A model generated the notes under the pieces. The model was given only the letters and a program-made list of their open reading frames with translations, was not told the DNA's origin and did no database searches. A stretch of 64,000 nucleotides of DNA from Tillus elongatus (lineage: Eukaryota; Arthropoda; Insecta; Coleoptera; Cleridae), in NCBI GenBank assembly GCA_964006375.1, contig OZ023267.1, positions 80,671,682 through 80,735,681 on the forward strand, read 5' to 3'. Shown here piece after piece: positions 1 to 64,000 of the stretch (position 1 is its first letter; every line of letters starts with the position of its first letter). A program made the translations under genes and the position numbers.

Positions 1-1559
1 GTCAGAAACAAAACATTCCATTCAAATTATGATAGGAATCAGTATTTTACGAACTGTTTGCTGAAACAAATCAGTTTTAATACTTACTATTAACATTAAA
101 CGTTGCAAATAAATCCGAAAGCCTTTATTATTTCAATTTTTATTTATACTAGATCTTACTTAATATATAACTTAAAAGTTACATTTGGTATTTTTTTAAT
201 TGATTTCTCAATAATTACTTATATGACAAGTAATGTTACCATGATGTAAGTCTCTCCACTATACTACGCCTTAGAATATCGGCTTTTTTTGGTATAATAA
301 CAGGTTGTAATGTAATAATACTTTTCGGCTCTTTAACCTGAACCAATTTTACTTTCGTCTATAAAATTACTTAAATTGTGTTTATTATACAAAGAATTTT
401 CTGCCCTCTTTTGGTCTCCATTTTTTCTAATTACCTGTAACTCAACTTTTCATAAGGCTAGAAATCGAAAATTTACAAACGATTTTCAAGGAAATTTATT
501 TGAAAAATTGCCAAAAGCTTTAATATTTTCTAAAATAATAAAACTTAAATGAAACACGAATTTTCTTGTGAAAAACTGGACCGATTGGGCTGGTTAACGG
601 ACTAATAAAAGAAATATTTCTACGAAATTAAAACTAAATTCGACTGTACCTCTTTGAGTAAAAGACATTGGACACACACTTATACTCGCACGCACACGCA
701 CGCACAGACCCAATTTTTTGTACGAAAAAATACGAATAACTTAACAAAATAAAAGTTTCAGGTTGTAATCGACGTTTCCGAATACTAAAGATGTATTTAA
801 CTTTTTTTAGAAATTTTACTACAATAGGGTTATAAAAAGTAGAAGATTGATATATAACTTTTTCTTATTCACCACAAACGCAATGTCGTTTACTTTGTTT
901 CAATACATTAATTAATTACGGAAATTCAATTTTTTTAAATTTAATACCAGTCTGTGGAGTGGGGGAACTGCCCACGTCACTAACGCCATGGCTACAGTGT
1001 GATAACAGCACAACGAACGATTAGAAATATACAGGTGTCTTAGTAAAACTGGTCGTTAGAAGAATTTGGAGTCCTGGGCAGAAAATTTTAAAATTTAGAA
1101 TTGATTACATTCTCTTTCAAGTTAAAAATTTAAAAAATCTTTTTTTGTAATTTGGTACGGCCTATTTTTTGTTGCATAGTCCGGATTGTCGATAAAAGTG
1201 GCAACAAATTGGTATTATATGTTCCTATATACAAATCAAATTGTTATAGTTATTTCCAACAAAAAAAAAACGGAAAATTTTAATTTTTTAACCACTATGT
1301 CAAGAATGCCATGAATCGTGGTGCTGTGGAGACGAGATATATATTTTTTAATGAATCTGCATTTTGAAGCTTGTTAATTAACAGAGTGCCGTTATAAAGT
1401 CCCTTATGTTATTTTACAGTGCATGCATTTTTACCAGAAGGAGTTAAAATAAATGGCAAGAACGAAAATTGTGATTATACAAATCAAGATTTTATTTTTT
1501 TAACGTGGAAAATGTGAAAAGGTTCACAACCAAAAAAGTATAAAGTTTATGATCACAAA
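1..1559. other. AT-rich non-coding DNA
   Basis: No reading frame with a recognisable domain was seen on either strand. The stretch has many A/T runs and a few G-rich words. It probably consists of decayed repeats. Confidence 0.5.
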
Positions 1560-1795
1560 GTCCAAGAAAATATGGATCTGGCTAGTGTAGCAACAGCTGC
1601 TACAAATTTACGTAAAAAAAACAGAAGATACTGTCGGGGTTCCGAAATCCAAAGTTCAAGAAATAATAATAGAGAATAATAAACCATATAAATACAAAAC
1701 AATTCAAACTCGTCATCCAGGTGATGCACAACGGCGTTTAGAGTTTCATAATTGGTATTTACAACATTTAAATGTTGACAAATATTTTCATAAAA
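1560..1795 (+). pseudogene. DDE (IS630/Tc1-mariner type) transposase remnant, region before the catalytic core
   Basis: Around 1670-1780 the plus strand reads a peptide including KPYKYKTIQTRHPGD and QRRLEFHNWYLQHLNVD. This matches the stretch that in insect mariner-type transposases follows the helix-turn-helix and precedes the first catalytic Asp (consensus roughly HPYKxQxxQxLxxGDxxRRxEFCxW). The reading frame runs directly into a (TA)n tract at 1803, so the catalytic half is missing. Two further remnants of the same transposase type occur at 21480-22407 and 63255-64000. This is a non-functional fragment. The assignment is by remembered motif resemblance and not by alignment. Confidence 0.6.
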
Positions 1796-1799
1796 AAGT

Positions 1800-1802
<3 letters not shown>

Positions 1803-1868
<66 letters not shown>
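1803..1868. repeat. (TA)n microsatellite
   Basis: About 66 bp of uninterrupted TA. It truncates the transposase remnant on its left. Confidence 0.95.
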
Positions 1869-1870
<2 letters not shown>

Positions 1871-2102
1871 GATAACCATATATAATCACAAATTATGATC
1901 CTAAGAGAATCAGGACGTAGGTAACACTTCCGCGGAAGCAGCAGGGTAGATTCGGTTTTCAAGTTACATTCTTTTTGCAACGCTACCTTTTATTTTTTAT
2001 TGTGTCTGTTTTTTCATATTGAACCGTTGTCACCTCAATTTGATTTTTATTACCTACTTATTGTACCTTATATGAACAAATTAAATACGGCAACAATGGA
2101 CA

Positions 2103-2302
2103 TCAATACCAGACCCCTTTCATTATTTTAGCTTTACTTTCATACCCGTTATCATCTGCCATCGTACTCTGATTATTGTACAGATTGATAATTATCTGTT
2201 TACCTAGCCAAATCAATCCAGCTATTATATGAACCAATACTTTTCGATCCACACGATCAAATGTTTTTTCCAAATCTACGAATGCAATAAAAAAATCTCT
2301 AT
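2103..2302 (-). pseudogene. Non-LTR retrotransposon reverse transcriptase fragment
   Basis: The minus strand reads FIAFVDLEKTFDRVDRKVL and later KAKIMKGVWY before a stop. This is the finger/palm segment of LINE reverse transcriptases (family consensus F-DxxKAFDxVxRxxL, then GVRQGCxLSP). The YADD catalytic motif is not present, so the piece is a short dead fragment. A second, longer LINE fragment with similar wording lies at 32880-33640. Confidence 0.7.
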
Positions 2303-3313
2303 TCTAGCCTCACCGAATTTACCGTTTTTTTTTTGAAAAGTTAATAAATTTACCATAAATAAACTTACAAGGCAGTTCTGCTGATTTATGACAATTCGCG
2401 ATAAGTTAAAAAAAATTCTCTAACTTTTTTGTTACGAAATCCCTTAAGGAGCTTGGGGGGTTTTCTCCTATCCAAAATTATTGTCTTGAAATCAGGGGTA
2501 TAATTAATCTGTGTTTATCTTCTCTATCTGTTTACTCTTTTTTCCAATTTAACTTGATTGATGATACAACTCTTTTATATTGGGTTTCCTGTCTTTATTC
2601 GCTACTTTTATTCCAGAAATAAATTTTAAATGTTTTCCTCTGTGGCTATATTCTTCTTCCTCGTTTATATAGATTTATATTGGTAAATTTTGCATGACGT
2701 AAGGAAAAATATAAGGTACCGCCTAAGAAATCAAGTTATCCATGAATCATATTTTTCTAGTTCTGATTCGGATTTCTCACAAATTATGAGAACTCATGTT
2801 GGACTGTCAGATTATAGCAATTATTGATATATTGATTATACAGATCCCGTTTTACAAACATAATATGTTCTCCTATCAATTATAAATATAATGTTACTAA
2901 AATGCTGGGTAAATAAATAATCCGGCGTAGATTTTAAAATATGCTAGTAGAAGATTGCAGACAATGCAAAAAACATCGGGTTAAAATATGAAATAAACAT
3001 GTCCTGGGTTAATTAAGGCTATGCGTACAAAGTAGACAGAAAACACAATATACTGTTTTATGACGTTTGGCTCGTTTTGAGACCAGTTATTGTAAATAGC
3101 CCACAATGCGCTTTGTTGGTGTTAGCTGATGTTCATAGCTTACATACAGATGAACAGCGAAACGGTCATTGTTTCGAGTTTAACGGAAACTTTCACAGCT
3201 CTCAGTGGAAAATCTGCTTAAATTGAGTCTGCATCATTTTCAACTCAATAATCTCTAGCTAAATAATACAATAAGTACAGTATTTTTCAGCAACGAAAAT
3301 AAATTTCTTTCTA
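2303..3313. other. Intergenic DNA with no recognisable gene
   Basis: No open frame with domain similarity was noticed. The region precedes the R1 repeat half that ends at 3419. Confidence 0.4.
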
Positions 3314-3419
3314 CTTTTAGTAAATTTTCTTTAAAAAAATGCACTAATGAAGACATCTTAAACTAGACCCCATAGAACACATAAACGGGGACAGTTTTAA
3401 TTTATATATATATATATAT
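3314..3419 (+). repeat. R1 repeat, left part (split by the LTR element)
   Basis: It begins with a near-palindrome (AGTAAATTTTCTTT...AAAATGCACTAATG), continues with text resembling 15072-15193 (GACCCCATAGAAC... versus GACCCCTGGAAGCC...) and ends in a short (TA)n. The missing right part of the repeat resumes at 10182 on the far side of the LTR retrotransposon. This indicates that the retrotransposon inserted into the (TA)n core of an R1 copy. Confidence 0.6.
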
Positions 3420-5163
3420 TGTTATAGAATATGCTCAGACTTTCGAAGCCCTCACGTTTGGTGCCAATTGATATAATGAAAGGTTTATTTTAAGTTTTAT
3501 ATTATTATTATTAGGTATATTGAAATACTTGATATGGTGGCTAACTTAAATATGTTTTATTGCTTTTTGTGATGTTAATTTCGAAGTGTATTTTATCTTG
3601 TGAGTTTTATCTACCTGTAAAGTTTAGTGAGTAATGTGTTGTTAATGTGTGTTCACCAAAGGTTTGTGTGTGTATTACACCTTGGTGTATTAAATGCCTT
3701 TATACTGCTGTATTGCGCATACAATTGATCACATGAATGAATTTGACTCTCAAAATAGGGACTAGTGGGTTCAAGTCCGAAATATCTTTGTTTATTTTTT
3801 TGAATTTTGAAATATATTACCCTATCTGTTTTTGGTTTTTAAATACTTATATACATATAAAATAAAATGAAGCAAGAATATTAAATTCACACAGAACTTG
3901 AATATTTATTACTTAACACAACTGACAAAAACCCAATACTTATTTGCTATTTATCATGTACTTCTTACTTTTGAATTTAGAGCTCTTTGTTTATTTTTTT
4001 AACAATGCCAATAAAAAAAAAAACTGATCAGTATGATTTGTTTTAAATTTTTAAGACCACTTATATTTAAGACTCTCACGCACTTCCTAAAGCCAAACGG
4101 TAACGGCACCTATTGACGTTTGTATGATTTATACAATGCCTTAGTACTACGTGCAGTCAATGGACGAGTCCCTTCACTGGCTGGGTATGGTTACTGGTTT
4201 TTCTAGCCCTTGGTGTGTGAAATGCAAACCAAGATGGTTGTTTTTTTTTTTTTTTTTGATGAGACCTCTCTACTTTCGTTTGATGTATCACAATTTTGCG
4301 AGTTATTTACTATTCTTTTTGAAGCTGGGGATATGTCGCACAATAAATGTAAATATTTATTTACTTTACTCACAGTTTATCTAGTCTGTTTCTGAGCTTC
4401 CGTGTTGTGACTCCTTTTGATTGTTTACTTCTCTTCAAAAATGTACCTCCTTCTCGTTTTAACTTTTATAAAAATATTTCAATCCCTTTTTAATATCAAA
4501 AAATTTCAATCTATCTAATCTTTTAATCAAAATGTCCCCATCTAATAATTTAATACTAATCTCAATCCTTTTTTTATCTCAAAAATTTTAATCTGATACT
4601 TTTTATCAAAATGTTTCCATCTGTTTATTATTTTTCATACGTAACCAGCGTAACTAATCAAAAAACTGTTATCTGCCTGCTTCAAATAAAATATCCTAAC
4701 AAATTTTAACACAATAATCGTTTTTTATCATCTCCTCGGATACATACATACTTCTGATTGTTGTTAGTCAATGAGAGAATAATTAACCTAACTATAATTT
4801 TAGTGTCAGTTTGACGTCTGGCCTAAATAAAAAACAGCTGACTTAAACATAGGTTATGACATGACATTTCTTACAATTTAACACTCAAATTTTGACATCT
4901 TACTATTCTTAAAGCTAACAATATCCTTAATTCTAACAATAACATCTTAAATTACATAACAGCTATCAAACAATAATACCTTAAACTATCTAATTAAACT
5001 GGTCATACATTTACACCTGCCTTGCCTCCTTTCAACACATATATATCTGTAAAATTTAGTTTCTCCCTGCCTTACAGTGCAAAAACATTGCATACACCAA
5101 AGGTAAGTTGTTGTTTGTGTTTGTGTATATATGTATATGTGGCCCCCTTTATTAACCATATCA
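3420..5163 (-). repeat. Long terminal repeat (3' LTR of the minus-strand element)
   Basis: It is a direct repeat of 8330-10073, apparently without mismatch. Small open frames inside it recur in both LTRs and are not taken as genes. Confidence 0.85.
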
Positions 5164-6993
5164 AATCCCCAATAATAAATTTTTACTGCTTTAGAGGCTT
5201 GCCTTCTGAAGCTAAGAAAAATTTTTTATTCACGCTTTTAGTTTATAGCAATATAATCTTTTCCTCCTTTAATAAATTTTTTTAGCATTTCAGAAACAGT
5301 CACTGCCATTCCTGTAAGAAGTTATGCTGTGTAATCAGAACTATCATCTGAGACACAAGTGATCTAGCTGCGAACATGAGAAGTTATTATATTTACGTGT
5401 CAGATGCACTTATGCATGAGACATTATTGTGCTTATAAGCATGTTTAAAAAGATACTAGCGTGCCTACAATTTAGAAGGAACACTAGCGTGCCTTTAATT
5501 GTTTTATAAGAACACCGCTGTGCCAATATTTTGTCAATTATGTTTTTGAAGACCACTGCTGTGCCCACAATTATTTTAAGAAAAATACTACTGTGTCTGC
5601 AAATTTCTGCTACTGTCGAATACTGATCCTGTTTTCATTATTGCTGCATGTTTGTTCCAGCTTCATAAGTGTTCAGTTCTTCGAAGTGTTTATGGCCTTT
5701 ATTTAAAATAGTGCTTCGTTAGTTTAAGTGCTTTAAAAAAAATATGTGTCATGTCAGTGCTTTGTTCGTCTGGGATTTCTTCAACTTATATTCCTTTTTT
5801 AATGTCACGTTTGCCCAAGCAACGTTCGACTTAGTTATTAAGTTTGCATGTTGCATGCTATAAGAAATGCCATCAACATTAAATGAAAAATGTTGTTAAT
5901 TGACTATGTCAAGGCTAAATTTAGTTTTAAGTTCCCCCCAAGTAAAGTAAGAAATTATCTCTTGCTTTTCAAATTTCTTATCGTTTAATTTATCTCTTTC
6001 ACCAGAGGTCTATTAAATTTAATCCTGGTTTCTTTAATTTACCTCTTGATCATCATTATTTTTTTTGTTACCGAGTTCCCCTTTTCTCATTGCGTGTGTT
6101 CGTACACGTGATAATGAACCGATTTCTATAACGACGTTCGTATATACCCCCATATTTGGACTTTTTTTTTTTTTATTGCTGCTGCCATTGTAAGTTTCTA
6201 TATGTTTCTTTTTTGATATTAGGTCCTTTCCTTTTTCAATTCGTTTTATTCTTCTGATACCCAACTTTTTTTTTTTATTAATCTGAAACTACTGTTTATC
6301 AGTCAATATATGTTCCTTTTACTTGACTTTTTCATCTCATTCCCCTATATCTTGCAACTACTGTGCACATAATCATCTATATCTATTTTCATTATCTCAA
6401 TATGCCCTCTATGGGTTTACATATTCACTGGTTAGCTTCTCCATCTATTAAATTCATTTCACTGTTCGTACATATATCTTTTTGACTTTTCCCATTACTC
6501 CTTGATTCAGACGTCCTTATTTAGTTGTCTATCCTACTAAATGTTCCATAATTTTAACGAATTTTACATAATTGGCCTTGATATCTGTTTTCTTCATATA
6601 TTTTTCTTTCTTTTTCCTCATTTGTTGGCAGCTCTGGTCCTCTTATCTTGGGTTTAAACTTGTCCCCACTACTTCGTTTGTTTCCGATCATATATGTCGT
6701 TTGACGTGCATTTCTACTGCTTGTTTGTCGTGAGATTCTTCCCCACGCTTAGCTGGTTACTAACGTTATCTACCTCGGTTTTGAATTTCCCTATACTCTT
6801 CTTTCATGCTTGACATTTGCTTTAAATTTTGAATTTTGGCGTGTTATTTGGTCGAACTAGTTTTGGTTCAATTTATAGACTTAATCCAGGTCTGCAATTT
6901 TGAATTTAGATTGTTATTTCAAAAAATGTTGGTGAGTTTAAAGACATCCCAGGTCATTCATCTCATTCTAGTTCATTAATCCTTCGTAGTCGT
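5164..6993 (-). other. LTR-element internal region without recognisable pol
   Basis: It lies downstream of the gag-like gene on the element strand. Only short broken frames are present; one at 6034-6264 is Lys-rich and unrecognised. I looked for reverse transcriptase, RNase H, aspartic protease and integrase signatures and saw none. Confidence 0.5.
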
Positions 6994-8235
6994 TTAATAT
7001 TTTGTTGCTGCGTAGTCTCCATATCCGTTATGTGGTCTTCTCCACTGCTCATGATTGTTATCAGACTCTTCTGCCTGTCTTGCATCGTATTCCATGCTAG
7101 AATCGTCTTTGTAGGTATCCTCGTTTCTCTGGCATTTATACCTATTCGTGCCATCGTTGCCATCCTTGTTTTCACGTCTATACCTCTTATTTCCTATACG
7201 TTTCCGTTTAAATTTGTCACCCTTATTCCTTATTTCTTCTAGGCATTCTTGTTTCTTTTTGTTTCTTCTATTCCCCATTGCTCTTGTCCATTTTGGCCCA
7301 AAACATTCTTCTACTTCTTCTCTCAGACTTTTATTTCCCAATGTCAGCTTTACATCTGGCTCTTCTCTTAGATTCTCCAAATTTCCATTCGTTTCTCTTA
7401 ATCTCTCTTCCATTTTGGTTTCATATCTGTTTCTTTTATGTTTGCGCATCTTTCTAGGCCCTCTCATTTGCTGATTTCTTTCATTCACTCTCTCTATGAT
7501 TTTATCCATCGGTTCATCATCATTTGCTTTGATTTTCTCTATTATTGTCTTGCGTACTACATCCATCTTTGTCTCTACTTTACTTTCAAACTTTCGTACT
7601 GCCTCGCTTATCTCTTCCATCTCCATTTCTACATCTTTTTTCACTTCTTGTACACTTTTTTCAACTTTCTCTGTGATATTTCTATCTATATTATCCAATC
7701 TCTCAATCATCTGCCTCATATTCTGCTCTTGTTCAACAAATTTCTCAGTCATACTTTCTTTTATCTTGTTTATATTATCCTCTTGTCTTTCGAATCTGTC
7801 ATTCATATTTAGTTTCATGCTATACATATCCCTTTTCATTTCTTTCTTGCTTTCATTTATCTCTTGTTTTAGGCCATTTATGCTTTCATTCATTTTCTCA
7901 TTCATAATTTTATTGCTCTCATTCATATTATTAACATTTGCATTCATACTATTCATGCTCTGCATTAATTTCATGTACATTTCATTGTTACTGTCAGGTT
8001 TTTCGTTTGTCGTATTTGTGTCGTCTACTTTGTCTCCGTCAGGTGTCTGTTCTTCTATTGACGTTTCTTCTCCTGTTTGTACCATTCCTTCTGCTTGTTC
8101 TTCCACATTTTCACCAACTTTTTTATCATATCTTCTCTCCTGATGTATTTCCATACTTTCCTGCTGTTCATGTTCTCTTTCGTCTCCCCTGTCCTGTCTG
8201 TCCTTTGACGTGGTCATTTTTCTTCCCCTAGGCAT
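6994..8235 (-). CDS. Gag-like coiled-coil protein of the LTR element (413 aa)
   Basis: This is an intact 413-codon frame starting about 95 nt inside the 5' LTR, as expected for gag. The protein is very hydrophilic. After an acidic N-terminal section comes a long Met/Asn/Lys/Glu-rich coiled coil (residues ~80-230, with repeats such as NSMNANVNNMNESN), then a basic Arg/Lys-rich tail from about residue 255. Coiled-coil, Met/Asn-rich N-termini are common in the Gag proteins of insect Ty3/gypsy and related elements. I see no CCHC zinc knuckle and no capsid motif I can name. The role as a particle protein is inferred from its position between LTR and internal region. Confidence 0.65.
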   Translation of the reverse strand: MPRGRKMTTSKDRQDRGDEREHEQQESMEIHQERRYDKKVGENVEEQAEGMVQTGEETSIEEQTPDGDKVDDTNTTNEKPDSNNEMYMKLMQSMNSMNANVNNMNESNKIMNEKMNESINGLKQEINESKKEMKRDMYSMKLNMNDRFERQEDNINKIKESMTEKFVEQEQNMRQMIERLDNIDRNITEKVEKSVQEVKKDVEMEMEEISEAVRKFESKVETKMDVVRKTIIEKIKANDDEPMDKIIERVNERNQQMRGPRKMRKHKRNRYETKMEERLRETNGNLENLREEPDVKLTLGNKSLREEVEECFGPKWTRAMGNRRNKKKQECLEEIRNKGDKFKRKRIGNKRYRRENKDGNDGTNRYKCQRNEDTYKDDSSMEYDARQAEESDNNHEQWRRPHNGYGDYAATKY

Positions 8236-8307
8236 TTTCTCGACTTCCTTATTATGTTTTGTTTATTTATTAATTTTTTTAATTTATTTTACTCGTGGAC
8301 CTCGAAA

Positions 8308-8327
8308 GCTCCCACGTTTAGGCGCCA
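8308..8327 (-). promoter_or_regulatory. Putative primer-binding site
   Basis: On the minus strand the 5' LTR ends ...TATAACA and two bases later reads TGGCGCCTAAACGTGGGAGC. Primer-binding sites begin with TGG, the complement of tRNA CCA. The tRNA species was not identified. A diverged copy of the same stretch (TGGCACCAAACGTGAGG) lies just inside the LTR end at 8364-8380. Confidence 0.55.
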
Positions 8328-8329
8328 AT

Positions 8330-10073
8330 TGTTATAGAATATGCTCAGACTTTCGAAGCCCTCACGTTTGGTGCCAATTGATATAATGAAAGGTTTATTT
8401 TAAGTTTTATATTATTATTATTAGGTATATTGAAATACTTGATATGGTGGCTAACTTAAATATGTTTTATTGCTTTTTGTGATGTTAATTTCGAAGTGTA
8501 TTTTATCTTGTGAGTTTTATCTACCTGTAAAGTTTAGTGAGTAATGTGTTGTTAATGTGTGTTCACCAAAGGTTTGTGTGTGTATTACACCTTGGTGTAT
8601 TAAATGCCTTTATACTGCTGTATTGCGCATACAATTGATCACATGAATGAATTTGACTCTCAAAATAGGGACTAGTGGGTTCAAGTCCGAAATATCTTTG
8701 TTTATTTTTTTGAATTTTGAAATATATTACCCTATCTGTTTTTGGTTTTTAAATACTTATATACATATAAAATAAAATGAAGCAAGAATATTAAATTCAC
8801 ACAGAACTTGAATATTTATTACTTAACACAACTGACAAAAACCCAATACTTATTTGCTATTTATCATGTACTTCTTACTTTTGAATTTAGAGCTCTTTGT
8901 TTATTTTTTTAACAATGCCAATAAAAAAAAAAACTGATCAGTATGATTTGTTTTAAATTTTTAAGACCACTTATATTTAAGACTCTCACGCACTTCCTAA
9001 AGCCAAACGGTAACGGCACCTATTGACGTTTGTATGATTTATACAATGCCTTAGTACTACGTGCAGTCAATGGACGAGTCCCTTCACTGGCTGGGTATGG
9101 TTACTGGTTTTTCTAGCCCTTGGTGTGTGAAATGCAAACCAAGATGGTTGTTTTTTTTTTTTTTTTTGATGAGACCTCTCTACTTTCGTTTGATGTATCA
9201 CAATTTTGCGAGTTATTTACTATTCTTTTTGAAGCTGGGGATATGTCGCACAATAAATGTAAATATTTATTTACTTTACTCACAGTTTATCTAGTCTGTT
9301 TCTGAGCTTCCGTGTTGTGACTCCTTTTGATTGTTTACTTCTCTTCAAAAATGTACCTCCTTCTCGTTTTAACTTTTATAAAAATATTTCAATCCCTTTT
9401 TAATATCAAAAAATTTCAATCTATCTAATCTTTTAATCAAAATGTCCCCATCTAATAATTTAATACTAATCTCAATCCTTTTTTTATCTCAAAAATTTTA
9501 ATCTGATACTTTTTATCAAAATGTTTCCATCTGTTTATTATTTTTCATACGTAACCAGCGTAACTAATCAAAAAACTGTTATCTGCCTGCTTCAAATAAA
9601 ATATCCTAACAAATTTTAACACAATAATCGTTTTTTATCATCTCCTCGGATACATACATACTTCTGATTGTTGTTAGTCAATGAGAGAATAATTAACCTA
9701 ACTATAATTTTAGTGTCAGTTTGACGTCTGGCCTAAATAAAAAACAGCTGACTTAAACATAGGTTATGACATGACATTTCTTACAATTTAACACTCAAAT
9801 TTTGACATCTTACTATTCTTAAAGCTAACAATATCCTTAATTCTAACAATAACATCTTAAATTACATAACAGCTATCAAACAATAATACCTTAAACTATC
9901 TAATTAAACTGGTCATACATTTACACCTGCCTTGCCTCCTTTCAACACATATATATCTGTAAAATTTAGTTTCTCCCTGCCTTACAGTGCAAAAACATTG
10001 CATACACCAAAGGTAAGTTGTTGTTTGTGTTTGTGTATATATGTATATGTGGCCCCCTTTATTAACCATATCA
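8330..10073 (-). repeat. Long terminal repeat (5' LTR of the minus-strand element)
   Basis: It is a direct copy of 3420-5163. On the element strand it begins TGATATGG and ends TATAACA, followed by the primer-binding-like site. Confidence 0.85.
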
Positions 10074-10076
10074 ATA

Positions 10077-10181
<105 letters not shown>

Positions 10182-10400
10182 CTCAAAAAATAACTGGCCG
10201 ATTATAATTAAATTCGATGGGTGCGTTTATTTTGCAAGTAGCTTGGGTAAGCTCCTTAGCCAGAATCGCACCAGTTTTTCCTGGCGAATTTTGGGTTTTC
10301 TTTCGGGAAAAATTTGTATCTACGGAAATAACAAAATTTCGGAACGCAGCAAGTGCATTATAGTAGTGAATTTTCATAAGAATTGTACATTATTAGTGAG
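10182..10400 (+). repeat. R1 repeat, right part
   Basis: The text AACTCAAAAAATAACTGGCCG...AGTAGCTTGGGTAAG...ACGCAGCAAGTGCATTATAG...GTGAATTTTCAT matches, with divergence, 15430-15600 and 16600-16790. It is the continuation of the piece ending at 3419. Confidence 0.6.
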
Positions 10401-10739
10401 ATATATTATTAAAACTAATTCTTTAAATTTAGATAAACCTTGGAGATCGCTTTTGGAGTCCCAATTAGCGATTATTTTTAAAAATATATGTTTTATATGG
10501 AGCTAAAAAATTAAAATTTGGCTTTAGATATAATATATAAGTAGTGCAAGTCTCGTTAAAAAAAATTGTATTACAAATTTCATGAAAGTTGCAAAAGTTT
10601 TTCAGAAAAAAAATTATTATTTCCAAAGGGAACGTACCTGTCAAATCATAAATATGGAAAGTATTTTTCTTTATGAATTGCTTGGATTGTTTTGCTTTAG
10701 TCAACCCATCCAATCTTTGCAAACAATAAACAACAAAAA

Positions 10740-11840
10740 GGGTTTTTTAAAACAAATTTGTAGTTATCCGCGAAGCTCATTATGTTATTTTTCTTTAATT
10801 TTGTACCTACGGTGCGTTTACCTAGGTGTTACTATGGTTCAAGATTGAAGATTCTAGCCTAATGGGAAATTTATTGAACTATTAGATTTGAAATATTTTA
10901 ACGGATTTTCCCAGACGCTTTCCAACACTTATTTACGGTTGCCGTATCCATACTTTTTGAAAATGATAGAATATTGCAGCTAACTATATAAGACTAACAA
11001 ACAAGGCAACCTCAAAATCATTTTTGGAAAAATATTCTTAAAAATGAAATGAGAAAACAATTTAAACATAAATTGAAAATCTTGGTTCTCTATTTCGTCG
11101 CGGGGGTTCTCTCCCCCTTCTGCATGCCTACAATCACCCTCAATGCATAAACAAGAACAATTTAAACAGGAAAAATTCATTTGGAGCAACCCCTAAGAAA
11201 GTTACGGGACCTGCGATGAATATATAGGTTCTGCGCGCGGTTAACAATATTTTAAGGAGGTATAATTGCAAAATGGGATAAAGGCAGCTTAAAAAGGTCC
11301 AACGAAGCTGTTTCCTTCGCATTTTCCGCTCACATTTTGTTTTTATGGTCTCCTCCACCCAGCATCCCTATTCACTCTAGGTCACGCAACTTTCTTGTGG
11401 GCTGTTTGCAAGACATTCTTCTTGTGCTTTGGACATCCAGAACTATGCATATTTCTGAAAAGATTTTTCTAAACACCCCCCATGTGCTAATCTGCAAATT
11501 TAGCGAAAATTTAATTTTTATTTACAAACGGAATGCATCTATGAAATTATAGGTGGCAGGTAAGTATTTTTCCACATTAATTGCTTGAATGATCGACTTA
11601 AATCAAATTTAAAACAAATTTGTAATTATCTGTGAAGCTCATTGTGTTATTTTTTAAACTTACTATCTACACTGCTTTTATATAGGTTTTACTATGTATC
11701 AAAACTGAAGATTCTAGGTTAATGGGAAATTGCGGTATCGCCATTTCAAATATTTTTATGAAAATTCGCTACCATAACGTACTTAAACCATTTTCAACAC
11801 TTATTTACTATTGCTGTATCCATACTTTTTGAAAATGAAA
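10740..11840 (+). repeat. Diverged direct repeat pair (10740-10960 and 11605-11840)
   Basis: Both copies share the order AAAACAAATTTGTAxTTATC, GAAGCTCATT, TGAAGATTCTAG, CCATACTTTTTGAAAATGA, with roughly 20 percent difference by eye. The DNA between and around them has no convincing gene; frames there of up to about 90 codons show no domain. Confidence 0.6.
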
Positions 11841-12881
11841 TAAATATAAACAATACAAAATTTTGAAATTAAAATTTTAATAATTTAACCTAAACATCTA
11901 TTTATATAATTTTAACTAGGTATGTATGTACTTTGTAGTACCTACCTAGATATTATAAGTCCTTACTGTATCAGTTTGAGGAAGTATATTTCTTCTTAAA
12001 ATAATTTTGTTTCAGTTTGGTAATACCTACCATTAAATTCTGGATAGAGTTTACATACAATATCTACAATCTACATGGAGTTTACCTATCACTTTCATAT
12101 TTGTTTCATTGGATGTTACAATCATAATATACTACTACAGCCATTTTGTTAAAGTTTGGTTAAAATTAAAATTGAGTTATTGTTTACCTACTATTTGTAT
12201 TAACCTTAGAATATAGGTACCTAGTTGTTTTATATTATAAGATCCTAGTAAGTTATTAGCGATTGGCATCAGCGGAGTCGATTTCGAGGTTATGCGATGC
12301 GCAAAGGGTACACGTTTCTCTGTGACAAATAGCTACGTGTGGTCAGATTAAACTAGAAGAGAAATGGCTTTTAACTTTAAACACCGTGAACGTGAAGAAT
12401 GGGAAGCTTAATATTTACATAATGAAACGTGATTCTAGATTGCTTTTAAACAAATTGAATCACTTTCATTAAATTTTTTATTTATTAGTATACATTCACT
12501 TTTGGACGCAAACTTTGTCCCGGTATTAGGAAAGAAATGGTCCAACATTGTAGATATTGCATTGCAGAATCTGAAATGATGTCGAGGATTATTTTATTAT
12601 TAATTTTGAGTAACTTTATTTTCCTTTGATCAAACCACTTAAAAATTGGTACACAACTACGTCTATCTATGTTCTTTTAAGCTGTAAATTTTCATTTTAA
12701 ACGCTTAGACAATTTGAGAGATATTGCGTTTTAAAAAATAGTTTTTAATATTTTATTAAGAAAAATTGGCCGTTAAGATTTGATTAATGAACTCATCCAA
12801 GCCATTAACCAAATAAGTGTAATTCCCAAATTTGGTCCAAATCAGTGAGTATTTTTTGAATTATCGGTTGGACACACACAC

Positions 12882-12883
<2 letters not shown>
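11841..12883. other. Non-coding DNA, no feature recognised
   Basis: AT-rich sequence without a domain-bearing frame. Its end (GAATTATCGGTTGGACACAC) is the usual lead-in to the (TA)n tracts of this window; compare 17050-17072. Confidence 0.4.

Positions 12884-12975
<92 letters not shown>
12884..12975. repeat. (CA)n-(TA)n-(TG)n compound microsatellite
   Basis: The TA core is flanked by ACACACACACAG on the left and TTGTGTGTGTGTG on the right, so the whole tract is nearly palindromic. Confidence 0.9.
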
Positions 12976-12979
<4 letters not shown>

Positions 12980-13063
12980 GTGTGTGTGTATAAAAAACAT
13001 TTTAACTGACCATGGAAATGGGTTCCAAAGGCCCTAATTAAAGCTTATTTGAAGAAATTTTCC

Positions 13064-14912
13064 GAAAGTCTCAGAATCGATACCTCTCTATTAGTGAATT
13101 TTCTTAATGAAAATTCACTAAAAACTATGGAAACAACATCTATTGTATTACAATTTTATAGTTTTTCTTCTTAAAACGTCAAACTGACGATTTAAAACGT
13201 CAAAATTGTCAATGTTTATACAAATAACCTGAAACAAATACAGGTTATGTAGAGATAATGTCGGCTGAAACGTGTTTTACAAAGCTTCAGCTTCAACCGC
13301 CATTCTCCTTCATTTTATCAAAATATTTGTAGAACAATCATTTCTAACGGACTCTTTCTCTGATAATTTGGCAGTAGTTTTAGTTATAGAGTGTATGGTT
13401 CAATAGTCTGTAATTTTTAGCGAGTTTTCATAGAAAAAACTCGCTATTGAAAAGACCGTAACTTTTGAATTGTGAGAAGAGTTTTCAAATTGGCGAACTT
13501 GGCCCCCTAGAACCCACATATACGGGGTGACGCATTACTACGGTAATGCTCAATATAAAGATACGAGAAAAAAAATTATACGTTAAATATAGGGTGTCTT
13601 GAGCTGCATCTTACGAGATTATTTTAATAATCGCAGGGTAGCCTATAAGCCGTTGGTGGTAATGACAAGTTTCCTTTTTTTAGCAAACAGTCCTTATTTT
13701 ATGACATTTTTGCATTTGCCATCGAATTATAATGCATGTTTGTAAGGGAAAAAATTATAGTGTTCACTCACTTTTTTGGCAATTATCATACGGCGTTTTT
13801 GCCAATATATAGCGGATTTCATGAAAATGACGCCTTGAGAGATGCTTTTGCTTATATTATGTGTTAATTTTTGTACTTTTTCAAACAATAAACTTATTTT
13901 GATGAAATGTGGTACGTTATTTCTACTATACTGGGTGATTTATAAGTGCGTTAAAAATTTCAGAAGCATAATATCTAGATAATTTTGAGAAAAGGTGTTC
14001 ATATAAAGATGTGTTCTAAGTTAGGTAATTTACGAACAGGGTGTTTAAATTAAAAAAATACATCATCTTATCTTCATAACTCTTTTGCAGCTGCAGCTAT
14101 GTTCACCAAATTTTGTACACAGGATATCTGTAGTAAGTAGTTTTAAAACCCAGTTTTATCAAGCTGTTTATATCACCAGTGGAGTAGTTATGGGTAAGCA
14201 CCACAATATTTTGAAAAAAAAAAAACAACCATAATATGTACCTGTTAAAGAAAATCAACTTTCTTTTCGATTTAATAATTTTCACGTAAGCATTAATGAT
14301 TTGGTTAACAAACAAAAGCACAGCCTACTCAATGAAATTAAATCCGTTTGCACAGTTTGCAAGTGCAGTGATTTAATTTTTTTAAATCAAATTTGCCATG
14401 AAATTTTGACAGTTGGGCAAAAATGTCATTAGTTAGTTTTTGTCTAGAATGAAATTCTCCATCTAAAAATGTAACTTAATTTTCCATAACAGGTACACAC
14501 ATATTTTTTTCTGTTCAAAATCTTGAGGTGATTACCCATATCTACGTCACTGGTAGTATAAACAGCCTGATAATACTGGGTTATAAAACTAATTATTACA
14601 GGTATCCTGTGTACCAGGTTTGGTGAAAATATCTGCAGTTGCAAAAGAATTATCACAAAAAGACGATATATTTTTTTAAATTTTGAACATCCTGTATCTC
14701 GTAAACTACGCAACTTAGGACACATGTTTGTATGAACATTTTTTCTCAAAATTATCTATATATTATGTCCTCCAAGTTTCTACCGTACTTATGAAACACT
14801 CTGGTGACCAAATTTGATGCCTGCTTTCGTTAAAAAAAAGACATATCAAGCAGTTATTTAAAACATTTTCATGAAAATTCAGTACTATCACGCACTTGCT
14901 GCGTCCAAACTT
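13064..14912. repeat. R1-family repeat copy, interrupted
   Basis: It contains the hairpin TTAGTGAATTTTC/GAAAATTCACTAA at 13093-13120, blocks shared in order with 15690-16520 (for example TTTTACAAAGC, GGGTGTCTT-AGCT-CATCTTA, CAAACAATAAA, ACCAAATTTG-TGCCTGCTTTC) and the terminal word CGCACTTGCTGCGTC. The copy is broken between 13934 and 14801 by a foldback element, whereas the copy ending near 16520 is continuous at that point. Confidence 0.65.
13935..14800. mobile_element. Foldback (long inverted repeat) element, 866 bp
   Basis: The arms 13935-~14290 and ~14440-14800 are imperfect reverse complements over about 350 bp: GTGATTTATAAG at the left end pairs with CTTATGAAACAC near the right end, and inner words such as GTACACAGGATA pair with TATCCTGTGTAC. 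Both ends are flanked by CTGG (13931-13934 and 14801-14804), and the uninterrupted R1 copy has one CTGG at 16424-16427. Frames inside are antisense or arm-derived and not credible genes, so it is non-autonomous. Confidence 0.75.
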
Positions 14913-15067
14913 TTTTACATTTAGTGATTTTTGAATTAATAAGGCTTTTAGCTACTTTTCTTTATTTAAACAGCTCTAAAAAATTAATTCCAAAACGTGG
15001 GGTCTCACAGTGACTAAGACTCCAATTAAAAGTCCCTGCAAAATGAAGCAATACATCACGTCAGTCA

Positions 15068-17290
<2,223 letters not shown>

Positions 17291-20119
17291 AGAGAAAATA
17301 AAAATACAAAAAAAAAGAAGAAAAGACAAAAAAAATATTATAAATAAGTTTAAATAGTGTATATAATATAAATTTGCTTTATAGGTTATTAATACAGAAA
17401 TAATGTGTATGCATTCGTTTATATGTACTTACATCTGTAAATATAAATTAGCAAGAGTATGTGGCTGATAGAACAACTCTTACAAATTCATTAATGCCTG
17501 CACCACCACCACCAACATTGATGAAGAAAAACTAGGGTCATTTTGAACGATTTTGCGTAACCCTACGTACACAATATTCATTTATGTTTATTTTCTGTCA
17601 TATAACATTAATTAAACAATATTGTAATATAACTATTGAACATTTATTTAAGCATTTTTTGGCATAAATTATATAATTTAATATACCATTACTATGTTAA
17701 ACATAAATACTTTTAGAAATGTTTATCAAATATCTCACTACAACCAAGAATAACCTTATGTGTACTAACCAGCCAATTTCATTCGAATACCGTGCATTTA
17801 TATTAACTAACCGAACAGCACTACACGTTTTTGGTTATTCGTTGAGGGAAGGGGTTCCATTCGTCAATAAAGTTCAATTATTTCTAATTTTGTGTTCATT
17901 TCGAGAGTGTTTGAGAGTTGAATTCTTAACGAGCAATACGAAAAAACTAATAATATCTATATTATTTGAGCTGGTCAAGAATTTACTATATAACATTTTA
18001 GAACTAATTCGAGGAACTTCGTGTTTGTTTTTAAGTAGAAAAGATGCTTCAAAAGGTTATAAACCTAAAATGTCTAGTAATTTCATTTCAATACCAACAT
18101 TGTGTTTACCTGCATCTAGATCTTTAGATAACCTTTTTTTATTTGCTGCTTTTTACGCGGCAAATGAATGATAATGGAGACACATTTATTTGCATAAAAG
18201 AACTTTTTGCTTTGCCTTGATTTTATCTTGTATTTATCTGAAATGTCTGATTTATATTTACGTGTAACACAATTTTATGGTTTTGTGGCCACTATAGCTA
18301 AATGTGTATACTAGAACCACCAATTATTGGCGGAAAAAGTCATCTTATTGACGGAAAATCCACCAATTTAATTCTGTGGCGCTGCTGACAGTTTGTGAAA
18401 TGTAGTTTAGATAAGGGTCTAAGTTGCGTAACTGGCATCATGCACTGTCAATTAGCGGATGGGTGACAAGTTTGTTATCCTGTCTGAGTCTAATCTTTGT
18501 AGCAAACTTTTTTTTGTGAAATCTCGTATTTTTTATGCGAATTTTTTTAAACGTTTCTTTGGGTTTAAAAAAATACTTTTTAGCAACTCTGTCTAAAGAG
18601 AATTTGTTTTTTCTTCACAAAAATGTTTTGTAATGGCTTTTTGTGAGAAAATTGTCAGGAAGATTTTGAGGCAAGAATTTTTTTAGCTAATTTCAATAAA
18701 CTCTTATAGTAAATTGTTTCAGCATATTTTGGTAAAAACATTTGCGGGTTCTCGTGAAAGGCGTTTTTACTAATTTTTGGGAAAAACTTTTACAGCTAAT
18801 TTTTGTAGAAAATTATTTTTTGCGAATTAAAAAAAAAATACGTTGATTAGTGTTTCTAAATGAATTGTTCTACAAATACAAATACTCTTAACATTATGCT
18901 CTCGTTTGGTCTCCTGATGGGAAATAAATAAACATCTATAGTTAAATTTTTAGTAAAGCTACTAATCTTTAGATTGGGTATGTATTGTATTGTAGTCTCT
19001 CTAGAGGCAACTTGTATTCAGAATTTTACCAAGATGAGTTTTCTATTTTGGAATAGGAAAGAAAATTTCTATAAAAAATGTAAGGTTTTCCCTAAAAAAC
19101 TGGTTCGATGGGAAGGAACTTTACTAAGCTATTTACAAAATGGAAGGTTACGGTCAAAGTTATAATTTTTATTTGTTCTTTGCTTGAACTAATTCGTTAT
19201 TCAACCAAATCAAAAATCAAAATGTTTTCTAAAAAAAAAGTTTCACTCAAATAAATTCCAGGAACAAATTATTTTCGTGTATTCCATGATTTGAAAGGTT
19301 ACGATGAAAGTTGGCTCCCATAACGCACTCTCCGCGTTCGGACTTTTTATTGCGAGATAATAAACAATAATATATACTCAAATTTTAATGTTAATTCTAT
19401 CCATCTCTCAGTTTTTTGTGTAAATAATAAATATCATCATTAGTTCTTTGGTTGAGTACAATTTAAAGAACCCAATTCATCACAATACAGTCTTCAGACC
19501 TGACGATCGTTTCGTTATCAAAGTTAGTGTCGGCGCTTTCGTGTAGTTTTAATTTCCAAAACGTACAAACTATGAAATTAAAAAAATATGGCGTACTATA
19601 AATATATTTTTTAAATTAAACATCGGGCACTACCCCTATGCACGCACTGACAAAATGAGACAAACAATTTTAACTAAAAATATTCTTCTGTATACATTAA
19701 AAACTGTCACCAAGTTTCAACATCATACTTATTTGCGTCTTCTAGTTATTAAGGAAAAACCTGTTTGAAAAAAGTTATTTCAACACCTGTTAATAAAAAT
19801 AAAGCCGTTTAGGGCTTATGTTTATTTGACCTTTTTGTCTTAAAATTGAGTAAGCAATAACACCCTCAAGTTTGGCTACGTACTTAATTAACACCCTCTT
19901 TAATTTATTGCCACAAAACATTATTAAATAGTGCTGCAAATTGAATCATAACTTCCACATAGGTGTGATAATTTATTCTCTTCAAAAAGACATTCTCATG
20001 GAATAAATTTAGGGCCCATGACTTGACCACAAAGAAAATATTTGTATTCCTGTACCCACAAAGTTTGAAACGTTATATTACTCGACTTTTATTGAAAAAA
20101 GTCAACTTTCACCAAATCA
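17291..20119. other. Non-coding stretch with one unrecognised 150-codon frame
   Basis: The only long frame is 17719-18171 (+). Its product is hydrophobic, without a motif I recognise, and the base composition matches the surroundings, so I do not call it a gene. Near 19300-19345 the R1 terminal word occurs in degenerate form (CATAACGCACTCTCCGCG). The rest shows A/T-rich decayed DNA. Confidence 0.4.
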
Positions 20120-20463
20120 CCCCTTATTTATACCCTACTCCCTGAAGCGATCTCACCCAATAACAATTCGAAGCGTTCCTTTGTCGGGTGCTAACTGGAT
20201 ACGAACTTTGAAGATGATATTCGTGCGAAAGTTATGGCGCTTATTAACAGATAGACGTACATGCCGACGGACCGAGTGACCGACAGACAAATACATTTTC
20301 GTTCCAGAATCAAATTTTCTATAAGTTTTGAGACTTTTACGCCGTTTTAGAGAAAAAAAGTTCGAATTTTTTTTAACAATATTCTACCACCACACATTCA
20401 ACCCCTAATTTAAATTCATCACAGAATATCAGATGTTTAATGAAATTAAATGTTTTCTAATAA
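20120..20463 (-). repeat. R2 repeat; unoccupied relative of the Polinton P2 target
   Basis: On the minus strand it reads ...GTAAAAGTCTCAAAAC...GTCTGTCGGTCACTCGGTC...CTGTTAATAAGCGCCATAAC... This parallels the sequence left of P2 (GTAAAAAGTGTCAAAAG...GTCTGTCGGCCTG...CTGTTAATAGG) joined to the sequence right of P2 (AATAGGCACGATAACTTTCG). It is therefore a paralogous copy of the pre-insertion site. Confidence 0.7.
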
Positions 20464-20997
20464 GTAAGGCTGGATTCATTCTCACTACAATTAGAAGCGT
20501 AAACCGGTTTCGCTCTAATTAGAGATCGTTAGTGCGGCATACGAATTTCAGCGAAAATACACCCATAAGGTAATACGGCTTTGTCCCTATATTAGGGTAG
20601 AAATGGGCCAGGTCTGACAATTTACTAAATTGTTAGTTGGTTGTATACAGTCTCTATTTTTTAACTTTCTGTGTTACTTGGAGCTGCCGTGACAACATAC
20701 TACCTGAGTAGGTAGAGATAGCCGGTTCTGGGACCGCCTCCCGCTACCTGGAAGTGTGAGGTGGTTGCAGAACTGTGTATACTGTGACGTAGATTCTAAA
20801 CTGAGACGACGTAATCCAAGATGGCGGCTGTTGGCGCGAAAAGACGAAAATTTTAAAATTTTAAAAGGTAGTTGACGTAAACCTTTGAAACAAGAGGCTC
20901 TGTCATTTTGATGCAATTAGTATTCCGTACTAACGAGCTCTAATTAGAGCGAAACCGGTCTACGGTTCTAATTGTGGTGAGAATGCATCTAGCCTTA
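20464..20997. mobile_element. Small inverted-repeat transposon (MITE-like), 534 bp
   Basis: The left end TAAGGCTGGATTCATTCTCAC and the reverse complement of the right end (TAAGGCTAGATGCATTCTCAC) match with two differences. The similarity continues inward over about 60 bp (AATTAGAAGCGTAAACCGGTTTC versus the complement of GAAACCGGTCTACGG). If the ends are AGGCT...AGCCT, the flanking dinucleotide is TA on both sides. It has no transposase. The interior includes ATGACGTAATCCAAGATGGC-like words that also occur near the P1 end (22640-22665). Confidence 0.7.
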
Positions 20998-21000
20998 CAT

Positions 21001-21150
21001 ACTTTGTCCCTATATTATGGCAGAAATGGGCCAGCGCTAACAATTTACTATATTGTTAGTTGGTTGTCTACAGTCTCTATTTTTTTTAACATTCTGTGTT
21101 GTTTGGAGCGGCCGTGGCAAGATAATACTTGGTTCCGCAACGAGGTGGCG
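21001..21150 (+). repeat. Second copy of the MITE interior
   Basis: TTTGTCCCTATATTATGGCAGAAATGGGCC... through TTGTTAGTTGGTTGTCTACAGTCTC parallels 20578-20710 inside the adjacent MITE, about 425 bp away. It may be part of a second, truncated copy. Confidence 0.6.
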
Positions 21151-21197
21151 GCACGTGCTTCTTGTCTTACATCTCACTTAGTGTTGGAAGGCTGAAG

Positions 21198-21218
21198 AAC
21201 ACACACACACACACACAC

Positions 21219-21311
<93 letters not shown>
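21198..21311. repeat. (AC)n then (TA)n compound microsatellite
   Basis: About 22 bp of AC followed by about 90 bp of TA. Confidence 0.95.
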
Positions 21312-21315
<4 letters not shown>

Positions 21316-21479
21316 TTTGTAGACACATTATTTTGTAACCTTAAATATTAGGATCATCACCTAATGCATTTGACAATTTTAAATAAATTACAGGGTGCTC
21401 AAATTATTCTGGTATTTTATGGGTACATTTAACTCCACTTATCTTGGTTATTTTAAATGCAATACAATCCATATTATAT

Positions 21480-22407
21480 TAATTATCGGAGAATGTTTAG
21501 AATGTTTAGAAAACTGTTTCCTATCAACAATAGTGTATGCTGCAAAATTCTCAAATAGAAAGCATCCCAAAAAGGAAGTATTTAAAAGGCTGCTAAACAG
21601 ATTTTGTGCTACAGAAAGTATTGGTTATGACACTGCAACTAAACCTGTTACTGGATATGTAGACAACGAACTCCAAGTTTTTCAATCTGTAATTGAAAAT
21701 CCGAATACTAGTACTAGAGTAATTGTAAATGAAACATTTGTCACAGCAGTGTATGGAGAATTCTTGAAAACATAAATATCACTAATTCCATATTAAAATG
21801 CGTCAAGATTTAAAAGACAGTGATTTGACAGACGTTTAGTTTATTGGCGTTGCATTGCGTCGAAGAAGACAGTGAGTTTTTCAATTTGTATTATTTTCCG
21901 ACGAATCGACATTTCATAATAATGGCGTAGTGAACAGATATAATTTTCATTATTATGACACTGAAAATAAACACTCGTTTCGTATACTCGATCGTAAAAA
22001 GGGTTGGAGTGTTAATGTGTGGGGGAAATTATAGGCAATTTTGTCGGCCTTATTTTTTTGATGGACATTTGAGTGGACAAACATTTTTTTAACTTCAATA
22101 ATGGTGATTTTTGCTGCTTCTAGAATATTGCCTCTCAACATTCGAGTAAGAATGTGGATTCAATTAGATAGGGTGCCGGCTTATTTTACAGGCATAGTGA
22201 GAAATTATCTAGAGACAAAATTTCCAAATAAATGGCTAGAGGTGGTCTCTCTCGATGGCCTCCTAGATTCCCAGACTTAACCCCCAAGGGCTTCTTTATG
22301 TAGGGGTTATATCAAAAATATTGTATACAGTACTCCTCCAACAACTGCCGATGATATGAAATTAAAAATTACGAAGGATGTTGTCTCTATCGCACCAAAC
22401 ATGTTGT
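21480..22407 (+). pseudogene. DDE (IS630/Tc1-mariner type) transposase remnant
   Basis: Successive frames on the plus strand carry recognisable transposase pieces: an N-terminal helix-turn-helix-like part (about 21500-21775, GYVDNELQVFQSVIENPNTS), then about 21895-22030 a piece with SFRILDRKKGWSVNVWGKL, and then VRMWIQL and later YIKNIVYSTPPTTADDMKLKI near 22310. In this family the order is a catalytic Asp in SDEATF, the SLNVW strand, a second Asp in QQDGAPAH, and RSPDLxPxDFFLWGxxK. Stops and frameshifts are frequent and the second Asp motif is degraded, so it is dead. The frame ends abruptly where the GC-richer P1 terminal sequence starts. Confidence 0.75.
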
Positions 22408-23219
22408 GACCCACCGATCTGACACGACCGGTCCACCACCCGCCTCCGAGCTGACCCGAACAAATCCTCTACCCGACAGCGACCTGACGCGACCGGATAC
22501 ACCACCCGCCTCCGAGCTAACCCGGGTGGTGGAGGTGTTCTTCGATGACGTAAACGAAGAGCGCAAAAATTCGAAAAATAACTTCCACAATCAAAAACTG
22601 CACCACCTATCTAACCCAGAGGGTAGATATATCTGACCTGAGATGACGTAATCCAAGATGGCTACCGTTGGCGCAAAAACTTAAAGAATGTCAAATAATA
22701 AAAGATATGCGACCCAACCTGTGGAAATAAAAGGATCTGCCATTTTGACTTCATATGTCCTGACGTATATAAAGATGGCGGTTGATGCATGCGCAAACAA
22801 ACTTTTTTAGTTTTCAAGTTAGACCCCACGTATTTGGTATCTTGTCACTTAGCTCAGTAATCAAAATTCAAATGAAGCACATGCGCATGCGTAAACTACC
22901 TTTTTTAGTTTTCGGTTTAGAGGTATGATGTTTGGTATCATTTTATTCGTCTTGATGAGTATAATTCAAAAACGCATGCACAAACCCGACATGTTTAGTT
23001 TTCGGTTTAAAGGTATGGCGTTCGATGTAACTTCGTCTTGACGGACACCCATTGAAATAGGGTGGTCTACGCAAAAATTCAAACCTAACTGTTAGGAGAC
23101 AGATAGCTGCATGCTGCATACCGATTGTTAGAGGTGACAACAGTTTAAGGTTAGAAGTTAATCAATTGATTTAAATACAATTAATTTATTACGACTAATA
23201 AGACTTACATAATAAATTA
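22408..23219. repeat. P1 left terminal and subterminal repeats
   Basis: 22419-22527 holds two GC-rich subrepeats about 64 bp apart (CACCACCCGCCTCCGAGCT in both) with Pro/Thr-like codon texture similar to the P2 terminus, then CCTGAGATGACGTAATCCAAG (P2 has CCTGAGATGACGTAATCAAA). From 22785 to 23045 three imperfect repeats combine a GCATGCG word, TTTTTAGTTTTC, and a GTTTGGTATC-like word; P2 has the same GCATGCG ... GTTTGGTATC pair at 36978-37035. There is no gene here. Confidence 0.65.
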
Positions 23220-24425
23220 TTACATAATGGCTCTTACGATACCAGTTAGACGTTTATATTCAAATACACAATCATGGATAACTAAACAGTAAGCTCTAGT
23301 TCTATTAGGGAAATTGTCTTTACTCATAAACACCACTTTGATATCCATTGTTGAAGACTTGATTGATTCATTCTGGTGCTGACAGTCGATTACAAATAGA
23401 GCCCGATCTTTAAACCCATCATAATTTAAAAGAGGCTCTCACATGTTTCTATAACAAAAACTTTCTTGAAAATCTGTGTACATCTGGTAGGCTTCAACAT
23501 ATTTAGATTTCTCAAAATCCATCTTCAAAAATTCATAAGGGTAGCATTCTCAATTTAGGAACACTCCTAGATCTACCACACCGATGTTATCGAAGAAGTC
23601 ACCTTTCTTGCTTACGTTGTCTTTCCGATCTGTTTGAAATGCTATAATCACATGTCTAGGTCTTTCTAAGTTTGTTGCAGTTTTAACAGATCACACATTT
23701 TTATTAATATCGCTGAGCGCTTGTAGCTCATGTATATCCCATTTGCGATATGCGATAAATATAGATGTATCCTTTGCTATTTTATCCATCAGTTCCAGCT
23801 TCATTTTATCGTTTGGAAATACATGTTTTGCTTTTAAAAACATGTTGGTTACAGTAATTTTCGATCTTGCTGTACCAGTACTGTAATAGCCGTTGGCATC
23901 ATTTCGAGCTCTTGTAAATCGGAAAGTATGTTTACCACAGAGAACTCCTTTAAAATGTTGGAACAAACTGAAGAGGTACCAAAGAGGTAGGAACATGTGA
24001 AACTTGTTGTCGTTTAATGTGATGTGATCTGACGATACATTCAACCCAGCATAGCTAAGAGATTTCGTTTCATTCTTACTGAACGAAAGCAGACTTTTGA
24101 TAGTTGTTGTGGTGTATGGGTCTCGTACTCGTTCCACTTCCTTGTTATTGAATTGATAGGTCATTGATTCAAATAGGGCTGCTTCTCCGTTATTTGACAT
24201 GCGACACTCACCATCAGCATTTTGTACTGCTAAAGGTTCCAGAGCACCTTCGATTGTTAGAGCTGATTCTGCTAGACATACAAATGCATCTTGCTGATTG
24301 ATGTTTATTTCGACTTCATCGCTGTTACCAAACGATTTAGTTGATGAATAATAAGACCGAAGTTCTTCTCGATCAATGGAATCGTCAAACTTGGGGTCAT
24401 TGAATATTTCTAGTTTTGATGACAT
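23220..24425 (-). pseudogene. P1 major capsid protein (double jelly-roll), broken
   Basis: It is homologous over its length to the P2 capsid protein at 49850-51052. The start is chosen at 24425 (MSSKLEIFNDPKFD), matching P2 MLSKLHIFADPVHD. Shared segments include ININQQDAF, the region around FRFTRARND (P2 LLRLTRAQND) and the C-terminal CLVIHDCVFEYKRLTGIVR (P2 CVIIHDCVIEYAPLSNIVR). An in-frame stop at 23691 separates the last third, which has further stops before the natural end. It is non-functional here. In P1 the gene is the leftmost, directly after the terminal repeats. Confidence 0.8.
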
Positions 24426-24546
24426 GATAACCAAGACTTTTAAGGAATTCAATATTATCGGAACGAAGTGTATGCTTCAAAGGAGCTGACTGTAATAAAT
24501 TTGTTTTGGTAGATTCACTTAATTTTAGATCTTTAAAGACTAGCAT
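24397..24546 (-). CDS. P1 small conserved ORF between penton and capsid genes (49 aa)
   Basis: The C-terminal part, LRSDNIEFLKSLGYHVIKT, corresponds to P2 LSWENIQFLQSLGYDVKQT at the same place, just overlapping the capsid start in another frame. It is conserved between two otherwise very diverged elements, and here it is still open. The function is unknown; small proteins ending in a similar FLxSLG sequence at this position are, as I recall, frequent in Polintons. Confidence 0.5.
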   Translation of the reverse strand: MLVFKDLKLSESTKTNLLQSAPLKHTLRSDNIEFLKSLGYHVIKTRNIQ

Positions 24547-24547
24547 T

Positions 24548-25215
24548 CTAAGCAACCCTTTTAAGCTCCAAGCAGACACCTCTTCACCTTGAAAGTTTAC
24601 AGGAACTGTATCTTGGTCCACGATGTCGATGCTTATATTTGAAATCTCTCGTTTGTTCACTGGTAGATAAATTAGATTCTTCGGTCTATGTCGATTGCAT
24701 AACCAGGATCAACCATAGGTGCAAACTCATATAACGTATGTTTATGTAAGTTTTTCCGTTATAGTAAGGTACCTGATACAATATTAGTTTCTATACTGAT
24801 CTGTTTAACATCCACTATTTCTACAGGTAAGTCAGGTTCGTAGATACCTGATTGAAGAACTTGTTTTGAAAATCCCAACATTCGGCCAATCGAATCATCA
24901 GCTTCAAAACTGATACTTGTGAAACACTTTATTTCACTTCTTGTTCGTATGTTGCTGTAACACCAACAAGTTCATTTTGAAGCAAGTTTTCTAAATGTGT
25001 TATTTCATATGTACTGTGGGTATCGTGATGGTTTTCCAAACAGCCCCTTCTTTTACATAAAATTTGTTTTTACCTTCATAAATGTTAGGTATGTTGTATG
25101 TGTGAAAGCCGATCATAGCAACAGCATAACTACCATCTGGATCCAATTCAATTGGAGGATCATAGTCTGTTGACAGATGGGAACTGCAATCTTTCAACGC
25201 GAAGGTTTGCGACAT
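24548..25215 (-). pseudogene. P1 penton-like minor capsid protein, broken
   Basis: The start MSQTFALKD at 25215 matches P2 MARTFALKG. The piece ISIDIVDQDTVPVNFQGEE near 24585-24640 matches P2 VNIIDQNSVPVNFQGEE, the last strands of the single jelly-roll. The middle has several frameshifts and stops. In P1 the protease frame runs without a stop into this start, because a 4-nt length difference between the copies has changed the reading frame. Confidence 0.75.
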
Positions 25216-25602
25216 GACTAAAACACAGAAATGTTTGAGTCTTTTATTTAAAAAATTTAAACATAAGTGTCCACAATTACAAGTATTATATTTCTGATAC
25301 ACATCATGATTGTACATTAAAGTAGAGTCTTTAAGGTAACGCTGCAACTCAACTGGTGGCTTCAAGTTTCCATATGAGTCAAAGTACACGGCTTTGCCAC
25401 CACGTTTCTTAACTGCAACCCAATGACTACCAGGCTCCTTGTTTATTTGCAAATTCAGGATCAACGATTCATTTTTACGTGGTCCAGTTGATGGCAGTGT
25501 ATCTCGCATGTATACACATCTAAAATATGGGCTCTTCATTTCACCAACAAATTTTATAAGGTCTTCATTTGTTAGAGGTTTCGCTGGTTAACATCTTACT
25601 CG
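25215..25602 (-). pseudogene. P1 adenain-like cysteine protease
   Basis: His (PGSHW), Asp (VYFDSYGNLKPP) and Cys (NCGHLC) are all retained in the frame starting at 25539. As in P2, recognisable protease codons continue upstream of the first ATG (PAKPLTNEDLIKF) with no ATG and reach a heptamer A_AAA_AAC (complement at 25602-25608). One stop (TAA) now lies in this leader, so the fused product can no longer be made. Confidence 0.75.
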
Positions 25603-25640
25603 TTTTTTGGCTTTTTCAAATACAACCCTTAACCGTTACG

Positions 25641-26417
25641 CTAGTTTTTAAGATATAATCCTTTGCCGAGTTTCTTACACTTTGATTTTAATTTGAAACC
25701 ACTACCTCTCTTACCCATAGCGATAGCCTCCATTTTTTTGTTGTGACGTTCTTCTTCCTCTAGTTTGTGTTTGGCTGCTTTAGCATCGTTAACTGTCTTA
25801 GCAATACCAGCAGCACCACCACCTAGAGCACCTAGTGCTGATAGACCACTAAATATCAGAGGTAGCAGTGGAAGGAAGCCTCCGCTTTTAGGTATTGGAA
25901 TAACTCGAGGTTTCTGCACATTCTTACGCCCACCAATTTTTCTAACGATTGCATGAGCGATATCAAACACAGGATTCTCTGTTGGCATAAGGTTTCTGTC
26001 TTTTACAACTTCTCCAATCAAACTTATTATGTTTTTGAATAGAACTCTCTTCATTGGCTTTGAGTTGATTACATCGAGACCCATATCAAGCTTTCTTTTA
26101 ACTTTCATGGTGTTTGTAACGCCCCAAGCGGCTAAATTTGCACCAAAACTTGAGTCATTCGACTTGACTCTCTCTCAAGCTCGATTTTCAAACACTGCGT
26201 CGGTTCGATGTCTATCACTTAACTCTTTTGATTGTGAGTAAGCGATGTCGTGGTCTAGACAAGCACGATCTAAAGGATTGATACCTTGATCGCCTCTAGC
26301 AAGACGTTCTTTAAGATTAGTACCCAGACCACAAAATTGATAACCAGGTATGTGGAACTCAACGGGTAGTTTGTTAATAACTGTGTTTACAAGGACTTCA
26401 CCCTGTGACACTAACAT
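25641..26417 (-). pseudogene. P1 phospholipase A2 / pX-like minor capsid protein, broken
   Basis: It is homologous to P2 47775-48587. The PLA2 calcium loop (GYQFCGLGT; P2 has GPGT) and the His-Asp pair in DHDIAYSQSK are visible. An in-frame TGA at 26175 replaces the Trp of AWERVKS in P2. The C-terminal half is open again, with GGFLPLLPLIF and a Gly/Ala-rich hydrophobic stretch. A new stop at 25641 precedes the ancestral end by about 14 codons. Confidence 0.8.
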
Positions 26418-26495
26418 TGATACTGACTGTACGACTCACTTGCATCTGCCTATATATTTATACTTACCGAAAAATATAATTTCGTTTGAGTCAAG
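26418..26495. promoter_or_regulatory. P1 divergent promoter region
   Basis: A 78-bp gap lies between the starts of the leftward PLA2/pX gene and the rightward ATPase gene, with a TATATATTTATA-type word at about 26450-26462 that reads as a TATA box on both strands. P2 has the same arrangement at 47695-47774. Confidence 0.5.
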
Positions 26496-26909
26496 ATGCA
26501 TACCATCAAACACGCTTCTGTCTTACCTATTACAAATATAGACGATGTTGTTGATACATCATCAGAACAACAACGAAGGCATGGTCCTCTCTTACCAAAC
26601 ACAGTTAGATGCATCATATGTGGTCCGAGCGGGTGTGGTAAAACAAATGTTAATATACCCGAATACCCAAACATCTGATACGTGATAACGCGAACGTTTT
26701 GATTCTCTTTAAACTAGATGAAACGAACTTAAAACACATCCATGACGATCATGTGACCACTGATATGGACTTTAAACAATTTAAAAATGTATGTTGTCAA
26801 TGCTTGAAAGACAATAATTGTATGGTATGTTGGTGATTGTAAAAGAAAAGAAAATGATGTAGACAAAGGCAGATATAGAAAAGAATTCGATAGCTATATA
26901 TTAATCTAA
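26496..26909 (+). pseudogene. P1 packaging ATPase, internally deleted
   Basis: The N-terminus MHTIKHASVLPITNIDDVVD and Walker A (GPSGCGKTNV) match P2. Directly after TNV the sequence jumps to the segment equivalent to P2 residues ~155-232 (RDNAN...DETNLKH...DDHVTTDM) in shifted frames. About 300 bp including Walker B is missing, so the enzyme cannot hydrolyse ATP. Confidence 0.8.
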
Positions 26910-26924
26910 TTGGTCACAACCAAC

Positions 26925-27066
26925 GACAGACAGCTGTCTAGCAGGACAGACGGTTGTCTAGCAGGACAGACGGTTGTCTAGCAGGACAGACAGCTGTCTG
27001 ACAGGCCAGACAGCTGTCAAACAGCTGTTGGACAGCTGTCTAACAGGACAAGCAGCTGTCTATAAG
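26925..27066. repeat. Minisatellite of about 20-bp units rich in CAGCTGTC
   Basis: Units of the form AGCAGGACAGACRGYTGTCT are repeated at about 20-bp steps from 26930 and degrade after 27000. Many units contain CAGCTG, which is palindromic. It lies between the P1 ATPase remnant and the DUF8207-like gene; P2 has no counterpart at 46955-46995. Confidence 0.85.
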
Positions 27067-27213
27067 GTAGTTATCTACCAGCTGTCGTGATAGATTCCTA
27101 ACACTACATAGGTAGACATACAACCAATTCAAAGATAGTACACATTAAACCACCAAATAGTTTGTATCTCTTAGCACGATCAACTAACAAGTGGTTTACA
27201 TCAGGTCTACAGG

Positions 27214-28285
27214 TTGTTTGAAACAAATAACTTTAGCAAGATGAAAGTGATGGGTAACCAAGAGCGACAAATTAAGAAAAAGATTTTAAAACTTGCTGAA
27301 AACATTCGAAAACAACATTTAATGCTTAACCTTGGCAGAGTTGAGAATGGTGAAATCCTGCAACATTTATATAAACCAATTGTTGAGCCACTAAGTGAAA
27401 TATTTAAAAACACATCAACACTTAAACTGCAACCAACCGCTGAACATCTCAAAGAAGCTGTTGATGATATACCAGGAAAGAAACCCAAAGTCGAGTTCCT
27501 TGAAGACCATGAAGTTTCTGAAGCCGAACCAGGAGTGGAGACAAGTTCCGATGAGGATATTCCAACGTTTAAAGATCTTTAGGCAGATCTACAAGCTATC
27601 ACAGCCACACCAGCATATAAAGAATTTTTGGAGCAATATTCTGAACGAGTTCGATATTATGTAGGCAAGTATTTTACTGAACCACCGAGGCTTGCTACCA
27701 CTGATCGAACGTATGGAGCTGGCTACGCTAAATATACTGGTATCTGGAGTATTGGTAACAAACACTTGGACTTTACTGATGATGACATTCAGCTGGGTCA
27801 AAGGAGATATCCGCAAACACAAGGTCTGTTAAAATTGATATTTATGAAAAGACCTAAGGCGTATACTTATGACGATCTTCAACACTATAGAGATATTCTA
27901 GAATTAACTAGGGTTCATAAAATTAACTACGATCCCAATGCCCGAACCAAAGGCTGTAGCTCGGAAAAGTATCTGACTAATAAAACCAATTATAAATCCA
28001 CGAGGGCGAAGATCAACTCCTCACGGTTTTGGTTACGATATAGATCTTAACAGAAAACAAAAGACTGAACCTAAAGCTCAAAATATAAGTGATGGAAAAA
28101 GCAGCACTAACAACTATATGATACAAAATAACAAACGGATAGAATATTTGTATTGGGATGTCATAAATGAGTTGGTTGATAGACTTAGACTTTTAGTGGC
28201 TTACCAAGCTGCTCGTAATAATGCTCATAACAACGTAAGTCAGTCACTTATTGAAGAACTAAAGGAAGCTGGTGTTATCGCCTAG
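27214..28285 (+). pseudogene. P1 DUF8207-like Polinton protein, broken
   Basis: It is homologous to P2 45833-46954: LYKPIVEPLSEIFKNTS (P2 LYKPILKPLSDISKNTA), VRYYVGKYFTE and, at the end, NELVDRLRLLVAYQAARNN (P2 NELVDRLRLLVASQAAGNN). A stop at 27580-27582 and a frameshift near 27990 break it into three pieces. It lies between the ATPase and fibre genes, as in P2. Confidence 0.75.
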
Positions 28286-28333
28286 TATACCTACATATAT
28301 CCCAGACATACCTACCTATTGCTTAGTATAAAA

Positions 28334-28748
28334 ATGTCTATCGATAACTTCGGACGTTCCCAGTCCAATAAAGGTTTTAAGTTTAAAATTATTGAAAGAG
28401 AGATTTTCCCAAGAACTACTAGTGGTGATTTTGATTTGCAAAGCCATAGACTGTGTAACATCGCAAATTTGTTGTTGTATGTATAGACGACTATCAGAAG
28501 AACAAATATGAGGTAACGCAAAGAGTCATTGCCATACTACTTAAAGCTGCACACAAACCAGAGTTGTAAAATTTAAAAAACAAATTTTAAAATAAATTGA
28601 AAAATTTAGCCAAGAGCATAACTGCTCACGTTTTGAAAGTATTGATGTGTTAAAGAATAACAAGCTGAAGAAGAAGCTGGGAGAAATAGACGGCAAACTA
28701 AAAGATTTGCATAACAAGTGGATACTTTTAAATTCAACATCACCATGA
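28334..28748 (+). pseudogene. P1 fibre-like protein remnant
   Basis: It starts MSIDNFGRS and keeps SGDFDLQSHRLCNI, the N-terminal signature shared by the two P2 fibre-like proteins, then breaks into several frames. The gene ends by overlapping the integrase start, as in P2. P1 has one such gene where P2 has two. Confidence 0.7.
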
Positions 28749-29467
28749 AGCGTAAAACAGTTGAGCCATATGATGCTAAAAAAAAACAAGTATAAAATGA
28801 GTTGTACACACCAGCAAGAATCAATTTTAAACGTAGGCGTATCATAATCAAAGGTTTGGATGATTTGTGGCAGATTGACTTAGCTGTGTTTACTGAATAT
28901 CATCGAGAAAACTCTGGCTACAAGTACATTTTAGTGGTTATAAATTGTTTTCCAAAGTATGTGTGGACTCGTCCACTTAAATCTAAAAATGCTGAAAATG
29001 TGACTAAAGCTATGGCTGATATTTTAGCTAATAGTACAGCTCCTATCAACATCCAGTCTGATCGGGGTAAGGAATTTTACAACTCCAAATTTACGCCTTA
29101 ATTGAAAAATACATCAATCACTACAGAACTTATAGCGTGAAAAAGTCTGCAATAGTGGAAAGAGTCATACGTACCTTAGAAGAAAAGATATATGAAAACT
29201 TTAACTTGTTTGGTTCCTACAAGTGGTTTACTACTCTACCTGATGTCACAGATACCTACAACTCAACCATTCATCGAACAACGGGTGTAAAACCTAAAGA
29301 TGTTAAAAAAAATCACGCAGCTATTCGTAAACAAGTTTACTCAAATATTAAAACAGATATCTATCTAGTTGAACGCATCTTAAGAAGAAAGGCAAGAAGC
29401 TCTATGTAAAGGGTTGGGTTTTGATAAATCTCATCATTCTTGGATAAATTCAGATGATGTTAAATAA
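28745..29467 (+). pseudogene. P1 integrase with deleted C-terminal middle
   Basis: The start MKRKTVEP matches the second Met of the P2 frame and supports the P2 start choice. The catalytic Asp in WQIDLA, the Asp in IQSDRGKEFYN and the Glu in VERVIRTLEEKI are present. Stops occur near 28793 and 29099. After KQVYSNIKT about 270 bp equivalent to the SH3-like region is deleted, and a damaged chromodomain (YLVERILRRK) follows. Confidence 0.8.
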
Positions 29468-29607
29468 GCTTATATATTTAATATATTAATGTTCTTAGAA
29501 TAAAATAAAAGTCTTTGTTAAAAATAATGTCATTTTATTTTTACATATGGTTACATACAATTAAGCCAAGTGAAGAATTACAAATTATGTAGTAAATCAA
29601 TAATACC
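29468..29607. terminator. Convergent 3' ends with polyadenylation-like signals
   Basis: AATAAAATAAAAG near 29500 serves the plus strand, and TTTTATTT near 29531 supplies AATAAA-like signals for the minus strand. It lies between the integrase and the KilA-N gene. Confidence 0.4.
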
Positions 29608-29636
29608 CTAAATAAACTTCTCCTGCGGTACATCTG

Positions 29637-29716
<80 letters not shown>

Positions 29717-30522
29717 TTTCTTTTCGCCTTAATGTATTTGACTTGGCCCTTTATTCTCTTAAAGAGATTTACAGAATTTGCATCATACGACATGTTTAGA
29801 ACCACTTCGAAATCGGGATGTTTATTTTTAAAGTTATTGGCAGCTCTTCTAAAACTTTTCTTCTGAGTTCTTACAGCATGATATGGATAGGTATCGTCTT
29901 GCTCATTTCTTAAAAGTAAACCAAAAACACAAAGTTTTCCAGGGTTGCTTGGTTTTGGAAATATGTCTTCAAGATCTTCTGTGACTTTAGCATTTGATTC
30001 TCGCATGCGCTGCACTTCATCTATCTCCATTAATTTAACTTAAATTTCTTTAAGGTTGTCCTTGTATTTTTGATTAAATTCGCTTACGAAAAAATAAAAA
30101 ATAATTTGGTTTCACTTTTCATAGAAATGATTGGATATCCAACAGGCTAAATTTAGTATCAAATCTTTGCAAACATATGTACCACATATCAAGTCGTTTA
30201 CAGTCTGAGCTCCACCCATTTTTACCAAGTATGTAGCAGTCGTAGATACTAAGTCAACGCCTTCTGCTGGAACATTTGGACAGACTGTATTCCGGCTGTC
30301 CAAATGTTCCGCCAGCTTGTTGTTATAATAGACAATTAACTCTTTGGTTTTCTTGTTTTCCAACAAATGACCCAATCTTTTCTTACCATTTTTACACAGT
30401 TTAGTTGGATTAAAATCACCAGTGTTCTTATCGATAATTAATTGACCATACCAGAAGTTGTCTTTAATTTGCTTGTAACACACATCACCTAATGTAGCCA
30501 TTTTAAACACACTACTGAGCAC
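29608..30522 (-). pseudogene. KilA-N domain protein with DUF3627-like C-terminus, broken
   Basis: 30112-30522 reads a KilA-N fold: FWYGQLIIDKNTGDFNPTKLC, then GKKRLGHLLENKKTKELIVYY and, near the end, LACWISNHFYEK. KilA-N proteins bind DNA and occur in large DNA viruses, phages and some mobile elements. After a stop and a frameshift, 29608-30030 (ESNAKVTEDLEDIF, then YPYHAVRTQKKSFRRAANN and DANSVNLFKRIKGQVKYIK) resembles the C-terminal domain often found in viral KilA-N/Bro-like proteins. The sequence between the two pieces is readable in frame except for one TAA, so they were one gene. A (TA)n tract lies near its 3' end. P2 has no equivalent. Confidence 0.7.
29638..29714. repeat. (TA)n microsatellite inside the KilA-N gene 3' end
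   Basis: About 77 bp of TA, read as an Ile-Tyr run near the end of the KilA-N C-terminal frame. Confidence 0.95.
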
Positions 30523-30639
30523 TTTGATACGATAGAGTTAACTGAAGCACGTCTTACCACTATGGCAACCAATTTTTGAATGAGCTTAACAGTGTGTACT
30601 GAACAACTAATAGATAGTGATACCATTACGGTTTGAAGC

Positions 30640-31118
30640 TGTATTTACTAATATTTATTTCCAACGACATTAGTTGTTCTAACATCCATCCGCTTTAGGC
30701 CTCTGCAAACTCCAAAGCTTGTGTGTAAATTTCATCGACGAATTTTTTATATATATATTTTCAAAATTAGTTGAAACTGTAACATTTTTAGTTTTAGTGT
30801 TGAATTACTTTTCTATCTCAACTTTGGAGTACGTACAAACCAAGCAATTCTACATTCATTTTAAGTTGACTATATTTAGTTAAACAGCTTCAATCAGATG
30901 AAACACGTTATGTCTTATTGTTTCCATAAACTGTTTGATATCAATACCTTTTTCGTATATACGATAAGTAGCTATTCTATTTCTAAAAGCTTGAGTTAAC
31001 ATATTCACTTGTTCAACTTGCCATGGTTCACACACTTTTGATTTGTAAACTTCACTACGTAAATTGCCAGAGAAAGACTCTTCCTCACTTGTAATGAGCA
31101 CGATTCACAGTATCTCAT
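30640..31118 (-). pseudogene. P1 stand-alone polymerase-N-terminal paralogue, broken
   Basis: The start MRYCESCSLQV at 31118 is identical to the P2 gene at 52108. After a frameshift the frame gives FSGNLRSEVYKSKVCEPW and TQAFRNRIATYRI, both close to P2. Downstream pieces (ELLGLYVLQS, QALEFAE) are in other frames. Confidence 0.75.
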
Positions 31119-31175
31119 CTTAACTACAGGTGCTTCACTAATGAATAAAAACACACATCTTCAGTTTATATATTT

Positions 31176-31590
31176 TTATTGACAAATATGTTTACGACAG
31201 ATACCTTTAAGTACAGTGTTATATTTAAAACAAAAGTACATGAGCATAAACATAGCAAGACACATAAGAAAACCAGTTTATATAAACATAGAAATATAAT
31301 TTGAAGTGAACAGATAAGAATCAGTTAATATGAGAGTTCTCCAATCGGATGTCTCATCAGGGGTACCATTGTCAAACAAAAACATACGTTTATAAGTACC
31401 ATATCACTCTTAATTTTGGACATGGTGTATGTTGAAACTTCAATCGCCTCATCGTTGTGTAGATGTGTTCTTGGAAGTCCAGGCCATTTCATGCAGCCGT
31501 CGATGTCATGACATTTGGTGGTTTGTAGATATAAAATACATTCTGACATAATGATGTCAGGATAATGGAACTGGCTTTAAAATGGCCCAT
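31176..31590 (-). pseudogene. P1 predicted membrane protein, broken
   Basis: The start MGHFKASSIILTSLCQNVFY at 31590 matches P2 MAPPLKASFVILTALCQNVF. GLPRTHLHNDEAIEVSTY is nearly identical to P2. The frame shifts at least twice, and the C-terminal transmembrane region is recognisable only at nucleotide level. Confidence 0.7.
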
Positions 31591-31592
31591 TT

Positions 31593-31860
31593 TGTATCGT
31601 GTGTATTTCTTTAAAACGATAAAGTACCTGCTTCTTTGCAAAGTGTAAGCACTCTAACATGCAAATTCGGAATGATGGTTCGTGATCTTATAACAATATT
31701 TATAAGCTTCACCATTTCATCTCCACATGGTAGCTGCTTCTTATTAACACATTTGAGAACATCAACAACACAATAGTGCATAAACATGACACGATAATGC
31801 TTTTCCAGAAAAAAGCAGCTCCTCAGAGTTGCTCGGTTAAGGTGACACTCCAAATGTTTT
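31593..31860 (-). pseudogene. P1 remnant of the 298-aa protein gene (C-terminal part)
   Basis: By position it is next to the membrane protein gene, as in P2, and its spacing of hydrophobic residues resembles the last ~80 residues of the P2 protein. Similarity is weak and the 5' two thirds are missing. Confidence 0.4.
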
Positions 31861-31894
31861 AGTTACTGCATAAATTTTATGGGCAAGTGAGTAT

Positions 31895-31985
31895 TTAATA
31901 AATGCACAATAAGCCAGAGGCTTCGGTGCTATCGAACGGCAAAGACGCGGACGAGCCCTAAGGGAAAAAAAGTATCTAATAAAGA
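31895..31985 (+). repeat. SINE 3'-end fragment at the right edge of P1
   Basis: AATGCACAATAAGCCAGAGGC...TGCTATCGAACGGCAAAG-CGCGGACGAGCCCTAAGGG-AAAAAAA parallels 34761-34832, the 3' part of the SINE-like insertion in the LINE. Confidence 0.65.
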
Positions 31986-31989
31986 TAGT

Positions 31990-32879
31990 TTTATTGTTTA
32001 GTACGATACAAGCATTTTCACAGCATCGAAATTCCTTTCAAAACAATGACGAACGTGATATTCAAGTGTAAGGTTATTTGGTTCCTAACCTCAATAAAAG
32101 TAAAATATTTTACAATGAAATTCGATACTTGCCAATATGATACCTTGTCCAAAAAATGATAAGTTTGAAATTTTAAAATTTTTCCTGCATTTCGCACCTT
32201 ATGTCATTAAATGTTTTATTTCTCTCATTTTATTCTAAAAACTATAAATATTAAGTTTGTGAAAATTTAGCACACGTTTGGTATTCAGTAGCAAGATCAG
32301 AGTTCTATTCAGCGATGCTGAATGCTAAATAGGTACCTTTTCACAATTAAAACAATGCTTTAAAAAACACGTTTTTAATGGCTACCAATTTGAAATGAAT
32401 GAATTAAGCAAATGTGTTTGAGAGACGTACATTCAACATTCTTAGTTCCAAACGTGTTCTACATATATGGCATTTGAATAATCTAAAATGAAGATACATT
32501 ATTTTTCAAATAATTTCAATAATTAGAAAAACAAATAATAGAAAGTATTTTAGAGACTTAGCAAATAGTAACTAGATACGCATTTTACACTTTTAAAGCC
32601 AATATTCTCACCCTTTTTGGTTCGAGATTTTGTGAATTGATAACTGTAGAAGTAATCGTTTTTAAAAATTGTAGTTGACATTTAAGATGCCTGTGTCTAA
32701 CACAAAACAAGTTATATATGACCCTATTTAATTTTATTACAAAAAATTGAACTAACAAAAAACCTCTTGAAGGTGTTGCACTTCCTTTTTTATTAAAATA
32801 AGAAATGCAATAAATTACTATAGGACATACGTGTGCAGTCACGTGGCAAAGATTCTGCTAACTATTGTGAAAAGTGGAA
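31990..32879. other. Non-coding DNA, nothing recognised
   Basis: The frames are short and without domain resemblance. I searched here for the missing right terminal repeat of P1 and for the continuation of the 22407 transposase and saw neither. Confidence 0.4.
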
Positions 32880-33640
32880 TAAGAAGTAAAATTAAGAGCT
32901 GCCCTAATAGAGATTAGTTCAGATTTAGAGCAAACCGAAGACCTGGATAAACGATGCTTATATGTGTTCATTGCTTTTGTACACCTGTAAAAACCCTTCA
33001 ATAATGTGTATTGGAAAATATTATTTCATATAATGAAGAGCCGACATTGGATTGGAAAGATAGCCGGAACATTCTCAATCTATACAATAATCAAAGTACC
33101 ACAGAAGATATGAATTTGAAGCTAAAATAACAAGCGGTGTTAATCAAGGACGTCAATTATCGCCATATTCAATTTATTCGCAAAAGACATTATAAGTAGA
33201 CTAAAGAAAAAGACAGCAGAAATCAAAATAACTTTACTACAGTTCCATGCAAAATGACACAGCGCTGATAGAGAAAACGCAAAAAGAAATGCAAATAATG
33301 TTCAATGTTCTGGATCATGCGCTAAAAACAATTAAACTAAAACTGAAATGATAAAAATCAAATCAGTACAGATAAGAATAGATAGAAGTGCAACAATGCA
33401 TTTAAAACTAAACGACAAACAAGTAAAAATGCTTACGTACCTTAAGGGTGTTTTAACCGATGATGGTAAATGTGACTACTCAGAAAATGGCGGTGACAAG
33501 GCAACTATTAAATAGCTATTTAACTTAAACCTAAAGAAAATGTTCGTAAGTCTAAAGTTTCATTGCTCTGATGTATGGAGCGGAAAATTGGAAACCTTAG
33601 ATCAATTGGTAAAGTGTAGAAGCTATAGTTAAATTAAAAG
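32880..33640 (+). pseudogene. Non-LTR retrotransposon reverse transcriptase, decayed
   Basis: The pieces in order are FIAFVHL (F-D-x-KAF region with the Asp lost), NQGRQLSPYSIYS (from QGCxLSPxLF), DTALIEKTQKEMQIMFNVLD (after the YADD motif) and MLTYLKGVLTDDGKCDYSE (family consensus YLGxxxxxDG). Many stops and frameshifts. It is the same kind of element as the fragment at 2103-2302. Confidence 0.7.
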
Positions 33641-34044
33641 AGCTACGGAAAACAAATAGTCATAGTAGCAATGAACAAGGTACATCGCATTTAGACCATA
33701 ATGATAAAGATTGCATTACATAGTAATAATATAAGCATATATACATATATACTGCCGCTTTGGAAAGATAAAATGTTTTGGAAATAACTGCCAAGCACCC
33801 TTTGTTTACGTCGAAAAACTAAGAATTATTGGGTTCAATCAAAAGTCGATTGCATGTTGAGACTTTTATGGCATTTGTTTTAATAGCATTTTTACTGTCA
33901 TAACTTTCGTGACTGCTGTATTTACTACATTGTAAAATTAAAATATGATATGTGTACCGATTATGCACTAATAATTCTTTTAGATAAGATAACTAGAAAT
34001 ATTAATCAAAAAGAGATTATTTATATATGAAACGCAGATTCATG
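33641..34044. other. Non-coding DNA
   Basis: No gene, repeat or motif recognised apart from short AT runs. Confidence 0.35.
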
Positions 34045-35095
34045 GAGGGTTCTGTCTCTGTTGATCTCCAAAAAATATTAGACTGGGGAAGTATAAATCT
34101 TGTACAATTCAACTCCACCAAATCCCAATATTGCTTTCTATCTCATAAGAGATACACCAGCCCTAGACCCATCACAATGAACAACCAAGTTATTTAAAGT
34201 AATGAGTCCTTTTCACTTGTTGACATTTGCGTGGATAGAAATCTCAATCGGCACCAACATGTCACATCAATTGCAGAAGCGGCTGCTAAGAAATTAGGTT
34301 TCCTCTTCCGGGCTCTCAAATACTTTTCACCAGCTAATCTCTATACCTTATATACTTCACAAATAAGGCCAAACCTCGAATACTCCTCACACATCTTGGG
34401 TGCCGCTGCCGCTTCTACACTCACTATCCTGGACTCCATTCAGAAGAGAGCTATACGTCTCATCGGTGACCCTACCCTCAACCAAAAACTGCCATCCTTT
34501 GCCCACCGATGTGGTGTTGGTGACCTCTCTCTCTTTTATAGATATCTACACGAGCACTGCTCAGAGGAGCTTTCTTCCATAGATCCTCCACCTGCTGCCC
34601 CCAACAGGTCTGCCAGGGGAACAGGCGCCACGGTGGCCGTGTTGAAAAGTCCAGTCAAACTTCCCAATTCGGACTCGGGGACGGCGGTTCGAGACTCACC
34701 GGCAGCGGATGATTTTTCAAATCACTTCTGTCATTGTAATCGAGCTTAAGGTGGAGGGTAATGCACAATAGGCCAAGGACTGCAGTGCTATCGGGGCGGC
34801 AAGGCCGCGGACGAGCCCTGGGGGGCAAAAAAGGCACCAGGAGAACAGAGCGAATGCACCCTTTTACTGTCCAGGTCACCAGACATAGAACATCTGGTTA
34901 TGCCCGCTCTTTTGTCCCGAGGACTTCCAAGTTGTGGAACTCCTTGCCGGCACATGTTTTTCCTTCTTCTCCGAACCTCCAAACCTTCAAGTCCAGAATT
35001 AACAAGTTGCCCCTTTCCTCCTTGTCGAAACCCACGGTACGATAATATTTAGGCTGTGAGCCCTCGTGGTGTGTTGTTGAAATAATAAATAAATA
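34045..35095 (+). mobile_element. 5'-truncated jockey/CR1-like LINE, 3' end of the reverse transcriptase ORF
   Basis: 34045-34190 encodes a piece (DLQKILDWGSINLVQFNSTK) before a TAA. 34231-34620 is open with KKLGFLFRALKYFSPANLY, QIRPNLEYSSHI and QKRAIRLIGDP, the highly typical C-terminal part of insect jockey-type reverse transcriptase ORFs. After the SINE insertion, 34849-35050 continues with SFVPRTSKLWNSLPAHVF and NLQTFKSRINK, the usual end. The element finishes in AATAAATAAATAAAA. It has no upstream polymerase core, so it is a dead truncated copy. Confidence 0.8.
34625..34836 (+). mobile_element. SINE-like insertion (212 bp) in the LINE, with target duplication
   Basis: The insert is bounded by CCAGGGGAACAG (34613-34624) and CCAGGAGAACAG (34837-34848), a 12-bp duplication with one difference. 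It interrupts the LINE frame exactly. GGTGGCCGTGTTG (34632) resembles a tRNA A box and CGGTTCGAGACTC (34684-34696) a B box. The spacing suits a class II (Ser/Leu) tRNA-derived SINE. The tail ends in AAAAAAGGCA. A second 3' copy is at 31895-31985. Confidence 0.65.
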
Positions 35096-35249
35096 AAACA
35101 AAACAATTTCGTTAGCTACGTAAAGGTTAATGTACTAGTTAGGCAATTAACATTTTTCTAACGAACAAAAAAAGACAAAAATCGCCTTAGCGACTTTTTT
35201 AGGCACAACACTTTATTTTTATTTCCACATCGTCAATACGTGTGAAAGT
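35096..35249. other. Spacer between LINE and R2 copy
   Basis: AT-rich; nothing recognised except a short ATCGCC-TTAGCGA hairpin near 35182. Confidence 0.3.
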
Positions 35250-35379
35250 ATGTTAACGGTGACATAAATTTGTTTTTATTTCGCTGTAACGAGGTAAAAA
35301 GTGTCAAAAGACATAAAATACATGATTTGGAAACGAATATTTTTTTGTCTGTCGGCCTGTATGTCGGTCTGTTAATAGG
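35250..35379 (+). repeat. R2 repeat, part left of P2, with target duplication
   Basis: It parallels the complement of 20245-20350 and ends CTGTTAATAGG. The last six bases, AATAGG (35374-35379), are repeated directly after P2 at 54535-54540. Confidence 0.75.
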
Positions 35380-35638
35380 AGTAGGTATAGAAGAGGGGTT
35401 CTGGAACCACCACCCACCACACACCACCGGTGGTGGAGGTGGTGGAGCCACTGACCCGGACCCGACGGCCCCCGACCTAACCCGAGCACAAGGTGGCGGA
35501 GCCACTGACCAGACCCGAGCACCTCCACCACCTGACTTCGTATTTAACCCGAACAAGTAGCGAACTAACCTGAGATGACGTAATCAAATTCAAAAGCCAA
35601 CTAACCTGTATTAGGCAAACGAGGAACCGCCATTTAAA
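35380..35638 (+). repeat. P2 left terminal inverted repeat (259 bp)
   Basis: It is the reverse complement of 54276-54534 with very few differences (for example GGTGGTGGAGCC versus GGTGATGGAGCC). The outer part is GC-rich with CCACC/GGTGG palindromes. The inner part contains TGAGATGACGTAAT and ends CCATTTAAA. Proline/glycine-rich frames over it are not genes. Confidence 0.9.
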
Positions 35639-36900
35639 ATAACATGCGTAATAAGAAGGTAATTATTAATTATAAAGATAAACCACATGCCAAAGACTAA
35701 CCTGGTTATTAAAATCAAATCAATTTAAAATTATCTCATTAGAATTAATATAAATAACGTCGTATGTAAGACGAAAATTAAGTCGATCGAATTGAATGAA
35801 AGCGAAATAAAACGTTATGATTTTATTCCAAACACATTAGTATATCAGCTTATTAACCGTTATCGCAAGTCTTTCCGGTTTAGGTGAGTAACCCGCTAAT
35901 AACAGTTTAAATCATCAGTCGGGCGCGGTCATGACAATTATGTGTTTAATAATTTTTGGAATCTTACCTAAAATGCATCAGATGTTTAAGTGTATTACTG
36001 TTTGATTACATTTAAATAAAACAGGGTTATTTTTTAATAGCTGGAGAGGCTATATGTCTTACATAACGAATTGCCCTTTTGTAAATCTGTTTACAGGTGC
36101 TATTAATATGGAACTAGTTATTTTGTGTAAAGCGTGAAAATTGGTGTTTTAAAAATTATGTGCTAGTGTGGATCTCTGTCTGAAGGCGATGACTATGTTT
36201 GGTGAGTTACTGAGCAATTTTTTGTAGAAATAAGCTAAACGCAGCAAGTGCGTTATGGTAGCGAATTTTCGTATGCTTGTAAAGAGAAGTAAATACCTTT
36301 TTATACTTTATCCAATACTAACAACTTTAATATTATGGGACGACTGTTTCACATTTTTTGATATAGAAATGAGCTTAAAACCTGGGTACAGTAAGTGCGT
36401 TATGGTAGCGAATTTTCATATAAATTTTCTGACGCTAAATATTTGTAAACGTTTACATAAATAATCTGATACAAAATATTTTAGCATAATTTGTTTTTGC
36501 TATATAGTTTTTATATCGCAAACTTACGAGTGTTATACAAATGAGCTTAAAACTTGAAGACAGCAAGTGCTTTATGGTAGTGAATTTTCATATAAAGCTT
36601 CTGGCACTAAATATTTGTAAATTTCCATAGAAATCATTTAATACAAAAATATTTTATTATAACGGAAACCCACCAAATTTGTTTATCATAGCTTTTCTTG
36701 ATATGATGCATGTATAGAAAAATAACCTCGGTTCTAGGGACATCTGAAGAAATTTTTCAAAGGCTTGTTGAATTTAAAAATTTAGTTTTTAGGATTTGAA
36801 GCGAAATATTAATTATAGAAAAACTGTGTTACCTAAAAATGTTTTAAGTTTAGTGTATGCACCCAATAAATTTTTATTAGTTGGTTGAAACACTAGATGC
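35639..36900. repeat. Insertion inside the P2 left terminal repeat, with R1-type tandem units
   Basis: The 53 bp CAAATTCAAAAGCCAACTAA...CCATTTAAA before it (35586-35638) recurs directly after it (36901-36953), and the right terminus has no such insert. Three diverged units carry GCAGCAAGTGCGTTATGGTA-type words (36243, about 36392, about 36562), two of them preceded by GAAATGAGCTTAAAAC or a close variant. It has no gene. Confidence 0.65.
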
Positions 36901-37060
36901 AAATTCAAAAGCCAACTAACCTGTATTATGCAAACGAGGAATCACCATTTAAATGACGTGTGTAAATATGGTGGCTAGCGCATGCGTACAAGTAATTTGT
37001 TATTTGTGCATTAAAGTCCTACGTGTTTGGTATCAAATGAATCGTCTTGATTCACATATT
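36901..37060 (+). repeat. Inner part of the P2 left terminal repeat
   Basis: After the duplicated 53 bp the sequence continues with TGGCTAGCGCATGCGTACAAG and AAAGTCCTACGTGTTTGG, the reverse complements of which lie at 54195-54275. The original terminal repeat was therefore longer than 259 bp, about 350 bp. Confidence 0.7.
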
Positions 37061-37131
37061 AAGTTAAAAGCAATAAAACTCAACACGGCAACAAAGCTCA
37101 GCTGTAAGAGTAATAATAATAATTAGATAAG

Positions 37132-37154
37132 TATAAAAGTTGAGAATTTCAAAC
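37132..37154 (+). promoter_or_regulatory. Core promoter of the left-end gene
   Basis: TATAAAAG followed by TTGAGAATTTCAAAC, 40 nt before the ATG at 37194. The same module, one base longer, lies in inverted orientation at 53854-53877 before the right-end gene. Confidence 0.65.
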
Positions 37155-37193
37155 GGAGCATTTAGTTGAAAACTGAAGCAGAACGAGTATAAT

Positions 37194-38120
37194 ATGGTGA
37201 ACAACGGTAGAAAACGAAAATCTGCTAAAGCAGAAAATAGTGGTGGTAAAAAACTTAAAGTGCTACAAGACGTCTTACTGGGTAATGCAAGAGAAAGTAT
37301 TATTCCAAAAGAAGAACCAAAAACGTTGGAAAACATGATAAGTGAACTATGTACATTATATCCAGCAGCAGAGGTTGATGAACAGCAGAATCAAGCTATA
37401 GAAAATATAATTAATGCAGCATATCCAACAAACCTACAAACACCATATCAGCCTACGCAAGAAGATATTTTCAATCAGAAGCTGGTAGAAATCACTAATA
37501 AAAGCATCGAGAAAAAATTGAAAACAGAAGACTGTGAACTGATGTGTCAAACAACTTTTTCTCTTACGTCGAACGGGGAGAAGCTGCTACTCATTGGCTT
37601 TAATCCAGTTTTAAATTTTTTGCCGTTAATTAAATTATCTCAGAAAAACTGTAATATACCTGTGTTTTTTGATGTGTGGACATTTGAAGAATTTTTAAAC
37701 GTATTACCTACGATAATTTACAATTTGGAAAACAAATCTATAGAAACTAGTGAAACATATACTTTAACCAAATATCTTGTTAAATCACAAAGAAAAACTG
37801 TAGGTTTTAAGCTGAAACTCTGTGGTAAGGAATATGTAATTAATTTTAACTTGTCGATTCAATCACTTAAAATACTAGAAGATATCGGTTGTGTAGCTAA
37901 AGATTTATTGTTAGAACTAAGCTGTAAAAGTTTCTTTAATTTGGAGATGTTTGCTGATGATTTAAGGACCGAATTAGCTAAATTTAGAGACATTTCCCTA
38001 ATTAGATGTGCCTTTTTCGTAGCTAGAGAAAGATATAGTGATACTTTAAGCATGGTATGTGAATTTGTTACAAAATACCAACACGTACTTAATGATATTG
38101 TAAACTATCGCAAATTTTAA
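37194..38120 (+). CDS. Unknown Polinton protein, 308 aa
   Basis: This is an intact frame from the first ATG after a TATA box, ending before AATAAAG (38133). The N-terminus is basic (GRKRKSAK, GGKKLK), compatible with nuclear localisation. The remainder is a globular mix with a central segment LLLIGFNPVLNFLPLIKL and VWTFEEFLNVL. I recognise no family. The order F-x-P, several hydrophobic residues, W-x-F-x-(E/D)-F also occurs in the 298-aa protein at 52582-53478 (LVKFVNPLALD, EEWQFYDFMDNI), so the two may be distant paralogues; this is a weak inference. It is the leftmost P2 gene and points inward. Confidence 0.75.
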   Translation: MVNNGRKRKSAKAENSGGKKLKVLQDVLLGNARESIIPKEEPKTLENMISELCTLYPAAEVDEQQNQAIENIINAAYPTNLQTPYQPTQEDIFNQKLVEITNKSIEKKLKTEDCELMCQTTFSLTSNGEKLLLIGFNPVLNFLPLIKLSQKNCNIPVFFDVWTFEEFLNVLPTIIYNLENKSIETSETYTLTKYLVKSQRKTVGFKLKLCGKEYVINFNLSIQSLKILEDIGCVAKDLLLELSCKSFFNLEMFADDLRTELAKFRDISLIRCAFFVARERYSDTLSMVCEFVTKYQHVLNDIVNYRKF

Positions 38121-38230
38121 ATGTATAAATTGTAATAAAGAAATTGTGAAAAATATAATAGTTTTTATTGAATAATTTTTACAAGGATATGTGTTGACAC
38201 ACTGTTTAAAAATAAAAAATCTGAGAACAC

Positions 38231-38388
38231 TATCTACATCCTCCGGAAAAACATATTAGGACCAGATGTTTCCAACGACTAATTAACCGCTATCTACATC
38301 CTCCAGAAACTCTGTAGGATGTTTCCAACGACTAATTAACCACTATCTACATCCTCCAGAAACTCTGTAGGATGTAGATAGTGGTTAA
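38231..38388. repeat. Tandem repeats ending in a 20-bp perfect palindrome arm
   Basis: TATCTACATCCTCC occurs at 38231, 38291 and 38344, each followed by a GATGTTTCCAACGACTAATTAAC-type segment in the first two units. The third unit folds back: TTAACCACTATCTACATCCT (38336-38355) and its exact complement (38369-38388) flank a 13-nt spacer that itself pairs CAGA/TCTG. It lies between the 308-aa gene and the polymerase promoter. Confidence 0.85.
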
Positions 38389-38456
38389 CGGTTAATTTCG
38401 CAAAAACTTGCGTCAGCTATGAGGTTTCATACACGTGTGGGGGGTTTGAGTAATCA

Positions 38457-38464
38457 TATAAAAG
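38457..38464 (+). promoter_or_regulatory. TATA box of the polymerase gene
   Basis: TATAAAAG 88 nt upstream of the ATG at 38552, with a CAGTCACAGTCAG stretch 30 nt further on that could hold the transcription start. Confidence 0.5.
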
Positions 38465-38551
38465 CTGAAGTCGCAGACAGGAAGCAACAGTCACAGTCAG
38501 TTCGTGAAAGAAATACTTTCTCTGCAGTATTTTTGAAAAAGTGTAGCAAGA

Positions 38552-39972
38552 ATGGGACTCTTTAAGTGCGAGCAATGCAACAAGCAATACACACGCAAAG
38601 ATGCTATGAAACGGCATATGTTAAACTGCGGCTCCAACTCCAATTTGTTTTTCTGTCCTTTCTGCCTTTGTGTATTCTCCAGAAAGGACAGACTTGGAGC
38701 TCACACCAAGAGGTTTCATAGAGCAGGTAAATACACTGTTTAATTAATTTTCTGTATATTCTCTTAAAATATTTTTCAAACTTTTTTTCTCATAAAATCA
38801 GAAAATCTAAAACGCAGCTGATTTTTCTAAATATTAAATGTATTGCGTTAAATAGATTAGAAACAAGGTACAAGTTTCTAACTGTATAGGCTATGAATAT
38901 TTTCTCATACAAGCAAAAAGTCTTCCACAATAAAACAAAAAGTTTTTATGAAAGTTATAGATGTTTGCAGACAATTTAGTTTTCAATTTTTCTATTTCAG
39001 AAATCACAGCAGAGCCGCAGCCATCAACATCAACAGAGCCACAACCAGTAGCATCTACTAGTAACCCGCAACCATCAACTAGCGGGGTGAAGCGACAGTC
39101 CACCACTACCGAACAAGAGCCACCTAACAAGGTAGCGAGGACCACCAGATGTTTCATCTGCATGATAGATATTCCAAAAGTAAGTTTCCACATTTATCGA
39201 GTGTTGTAGCTATCTACTCTGTCTTATATGTGTTTCAACATAGTATATATCTGAGATTTACTTTCTTGTTTATTACAGACAGCATTCCCAGGCAATCTTC
39301 GAAGTCTCCAACACAAGAACCAAGCTTGTATCGACGGAGAAGATGGTGTTCAGCTGATTAAACACGCATTTAATACAAAGCTGACGACATTCAGGATTCC
39401 TGCAGAGGGTGTAGCGATTGACATCGATGAATTCCTACAGTACGCCCGACCAAAAGTTCTGCAGACTGTAGGAAAGAAGATGGAGCAGCTCGGGTGTGTG
39501 AAAATCAATCTAGAGCTCTTTGGTTTATACCGGCTGCCGTTGAAAGAGCTCGAAGACATAAAAAGTTTCAACACCCGAACAACGCCAATCGTTACACTGG
39601 GGGAGGCTGTTGGAGTAGTGGAGAGTTTGGAGAACATCGTGAAGACCAAAGCTATAGAGTTCCAGCACCATGAAAGTGGTAAGTTAAATATTTTAACAAG
39701 AATGTATTTAAAAGCTTTTGACTCTACCGGAATGTATACATATAAATTGAAACATTTGTACACAGGTGTCCTATTAAAAAATGTCGTACGCATATACTTA
39801 TACTATCCTTCGATTTTCAGGTTGGGTGCTCCAAAAATGGCTTTGGTTGGAAGTGAGTGTTGCCAAATTTTCTCCACTAGCAGGTAATTCATACATGGGC
39901 CTGCCAAAATGCATTATGGATAAAAAGGCTTGTGTAAATATCCAAAATGAAGACAATCAGTGCTTTAAGTGA
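38552..39972 (+). CDS. Polymerase gene, 5' exons: zinc fingers and conserved N-terminal domain
   Basis: Exons inferred from GT-AG borders and frame continuity: 38552-38726, 39001-39179, 39279-39678 and from 39821. Exon 1 encodes two C2H2 fingers (CEQC...KRHMLNC and CPFC...AHTKRFH). Exon 2 is a Pro/Thr/Ser-rich linker ending in CFICMIDIPK. Exon 3 contains VKINLELFGLYRL and IKSFNTR, and exon 4 LPKCIMDKKACVN. The domain of exons 2-4 is also present as a separate gene at 51611-52108. Exon 4 runs in frame into the polymerase core but meets TGA at 39970-39972, where related proteins, as I recall them, have Trp (CFKW). Confidence 0.75.
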
Positions 39973-40047
39973 TCTATCCTTGCAGCGCTACACCCCACTG
40001 AAGATAATCCACATCGCTTATCTCATTATTTACCATATGAGAACGAA

Positions 40048-43032
40048 TTGGATTTTACAGGTATTGAATTTCCCGTTTCGTTAAATCAAATTACCCAGTT
40101 TGAACAACAAAACAATATTTCTATCAATGTTTACGGGTTGGATAAAGATTTTAATAACGGTAAATTTAATTATGAAATTTGTGGTCCTCTATATTTTACT
40201 ACTTCTCGCAAGACCAGACATATTAACTTATTATTGTTAACAGATGAAATTGAAAGCAACACTCATTATTGTTTAATTAAAGATATGTCTCGTCTTGTGA
40301 GAAGTCAAATATCTAAACGTGCATGTAAAAAATTCCTTTGTGATGGTTGTTTAGTCTTTTTTGGAACAGAAGCAAAATTAGTTGAGCATCAGAAATTCGA
40401 TTGTAATCATGTTAGAGTAAATTTACCAACAACTGAGATGCGGAAGGATAAGTATGGTAAATACACACCCGAGAATTTACTTAGATTTGTCGATTTTGAA
40501 AAGAAAATGCGTGTTCCTTTCGTTGTGTATGCTGATTTTGAGAGTCTTTTGTCCCCTTTAGAAACTGAACATCCTCAAAATTGTTGCGAGTCATTCACAC
40601 AAAAGACTCACAAACACATACCGTATTCGTTCGCGTACTACATTAAATGTTCTTTTGACGACTCGCTATCAAAATTTGTCACTTACCGTGGTCAGGATGC
40701 CGCGAGCGTTTTTGTAGAGCGCTTAGAAAATGATGTTAGAGAGATTTATCAAAACCATATAAGCAAAGTTTGGCCAATAACACCTTTAACCGATGAACAA
40801 GAGCGCGAATTTCAAAATTCTAATTTATGTCACATTTGTGAAAGATCTTTCGGCCCCGATGAGGAGAAGGTTCGTGACCACGACCATTTGCTCGAATTCA
40901 ATAATTATCGCGGTCCGGCTCACTCTATCTGCAATCTAAATTATCAAGTTCCTAAATTCATTCCGGTATTGTTTCATAATCTCTCAGGGTACGATGCGCA
41001 TCTCTTCATCAAAGAGTTGGCAGAGTACGAGTCAAAATTAGATGTCATCGCTCAAAACAAAGAGCGGTACATAACTTTTAGTAAACATGTTTTGGTTAAT
41101 CAGGAGGAGTCGGAAGATGGGACAACGAAAAAAACCCACATTAAACTTAGATTTTTGGATTCGTTTAGGTTTATGGCTAAAAGTTTAGAAAAATTAGCAA
41201 AAAATTTAGAAGACAGTCAGTGTAGGGAAGTCAAAAAATATTTCGCAGATGTAAACAAGTTTAATTTAATTCGGCAGAAGGGTGTATTTCCATATTCGTA
41301 TGTAGACTCCTTTGATAAATTAAATGAGACTAAGCTTCCATCACAGTCGGGATTTTATGATAATCTAAGAGGTGAACACATCATACAGTCTGACTATGAG
41401 CGTGCGTGTAAGGTGTGGCAGACGTTTGAGTGTAGAACTTTAGGGGGTTATTCAGATCTATATTTAAAATCAGATGTGTTACTTTTAGCTGATGTGTTTG
41501 AGAATTTTAGGAATGTTTGTTTTGAGGTGTACAATCTCGATCCTTGTCAGCATGTCACAGCTCCATCTCTTGCTTGGAATGCTGCCCTAAAAGCTACTGG
41601 GGTGGAGCTGGAACTGCTAACAGACATCGAGATGCATCACTTTTTCAAAAAAGGTATACGGGGTGGTGTCAGTCAATGCAGTGTCAGACGGGCAGTAGCT
41701 AACAACGAACATACTCCTAATTATGACGCTACAAAGCCGAAAACATGGCTTATCTATACAGATGCTACAAATTTGTACGGAAAAAGTCAAAGCGAGCCAT
41801 TAGCAATCGGAAGCTTTCGTTGGCTTTCCGAAACCGAAATTCAAAATTTAGAAATTCAAACTTTGGGGGATAACGACGAATTTGGTTATGTTTTGGAAGT
41901 CGATTTAGAATATCCGGAGAGTCTACATGACTTACACAATGAATTACCCTTTTGTCCAGAATCATTCATACCCCCAAACGCGAAACTACCGAAACTTATT
42001 CCAAATTTAAACGATAAAACTAAATATATTATTCATTATAGGAATTTAAAGCAGTGTTTAGGCCACGGACTGGTTTTGAAGAAAATACACCGCGTTATAA
42101 CATTTAGGCAATCTCCATGGCTGAAAATTTATATCGATAAAAACACAAACTTACGAAATTTATCTAAAAATGAATTTGAGCGCGATTTCTTTAAATTAAT
42201 GAACAACGCGGTATTCGGTAAGACCATGGAAAATTTGGACAAGAGGGTGGACGTGAAACTGGTGACGCACTGGGATAATATCGGCCGTAAACCGGGTGCG
42301 GCGGCATACATTAACAAACCACACTTTAAAAATCATTCAATTTTCACGGACGACTTTGTCGCTATACAAATGAACAGAACTCACGTGACGTATGACAGAC
42401 CTATATATGTTGGTTTTTCGATATTAGATGTATCAAAAACCATCATATATGGGTTTCTGTACGACTACTTAAAGACAAAGTATGGTGACAAAGTGACTTT
42501 ACTGTACACCGATACGGACTCGTTGATTATTTTAGTAGAGACAGACAACTTTTATGACGACATGAAACAAGACATTGACAAATACGATACATCAAACTAC
42601 TCGGCTGATAATCCACACGGTATACCGGTGAGCGAGAGTGTGTTAGGACGAATGAAAGACGAGTATAAGGGTAAAATTTTATACGAAATGGTTGGGACGG
42701 GTGCAAAATCATATATGATTGATGGGGAGGGTATTTTAACAAAGAAAGCGAAAGGAGTGCAAGAATGTGTAACGAAAAGGGATTTGAGTGCTGAGGATTA
42801 TATGAATGTTGTGGATAGCATGGGTGAAACAAAAATGAATGATGATGGATGCGTGGTAGTACAGGATGGACGAGTTTTTAAAAGTATGAATGTTTTCCGA
42901 ACGAGACTGCATGATGTGTTCACACAAATGGTTAATAAGGTAGCATTATCACATTTTGATGATAAACGGTATCTTCTATCAGATTCATATAAAACATTAG
43001 CTTGGGGTCATAAACAGATCGTGAAAAAGTAA
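40048..43032 (+). CDS. Protein-primed type family B DNA polymerase (Polinton PolB), 994 codons from this Met
   Basis: It replicates the element. Exonuclease motifs: Asp163 and Glu165 in YADFESLL, Asp316 in NLSGYDAHLF, and Asp476 in YLKSDVLLLAD. Polymerase motif A is Asp572 in TDATNLYG, motif B about 716-725 in KLMNNAVFGK, motif C Asp822/Asp824 in YTDTDS, followed by GAKSY. Between Exo I and Exo II a CHICERSF...VRDHDHL...RGPAHSICN insert resembles an endonuclease VII-type HNH zinc module, known in Polinton polymerases. The frame is open over the full core. Upstream it is continuous with the zinc-finger exons except for the TGA at 39970, so either it is recently inactivated or it starts here. 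It is followed by AATAAA at about 43379. Confidence 0.95.
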   Translation: MDFTGIEFPVSLNQITQFEQQNNISINVYGLDKDFNNGKFNYEICGPLYFTTSRKTRHINLLLLTDEIESNTHYCLIKDMSRLVRSQISKRACKKFLCDGCLVFFGTEAKLVEHQKFDCNHVRVNLPTTEMRKDKYGKYTPENLLRFVDFEKKMRVPFVVYADFESLLSPLETEHPQNCCESFTQKTHKHIPYSFAYYIKCSFDDSLSKFVTYRGQDAASVFVERLENDVREIYQNHISKVWPITPLTDEQEREFQNSNLCHICERSFGPDEEKVRDHDHLLEFNNYRGPAHSICNLNYQVPKFIPVLFHNLSGYDAHLFIKELAEYESKLDVIAQNKERYITFSKHVLVNQEESEDGTTKKTHIKLRFLDSFRFMAKSLEKLAKNLEDSQCREVKKYFADVNKFNLIRQKGVFPYSYVDSFDKLNETKLPSQSGFYDNLRGEHIIQSDYERACKVWQTFECRTLGGYSDLYLKSDVLLLADVFENFRNVCFEVYNLDPCQHVTAPSLAWNAALKATGVELELLTDIEMHHFFKKGIRGGVSQCSVRRAVANNEHTPNYDATKPKTWLIYTDATNLYGKSQSEPLAIGSFRWLSETEIQNLEIQTLGDNDEFGYVLEVDLEYPESLHDLHNELPFCPESFIPPNAKLPKLIPNLNDKTKYIIHYRNLKQCLGHGLVLKKIHRVITFRQSPWLKIYIDKNTNLRNLSKNEFERDFFKLMNNAVFGKTMENLDKRVDVKLVTHWDNIGRKPGAAAYINKPHFKNHSIFTDDFVAIQMNRTHVTYDRPIYVGFSILDVSKTIIYGFLYDYLKTKYGDKVTLLYTDTDSLIILVETDNFYDDMKQDIDKYDTSNYSADNPHGIPVSESVLGRMKDEYKGKILYEMVGTGAKSYMIDGEGILTKKAKGVQECVTKRDLSAEDYMNVVDSMGETKMNDDGCVVVQDGRVFKSMNVFRTRLHDVFTQMVNKVALSHFDDKRYLLSDSYKTLAWGHKQIVKK

Positions 43033-43512
43033 CGCGGACTACTTTTCACGATCTAAAATATTTATCCAACTCGCCAATACCTGGAAAATCCAATTCGTCT
43101 TCATAAGGCAGCTCATTTCACGCAATTCATTTAGGTTAGGCTTAGTTATTTATTTATATAGATAGTTATTTATATACTTATTTATGTATTTATTTACTTA
43201 TTTATGTATTTAGTTATTTATCTAGTCAAACGTTCCTAATATTAGTTTCTATACTCTTTCAAGATTTCCTTGTGAAAATATTTAGTTTAAAGACGTGTTA
43301 TAACGTCTAAAGTGATTGTAGAAATTGAAAATCAATTTTAATACTGTTTATCTTTAGGTGACTTGTCATAAATTTGTTAATAAAGAAAACTTTACGTTTA
43401 GCTTTGTGTTGAGTGGGTTGTTAAAATAAAAAACATATATTTTACAATGTTTATTTTAATAAAAGCATATATTTTACAACGTTTGTTTTATTATAAAGTA
43501 TTGTAATACAAA
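43033..43512. terminator. Convergent 3' region between polymerase and integrase
   Basis: Polymerase and integrase genes meet tail to tail. There are TTATTTAT-rich repeats at 43143-43228, AATAAAG at 43379 for the polymerase, and TTTTATT words (AATAAAA on the minus strand) at 43486-43492 for the integrase. Confidence 0.5.
43461..43492 (-). repeat. Inverted repeat, left copy, bordering the morphogenesis block
   Basis: Its complement matches 51568-51601: 26 identical bases (AATAAAACAAACG, TTGTAAAATATAT) and then GCTTTT after a 2-base gap. A weaker direct copy (CATATATTTTACAATGTTTATTTT) precedes it at 43433. Confidence 0.8.
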
Positions 43513-44457
43513 TTATTTTATATCTTTGCTAGTTATCCATGAGTTATGAGATTTATCAAAACCAAGCCATTTCACATACGACTTGGCGCCTTTCTTTCTG
43601 ATCACTCTTTCAACTAAATAATAATCAGGGGTTGCAGTCTTTTGTAGCTCATCTTCATAAAATCCACCACTGATTGGTTTGCCTTGCATGTCTTCTATTA
43701 AATAGGTGGTTGGATTAGGGCAGTGAACTTTAGTGATTTTAAACAGCTCCGTTGACCAACGCGGTGTATAACCTTTCTCAAATAATGTTTTAGCTTTACT
43801 TAGACGTACAACATCACCCACTTTAAATTTATTTTTGTTAAACACTTTCAGATTCGAGTAAACTTGTTTCAGAATAGCTTCTTCATTTTTCTTGTTAACA
43901 TCTTGAGGTTTTACACCAGTTGTTCGATGAACAGTAGCGTTGTAAGTAGCAGTGACATCAGGTAGTGTATTGACCCACTTGTAGGAGCCAATCAAGTTGA
44001 AATTTTTATATATCTTCTCTTTTAAGGTACGTATGACTCTTTCCACTATTGCAGCCTTCTTCACGCTATAAGTGCTGTAGTGATTAATGTTGTATTTTTT
44101 CATTAAGGCGTTAAATTTAGCGTTATAGAATTCTAACCCAAGATCAGACTGGATGTTAGAGGGCGCTGTACTAGTAGATAAAATATCAGCCATAGCTTTA
44201 GTCACCTCTTCAGCAGTTTTAGATTTAAGAGGGCGAGTCCACACATACTTTGAAAAACAATTAATAACCACTAAAATATACTTGTAACCAGAGTTTTCTT
44301 TGTAGTAGTCTGTAAATTCTGCTAAATCAATCTGCCACAAATCATTTAAACCTTTGATTATTGTACGTCTACGTTTAAAATTGATTCTTGCCGGTTTATA
44401 TAACTCATCAATAATTTGTTTTTTGGTATCAGATGGTTCAACTGTTTTGCGTCTCAT
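43513..44457 (-). CDS. Retrovirus-like (rve) integrase with C-terminal chromodomain
   Basis: It catalyses insertion of the element. On the frame opened at 44484, the catalytic triad is Asp53 (WQIDLAEF), Asp114 (IQSDLGLEFY) and Glu148 (IVERVIRTLK); the usual Arg after the second Asp is Leu. An SH3-like segment (KVGDVVRLSKAK) and a chromodomain (YLVERVIRKKGAKSYVKWLG) follow. I choose the Met at 44457 (MRRKTVEP) because P1 starts at the same place (MKRKTVEP) and the nine codons before it overlap the upstream gene. It is leftward, last in a run of five leftward genes. Confidence 0.9.
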   Translation of the reverse strand: MRRKTVEPSDTKKQIIDELYKPARINFKRRRTIIKGLNDLWQIDLAEFTDYYKENSGYKYILVVINCFSKYVWTRPLKSKTAEEVTKAMADILSTSTAPSNIQSDLGLEFYNAKFNALMKKYNINHYSTYSVKKAAIVERVIRTLKEKIYKNFNLIGSYKWVNTLPDVTATYNATVHRTTGVKPQDVNKKNEEAILKQVYSNLKVFNKNKFKVGDVVRLSKAKTLFEKGYTPRWSTELFKITKVHCPNPTTYLIEDMQGKPISGGFYEDELQKTATPDYYLVERVIRKKGAKSYVKWLGFDKSHNSWITSKDIK

Positions 44458-44903
44458 GGTGATGTTGGATTTAAAAGTATCCACTTATCATGTAAATCTT
44501 TTAGTTTGCTGTCTATCTCACCCAGCTTCTTTTTCAACTTGTTATTCTTTAACACATCAATATCTTTTAAAACTTGAGCAGCTATCGTCTTGTCTAAATT
44601 TTTCAATTTGTTTTCAAACTCGCTTTTAAGAGCAGCTAGTTCTGATTTATGCACAGCTTCAAGGGTTATAGCGATAAGACTCTGTGATACTTCATCTTTA
44701 TTCTTCTTATACTCATCTGCCCACACATCGACAAATTTTCTATTCACACCATCAGCAGGCTCGATAGGATCACCTACGTTACATAATTTATGGTTTTGCA
44801 CATCAAAATCACCATTTACAGTTTTCGGAAATGTTTCTCTGTGCACAATTTTGTTTAAGAAGCTGGGAGCCTTTGCAGAGCGTCCGAACTTATCGATAGA
44901 CAT
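44454..44903 (-). CDS. Fibre-like coiled-coil protein B, 149 aa
   Basis: It is a paralogue of the next gene upstream. The N-terminal half, MSIDKFGRSAK...ETFPKT..GDFDVQ, then HKLCNVGDPIEPADGVNRKF, ends in the phrase typical of phage and virus fibre proteins (L-NV-DP-xx-DAV-xKxYVD), where it precedes a trimeric shaft. A charged coiled coil fills residues ~75-140. The 3' end overlaps the integrase start by 4 bp. I infer a trimeric spike or fibre subunit; no head domain is visible, so it may be a short or chaperone form. Confidence 0.65.
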   Translation of the reverse strand: MSIDKFGRSAKAPSFLNKIVHRETFPKTVNGDFDVQNHKLCNVGDPIEPADGVNRKFVDVWADEYKKNKDEVSQSLIAITLEAVHKSELAALKSEFENKLKNLDKTIAAQVLKDIDVLKNNKLKKKLGEIDSKLKDLHDKWILLNPTSP

Positions 44904-44916
44904 TTTTACACTGAAC

Positions 44917-45801
44917 TTATTTTATTTGATTCCAACTAAACTCCATTTTTGATATCCGTTTATCCACCATAACCCAAACTGCTGCCACTGCTTCCTGAAC
45001 TAGATTTCTATTTATCCCTTCGATAGCACCATCGATATACTCCTTAGTCACAAACATTTTTTTAAGTTTATTTTCAATCGTAATCACTGCTTGATTTAAA
45101 TCGTCTTTAGTAGCAAACGTATTTTTCAAGTCAGCTTCAAGTTTTGAAACTGCTAGATCTATATAATCTTTTTGAAGTTTAGATATAGCGGTATCAGCCA
45201 TAGCAGTAAACGTTTTATGAAGAGGAAACACTGTTTGATGTATGTACTCCTTGATATCCTCTTCAAGACTAATTAATCTTTCATCAATGCTAGTTTTAAG
45301 CGGAAACGAGCTGTAGGCTTCGTGTTTAAGATCCATATAATTTTTCATTAATTGCTCTTCCAGCTTTTGTAGTGATTGATCAACACCAGTCTTAAGTGGA
45401 AATGAGTTATAGACCTCACGTTTAAAATCATCATAGTTTTTAAATTTATGTTCAAAATCTTTTTTTAAAGCTTCCAACTCCGGTTTATGTACAGCATCAA
45501 GCAGTATAGCAATTTGAAGTGCTACAGCATCTTTGCTCACCTTATAATCCGCTTTAGTTTTCTGATAGTCAACTTTAGTTTTCTGATAGTCAACTTTAGT
45601 TTTCTGATAGTCGTCTATCCATACATCAACAAATTTTCTATTCACACCATCTGTAGGTTCAACAGGGTCGCCCACGTTACACAACTTATGGGTTTGCACA
45701 TCAAAATCACCACTTGTAGTTTTCGGAAATGTTTCTCTGTGAATAATTCTGTTTAGATGCTTTAAATTCTTTGCAGAACGTCCGAATTTATCGATCGGCA
45801 T
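44917..45801 (-). CDS. Fibre-like coiled-coil protein A, 294 aa
   Basis: The start MPIDKFGRSAK at 45801 is chosen by match to protein B and to P1; an in-frame Met 14 codons earlier is less likely. The same N-terminal signature (GDFDVQTHKLCNVGDPVEP) is followed by a heptad DYQKTKV repeated three times, encoded by 21-bp DNA repeats at about 45549-45620. Two ~33-residue repeats (NSFPLKTGVDQSL and SSFPLKTSIDERL) and further coiled coil follow to the C-terminus. It is probably a trimeric capsid fibre. It lies 13 bp upstream of protein B, evidently by tandem duplication. Confidence 0.65.
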   Translation of the reverse strand: MPIDKFGRSAKNLKHLNRIIHRETFPKTTSGDFDVQTHKLCNVGDPVEPTDGVNRKFVDVWIDDYQKTKVDYQKTKVDYQKTKADYKVSKDAVALQIAILLDAVHKPELEALKKDFEHKFKNYDDFKREVYNSFPLKTGVDQSLQKLEEQLMKNYMDLKHEAYSSFPLKTSIDERLISLEEDIKEYIHQTVFPLHKTFTAMADTAISKLQKDYIDLAVSKLEADLKNTFATKDDLNQAVITIENKLKKMFVTKEYIDGAIEGINRNLVQEAVAAVWVMVDKRISKMEFSWNQIK

Positions 45802-45832
45802 TGTGAAAATGGTTAAAAACACACAAATCTGT

Positions 45833-46954
45833 TTATATAACACCCACTTCCTTCAGTTCTTCAATAATAGACTGAATTTCGTTGTTGTGTGCGTTATTAC
45901 CAGCTGCTTGAGAAGCTACTAAAAGCCTAAGTCTATCAACCAACTCGTTTATATCATCCCAGTATACATACTCTTTCTGTTTTTTTGTATGTAGCATGTA
46001 TGGCATACCACGGCCTAAAGTTACCGAGGAAGATCGTGCTCTAGCACCTTCTTGTTTTTCTAAAATTGGTTTTATTACATGTTGATATTTGGTAGAGGTG
46101 TTTCGTAGAACGTCTTCTTTAGGATTGTTCTCTTTTCTGTGAAGACTAGTAGTTGCCATAATGTCTGCGTAGTCACGTAAAGCTTCCCGATTGTTCAAAG
46201 CACTCATACCAGGTTTTCTCAAAAATATCAATTCCAACAGATGATTAGTACCGTAATATCTTCTGTCACCAACCACAATTTGAAAGGTTTCTCTATTTTT
46301 AAAATCTACGTTAGTAACAACAAATTTAATAGGTTTGTTTCCAAGCATCCAAGTGTTGGTAGCTTTATCATAAGTAACACCATATGTTTGATCACAGGAA
46401 TGATTATCTGTAAAATATTTATCAACATAATATCTAACAACTATTGGGTAGGAACTTAACATTCGTTCGTACACTGCTTTTGGTGTATTTGCAGCAGCAT
46501 CTAATTTTCTATAAGCTTTAGTCGCCCATAATTCAGGTTCTGGTGCCTCCGCCTCCAATTCAAACGTTTCATCATCACTAAGGAATGGAATTTCCTCCTT
46601 TGCTGCTGTTGGTTTGACATCAACTTCAGTTTTAGTCGGTTTCTGTTGAGTTGTTTGAGTAGTAGCCAATAATGTAGCAGGTTTCTGTTGAGTTGTTTGA
46701 GTAGTAGCTAATGATGTGGTGGTTTTAGTCGGCTGGTGTTGAACAGTAGCCAATGCCGTGTTTTTCGATATATCACTCAAAGGTTTTAAGATGGGTTTAT
46801 ATAAACGTTGTAATGTTTCATCTGTCTCTGTTTTGCCAAGCTTCAAAGCTAAATATTTCTTTCGAATTATCTTTGATAGATCAGCTATTTTACGTTGTAT
46901 ATTTGGTGGTGCTACTATTTTACGGTGACGAGCAGCTTTAGATTTTTTCGACAT
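45833..46954 (-). CDS. Recurrent Polinton protein, DUF8207-like, 373 aa
   Basis: The C-terminal region, YVYWDDINELVDRLRLLVAS and NNEIQSIIEELKE, is a signature I associate with a domain (DUF8207) frequent in insect transposon-encoded proteins. The N-terminus is basic with LQRLYKPILKPLSD. The middle holds a Thr/Gln-rich linker with a 15-residue repeat (LATTQTTQQKPxTLx) and an acidic stretch (LSDDETFELEAEAPEPEL). The role is unknown. It lies in the capsid block between ATPase and fibres, so a structural or assembly role is inferred. A TATATA word (about 47011) serves as its promoter. Confidence 0.7.
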   Translation of the reverse strand: MSKKSKAARHRKIVAPPNIQRKIADLSKIIRKKYLALKLGKTETDETLQRLYKPILKPLSDISKNTALATVQHQPTKTTTSLATTQTTQQKPATLLATTQTTQQKPTKTEVDVKPTAAKEEIPFLSDDETFELEAEAPEPELWATKAYRKLDAAANTPKAVYERMLSSYPIVVRYYVDKYFTDNHSCDQTYGVTYDKATNTWMLGNKPIKFVVTNVDFKNRETFQIVVGDRRYYGTNHLLELIFLRKPGMSALNNREALRDYADIMATTSLHRKENNPKEDVLRNTSTKYQHVIKPILEKQEGARARSSSVTLGRGMPYMLHTKKQKEYVYWDDINELVDRLRLLVASQAAGNNAHNNEIQSIIEELKEVGVI

Positions 46955-46995
46955 GTTTACTCTATGTCGAACAACTTAATACTAACGTTTTCCAG

Positions 46996-47694
46996 TCAAG
47001 TGAGATATATAAAGTGATCAAACCCTTTGCGGTATCTTCCTTGTGTTAAATCAGAATCTTTAACGACAACCACCATATCATGTTTGTTTTGCCAGCATTC
47101 ACCACAAAGGAGCTTGAACTTTTCAAAACTCATATCGGTAGTTACATGATCATCATACACATGTTTAAGATTAGTTTCATCTTGTTTAAATAAAACTATA
47201 ATGTTAGCATTATCACGCACCAATTGCTTCGGAACTTTGCTATATGTCTGACATAAGTAGAAACTGTCAATATTTTTATGTCTACCCATACAAAAATACG
47301 ATTTTATTTTATCTTGCTTATCACAGGCTACATCATCAAATATAAAAATTGAATTACTCTTTGCATCTGCAGGATCTAATATCTCTTCGTTTTCACTATA
47401 TGGATAGTATCCAACACCTTTTGTAGCATCCAACACCTCCTTTAACATACTGTATTTAGGTTGATATAAAGACTTTGAGTATACGTATACGTTTTGAAAT
47501 TTTAAACCGTTGGGTTCAAACAACAAACTTAACATAACATTTGTTTTACCACATCCACTTGGACCACATATCAAACATCTAACTGTGTTTGGTAAAAGAA
47601 GTCCATGTCTTTGCTGTTTAGGTGATGGAATGGTAACAACATCATCTATGTTTGTGACTGGTAGGGTAGCTTTTGCGTGTTTAACAATACGCAT
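46996..47694 (-). CDS. Genome-packaging ATPase (FtsK/HerA, A32-like), 232 aa
   Basis: Walker A GPSGCGKT is at residues 44-51, and Walker B SIFIFDDVACD has the acidic pair at about residues 120-121. Downstream are a sensor-like QTYSK and RDNANIIVLF. The length of about 230 aa is normal for Polinton ATPases. It would pump element DNA into capsids. It is transcribed leftward from a short region shared with the rightward PLA2/pX gene. Confidence 0.9.
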   Translation of the reverse strand: MRIVKHAKATLPVTNIDDVVTIPSPKQQRHGLLLPNTVRCLICGPSGCGKTNVMLSLLFEPNGLKFQNVYVYSKSLYQPKYSMLKEVLDATKGVGYYPYSENEEILDPADAKSNSIFIFDDVACDKQDKIKSYFCMGRHKNIDSFYLCQTYSKVPKQLVRDNANIIVLFKQDETNLKHVYDDHVTTDMSFEKFKLLCGECWQNKHDMVVVVKDSDLTQGRYRKGFDHFIYLT

Positions 47695-47774
47695 CGTTAA
47701 CTAAACTAAAACTTTTTACGAGTGCAACCATCTATATAAATACTCAGATTTATCATACCTCATTAGCAGTATAA
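47695..47774. promoter_or_regulatory. Bidirectional promoter between ATPase and PLA2/pX genes
   Basis: An 80-bp gap between divergent starts contains CTATATAAATACT at about 47731-47743, whose core reads as a TATA box on the plus strand (TATAAATA) and as TATTTATATA on the minus strand. The same layout exists in P1 at 26418-26495. Confidence 0.6.
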
Positions 47775-48587
47775 ATGTTGGTGTGCCAAGGTGAAGGTCT
47801 TGTTAACACAGCCATCAACAAATTACCTGTTGAGCTGCATGTTCCTGGTTATCAGTTTTGTGGTCCAGGTACTAAACTTAAAGAACGTTTAGCAAGAGGT
47901 GATCAAGGTATCAATCCTCTAGATCGTGCTTGTCGAGATCACGATATCGCATACTCTCAATCAAAACTGTTAAGTGATAGACATCGAGCTGACGAGGTGC
48001 TGGAGAACCGAGCTTGGGAGAGAGTAAAGTCGAAGGACGCAAGTTTTGGTGAAAAGTTAGCTGCTTGGGGTGTTACAAACACTATGAAAGTTAAAAGAAA
48101 GCTTGGTATGGGTTTAACCCTAAAGACAACCACCAAACGTAAACGTAGCAGTAAAAAAGTAAAATGTGGCGGTAAAATACCATTTAAAAACATAATAAAT
48201 TTAATGAAAGGTGCCATAGCTGTGGGTGCGGAAGTTCCATCTGTAAAAAATTTACTACATGTAGCGAGAAAAGTAATTAAAAATGCTGGTGGTCGTAAGA
48301 AAGTCAAGACACCTAGAGTTATTCCAGTACCGAAAAGTGGAGGTTTCCTTCCACTACTACCTTTAATTTTTGGTGGTCTATCAGCGCTAGGAGCTCTAGG
48401 TGGTGGTGCTGCAGGCATTGCTAAAGCAGTTAACGATGCTAAATCAGCCAAACAAAAATTGGAAGAAGCAAAACGTCATAACCAAACGATGGAGGCTATT
48501 GCTGTTGGTCAACGAGGTAGTGGCTTGTATATGAAGAAACAGCGAAGCGGTTTCGGTTTGTATTTACATAAACCAAAAAACGTGTAA
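47775..48587 (+). CDS. Phospholipase A2 domain fused to pX-like minor capsid protein, 270 aa
   Basis: Residues ~22-64 form a viral PLA2-type core: calcium loop GYQFCGPGTKL (25-35) and catalytic His56-Asp57 in ACRDHDIAYS, the arrangement of the parvovirus VP1 unique region. A basic middle (KTTTKRKRSSKKVK) follows. From about residue 186, VPKSGGFLPLLPLIFGGL and a Gly/Ala-rich hydrophobic stretch resemble adenovirus pX/pVI-type core or membrane-active proteins. The combination suggests endosomal membrane breach by an internal capsid protein. The last codons (cca aaa aac gtg taa) contain a slippery heptamer in the zero frame. Confidence 0.85.
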   Translation: MLVCQGEGLVNTAINKLPVELHVPGYQFCGPGTKLKERLARGDQGINPLDRACRDHDIAYSQSKLLSDRHRADEVLENRAWERVKSKDASFGEKLAAWGVTNTMKVKRKLGMGLTLKTTTKRKRSSKKVKCGGKIPFKNIINLMKGAIAVGAEVPSVKNLLHVARKVIKNAGGRKKVKTPRVIPVPKSGGFLPLLPLIFGGLSALGALGGGAAGIAKAVNDAKSAKQKLEEAKRHNQTMEAIAVGQRGSGLYMKKQRSGFGLYLHKPKNV

Positions 48588-48643
48588 AGTGTTTACCAGC
48601 AAGACCTCTAACAAATATAGATCTTGTAAAATTTGCTGGTAAA
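48575..48643 (+). promoter_or_regulatory. Candidate -1 ribosomal frameshift site (slippery heptamer plus stem-loop)
   Basis: A_AAA_AAC occupies 48575-48581 with the codon phase required for -1 slippage. After a 10-nt spacer, TTTACCAGCAA (48592-48602) pairs perfectly with TTGCTGGTAAA (48633-48643), an 11-bp stem with a 30-nt loop. The -1 frame is closed just upstream (TAA at 48569) and open from 48572 through the protease. P1 keeps the heptamer and a 9-bp stem containing two G-U pairs. Frameshifting itself is inferred. Confidence 0.65.
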
Positions 48644-49057
48644 ATGAAAATTCCATATTTTAGAGGTGTATACATGCGAGATACTTTACCATCGAATGGA
48701 TCACGCAAGAATGAATCATTTATCATGAATTTGCAAACAAACAAAGAGCCAGGTAGTCATTGGGTTGCAGTTAAGAAACGTGGTGACACAGCCGTGTACT
48801 TTGACTCATATGGAAACTTGAAGCCACCAAATGAACTGTTGTATTATCTTAAAAACTGTACTATATTGTATAATCATGATGTATATCAAAAGTATAATAC
48901 TTATAATTGCGGTCACTTATGTTTAAAATTTTTAAATAAAAGACTTAAACAGTATTATCTGTGTTTCAGTCATGGCGCGTACGTTTGCTTTGAAGGGTTC
49001 TACGTCCTCTTTATCGATGGAAATATTTCCACCGTTAGTATTAAAACCACACTTTGA
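48581..49057 (+). CDS. Adenain-like cysteine protease (maturation protease)
   Basis: Numbered from the first Met at 48644, the catalytic residues are His39 (PGSHWVAV), Asp54 (VYFDSYGNLKPP) and Cys89 (NCGHLCLKFL), the order of the adenovirus protease family. It cleaves capsid precursors during assembly. Upstream of the Met, 21 more codons in frame (RVKCLPARPLTNIDLVKF...) read like the usual Polinton protease N-terminus (PLTNxDI) and are conserved in P1, yet contain no ATG. I therefore place the coding start at the frameshift point 48581, giving a fusion to the PLA2/pX protein. The 3' end overlaps the penton gene. Confidence 0.85.
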   Translation, partial: RVKCLPARPLTNIDLVKFAGKMKIPYFRGVYMRDTLPSNGSRKNESFIMNLQTNKEPGSHWVAVKKRGDTAVYFDSYGNLKPPNELLYYLKNCTILYNHDVYQKYNTYNCGHLCLKFLNKRLKQYYLCFSHGAYVCFEGFYVLFIDGNISTVSIKTTL

Positions 49058-49751
49058 GTATTCGCTCGCGCTTGCAAACTTTCATACATATAACACTATA
49101 CCAAACATAGAACGTGGGTGTAATAAGTTTCATTATTTTTCTGCTGTGAGTGGTAGAAAGATTCGACAAGAAATAAGTATTCCTGATGGTTCATATGAAA
49201 TCAGTGATATCGAGAAATACATTCAGAATGAGTTGTTACGACGTTATATTAAAGATAAACATCTGGACCCTGCAGTAGAACACAACATCGATGTGGTAAA
49301 ACTGTTTTCGCTAAAAGCCAACAACAACACTTTGAAATGTGAGATTACATGTCAGTATGATATAGACTTTTCTACCGATGCTTCAATAGCACCAATATTG
49401 GGATTTTCTAAACAACGTCTTGCTACAGGTAAACTTTACGTTTCCAATTTACCCGTAGAAATTGTACGAGTAAAGACGATTCGTTTGGAATGCAACATAG
49501 TAGATGGTTCTTACCACGATGGAAAACCTACACATACAGTATGTGAGTTTGCTCCTATGGTAGACCCTGGTTATGCGATTGATATAAAACCATATAGTAA
49601 GGTTTTTATGCCTCTTACCACACGTATCATTTCGCATATAAATGTAAACATTATCGATCAGAATTCAGTACCTGTGAACTTTCAAGGTGAGGAGATCATT
49701 GTGATATTGGAGTTGAAAGAGACACCAACATATTATGCTGATTATAAATAG
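48972..49751 (+). CDS. Penton-like minor capsid protein (single jelly-roll), 259 aa
   Basis: It corresponds to the Polinton minor capsid protein that closes the five-fold vertices. Features include N-terminal MARTFALKG, IPDGSYEISDIEKYIQNEL, ILGFSKQRL and, near the C-terminus, NIVDGSYHDGKPTHTVCEF, then VDPGYAIDIKP and IIDQNSVPVNFQGEEIIVIL. The last is the conserved closing strand (DQxxxxVNFxGEEI). The start overlaps the protease frame. The length is in the usual 200-300 range. Confidence 0.85.
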   Translation: MARTFALKGSTSSLSMEIFPPLVLKPHFEYSLALANFHTYNTIPNIERGCNKFHYFSAVSGRKIRQEISIPDGSYEISDIEKYIQNELLRRYIKDKHLDPAVEHNIDVVKLFSLKANNNTLKCEITCQYDIDFSTDASIAPILGFSKQRLATGKLYVSNLPVEIVRVKTIRLECNIVDGSYHDGKPTHTVCEFAPMVDPGYAIDIKPYSKVFMPLTTRIISHINVNIIDQNSVPVNFQGEEIIVILELKETPTYYADYK

Positions 49752-49947
49752 TAGTAATCAAACCGCTCCAGCTTCAGTATCTTCGCTACCTGAGTCGAAA
49801 GCGGTTCTATCTTGGGAGAACATACAGTTTCTACAATCATTGGGTTACGATGTTAAGCAAACTACATATATTCGCAGACCCTGTGCACGACGAGTCAATC
49901 AGAGGGGAAGAAATACACACATACGCTCCTCAAACCAGATCGTTTGA
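49735..49947 (+). CDS. Small conserved ORF between penton and major capsid genes, 70 aa
   Basis: The first ~42 residues, especially LSWENIQFLQSLGYDVKQ, match P1 LRSDNIEFLKSLGYHVIK. The remainder is read in a frame overlapping the capsid gene and is probably incidental. It overlaps the penton stop by 17 nt and the capsid start by 98 nt, suggesting coupled translation. The function is unknown; it could be a small cement or scaffold peptide. Confidence 0.55.
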   Translation: MLIINSSNQTAPASVSSLPESKAVLSWENIQFLQSLGYDVKQTTYIRRPCARRVNQRGRNTHIRSSNQIV

Positions 49948-51052
49948 CCATAATGATACCTGTGAGTTTGCAATCAACCAACAAGATATTTTTTACGATT
50001 GGTCATCTGTTCTACTGATAAATGGTAGTATTGAGACGAGTGGTACGATTGGAACTGTAGAAGTAACGTCTAATGCAGCAGCTCATTTGTTTTCCTCTAT
50101 TGCGGTTGAAATGTGTAATCAGATTATTGAACATGTGAGAAATCCTGGTATAGTTACATCAATTAGAACACTTTTGGAAGCAAACAGTGATGAAGCAAGA
50201 GCTCTGATTCCGGCGGGATGGCATCCAACCGAAAACAATGTGATGTTAAAAAATGAACGTTTTTGCTACTGCATACCTCTTAGCTACTTGTGTAATATTT
50301 TCAAAGACTATAAAAGAGTGCTTTTCAGTAAATTGCTTCTACGTCTCACTAGAGCTCAGAATGATAGAAATTGCTTTATTTTGATTGGTGCCGCAGATGC
50401 AGATAAGGCATTAAAGTTTAACATTGAGTATATGGCTCTGCAGGTGAAACATATCCACCCTAGTGAAGTTATACAGCAGCAATTATTAAAGTCGATTGCT
50501 CTAGATAAGAAAATCCTTATACCATACAGAAAATGGGAGATGTATGAATTACCAAATCTAAATAATTCAACGAAAGACTTGTGGTCTATTAAGACATCCT
50601 CAAACACTGAACGACCCAGATTTGTTATTGTGATATTCCAAACAGATCGATACAGTAACGTTAGAAAAAACATCAACGAGTTTGATCATGTGGGTATTCG
50701 AGATATAAGACTTCACTTAAATTCGAAACAAATACCCACAGAGGGTATGAACCTGAACTTTAACCAAGCAAATTACGTCGAGGCATATAGAAACATGATT
50801 GAATTTCAACGTTCGTATGTTGGTAGAGAACCACAGCCTACCTTGGATTACAAGTCTTTCCTAAAATATCCCATGTTTGTATTTGATTGCTCCAAGTATA
50901 GCGACTCTATAAAACCTTCTACTGTGGATATCAAATTGGAAATGGAAAGTACTACCAACTTTCCCACTCACACAAAATGTTTTTGTGTAATTATACATGA
51001 TTGCGTCATCGAGTATGCCCCACTCTCCAACATCGTACGCTATATAATGTAG
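49850..51052 (+). CDS. Major capsid protein (double jelly-roll), 400 aa
   Basis: It is the Polinton hexon-like protein, identified by position after penton and by features shared with other Polinton capsids: an N-terminal segment before FAINQQDIFYDWSSVLLING (first barrel start), PLSYLCNIFKDYKRVLFSKL followed by LLLRLTRAQND (the P-LS-IFG...DY-KVL...L-LTR-xxD region), LIPYRKWEMYEL and the C-terminal CVIIHDCVIEYAPLSNIVR. The frame is open throughout and P1 has a broken homologue. The capsid role is from family knowledge. Confidence 0.85.
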   Translation: MLSKLHIFADPVHDESIRGEEIHTYAPQTRSFDHNDTCEFAINQQDIFYDWSSVLLINGSIETSGTIGTVEVTSNAAAHLFSSIAVEMCNQIIEHVRNPGIVTSIRTLLEANSDEARALIPAGWHPTENNVMLKNERFCYCIPLSYLCNIFKDYKRVLFSKLLLRLTRAQNDRNCFILIGAADADKALKFNIEYMALQVKHIHPSEVIQQQLLKSIALDKKILIPYRKWEMYELPNLNNSTKDLWSIKTSSNTERPRFVIVIFQTDRYSNVRKNINEFDHVGIRDIRLHLNSKQIPTEGMNLNFNQANYVEAYRNMIEFQRSYVGREPQPTLDYKSFLKYPMFVFDCSKYSDSIKPSTVDIKLEMESTTNFPTHTKCFCVIIHDCVIEYAPLSNIVRYIM

Positions 51053-51080
51053 CTGTAAGGATGCTGCAATCACTTTCACG

Positions 51081-51569
51081 ATGAGGTTCGTAGTCGTTGA
51101 TACTCAGGGTTTTTGTCTGCCTGAATTTACACCTAAAGATTTTGTGATTTATAATGGTTTCCAAACAGTACATTGTGTTTTTAAACCGCATACACCATTA
51201 CGTTTACTGTCTGCAGACATAATCAAGCAAGTGAAGTTTCTACAAACACAACATTATTGCCTTGACTATAATTGTGGTGATTTTAATTTAGAAGAATTAC
51301 CAAACATAATAGCAAAACATATTATAGCCCAACAAGTTGACAGAATTTATGTTAAAGGTGAAAACAAGCAAAGGTTTTTGTTACATTTACTATCAACTTG
51401 TGGTTATCAAGTGGATGTTATCAACCTGGAAACCTGTGAACGTTGTCCAAAGTTAGTGGCTGATACTCCTTTGTGTATGGATCATACTTTAGGATATAAT
51501 AGAAAATGTATCTGTAGCATAAATAACTGTATATCATTATTTACTTATATTGTAAGCTTAATGCCATAA
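51081..51569 (+). CDS. Cys/His-rich protein of a family recurrent in arthropod elements, 162 aa
   Basis: The arrangement MRFVVVDTQGF, then VFKPHTPLRLL, DYNCGDFNLEELPNII, DRIYVKGENKQRFLLHLL and a C-terminal Cys/His cluster (CERCPKL...PLCMDHTLG...KCICSINNC) resembles proteins often predicted next to transposon genes in arthropods. The N-terminal strand with Asp and the following alpha/beta pattern could be an RNase H-like or exonuclease fold, but no complete catalytic set is evident, so I assign no function. It is the last rightward gene of the capsid block and is absent from P1. Confidence 0.55.
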   Translation: MRFVVVDTQGFCLPEFTPKDFVIYNGFQTVHCVFKPHTPLRLLSADIIKQVKFLQTQHYCLDYNCGDFNLEELPNIIAKHIIAQQVDRIYVKGENKQRFLLHLLSTCGYQVDVINLETCERCPKLVADTPLCMDHTLGYNRKCICSINNCISLFTYIVSLMP

Positions 51570-51601
51570 TAAAACAAACGTTGTAAAATATATCTGCTTT
51601 T
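51568..51601 (+). repeat. Inverted repeat, right copy, bordering the morphogenesis block
   Basis: AATAAAACAAACG-TTGTAAAATATAT-CT-GCTTTT is the complement of 43461-43492 apart from the extra CT. It starts at the stop of the 162-aa gene and includes polyadenylation-like AATAAA and, on the other strand, AAAAGC. Confidence 0.8.
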
Positions 51602-51610
51602 TATTTTAAA

Positions 51611-52108
51611 CTACTTTAAAATACATTTATTAATATTAATTTCCAACCACATTAGTCTTTCCAACATCCTTTCGCTATCACCTTCAGCAAACTCTAAAGC
51701 TTTTGTGTAAATCTCCTCAGTAAATTCTTGATATATATTTTCAAAGTTAGTTGCCACTGTGATATTTTTATTTTTAGTATTAAATGACTTCATTTCTTTT
51801 TTATTTCGACTTTGGAGCACATACAAACCAAACAATTCTAGATTCATTTTAACTGTATCGTGTTTGGCTAAAGCAGCCTCCATCAAATGAAACAATTTAT
51901 GCTTCACACTTTCCATGGCAAGTCGTATATCACTACCATCCATACTAATACGATAGGTAGCCATTCTGTTTTTAAAAGCTTGAGTTAACATATAAACTTG
52001 TTCAACTTCCCACGGTTCACACACTTTAGATTTGTGAATTTCACTACGTAAATGTCCAGAGAAAGCACTCTTTTTCACTTGTAACGAGCACGATTCACAG
52101 TATCTCAT
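51611..52108 (-). CDS. Stand-alone paralogue of the polymerase N-terminal domain, 165 aa
   Basis: It aligns along its length with the region encoded by polymerase exons 2-4: CESCSLQVKKSAFSGHLRS against CFICMIDIPKTAFPGNLRS, VKMNLELFGLYVL against VKINLELFGLYRL, MKSFNTK against IKSFNTR, and KALEF against KAIEF. It has the zinc-binding-like CxxC...H start and lacks the C2H2 fingers and the polymerase. P1 carries a broken copy at the same place. A possible role is to bind the same partner or DNA site as the polymerase, either as cofactor or competitor; this is inference. Confidence 0.7.
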   Translation of the reverse strand: MRYCESCSLQVKKSAFSGHLRSEIHKSKVCEPWEVEQVYMLTQAFKNRMATYRISMDGSDIRLAMESVKHKLFHLMEAALAKHDTVKMNLELFGLYVLQSRNKKEMKSFNTKNKNITVATNFENIYQEFTEEIYTKALEFAEGDSERMLERLMWLEININKCILK

Positions 52109-52169
52109 CTTAACTATAGGTGCTTAACTAATGAATAAAACACAGACATCTTCAGTTTATATATTTTTA

Positions 52170-52598
52170 TTAACAAATATGTTTACGATAAATATCTTTA
52201 AGTACAGTGTAATATTTAAAACCAAAATACATGAGCATAAATATGACAAGACACATAAGAAAACCAGTTGATATAAACATAGAAATATAATTTGAAGTGA
52301 ACAGGTAAGAATCATTTAACACAAGAGTTCTCCAGTCAGCTGTCTCACCTCGGGTGCCATGATCAAACAAAAACATTAGTTTATAATGTACTATATCAGT
52401 CTTAATATTGGACATGTTGTATGTTGAAACTTCAATCGCTTCATCGTTGTGCAGATATGTTCTTGGTAGTCCAGACCATTTGGTGCAGTCATCGAAACAG
52501 ATTCGCACTTCTTTCACATTTGGTGGTTTGTAGACGTAAAACACATTTTGACACAATGCTGTCAGGATGACGAAGCTTGCTTTAAGAGGTGGTGCCAT
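52170..52598 (-). CDS. Predicted single-pass membrane protein, 142 aa
   Basis: The N-terminus MAPPLKASFVILTALCQNVF is a plausible signal peptide or anchor. A conserved ectodomain follows (GLPRTYLHNDEAIEVSTYNM, nearly identical in P1). A hydrophobic segment MFISTGFLMCLVIFMLMYFG near residues 105-128 and a short basic tail (YRKHIC) follow. The family is unknown. It overlaps the upstream 298-aa gene by 17 nt. A membrane protein in a virus-like transposon could act at entry, egress or the endomembrane, but nothing here decides that. Confidence 0.65.
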   Translation of the reverse strand: MAPPLKASFVILTALCQNVFYVYKPPNVKEVRICFDDCTKWSGLPRTYLHNDEAIEVSTYNMSNIKTDIVHYKLMFLFDHGTRGETADWRTLVLNDSYLFTSNYISMFISTGFLMCLVIFMLMYFGFKYYTVLKDIYRKHIC

Positions 52599-53478
52599 TG
52601 ATGAGGTTATTGATGTCGGTTAGCACTTGTTCTTGAGCGTAATGCAAACACTCTGACATGTAATACTTGAATGTTGGAGACATGTTGTTGAGTAGGGTTT
52701 TTATCACTCGGATGGTTTGCGCGGCACTCACATCTGAATTACCCAGCTCTGTTAATGTTTGAACGATGTCGCGAAGAAAACAGTCATATATCCAAGCAAA
52801 CTGTGTTTCTCTTACATACTCAAATCTTTCCTTAATGATTTCCTCATGCTCCACCAGCTTTTCTACAGTGTCTTCATTGAGATACATAACCAGATGTGTA
52901 AAACAATTATTAACACATAAAACTTTTTCACTTAGCATAGTTGCAGGAGAGATTCGACAGTAGCTCGTCTGAGTTACAGCATGAGTTTCTTCATTATCTT
53001 TAAACCACTTTGCAGATAATGCACGTATGTTATCCATAAAATCGTAAAACTGCCACTCTTCCAATGCTAGATATTGATTTTCTTGATCTAGAGCCAAAGG
53101 GTTAACAAATTTCACAAGTATTGTGAACTCATTTCTTACACTAACACCAGTCACTAATTTCACAGATCTTCTGATGTTGAAAGTTGTTTCCATCAGCATC
53201 CTAGTATCATCTTGATATTTGTTAAACAATAACTTTTTCCTATGATGTTCACGGAAATCAGGACCATCGTTTTCGTCACACATTGTTTCAGCACAACAAT
53301 TCCAAGCAGCTTTCATAGCTAGAAATTTTAAACTAAACTTGCTATCGTAAACTCTGATGTTAAATAGGTTTTCCCTCTCCACTTTAATTGGTTGTATTCT
53401 TCTGGTTGGTTTACTGTTAAACTTTAAAAATCTTTTGCAATCACTAAACACCTTATAATATTTCGCACAACATTCCAT
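52582..53478 (-). CDS. Unknown Polinton protein, 298 aa
   Basis: This is an intact leftward frame of mixed alpha/beta composition with many Cys (MECCAKYYKVF, WNCCAETMC). The section LVKFVNPLALD...LEEWQFYDFMDNI is loosely like a section of the 308-aa protein at the other end of P2. The C-terminal ~80 residues (IRVIKTLLNNMSPTFKYYM) have a weak counterpart in P1. No family is recognised. Confidence 0.65.
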   Translation of the reverse strand: MECCAKYYKVFSDCKRFLKFNSKPTRRIQPIKVERENLFNIRVYDSKFSLKFLAMKAAWNCCAETMCDENDGPDFREHHRKKLLFNKYQDDTRMLMETTFNIRRSVKLVTGVSVRNEFTILVKFVNPLALDQENQYLALEEWQFYDFMDNIRALSAKWFKDNEETHAVTQTSYCRISPATMLSEKVLCVNNCFTHLVMYLNEDTVEKLVEHEEIIKERFEYVRETQFAWIYDCFLRDIVQTLTELGNSDVSAAQTIRVIKTLLNNMSPTFKYYMSECLHYAQEQVLTDINNLINGTTS

Positions 53479-53507
53479 GTTCTTTATATCACAGCTTTCT
53501 GTGTAAA

Positions 53508-53834
53508 CTAAATATTTCTAATGGTTTCTACATCATAATAACTTTTATATTGATCTTGAGCTTCTCCAGGTAAATATTTGAAAAATGGTTTGCTTAAATG
53601 CGTACCTGGACGGTATCGAATGAGCGCTAGAGCGAAGAACTGTGTGGAGCAGTATCCAGCTAAATATATATCACATAATTCAACTATATGACCACTCTCA
53701 TAGTCTTCACCTTCAGAATCACGTTCATCTGTAAAAGCCTCGTTTTGTATTTCCAACACCAACTGTTTTAATTCACACACTTCATCGTCTATTCTATTTT
53801 TACGTCCATACCACTGCTCGTAGTTATACGCCAT
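53508..53834 (-). CDS. Unknown small protein of the right-end gene, 108 aa
   Basis: The start MAYNYEQWYGRK is preferred over a Met three codons upstream. The N-terminal half is acidic (DERDSEGEDYESG); the C-terminal half (YLAGYCSTQFFALALIRYR) is partly hydrophobic. No family is recognised. It is the rightmost P2 gene, points inward, and uses the promoter module shared with the left-end gene. Confidence 0.6.
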   Translation of the reverse strand: MAYNYEQWYGRKNRIDDEVCELKQLVLEIQNEAFTDERDSEGEDYESGHIVELCDIYLAGYCSTQFFALALIRYRPGTHLSKPFFKYLPGEAQDQYKSYYDVETIRNI

Positions 53835-53853
53835 AGTTAACAAATAAATATTT

Positions 53854-53877
53854 GTTTGAAATTCTCAACCTTTTATA
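53854..53877 (-). promoter_or_regulatory. Core promoter of the right-end gene
   Basis: On the minus strand: TATAAAAGG followed by TTGAGAATTTCAAAC, 20 nt before the ATG at 53834. It is the same module as 37132-37154. Confidence 0.65.
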
Positions 53878-54275
53878 CAAAAAATTTTGGAGTTTTATCT
53901 ATTTCATATGACTTTAAGGTCATTCAACGGAAATAAAACCACAAACAGGAAATATGAACTGCTCACAAGGTTATTTCAACAGCTGCAAGGAAAATATGTT
54001 GGCTAACAAGGTTAATTTCGGGAAATGCTAAATATAGTCATAGTTGGAAGCGATATCGCGGCTACCACTAGATGTATTGTTGCCAGCTCTACTTTCAACA
54101 GATTCTTTAAATCAAACCGATTCCAATAAGACTTAAGAATATAAATTTTTTATTGTACACATGTACATATGTTAAATTTGGATTCTGCTTACCTAGACGA
54201 GTGATATGACACCAAACACGTAGGACTTTAACCAACAAATAAAAAATTGCTTGTACGCTTGCGCTAGCCGCCATG
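53878..54275. repeat. P2 right subterminal region
   Basis: 54195-54275 holds complements of GTTTGG, ACGTAGGAC-type and GCTAGC words of the left inner terminal repeat (36955-37040). The remainder to 53878 is non-coding. Confidence 0.55.
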
Positions 54276-54534
54276 TTTAAATGGCGGTTCCTCGTTTGCC
54301 TAATACAGGTTAGTTGGCTTTTGAATTTGATTACGTCATCTCAGGTTAGTTCGCTACTTGTTCGGGTTAAATACGAAGTCAGGTGGTGGAGGTGCTCGGG
54401 TCTGGTCAGTGGCTCCGCCACCTTGTGCTCGGGTTAGGTCGGGGGCCGTCGGGTCCGGGTCAGTGGCTCCATCACCTCCACCACCGGTGGTGTGTGGTGG
54501 GTGGTGGTTCCAGAACCCCTCTTCTATACCTACT
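54276..54534 (-). repeat. P2 right terminal inverted repeat (259 bp)
   Basis: Reverse complement of 35380-35638. It ends ...CTATACCTACT and is followed by the duplicated hexamer AATAGG at 54535-54540. Confidence 0.9.
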
Positions 54535-54740
54535 AATAGGCACGATAACTTTCGAATGAATTGACAAATCGTCTTCAAATTTGGTATACAGTTAGAACCT
54601 GACAAACGAATGATTGGGATTGTTTTTGAGAGTTTTTTAAACTCGAGTTGTATAACGTTTCAGGTTTTGCTTATTAGAAAACTGTCAATTTCATTACTCA
54701 TCTGGTATTCTATGATGAAATTGAGGTAGGTGTTGAATGT
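54535..54740 (+). repeat. R2 repeat, part right of P2, with target duplication
   Basis: AATAGGCACGATAACTTTCG continues the R2 copy cut at 35379; compare the complement of 20190-20250. CTTATTAGAAAAC...CATCTGGTATTCTATGATG (54669-54718) parallels the complement of the start of the 20.4-kb copy, suggesting that R2 units can be head-to-tail. Confidence 0.65.
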
Positions 54741-55571
54741 GAATATCAAGTAAAATATGAGCATACAAAATCAAACCTAAAACTCAAACAAGTGACAGTG
54801 ATGAAATAATTTGTTTTAATAATAAATTCATTTATACAAAACATAATAATAATAATAATAATAACACAGTAGGCAAATAGTATATGAATAAACATAAGAA
54901 CATAATAAGTAAATAAAAAGTGTTTATTTAAGTAAAAGCTTTAAAATAAAACTAACCGTTTTTAATGAGAACAAAAGATTAAAAATATAATTATTCTTCT
55001 CACATAATTAATTTTCCGGTAAGTATTGTAAACGAAAGTTTTTACACGAACCCAGTTTTTAGTTTGAAATATAGAGGGGTATTTTTATTAGTTCCGGGCC
55101 TTCGTCTTTTTTTTGTAACCTTTTGAAGCGATACAAGTAAACAGTAAATATAAATAAACTCTAATATTTTGCAGTCTATTTTAAGCCGAGATTTTTACCG
55201 GTTCCAGACAAATAATAGGGTCTGAAATAGAAAAACTAACAAGGCCAAGGGCAGGATCTCTTAGTAGTAAGCAAAAACCTACTATGTAGATTTGTCAACA
55301 TTGTTGGTGCCGTATACGTATGATACGTGTACCGGAGCAAACACAAAAGGTGTTGTTTTCAACGATTTATATATGGCGGCGTGTTACATTTAAAAATGTG
55401 TCCAAAAAAGGTATAAAGTAAATCTAATTAATCCTTACCCCTCGCATGTTGCCTTTAAAGATACTTATTGTTACAAGCTTAATCTGCAAAATAAACATAA
55501 AAACCTAATGATATATCATGGAGGCCTGGGTGCCTTTTCGGTGGGTGGAGGTGACAAAGATAGCTGTGCAC
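54741..55571. other. Non-coding DNA
   Basis: Contains (ATA)n near 54845-54863 and otherwise no recognisable feature. Confidence 0.4.
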
Positions 55572-56003
<432 letters not shown>

Positions 56004-56023
56004 TGGCGCTGGGAACAGGATTC
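56004..56023 (+). promoter_or_regulatory. Primer-binding site
   Basis: TGGCGCTGGGAACAGGATTC directly abuts the end of the 5' LTR, as in gypsy-group elements, whose sites begin TGGCGC. Confidence 0.65.
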
Positions 56024-57034
56024 AGTAACGACGTTTTGGCAACCAAAGAAGTTCACAAAACCGTCGGTCGTTTTTGAGCGTTTGTGCTGGATCAAAGAAC
56101 CAAATCCACGAAGAAAGGGCGTTGGAAGAAAAGCCACAGATTACCAACAAAGAAGTTTCCCTTTTGTAAGTTGATCGATTTCTTTCATTTTCAATGCAAT
56201 TGTGTCTTTTATGTATTTGCAAATTTAATTTTTCGCAAATACAAATTATTTTAGTAGTATTCACAAAGTTTTTCTTTGGCAATACTTATATTTACGGCAT
56301 TAAACAAATCCTTTTTTCGTAAATGACACGTAATTAATTATTAATAATATCGCAAAGCTATTTTCTTTCATGGTACTTATAATTAATATCTATTTAATAG
56401 CATTCACAAAATTTTCCTTTAATTTACTTAATACCAGCCTTATTTTTCGTAAATAAAAAACGAATAATTATTGATATTACAAGGTACTTTTTCATAGTAC
56501 ATGTTATAAAGAGAAACATTATTATTGTATTTTCAAATTCAATTTTTCAAAAATACACGAAATAATCAAGCAGAATTATTTTAATACCTTTTGAACACTT
56601 ATTGTAAAAGAAACTGCCACAAGTAATATAATATTACAAGATAATTATTTAGCAGTTTATAGTGGAAGTTAAAAACACTACGTGAAACAATTACTGCTTC
56701 ATCTAACGGATATCTCTCTGAATGCACGCAAAGTGCTGATTAATTGAATCAGTAATATACAGTGATATACGATTTCACTAAGAACTCGTATATTTATTCA
56801 CTATAATTAAAAACTCTTTACATAAACATTTCATGCAGTTATAATAATTTTGCAACGCATTAATTATATTTTAGTTATAAATTATTGATTACCTTTAGAG
56901 TTAAGCATTTATTTTAAGGGCTGATTATTATTCTATTAATTGCAAATTTTATCTATTTATTACAAAAAAATACCCTTATTACCCTGCAATTAAAATTCAA
57001 AAGGAAATCTTCTTTATATCTATTAATACATTAC
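56024..57034 (+). other. Untranslated leader of the errantivirus-like element
   Basis: About 1 kb, AT-rich, with no meaningful frame. Confidence 0.5.
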
Positions 57035-58300
57035 ATGAGTTTTCGTGAAAGGTCTCCTATAAGATTTTCGCGAATTCCAGAAACAATGTTGTCAAACTTA
57101 ACCCCAGATTCACTCATTTTCAATTCATCAGAAACCCCTAATTTCCAAAACATGTCAGAGGCATCAATTACCCAAATCTGCCAAGCTTCAGCCATTATCC
57201 CCGAATACAATGGTGGACAAAAACAATTAGCATATTTTCTGAATCAATGCCGCATTTATATCCTATGTTACAAAAGACAAGGCGACACACCTGACGACTC
57301 GCATTGTAACAGAATGATCATTGAATTCATCAAAGCCAAAATCACAGGTGAAGCCCGAGATATACTTATGAAACCAGACGACATTTCTTGGCAAAATATT
57401 TAAAATGCCCTTAAGGCCCAATAGACAGACCCTAGATCCGAAGACCTTTTAATGACATATTTACGGACTAGCTACGTGCGTAAAACTCAGAACGCTACTG
57501 ACTTTTACAATGTTATACAAGACAAATTTAAAATGTTAAACAAACACATTTCCCTACAAGCCCTAGGCGACATTATAAAAGCCTACAAAAAACAACAATA
57601 CGAAACGGCAGCTGTTACTTCTTTTAAAATAGGAATAGCCGAACCATATCACAACCACTTACGTTTATTAAACATCCCAAATTTAGAAACGCTGCCCGAA
57701 TGCCATCGCATTGATAAATAAATAAATAAATTTTCTAAAAGTCATAAAGGACAAAGATGAATCTCAATTCCGTCAAAACGACAAATATTCTCAGCCACAA
57801 AAACCACACATAACTAATAGGCTTCTACCCCAATTTCCGGAAAACACCTCAACAAAATCATAACCATCAGCCCAATTTCCAGAGAATACCCCAACAAAAT
57901 CAGAACATACAACCAATGTTTCGACAACCCTTTCCCAGCCGACCTATCTCGAACTTAAGACCAATTCCGCAACAAAGGAATTACCCCACTAATTCACAAG
58001 TCTTCGGAAGAATAATTAATCAGGCAACCCCTATGTCAATTTTTACTAATTTAACAAATAATCGCCCTTGTACAAATCCCCCCATTCCTCAAGTAAATAA
58101 CAACCAAACTTGTCAAGAGCAGGAACAAGAGCCTGTCTATTTATACCAGGACGATAATGAATATTAACCTGATGACTTCTATAACGAGGAATTCGATGAA
58201 CCAGAGGAACCGTATAGTAAAAACCAGGATTTTCACGATACAGCCTCTATAAAATTTGACTTAAACAGTATTGCCATGCAACCAAACTACCCTTCTTCTG
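57035..58300 (+). pseudogene. gag: Gag of the errantivirus-like element, broken
   Basis: 57035-57403 (IPEYNGGQKQLAYFLNQC, then RMIIEFIKAKITGEARDIL) is the capsid part typical of gypsy-group Gag. A stop at 57401, further stops near 57721 and a frameshift divide it. The C-terminal part (57916-58167) is Gln/Asn/Pro-rich with an acidic end. No zinc knuckle is seen, as usual for this group. Confidence 0.75.
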
Positions 58301-58315
58301 TCTCCCCTCTTTAGG

Positions 58316-58650
58316 CCTTCAAATACTCATTGACAGTGGTGCGCCTGGTGCATCATAAATCCAGGTCCGGCTTACGAATTTTTCAGCGAATATCTCTATC
58401 AAAAACCCTTCGCCATGAAATCCGTTGGCAAAATTTCCAGAGGTATTGATAACAATCAGTTCCCTATATTACATGAATATGGCATTAAGTTCCCCTTCGA
58501 TTTTCATGTCATGCAATGGCATGATCGTTTTGACTCTTTGATTGGTTCAGCTCACTTCCAGAAATTGAAAGCACGCATCAACTACGAGACACAGACTATA
58601 ACGTTAGGCAAGACAGAGATCCCTTTCTATTTCGAACTTAATCCCTAAAA
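58316..58650 (+). pseudogene. Aspartic protease region of pol, broken
   Basis: LIDSGAPGAS near 58326-58356 carries the DSG active site. A stop follows, and the continuation in another frame reads FDSLIGSAHFQKLKARINYE (58530-58590), the usual sequence before the reverse transcriptase. Confidence 0.7.
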
Positions 58651-59965
58651 TTTTAAGCCCTTCAAACAAATATGTGTCACTAGTATCAAAATTCCTGTTA
58701 ACGTAGAAAATGGAAGCGTTCTGATTCCCCAACTATCCGACAATACTGTAACTGTAAAAGAAGCTATAGCTACTTCTCATTCTGGCATTTGCACAATTCC
58801 TATTACTAAAAATACACCTGACAACGTCGAAGTTTACCTCAAGGAACGAATTAAAGTCACTCCTGTACAAAACTATTACAAACTGAACGAATTAATAAAA
58901 CATAACCAACCTAACATTTTAAAACAATTAAGAGTAGAGCATCTTAATACCGAGGAAAAATCAAGATTATGTTCCTTATGCCACAAATACAAAAACATAT
59001 TTCACCACGAAAACAGTGACCCTACGTTCACCAACTGTGTTAAGCATGACATACGAACAAGAGATGATGAACCAGTACATGTCAAATCCTATCGATGTCC
59101 CTACAATCTCAAGGTAGAGATTCAAAACCAAATAAACCAGCTACTAGATAATAAAATTATCAGACCATCTATATCACTATATGCATCCCCTGTATGGATC
59201 GTGCCTAAACGCAGGGACCAATCATGAAAACGTAAATGGCGTTTAGTTATCGACTACCGAAAGCTGAACGAGAAAACCATTAAGGACAAATATCCCTTAC
59301 CTCGAATAGATGAGATACTCGATAGTCTAGGCAAGTGCATATACTTCACTATACTTGATTTGGCCCAAGGTTTTCACCAAATTAAATTAGGTGAAAGCAG
59401 CATAGAGAAAACTGCCATGAGTGTCAACAATGGGCACTATGAATGTGTGTGCATGCCCTTTAGATTGCGTAATTCTCCGAGCCCTTTCCAGCGCGTAATG
59501 GATAATGTCCTCAGGGTATTCCTCTATAAATTCCTCTATAAATGCCTTCAGACAAGCCAAATAACTTATTACAAATTTACCCATACTGACGTATCCAGAC
59601 TTTACAACAAAAAAAATGACCTAACTATTGACGCTAGTAATATCGCTATAGGAGGTGTTTTGTCACAAAACGACAAGCCCATAGCCTACTATAGTCGCAC
59701 GCTAAATTCAGCTGAAAGGAATTACTCAACAATTGAGAAGGAACTCCTTTCGATAGTTGAAAACACTAAGCACTTTAGGCCTTACCTTTTTGGAAACAAA
59801 TTTACGATCGAAACCGATCATAAACCACTTGTATGGTTGTTTTACATTAAAGAGCCAAATTCACGTTTAGTGAAATGGCGTTTGAAATTAGAAGAGTTCG
59901 ACTACGAAATTAAATATAAAAGAGGTAAAGAAAACGTAGTAGCCGATGCTTTATCTCGTGTCTAA
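58651..59965 (+). pseudogene. Reverse transcriptase / RNase H of pol, internally deleted
   Basis: The reverse transcriptase shows RLVIDYRKLNEKTI and PLPRIDEILDSLG, then LDLAQGFHQIKL (59357) and RNSPSPFQRVMDNVL. The segment that should contain the YxDD catalytic motif is missing: after VMDNVLR the frame passes into RNase H (LTIDASNIAIGGVLSQ, IETDHKPLVWL). A TGA interrupts the frame at 59225. It is inactive. Confidence 0.85.
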
Positions 59966-61300
59966 ATCAACGCAGTTGAGGACGACGATGATCTAGCATC
60001 AATTTTCAGTAATCTGGATCCATCAGAACTTAGAGTATTGAACGACGATGATCTTAGAGACCTAGGTATTAACACTCAGGAAGACGAACGACATTCTGAC
60101 TCACAAACCCAAGACACTTCTACAGAAAACCCTGTCTTTACTCTGCCCATTTCTGAAAACCCCTTAAATCACTTTAAACATCAGATAGTTATGTACTATG
60201 ACCCTCATAATGAAATAAAGACGGACAACTTATTTAAAAATAAATGCTAGAGTGTACATCCAAAGACAACACGAACTACAACAGATGACTGACTTTTTAA
60301 AATCCTACATTAATCCTAACAATAATTACGGTATATTATTCTTGGACCCACAACTCGAACATTACTTTAGAATAATAGCTTCCAATCTTTTCAATAGTTC
60401 GGTTAAAATAATAAAATACACAAAACGATCACAAGACGTAACAAAAACTACTGAACAAAAAAGAACGATCCAAGATTATCACGAACAAAACCATAACGGC
60501 ATTAACGAGACGTACGCACAACTAAAAACAAATTTTTATTGGCTTAACATGAAATTTCAAATTAACGACTTTATTAATAAATGCGACGTATGCCTTCAGG
60601 CAAAATATGATCGTAACCCTTACAAACCCCCGTTTCAAGGACCACTGATTGCTTCTAGACCATTCGAAGTTATACACCTCGACGTATTCAGCTTTGATAG
60701 CTGCAAATTCTTAACGATTGTCGACCTGTTTAGTAAATATGCCCAAGCATATTACATCATCGATACTACGGCGCTGACCATAGTTAACAAACTACGTCAT
60801 TTCTTCTCTCACCATAACTACCCTTCTAAAATGGTCACGGATCCTGGCCGCGACTTCGAAAATGCTGTACTCAAAGAGTTCTGTTCCATATTTAAAATCA
60901 ATTTACACATTACTACCCCTCAAAATCCAAATTCTAATTCTCCCGTAGAACATTATTAGAAAAAATACGTGCACTAAAAATTCAAAATCCAAAGGTAGTC
61001 CCCAATCGCTCATGATCACCGCCGTATTGATCTACAACCAATCAATACATTCTTCGACAGGTCACTCTACTTTCAAACTACTCTACGGTCCTTATGATGA
61101 TATACCACCGATCGATCCCCATCAAACAGTTTTCGAGGAATATAACAATAGACGCTTAAAAGAAATACTTCCATTTTACCAGTCTATGAAAATCAAAAGC
61201 AAAAAGCAACAGAGGGTCTCGAGAAAATCAACGAAACTCGAGAGCAAAACATCTAAATTAATGAAGAAAACGTTGCAGTAAGAGTACCACCAATCCGAAA
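59966..61300 (+). pseudogene. Integrase region of pol, broken
   Basis: The HHCC zinc region (about 60480-60600, ending CDVCLQAKYDR), first Asp in VIHLDVFSF, second Asp in TDPGRDFENAV and Glu in SPVEHY are visible. A stop follows the Glu motif at 60957. Stops at 59963 and 60248 separate the linker. A further piece (61012-61281) encodes STGHSTFKLLYGPYD, the usual integrase C-terminal zone. Confidence 0.8.
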
Positions 61301-61560
61301 GGCAGATCCCCCTTATAAAATTGATTCCAACCCTATACAATTACATCGCAATAAAATAGTTCTTCCCTATTCGAGAAAGCAAACGGCTCCTTTAAATAAA
61401 ACCAAAAGAACTAAAAAGAAATTTCCTTCTTTACAGCCTGCTGTGCCTATGTCTGAGGACAACCCTAGTTCTTCAACTTCAACCCATCCAAACTAACGGC
61501 TATTTCAAAGACTATGTCGGAATCGTCAAAATCCTAAATCACTGCCATAGATTTTACTTT
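61301..61560 (+). other. Pol/env junction
   Basis: Short broken frames with Lys/Pro-rich text; probably the end of pol and the start of env. Confidence 0.35.
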
Positions 61561-62868
61561 CATTTTAATCTCGCCCTTATAGATGAAAACTATAATTAAT
61601 TATTATACAATGCTCATTAGATTAGCGAAATTAAGTCAAATTTCATCAACAAATATTATACACGATTTTTAAACAGTCAACTAAGATTCATAAGAAATGA
61701 ATTACAAAAGCTAACGCACACTAGATACAAACGAGGTCTCAGATGGCGCGGGATCAGTAATAAGAATGAGCACTGAAAATTTAGACCAGGAGGATCTAAA
61801 AGATATCAATAAAAACGTAGAATTGTTGTATGCGAATCAAGACGAGATAATGGTTCGATTAGATAGTCTAAACATAACAACATAATGCCTCAAAGATTCG
61901 AAAAAGAACAAGAGTCGATTAACAAAAATTTAGACTCATTAAAAATCACCCCAGAGAGCATTAAGTTCAAAATTACTAGAGAATGTAAACGTATTACAAA
62001 GAACAATTTCGCTTAGTTTTAATCACTTAACCAACGTAGAAATATTTACTGGCGAGGACCTAAAGGTCATTAGAGAACATCTTAAACTCATTTATAATAA
62101 CGATGAATTGATTAGTTTTGGCCAAAATCACATTTTCAAAATTTTAAAATTTACCAAATTTAATGTTTTATCTGTAAAAGATACAATTGTTTGCCTCCTG
62201 AAAGTTCCTATCCTACATCCCACATCAGGAGCATACTTTCGAATCATTCCAACACCTCAAACCAATAGAGTCCTTGTACCACCTGCTTCCTTCTATTTGG
62301 AAACACCTAAGAAAAAATCTGTGGACAGCAGAACAATGCCCTTCTGTCGAGGAAGCCATAATATGTACTGATCAACCCCAAGAAGAAATATGCCTCTTTG
62401 CCACCACAATCAATTATTACACAGCATCCGTTCAACTCCGAAACGGAAATATCCTACTGATCACTAACCAGAAGGCCAGCATCTCAGAAGAGTGTCCGTT
62501 AAGGCTAGACAGACAAACTACCACAACCAACACCCTCGTAGCCAGTCAAGAACAATGCAAGATATCTATAAACGGAGAGACTTATGAAGAAACCAGTCCA
62601 AACATTACATGGGTACCTGACTTGATACAACCCTTACAGCCACAACCTCAACATATCATCAGATTCAATCCGATACATCTCAAAGAAGCCAGCAAATTAA
62701 AAAGTCAGATGGAGAAAAAAAAGCATCATAACGTACTGCATACTTTGGTACAATTCAACATACATAGGAATGACCACCATAATCACAGTCATCCTAATGG
62801 TCATCCTGTGTTACATCTCCATACATAAGTTTAAGAAGAAGGCCATGCTACACCAATCAAAAACCGAT
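61561..62868 (+). pseudogene. env: Envelope (F-protein-like) gene remnant
   Basis: Several overlapping frames with stops and shifts. It is recognised by position, by a Cys-containing ectodomain piece (62274-62740) and by a C-terminal hydrophobic span of about 18 residues (62776-62829: ITVILMVILCYISI) with a Lys-rich tail, as in insect errantivirus envelope proteins related to baculovirus F. No intact entry machinery is encoded. The broken state is described here and not repaired. Confidence 0.6.
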
Positions 62869-62913
62869 GTGCAGCAGAAGAATTTACCGAAAAGAACGAG
62901 AACGTCTTTCACA

Positions 62914-62926
62914 TTAGGGATGGAGG
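62914..62926 (+). promoter_or_regulatory. Polypurine tract
   Basis: AGGGATGGAGG immediately before the 3' LTR start. Confidence 0.5.

Positions 62927-64000
<1,074 letters not shown>

Follow-up and report, generated by a model that had tools for sequence, protein, structure and literature searches.

The junction between the PLA2/pX gene and the protease gene of the element P2 is best read as a −1 programmed ribosomal frameshift signal that would yield a pX-protease fusion, a reading to which, on the strength of the sequence, we give a probability of roughly four in five. P2 and a diverged copy, P1, both lie in the window, the whole 64,000-nucleotide stretch of DNA that was analyzed, in a host genome of 1.72 Gb. 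The DNA supplies a slippery site, its phase, an open −1 frame, a missing start codon, constrained RNA arms and relatives in which the two proteins form one chain; from these we infer ribosome slippage, a fusion ratio, packaging and cleavage. On this mechanism, most ribosomes would terminate at the pX stop codon, and a minority would slip on A_AAA_AAC, aided by a downstream stem or pseudoknot, to make a minor pX-protease fusion. Fused to pX, the protease would enter the particle at a low fixed ratio, in the manner of retroviral Gag-Pro, and cleavage would then free the enzyme. The sequence-only reading that first proposed frameshifting here gains support from the persistence of the signal in other copies and from synonymous constraint; a candidate pseudoknot partner and natural fusions are additions to it.

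On its plus strand, P2 carries PLA2/pX (PF08398), an adenain-like protease and a double-jelly-roll capsid ORF at 49748-51052 (PF21738), and on its minus strand an A32-like ATPase (PF04665) and an rve integrase (PF00665) with a chromodomain (PF00385, below its cut-off). As judged from these matches, the combination of rve integrase plus chromodomain, A32-like ATPase, double-jelly-roll capsid and PLA2 bears the marks of a Polinton/Maverick (adintovirus-like) element. In the place of PolB stands a 1019-aa ORF (39973-43032) with no Pfam match at E 0.01. The single P2 protease has Peptidase_C48 as its sole Pfam match (E 2.9e-4), and a protease profile of 64 rows matches the adenovirus protease 1avp at E 3.6e-5, so that by profile similarity the enzyme is an adenain-type cysteine protease. 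No Rfam match was found over 48400-48900. Viral contigs yielded no relative when searched with the protease and, when searched with pX, only L081, another polinton-like virus, which lacks this junction in the stretch read; bacterial and archaeal contigs gave no relatives.

The zero-frame PLA2/pX gene occupies 47775-48587 on the plus strand (270 codons plus stop; E 6.8e-11 for its Pfam match) and has cca aaa aac gtg taa as its last codons. Within them, in X_XXY_YYZ phase, is the slippery heptamer A_AAA_AAC (48575-48581), and the pX stop TAA (48585-48587) lies one codon, GTG, past it. Just upstream of the junction, a TAA at 48569-48571 closes the −1 (protease) frame, and hence no protease start codon is possible further up that frame. 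The −1 frame opens at 48572 and reads TKKRVKCLPARPLTNIDLVKFAGKM..., so that the overlap usable for a −1 shift is 16 nt, and this sole stretch permitting −1 linkage contains a perfect canonical heptamer. There follows a protease leader, RVKCLPARPLTNIDLVKFAGK, of 21 codons without a start codon (48581-48643), the first ATG of the frame at 48644, and the adenain-like body (48644-48955). Everything that the sequence-only reading had described here, namely the in-phase heptamer, the 21 start-less codons and an 11-bp stem, is present. At 48953-48955, P2 has TAT in place of the stop TAG found in close family copies, and the P2 protease frame therefore continues to 49057. The next ORF (48972-49751, plus strand) has its own ATG and lies in the pX frame; it has no Pfam match, and the name penton-like minor capsid gene is taken from its position.

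A search of the genome with the P2 protease scored 150 of 4603 candidates, and the listed rows, 96-100% identical, are by sequence one recently expanded family, conservation within which says little. Diverged copies were reached by searching with the P1 protease and with a homologue. The resulting alignment holds 80 loci, L001-L080, of which 71 are distinct, with the window's P2 as L001 and its P1 as L031, and 14 stretches at PF08398 matches were added, 12 of them with a junction (10 of a deep Polinton clade and 2 of P2 type) and 2, L092 and L095, without. A script classified 87 of these 92 junctions, the window's own included (L031, L037, L041, L050 and L060 stayed unclassified): 75 are in −1, 11 in frame and 1 in +1. 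An in-phase A_AAA_AA(C/T) occurs in 72 of the 75 −1 junctions (A_AAA_AAC in 67, A_AAA_AAT in 5), the exceptions being L032 and L054, with no heptamer, and L091, with A_AAA_AAA. Just 3 of the 75 (L054, L067 and L091) have an ATG in the 8 codons that precede the leader's conserved LP. The heptamer and the missing ATG thus each persist in 72 of the 75 −1 loci. Thirty of the 75 belong to the near-identical P2 family, L001 among them; without these, 45 of 57 junctions are in −1 and 42 of the 45 have the heptamer. The sequence after the heptamer varies by subfamily (GTG TAA, GAG TAA, GAA TAG, TAA or ATG TGA), and the −1 relation is kept. Moreover, in the 73 loci with a scored run, the codon before AAA is CCA (58), ACA (8), AAA (5), CGA (1) or TCA (1): the amino acid varies and the final A is constant.

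At the protein level, the pX set comprised 133 sequences, that is, the best 120 of 2313 homologues, 12 more from the search with a fusion query, and the window's own. In 129 of the 133, the C terminus is Lys-Asn followed by 0-2 residues; the remaining four end KKKFFR, KKKKFH, KKKI and KKRI. The residue before KN is in none of the 129 one that lacks an A-ending codon (FYHNDCMW), and such residues make up about 18% of these proteins; since the homologues are mutually related, 0/129 is no formal probability. A protein-level motif would neither avoid exactly FYHNDCMW nor float 0-2 positions from the pX end. Ten proteases called from further upstream (P0011, P0029, P0047, P0048, P0061, P0066, P0071, P0076, P0083 and P0090) have FKKL-xxx-LP in common, which would be the expected appearance of TTY-AAA-AAA-CTN, the same heptamer read in −1. 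The hosts of the pX homologues are mostly unnamed, and the named ones are insects or insect-endosymbiont records; two Polinton pX proteins, P0171 and P0187, are filed under Rickettsia endosymbionts of insects, probably through host contamination.

Downstream of the slip site, the 11-bp perfect stem of the sequence-only reading (S1, 48592-48602 with 48633-48643) is real, and it begins after a spacer of 10 nt (48582-48591; 7 nt in one subfamily), a length that counts against frameshifting. Inside the S1 loop, ACCTCTAA (48604-48611) is complementary to TTAGAGGT (48660-48667), the latter arm having 97.6% of its cells paired and no compensatory pairs. With 11 bp in S1, 8 bp in this second helix, S2, and loops of 1, 21 and 16 nt, the geometry is that of an H-type pseudoknot, which S1 and S2 may possibly form. 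When the 80 nt after the heptamer were folded against shuffles in 17 chosen representatives, z was −1.9 or lower in 13, near 0 in L031 (P1), L045 and L054, and −1.7 in L079; for a stretch of 121 nt, a competing structure is preferred. One subfamily does not preserve a third helix, 48621-48628 with 48675-48682, and since this helix also crosses S2 it was rejected.

Among 38 representatives less than 97% identical to one another (mean identity 0.85; many are decayed copies), S1 has 0.054 and S2 0.088 synonymous differences per synonymous site, against 0.345 in the loops, 0.368 elsewhere in the protease and 0.491 in the 3′ part of pX; of 20,000 random codon sets, none is as low as S1 and S2 together or as S1, and 37 are as low as S2. 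The 7 copies with intact frames give 0.000 for S1, 0.054 for S2, 0.258 for the loops, 0.357 for the rest of the protease and 0.531 for the 3′ part of pX, with 0, 16 and 120 of 20,000 random sets as low as S1 plus S2, S1 and S2, respectively, and with 0 of 71 and 0 of 40 block pairs of S1 shape elsewhere as low. Synonymous change is thus suppressed in both helices and not in the loops. S1 had been named before the rate test, but S2 came to light once the low rates were known, and its rate test is therefore not independent. Five codons past S2 (48668-48680) are also low (0.055 for the 38, 0.095 for the 7), which the pseudoknot model does not explain. The covariation looked for in the stem did not appear, and this too counts against frameshifting: helix cells are paired at 97.3%, compared with 36-52% when the arms are slid, but this is no higher than in shuffles, the covariation score is 0.049 against 0.054 shuffled, and there are no double compensatory changes.

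The missing start codon could also be accounted for by splicing, with an intron that joins an exon bearing an upstream ATG to the leader through the acceptor tttaccag (to 48599). Related adenoviruses splice their late mRNAs, and TTTACCAG, immediately before the leader, does resemble a 3′ splice site. No such acceptor, however, was seen in the deep-clade loci of this genome, where the A-rich run stays in most, and an intron would leave the phase-locked KN at the pX end unexplained. Intact vertebrate Mavericks are moreover reported as intronless in the accessible text of PMC8097293. We consider splicing very unlikely.

A second possibility is that the protease simply starts at the internal ATG at 48644 (MKIPYF...), reached by leaky scanning or on a transcript of its own, with the codons upstream untranslated. 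This ATG has A at −3. The starts of the best 120 protease homologues bear on the matter, with the caveat that they are gene-caller choices and no evidence of real starts: 56 lie within 3 residues of LP (54 beginning with Met, P0067 and P0119 not), 34 lie further upstream, and 30 were left over by the regular expression. By eye, 26 of those 30 begin inside or after the leader, as an internal start would have it, and P0006, P0039, P0052 and P0102 have a diverged leader. Yet at least 54 of the best 120 place Met ahead of the leader, ten ATGs intervene between the pX start and 48644, and the leader is conserved in 64 aligned rows, though the rows were chosen for containing it. The AlphaFold model of a natural fusion, P0243 (30 sequences, mean pLDDT 75.8, pTM 0.38), is confident in the PLA2 and protease domains and not in the linker; its leader equivalent (266-283) holds a helix at 273-282, the first of the protease domain, with pLDDT block means of 85-96. 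In the model, then, the leader is part of the folded protease, and a start at 48644 would lose the helix. Taken together, we give translation from 48644 little credence. An ATG some 30 codons upstream in the protease frame, inside pX, occurs in two subfamilies (e.g., L065 and L061), but P2, L033, L077 and L068 have none, and it is thus not a general start.

In adenovirus, a peptide derived from pVI activates the protease, and P2 is similar in that the tail of a core or capsid protein would work with the protease; it differs in that the P2 partner would be a covalent fusion and in that the P0243 model shows no tail docking. The pX tail (237-258, pLDDT <50) is not placed on the protease in this model, which leaves cis-activation of the protease by the tail unsupported.

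The protease starts also bear on the proposal of the sequence-only reading to check whether the lack of an upstream ATG persists in related Polintons. It does in 72 of the 75 −1 loci but not in at least 54 of the best 120 protease homologues, nor in the subfamily copy L067, and both exceptions count against frameshifting. Many relatives, having Met at the leader, can make the protease by itself; an ATG at that place may also give free protease, and the P2 family would then be the stricter case. In L067 (C10:3908401-3909071), the junction reads AAC ATG TGA TGC, with the slip site kept and a TGATG overlap that provides the protease's own ATG. Termination-reinitiation or non-AUG initiation at the junction, with the A run as mere context, could draw on this stop-start overlap and on pX tails ending in Q, which would be compatible with ATGA overlaps in other species, but it is the least likely explanation, since the 7 codons that lead from the −1-frame stop to LP in P2 include none of ATG, CTG, GTG, TTG and ACG, and neither the phase nor the A-ending codon before the run would need conserving.

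Transcriptional slippage or variation of run length in the DNA deserves a separate word, with the notion that a polymerase adds or drops an A, so that part of the mRNAs would be in frame. Of the P2-type loci, seven are in frame, six owing to one extra A, and two extra-A copies, L082 (181-1371) and L083 (179-1378), have unbroken pX-protease ORFs, of 396 aa from an ATG and 399 aa as called from a TTG, respectively. In the deep clade (L084-L091, L096 and L097), the junction is a T plus A run, the longest T run being 4-10 and the longest A run 4-18, and the frame is variable: of the 10 loci, 5 are in −1, 4 in frame and 1 in +1. That only half are in −1 counts against frameshifting, and for this clade slippage of polymerases is a live alternative. 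The frame relation there differs between copies as if the T/A run were hypermutable. For the P2 family, by comparison, the run is just A6 and is followed by constrained RNA helices that a slipping polymerase would not need, and polymerase slippage or run-length change is accordingly an improbable account of P2.

A search with the L082 fusion returned 36 proteins, among the best 120, that match at least 95% of the unbroken fusion, so that single chains with both domains do exist in nature. Sixteen of the 36 carry only lgn, ena or jgi labels and were taken, from the labels, as raw-contig calls; the other 20 come from annotated genomes (e.g., Aquatica leii, Exocentrus adspersus, Lucilia cuprina, Temnothorax and Trichogramma kaykai), whose annotation may include invented introns. 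KK or KKN stands at the joint in many fusions and is absent in a few (e.g., P0246 and P0251). In the fusion ORFs P0260, P0262, P0265, P0269, P0270 (from an ant), P0272, P0274 and P0280, Lys-Lys-Asn is in frame at the joint, so that slippage there would exit the fusion frame. Pfam Adeno_PX is weakly matched by 3 of 30 fusion proteins (best E 0.0018).

Slippery heptamers are well known from single retroviruses, and P2 would resemble retroviral gag-pro and gag-pro-pol in joining a capsid-side protein to a maturation protease, in a low fusion ratio and in a heptamer followed by an RNA structure. P2 differs in being a double-stranded DNA transposon-virus, in its adenain-type cysteine protease and in its PLA2/pX partner. 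The pseudoknots of frameshift sites are reviewed in PMC7618472, in the portion available. The sequence-only reading knew of no report of frameshifting for a Polinton protease. This must be narrowed: a 2024 preprint (PMC11071296) proposes, from KnotInFrame predictions, −1 frameshifts at the 3′ end of adintovirus Penton and between Hexon and Adenain (“Hexain”), the latter in one sentence and with no conservation test in the accessible text. The Hexain proposal shares with P2 the proposed −1 slippage, the broad virus group and the protease family, but its partner is Hexon and ours is pX. In the available portions of the literature on Polinton, Maverick and adintovirus frameshifting, slippery sites and fusion, a pX-protease frameshift was not found. 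Sf Maverick, an insect Maverick/Polinton (PMC5803895), likewise has a PLA2-bearing CAP and an adenain-like PRO, which the text available handles as separate ORFs, with neither frameshift nor fusion; the accessible parts of PMC12567637 and PMC3671162 contain nothing on the pX/protease junction.

The recoding signal would bear on whether and how Polintons form particles. A conserved signal linking the protease to a capsid-associated protein would point to selection for protease dose inside the assembling particle and, if true, would bring an animal double-stranded DNA transposon-virus into the range of Gag-Pro-type recoding. Frameshifting may also be the reason that some Polinton proteases look truncated or fused in databases. 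An intriguing possibility, which we advance tentatively and at somewhat less than even odds, is that insect Polintons share a Gag-Pro-like logic in which an A-rich switch toggles the pX/protease relation: −1 frameshifting in the P2 family and most KN-ending pX genes; constitutive fusion with one more A, as in the A7 copies here and in other insects; and, for ants and a wasp, a fusion ORF with Lys-Lys-Asn still in frame, from which slippage would release pX alone, in reverse polarity. Recoding would then set the capsid-protease stoichiometry.

P1, finally, had been offered as support for the frameshift reading, and this it provides in part. It retains the heptamer (25602-25608, minus strand), the leader and a stem of 9 bp, two of them G-U, read off the alignment. 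It is also decayed, with stop codons within pX and an in-frame TAA at 25588-25590 between heptamer and leader, and shuffles fold as well as its stem does (z −0.1). Taken alone, P1 is weak support for frameshifting. In some copies, such as P1 (25000-25587, minus strand) and L034 (400 aa), the open protease frame extends beyond the point where the next gene begins.
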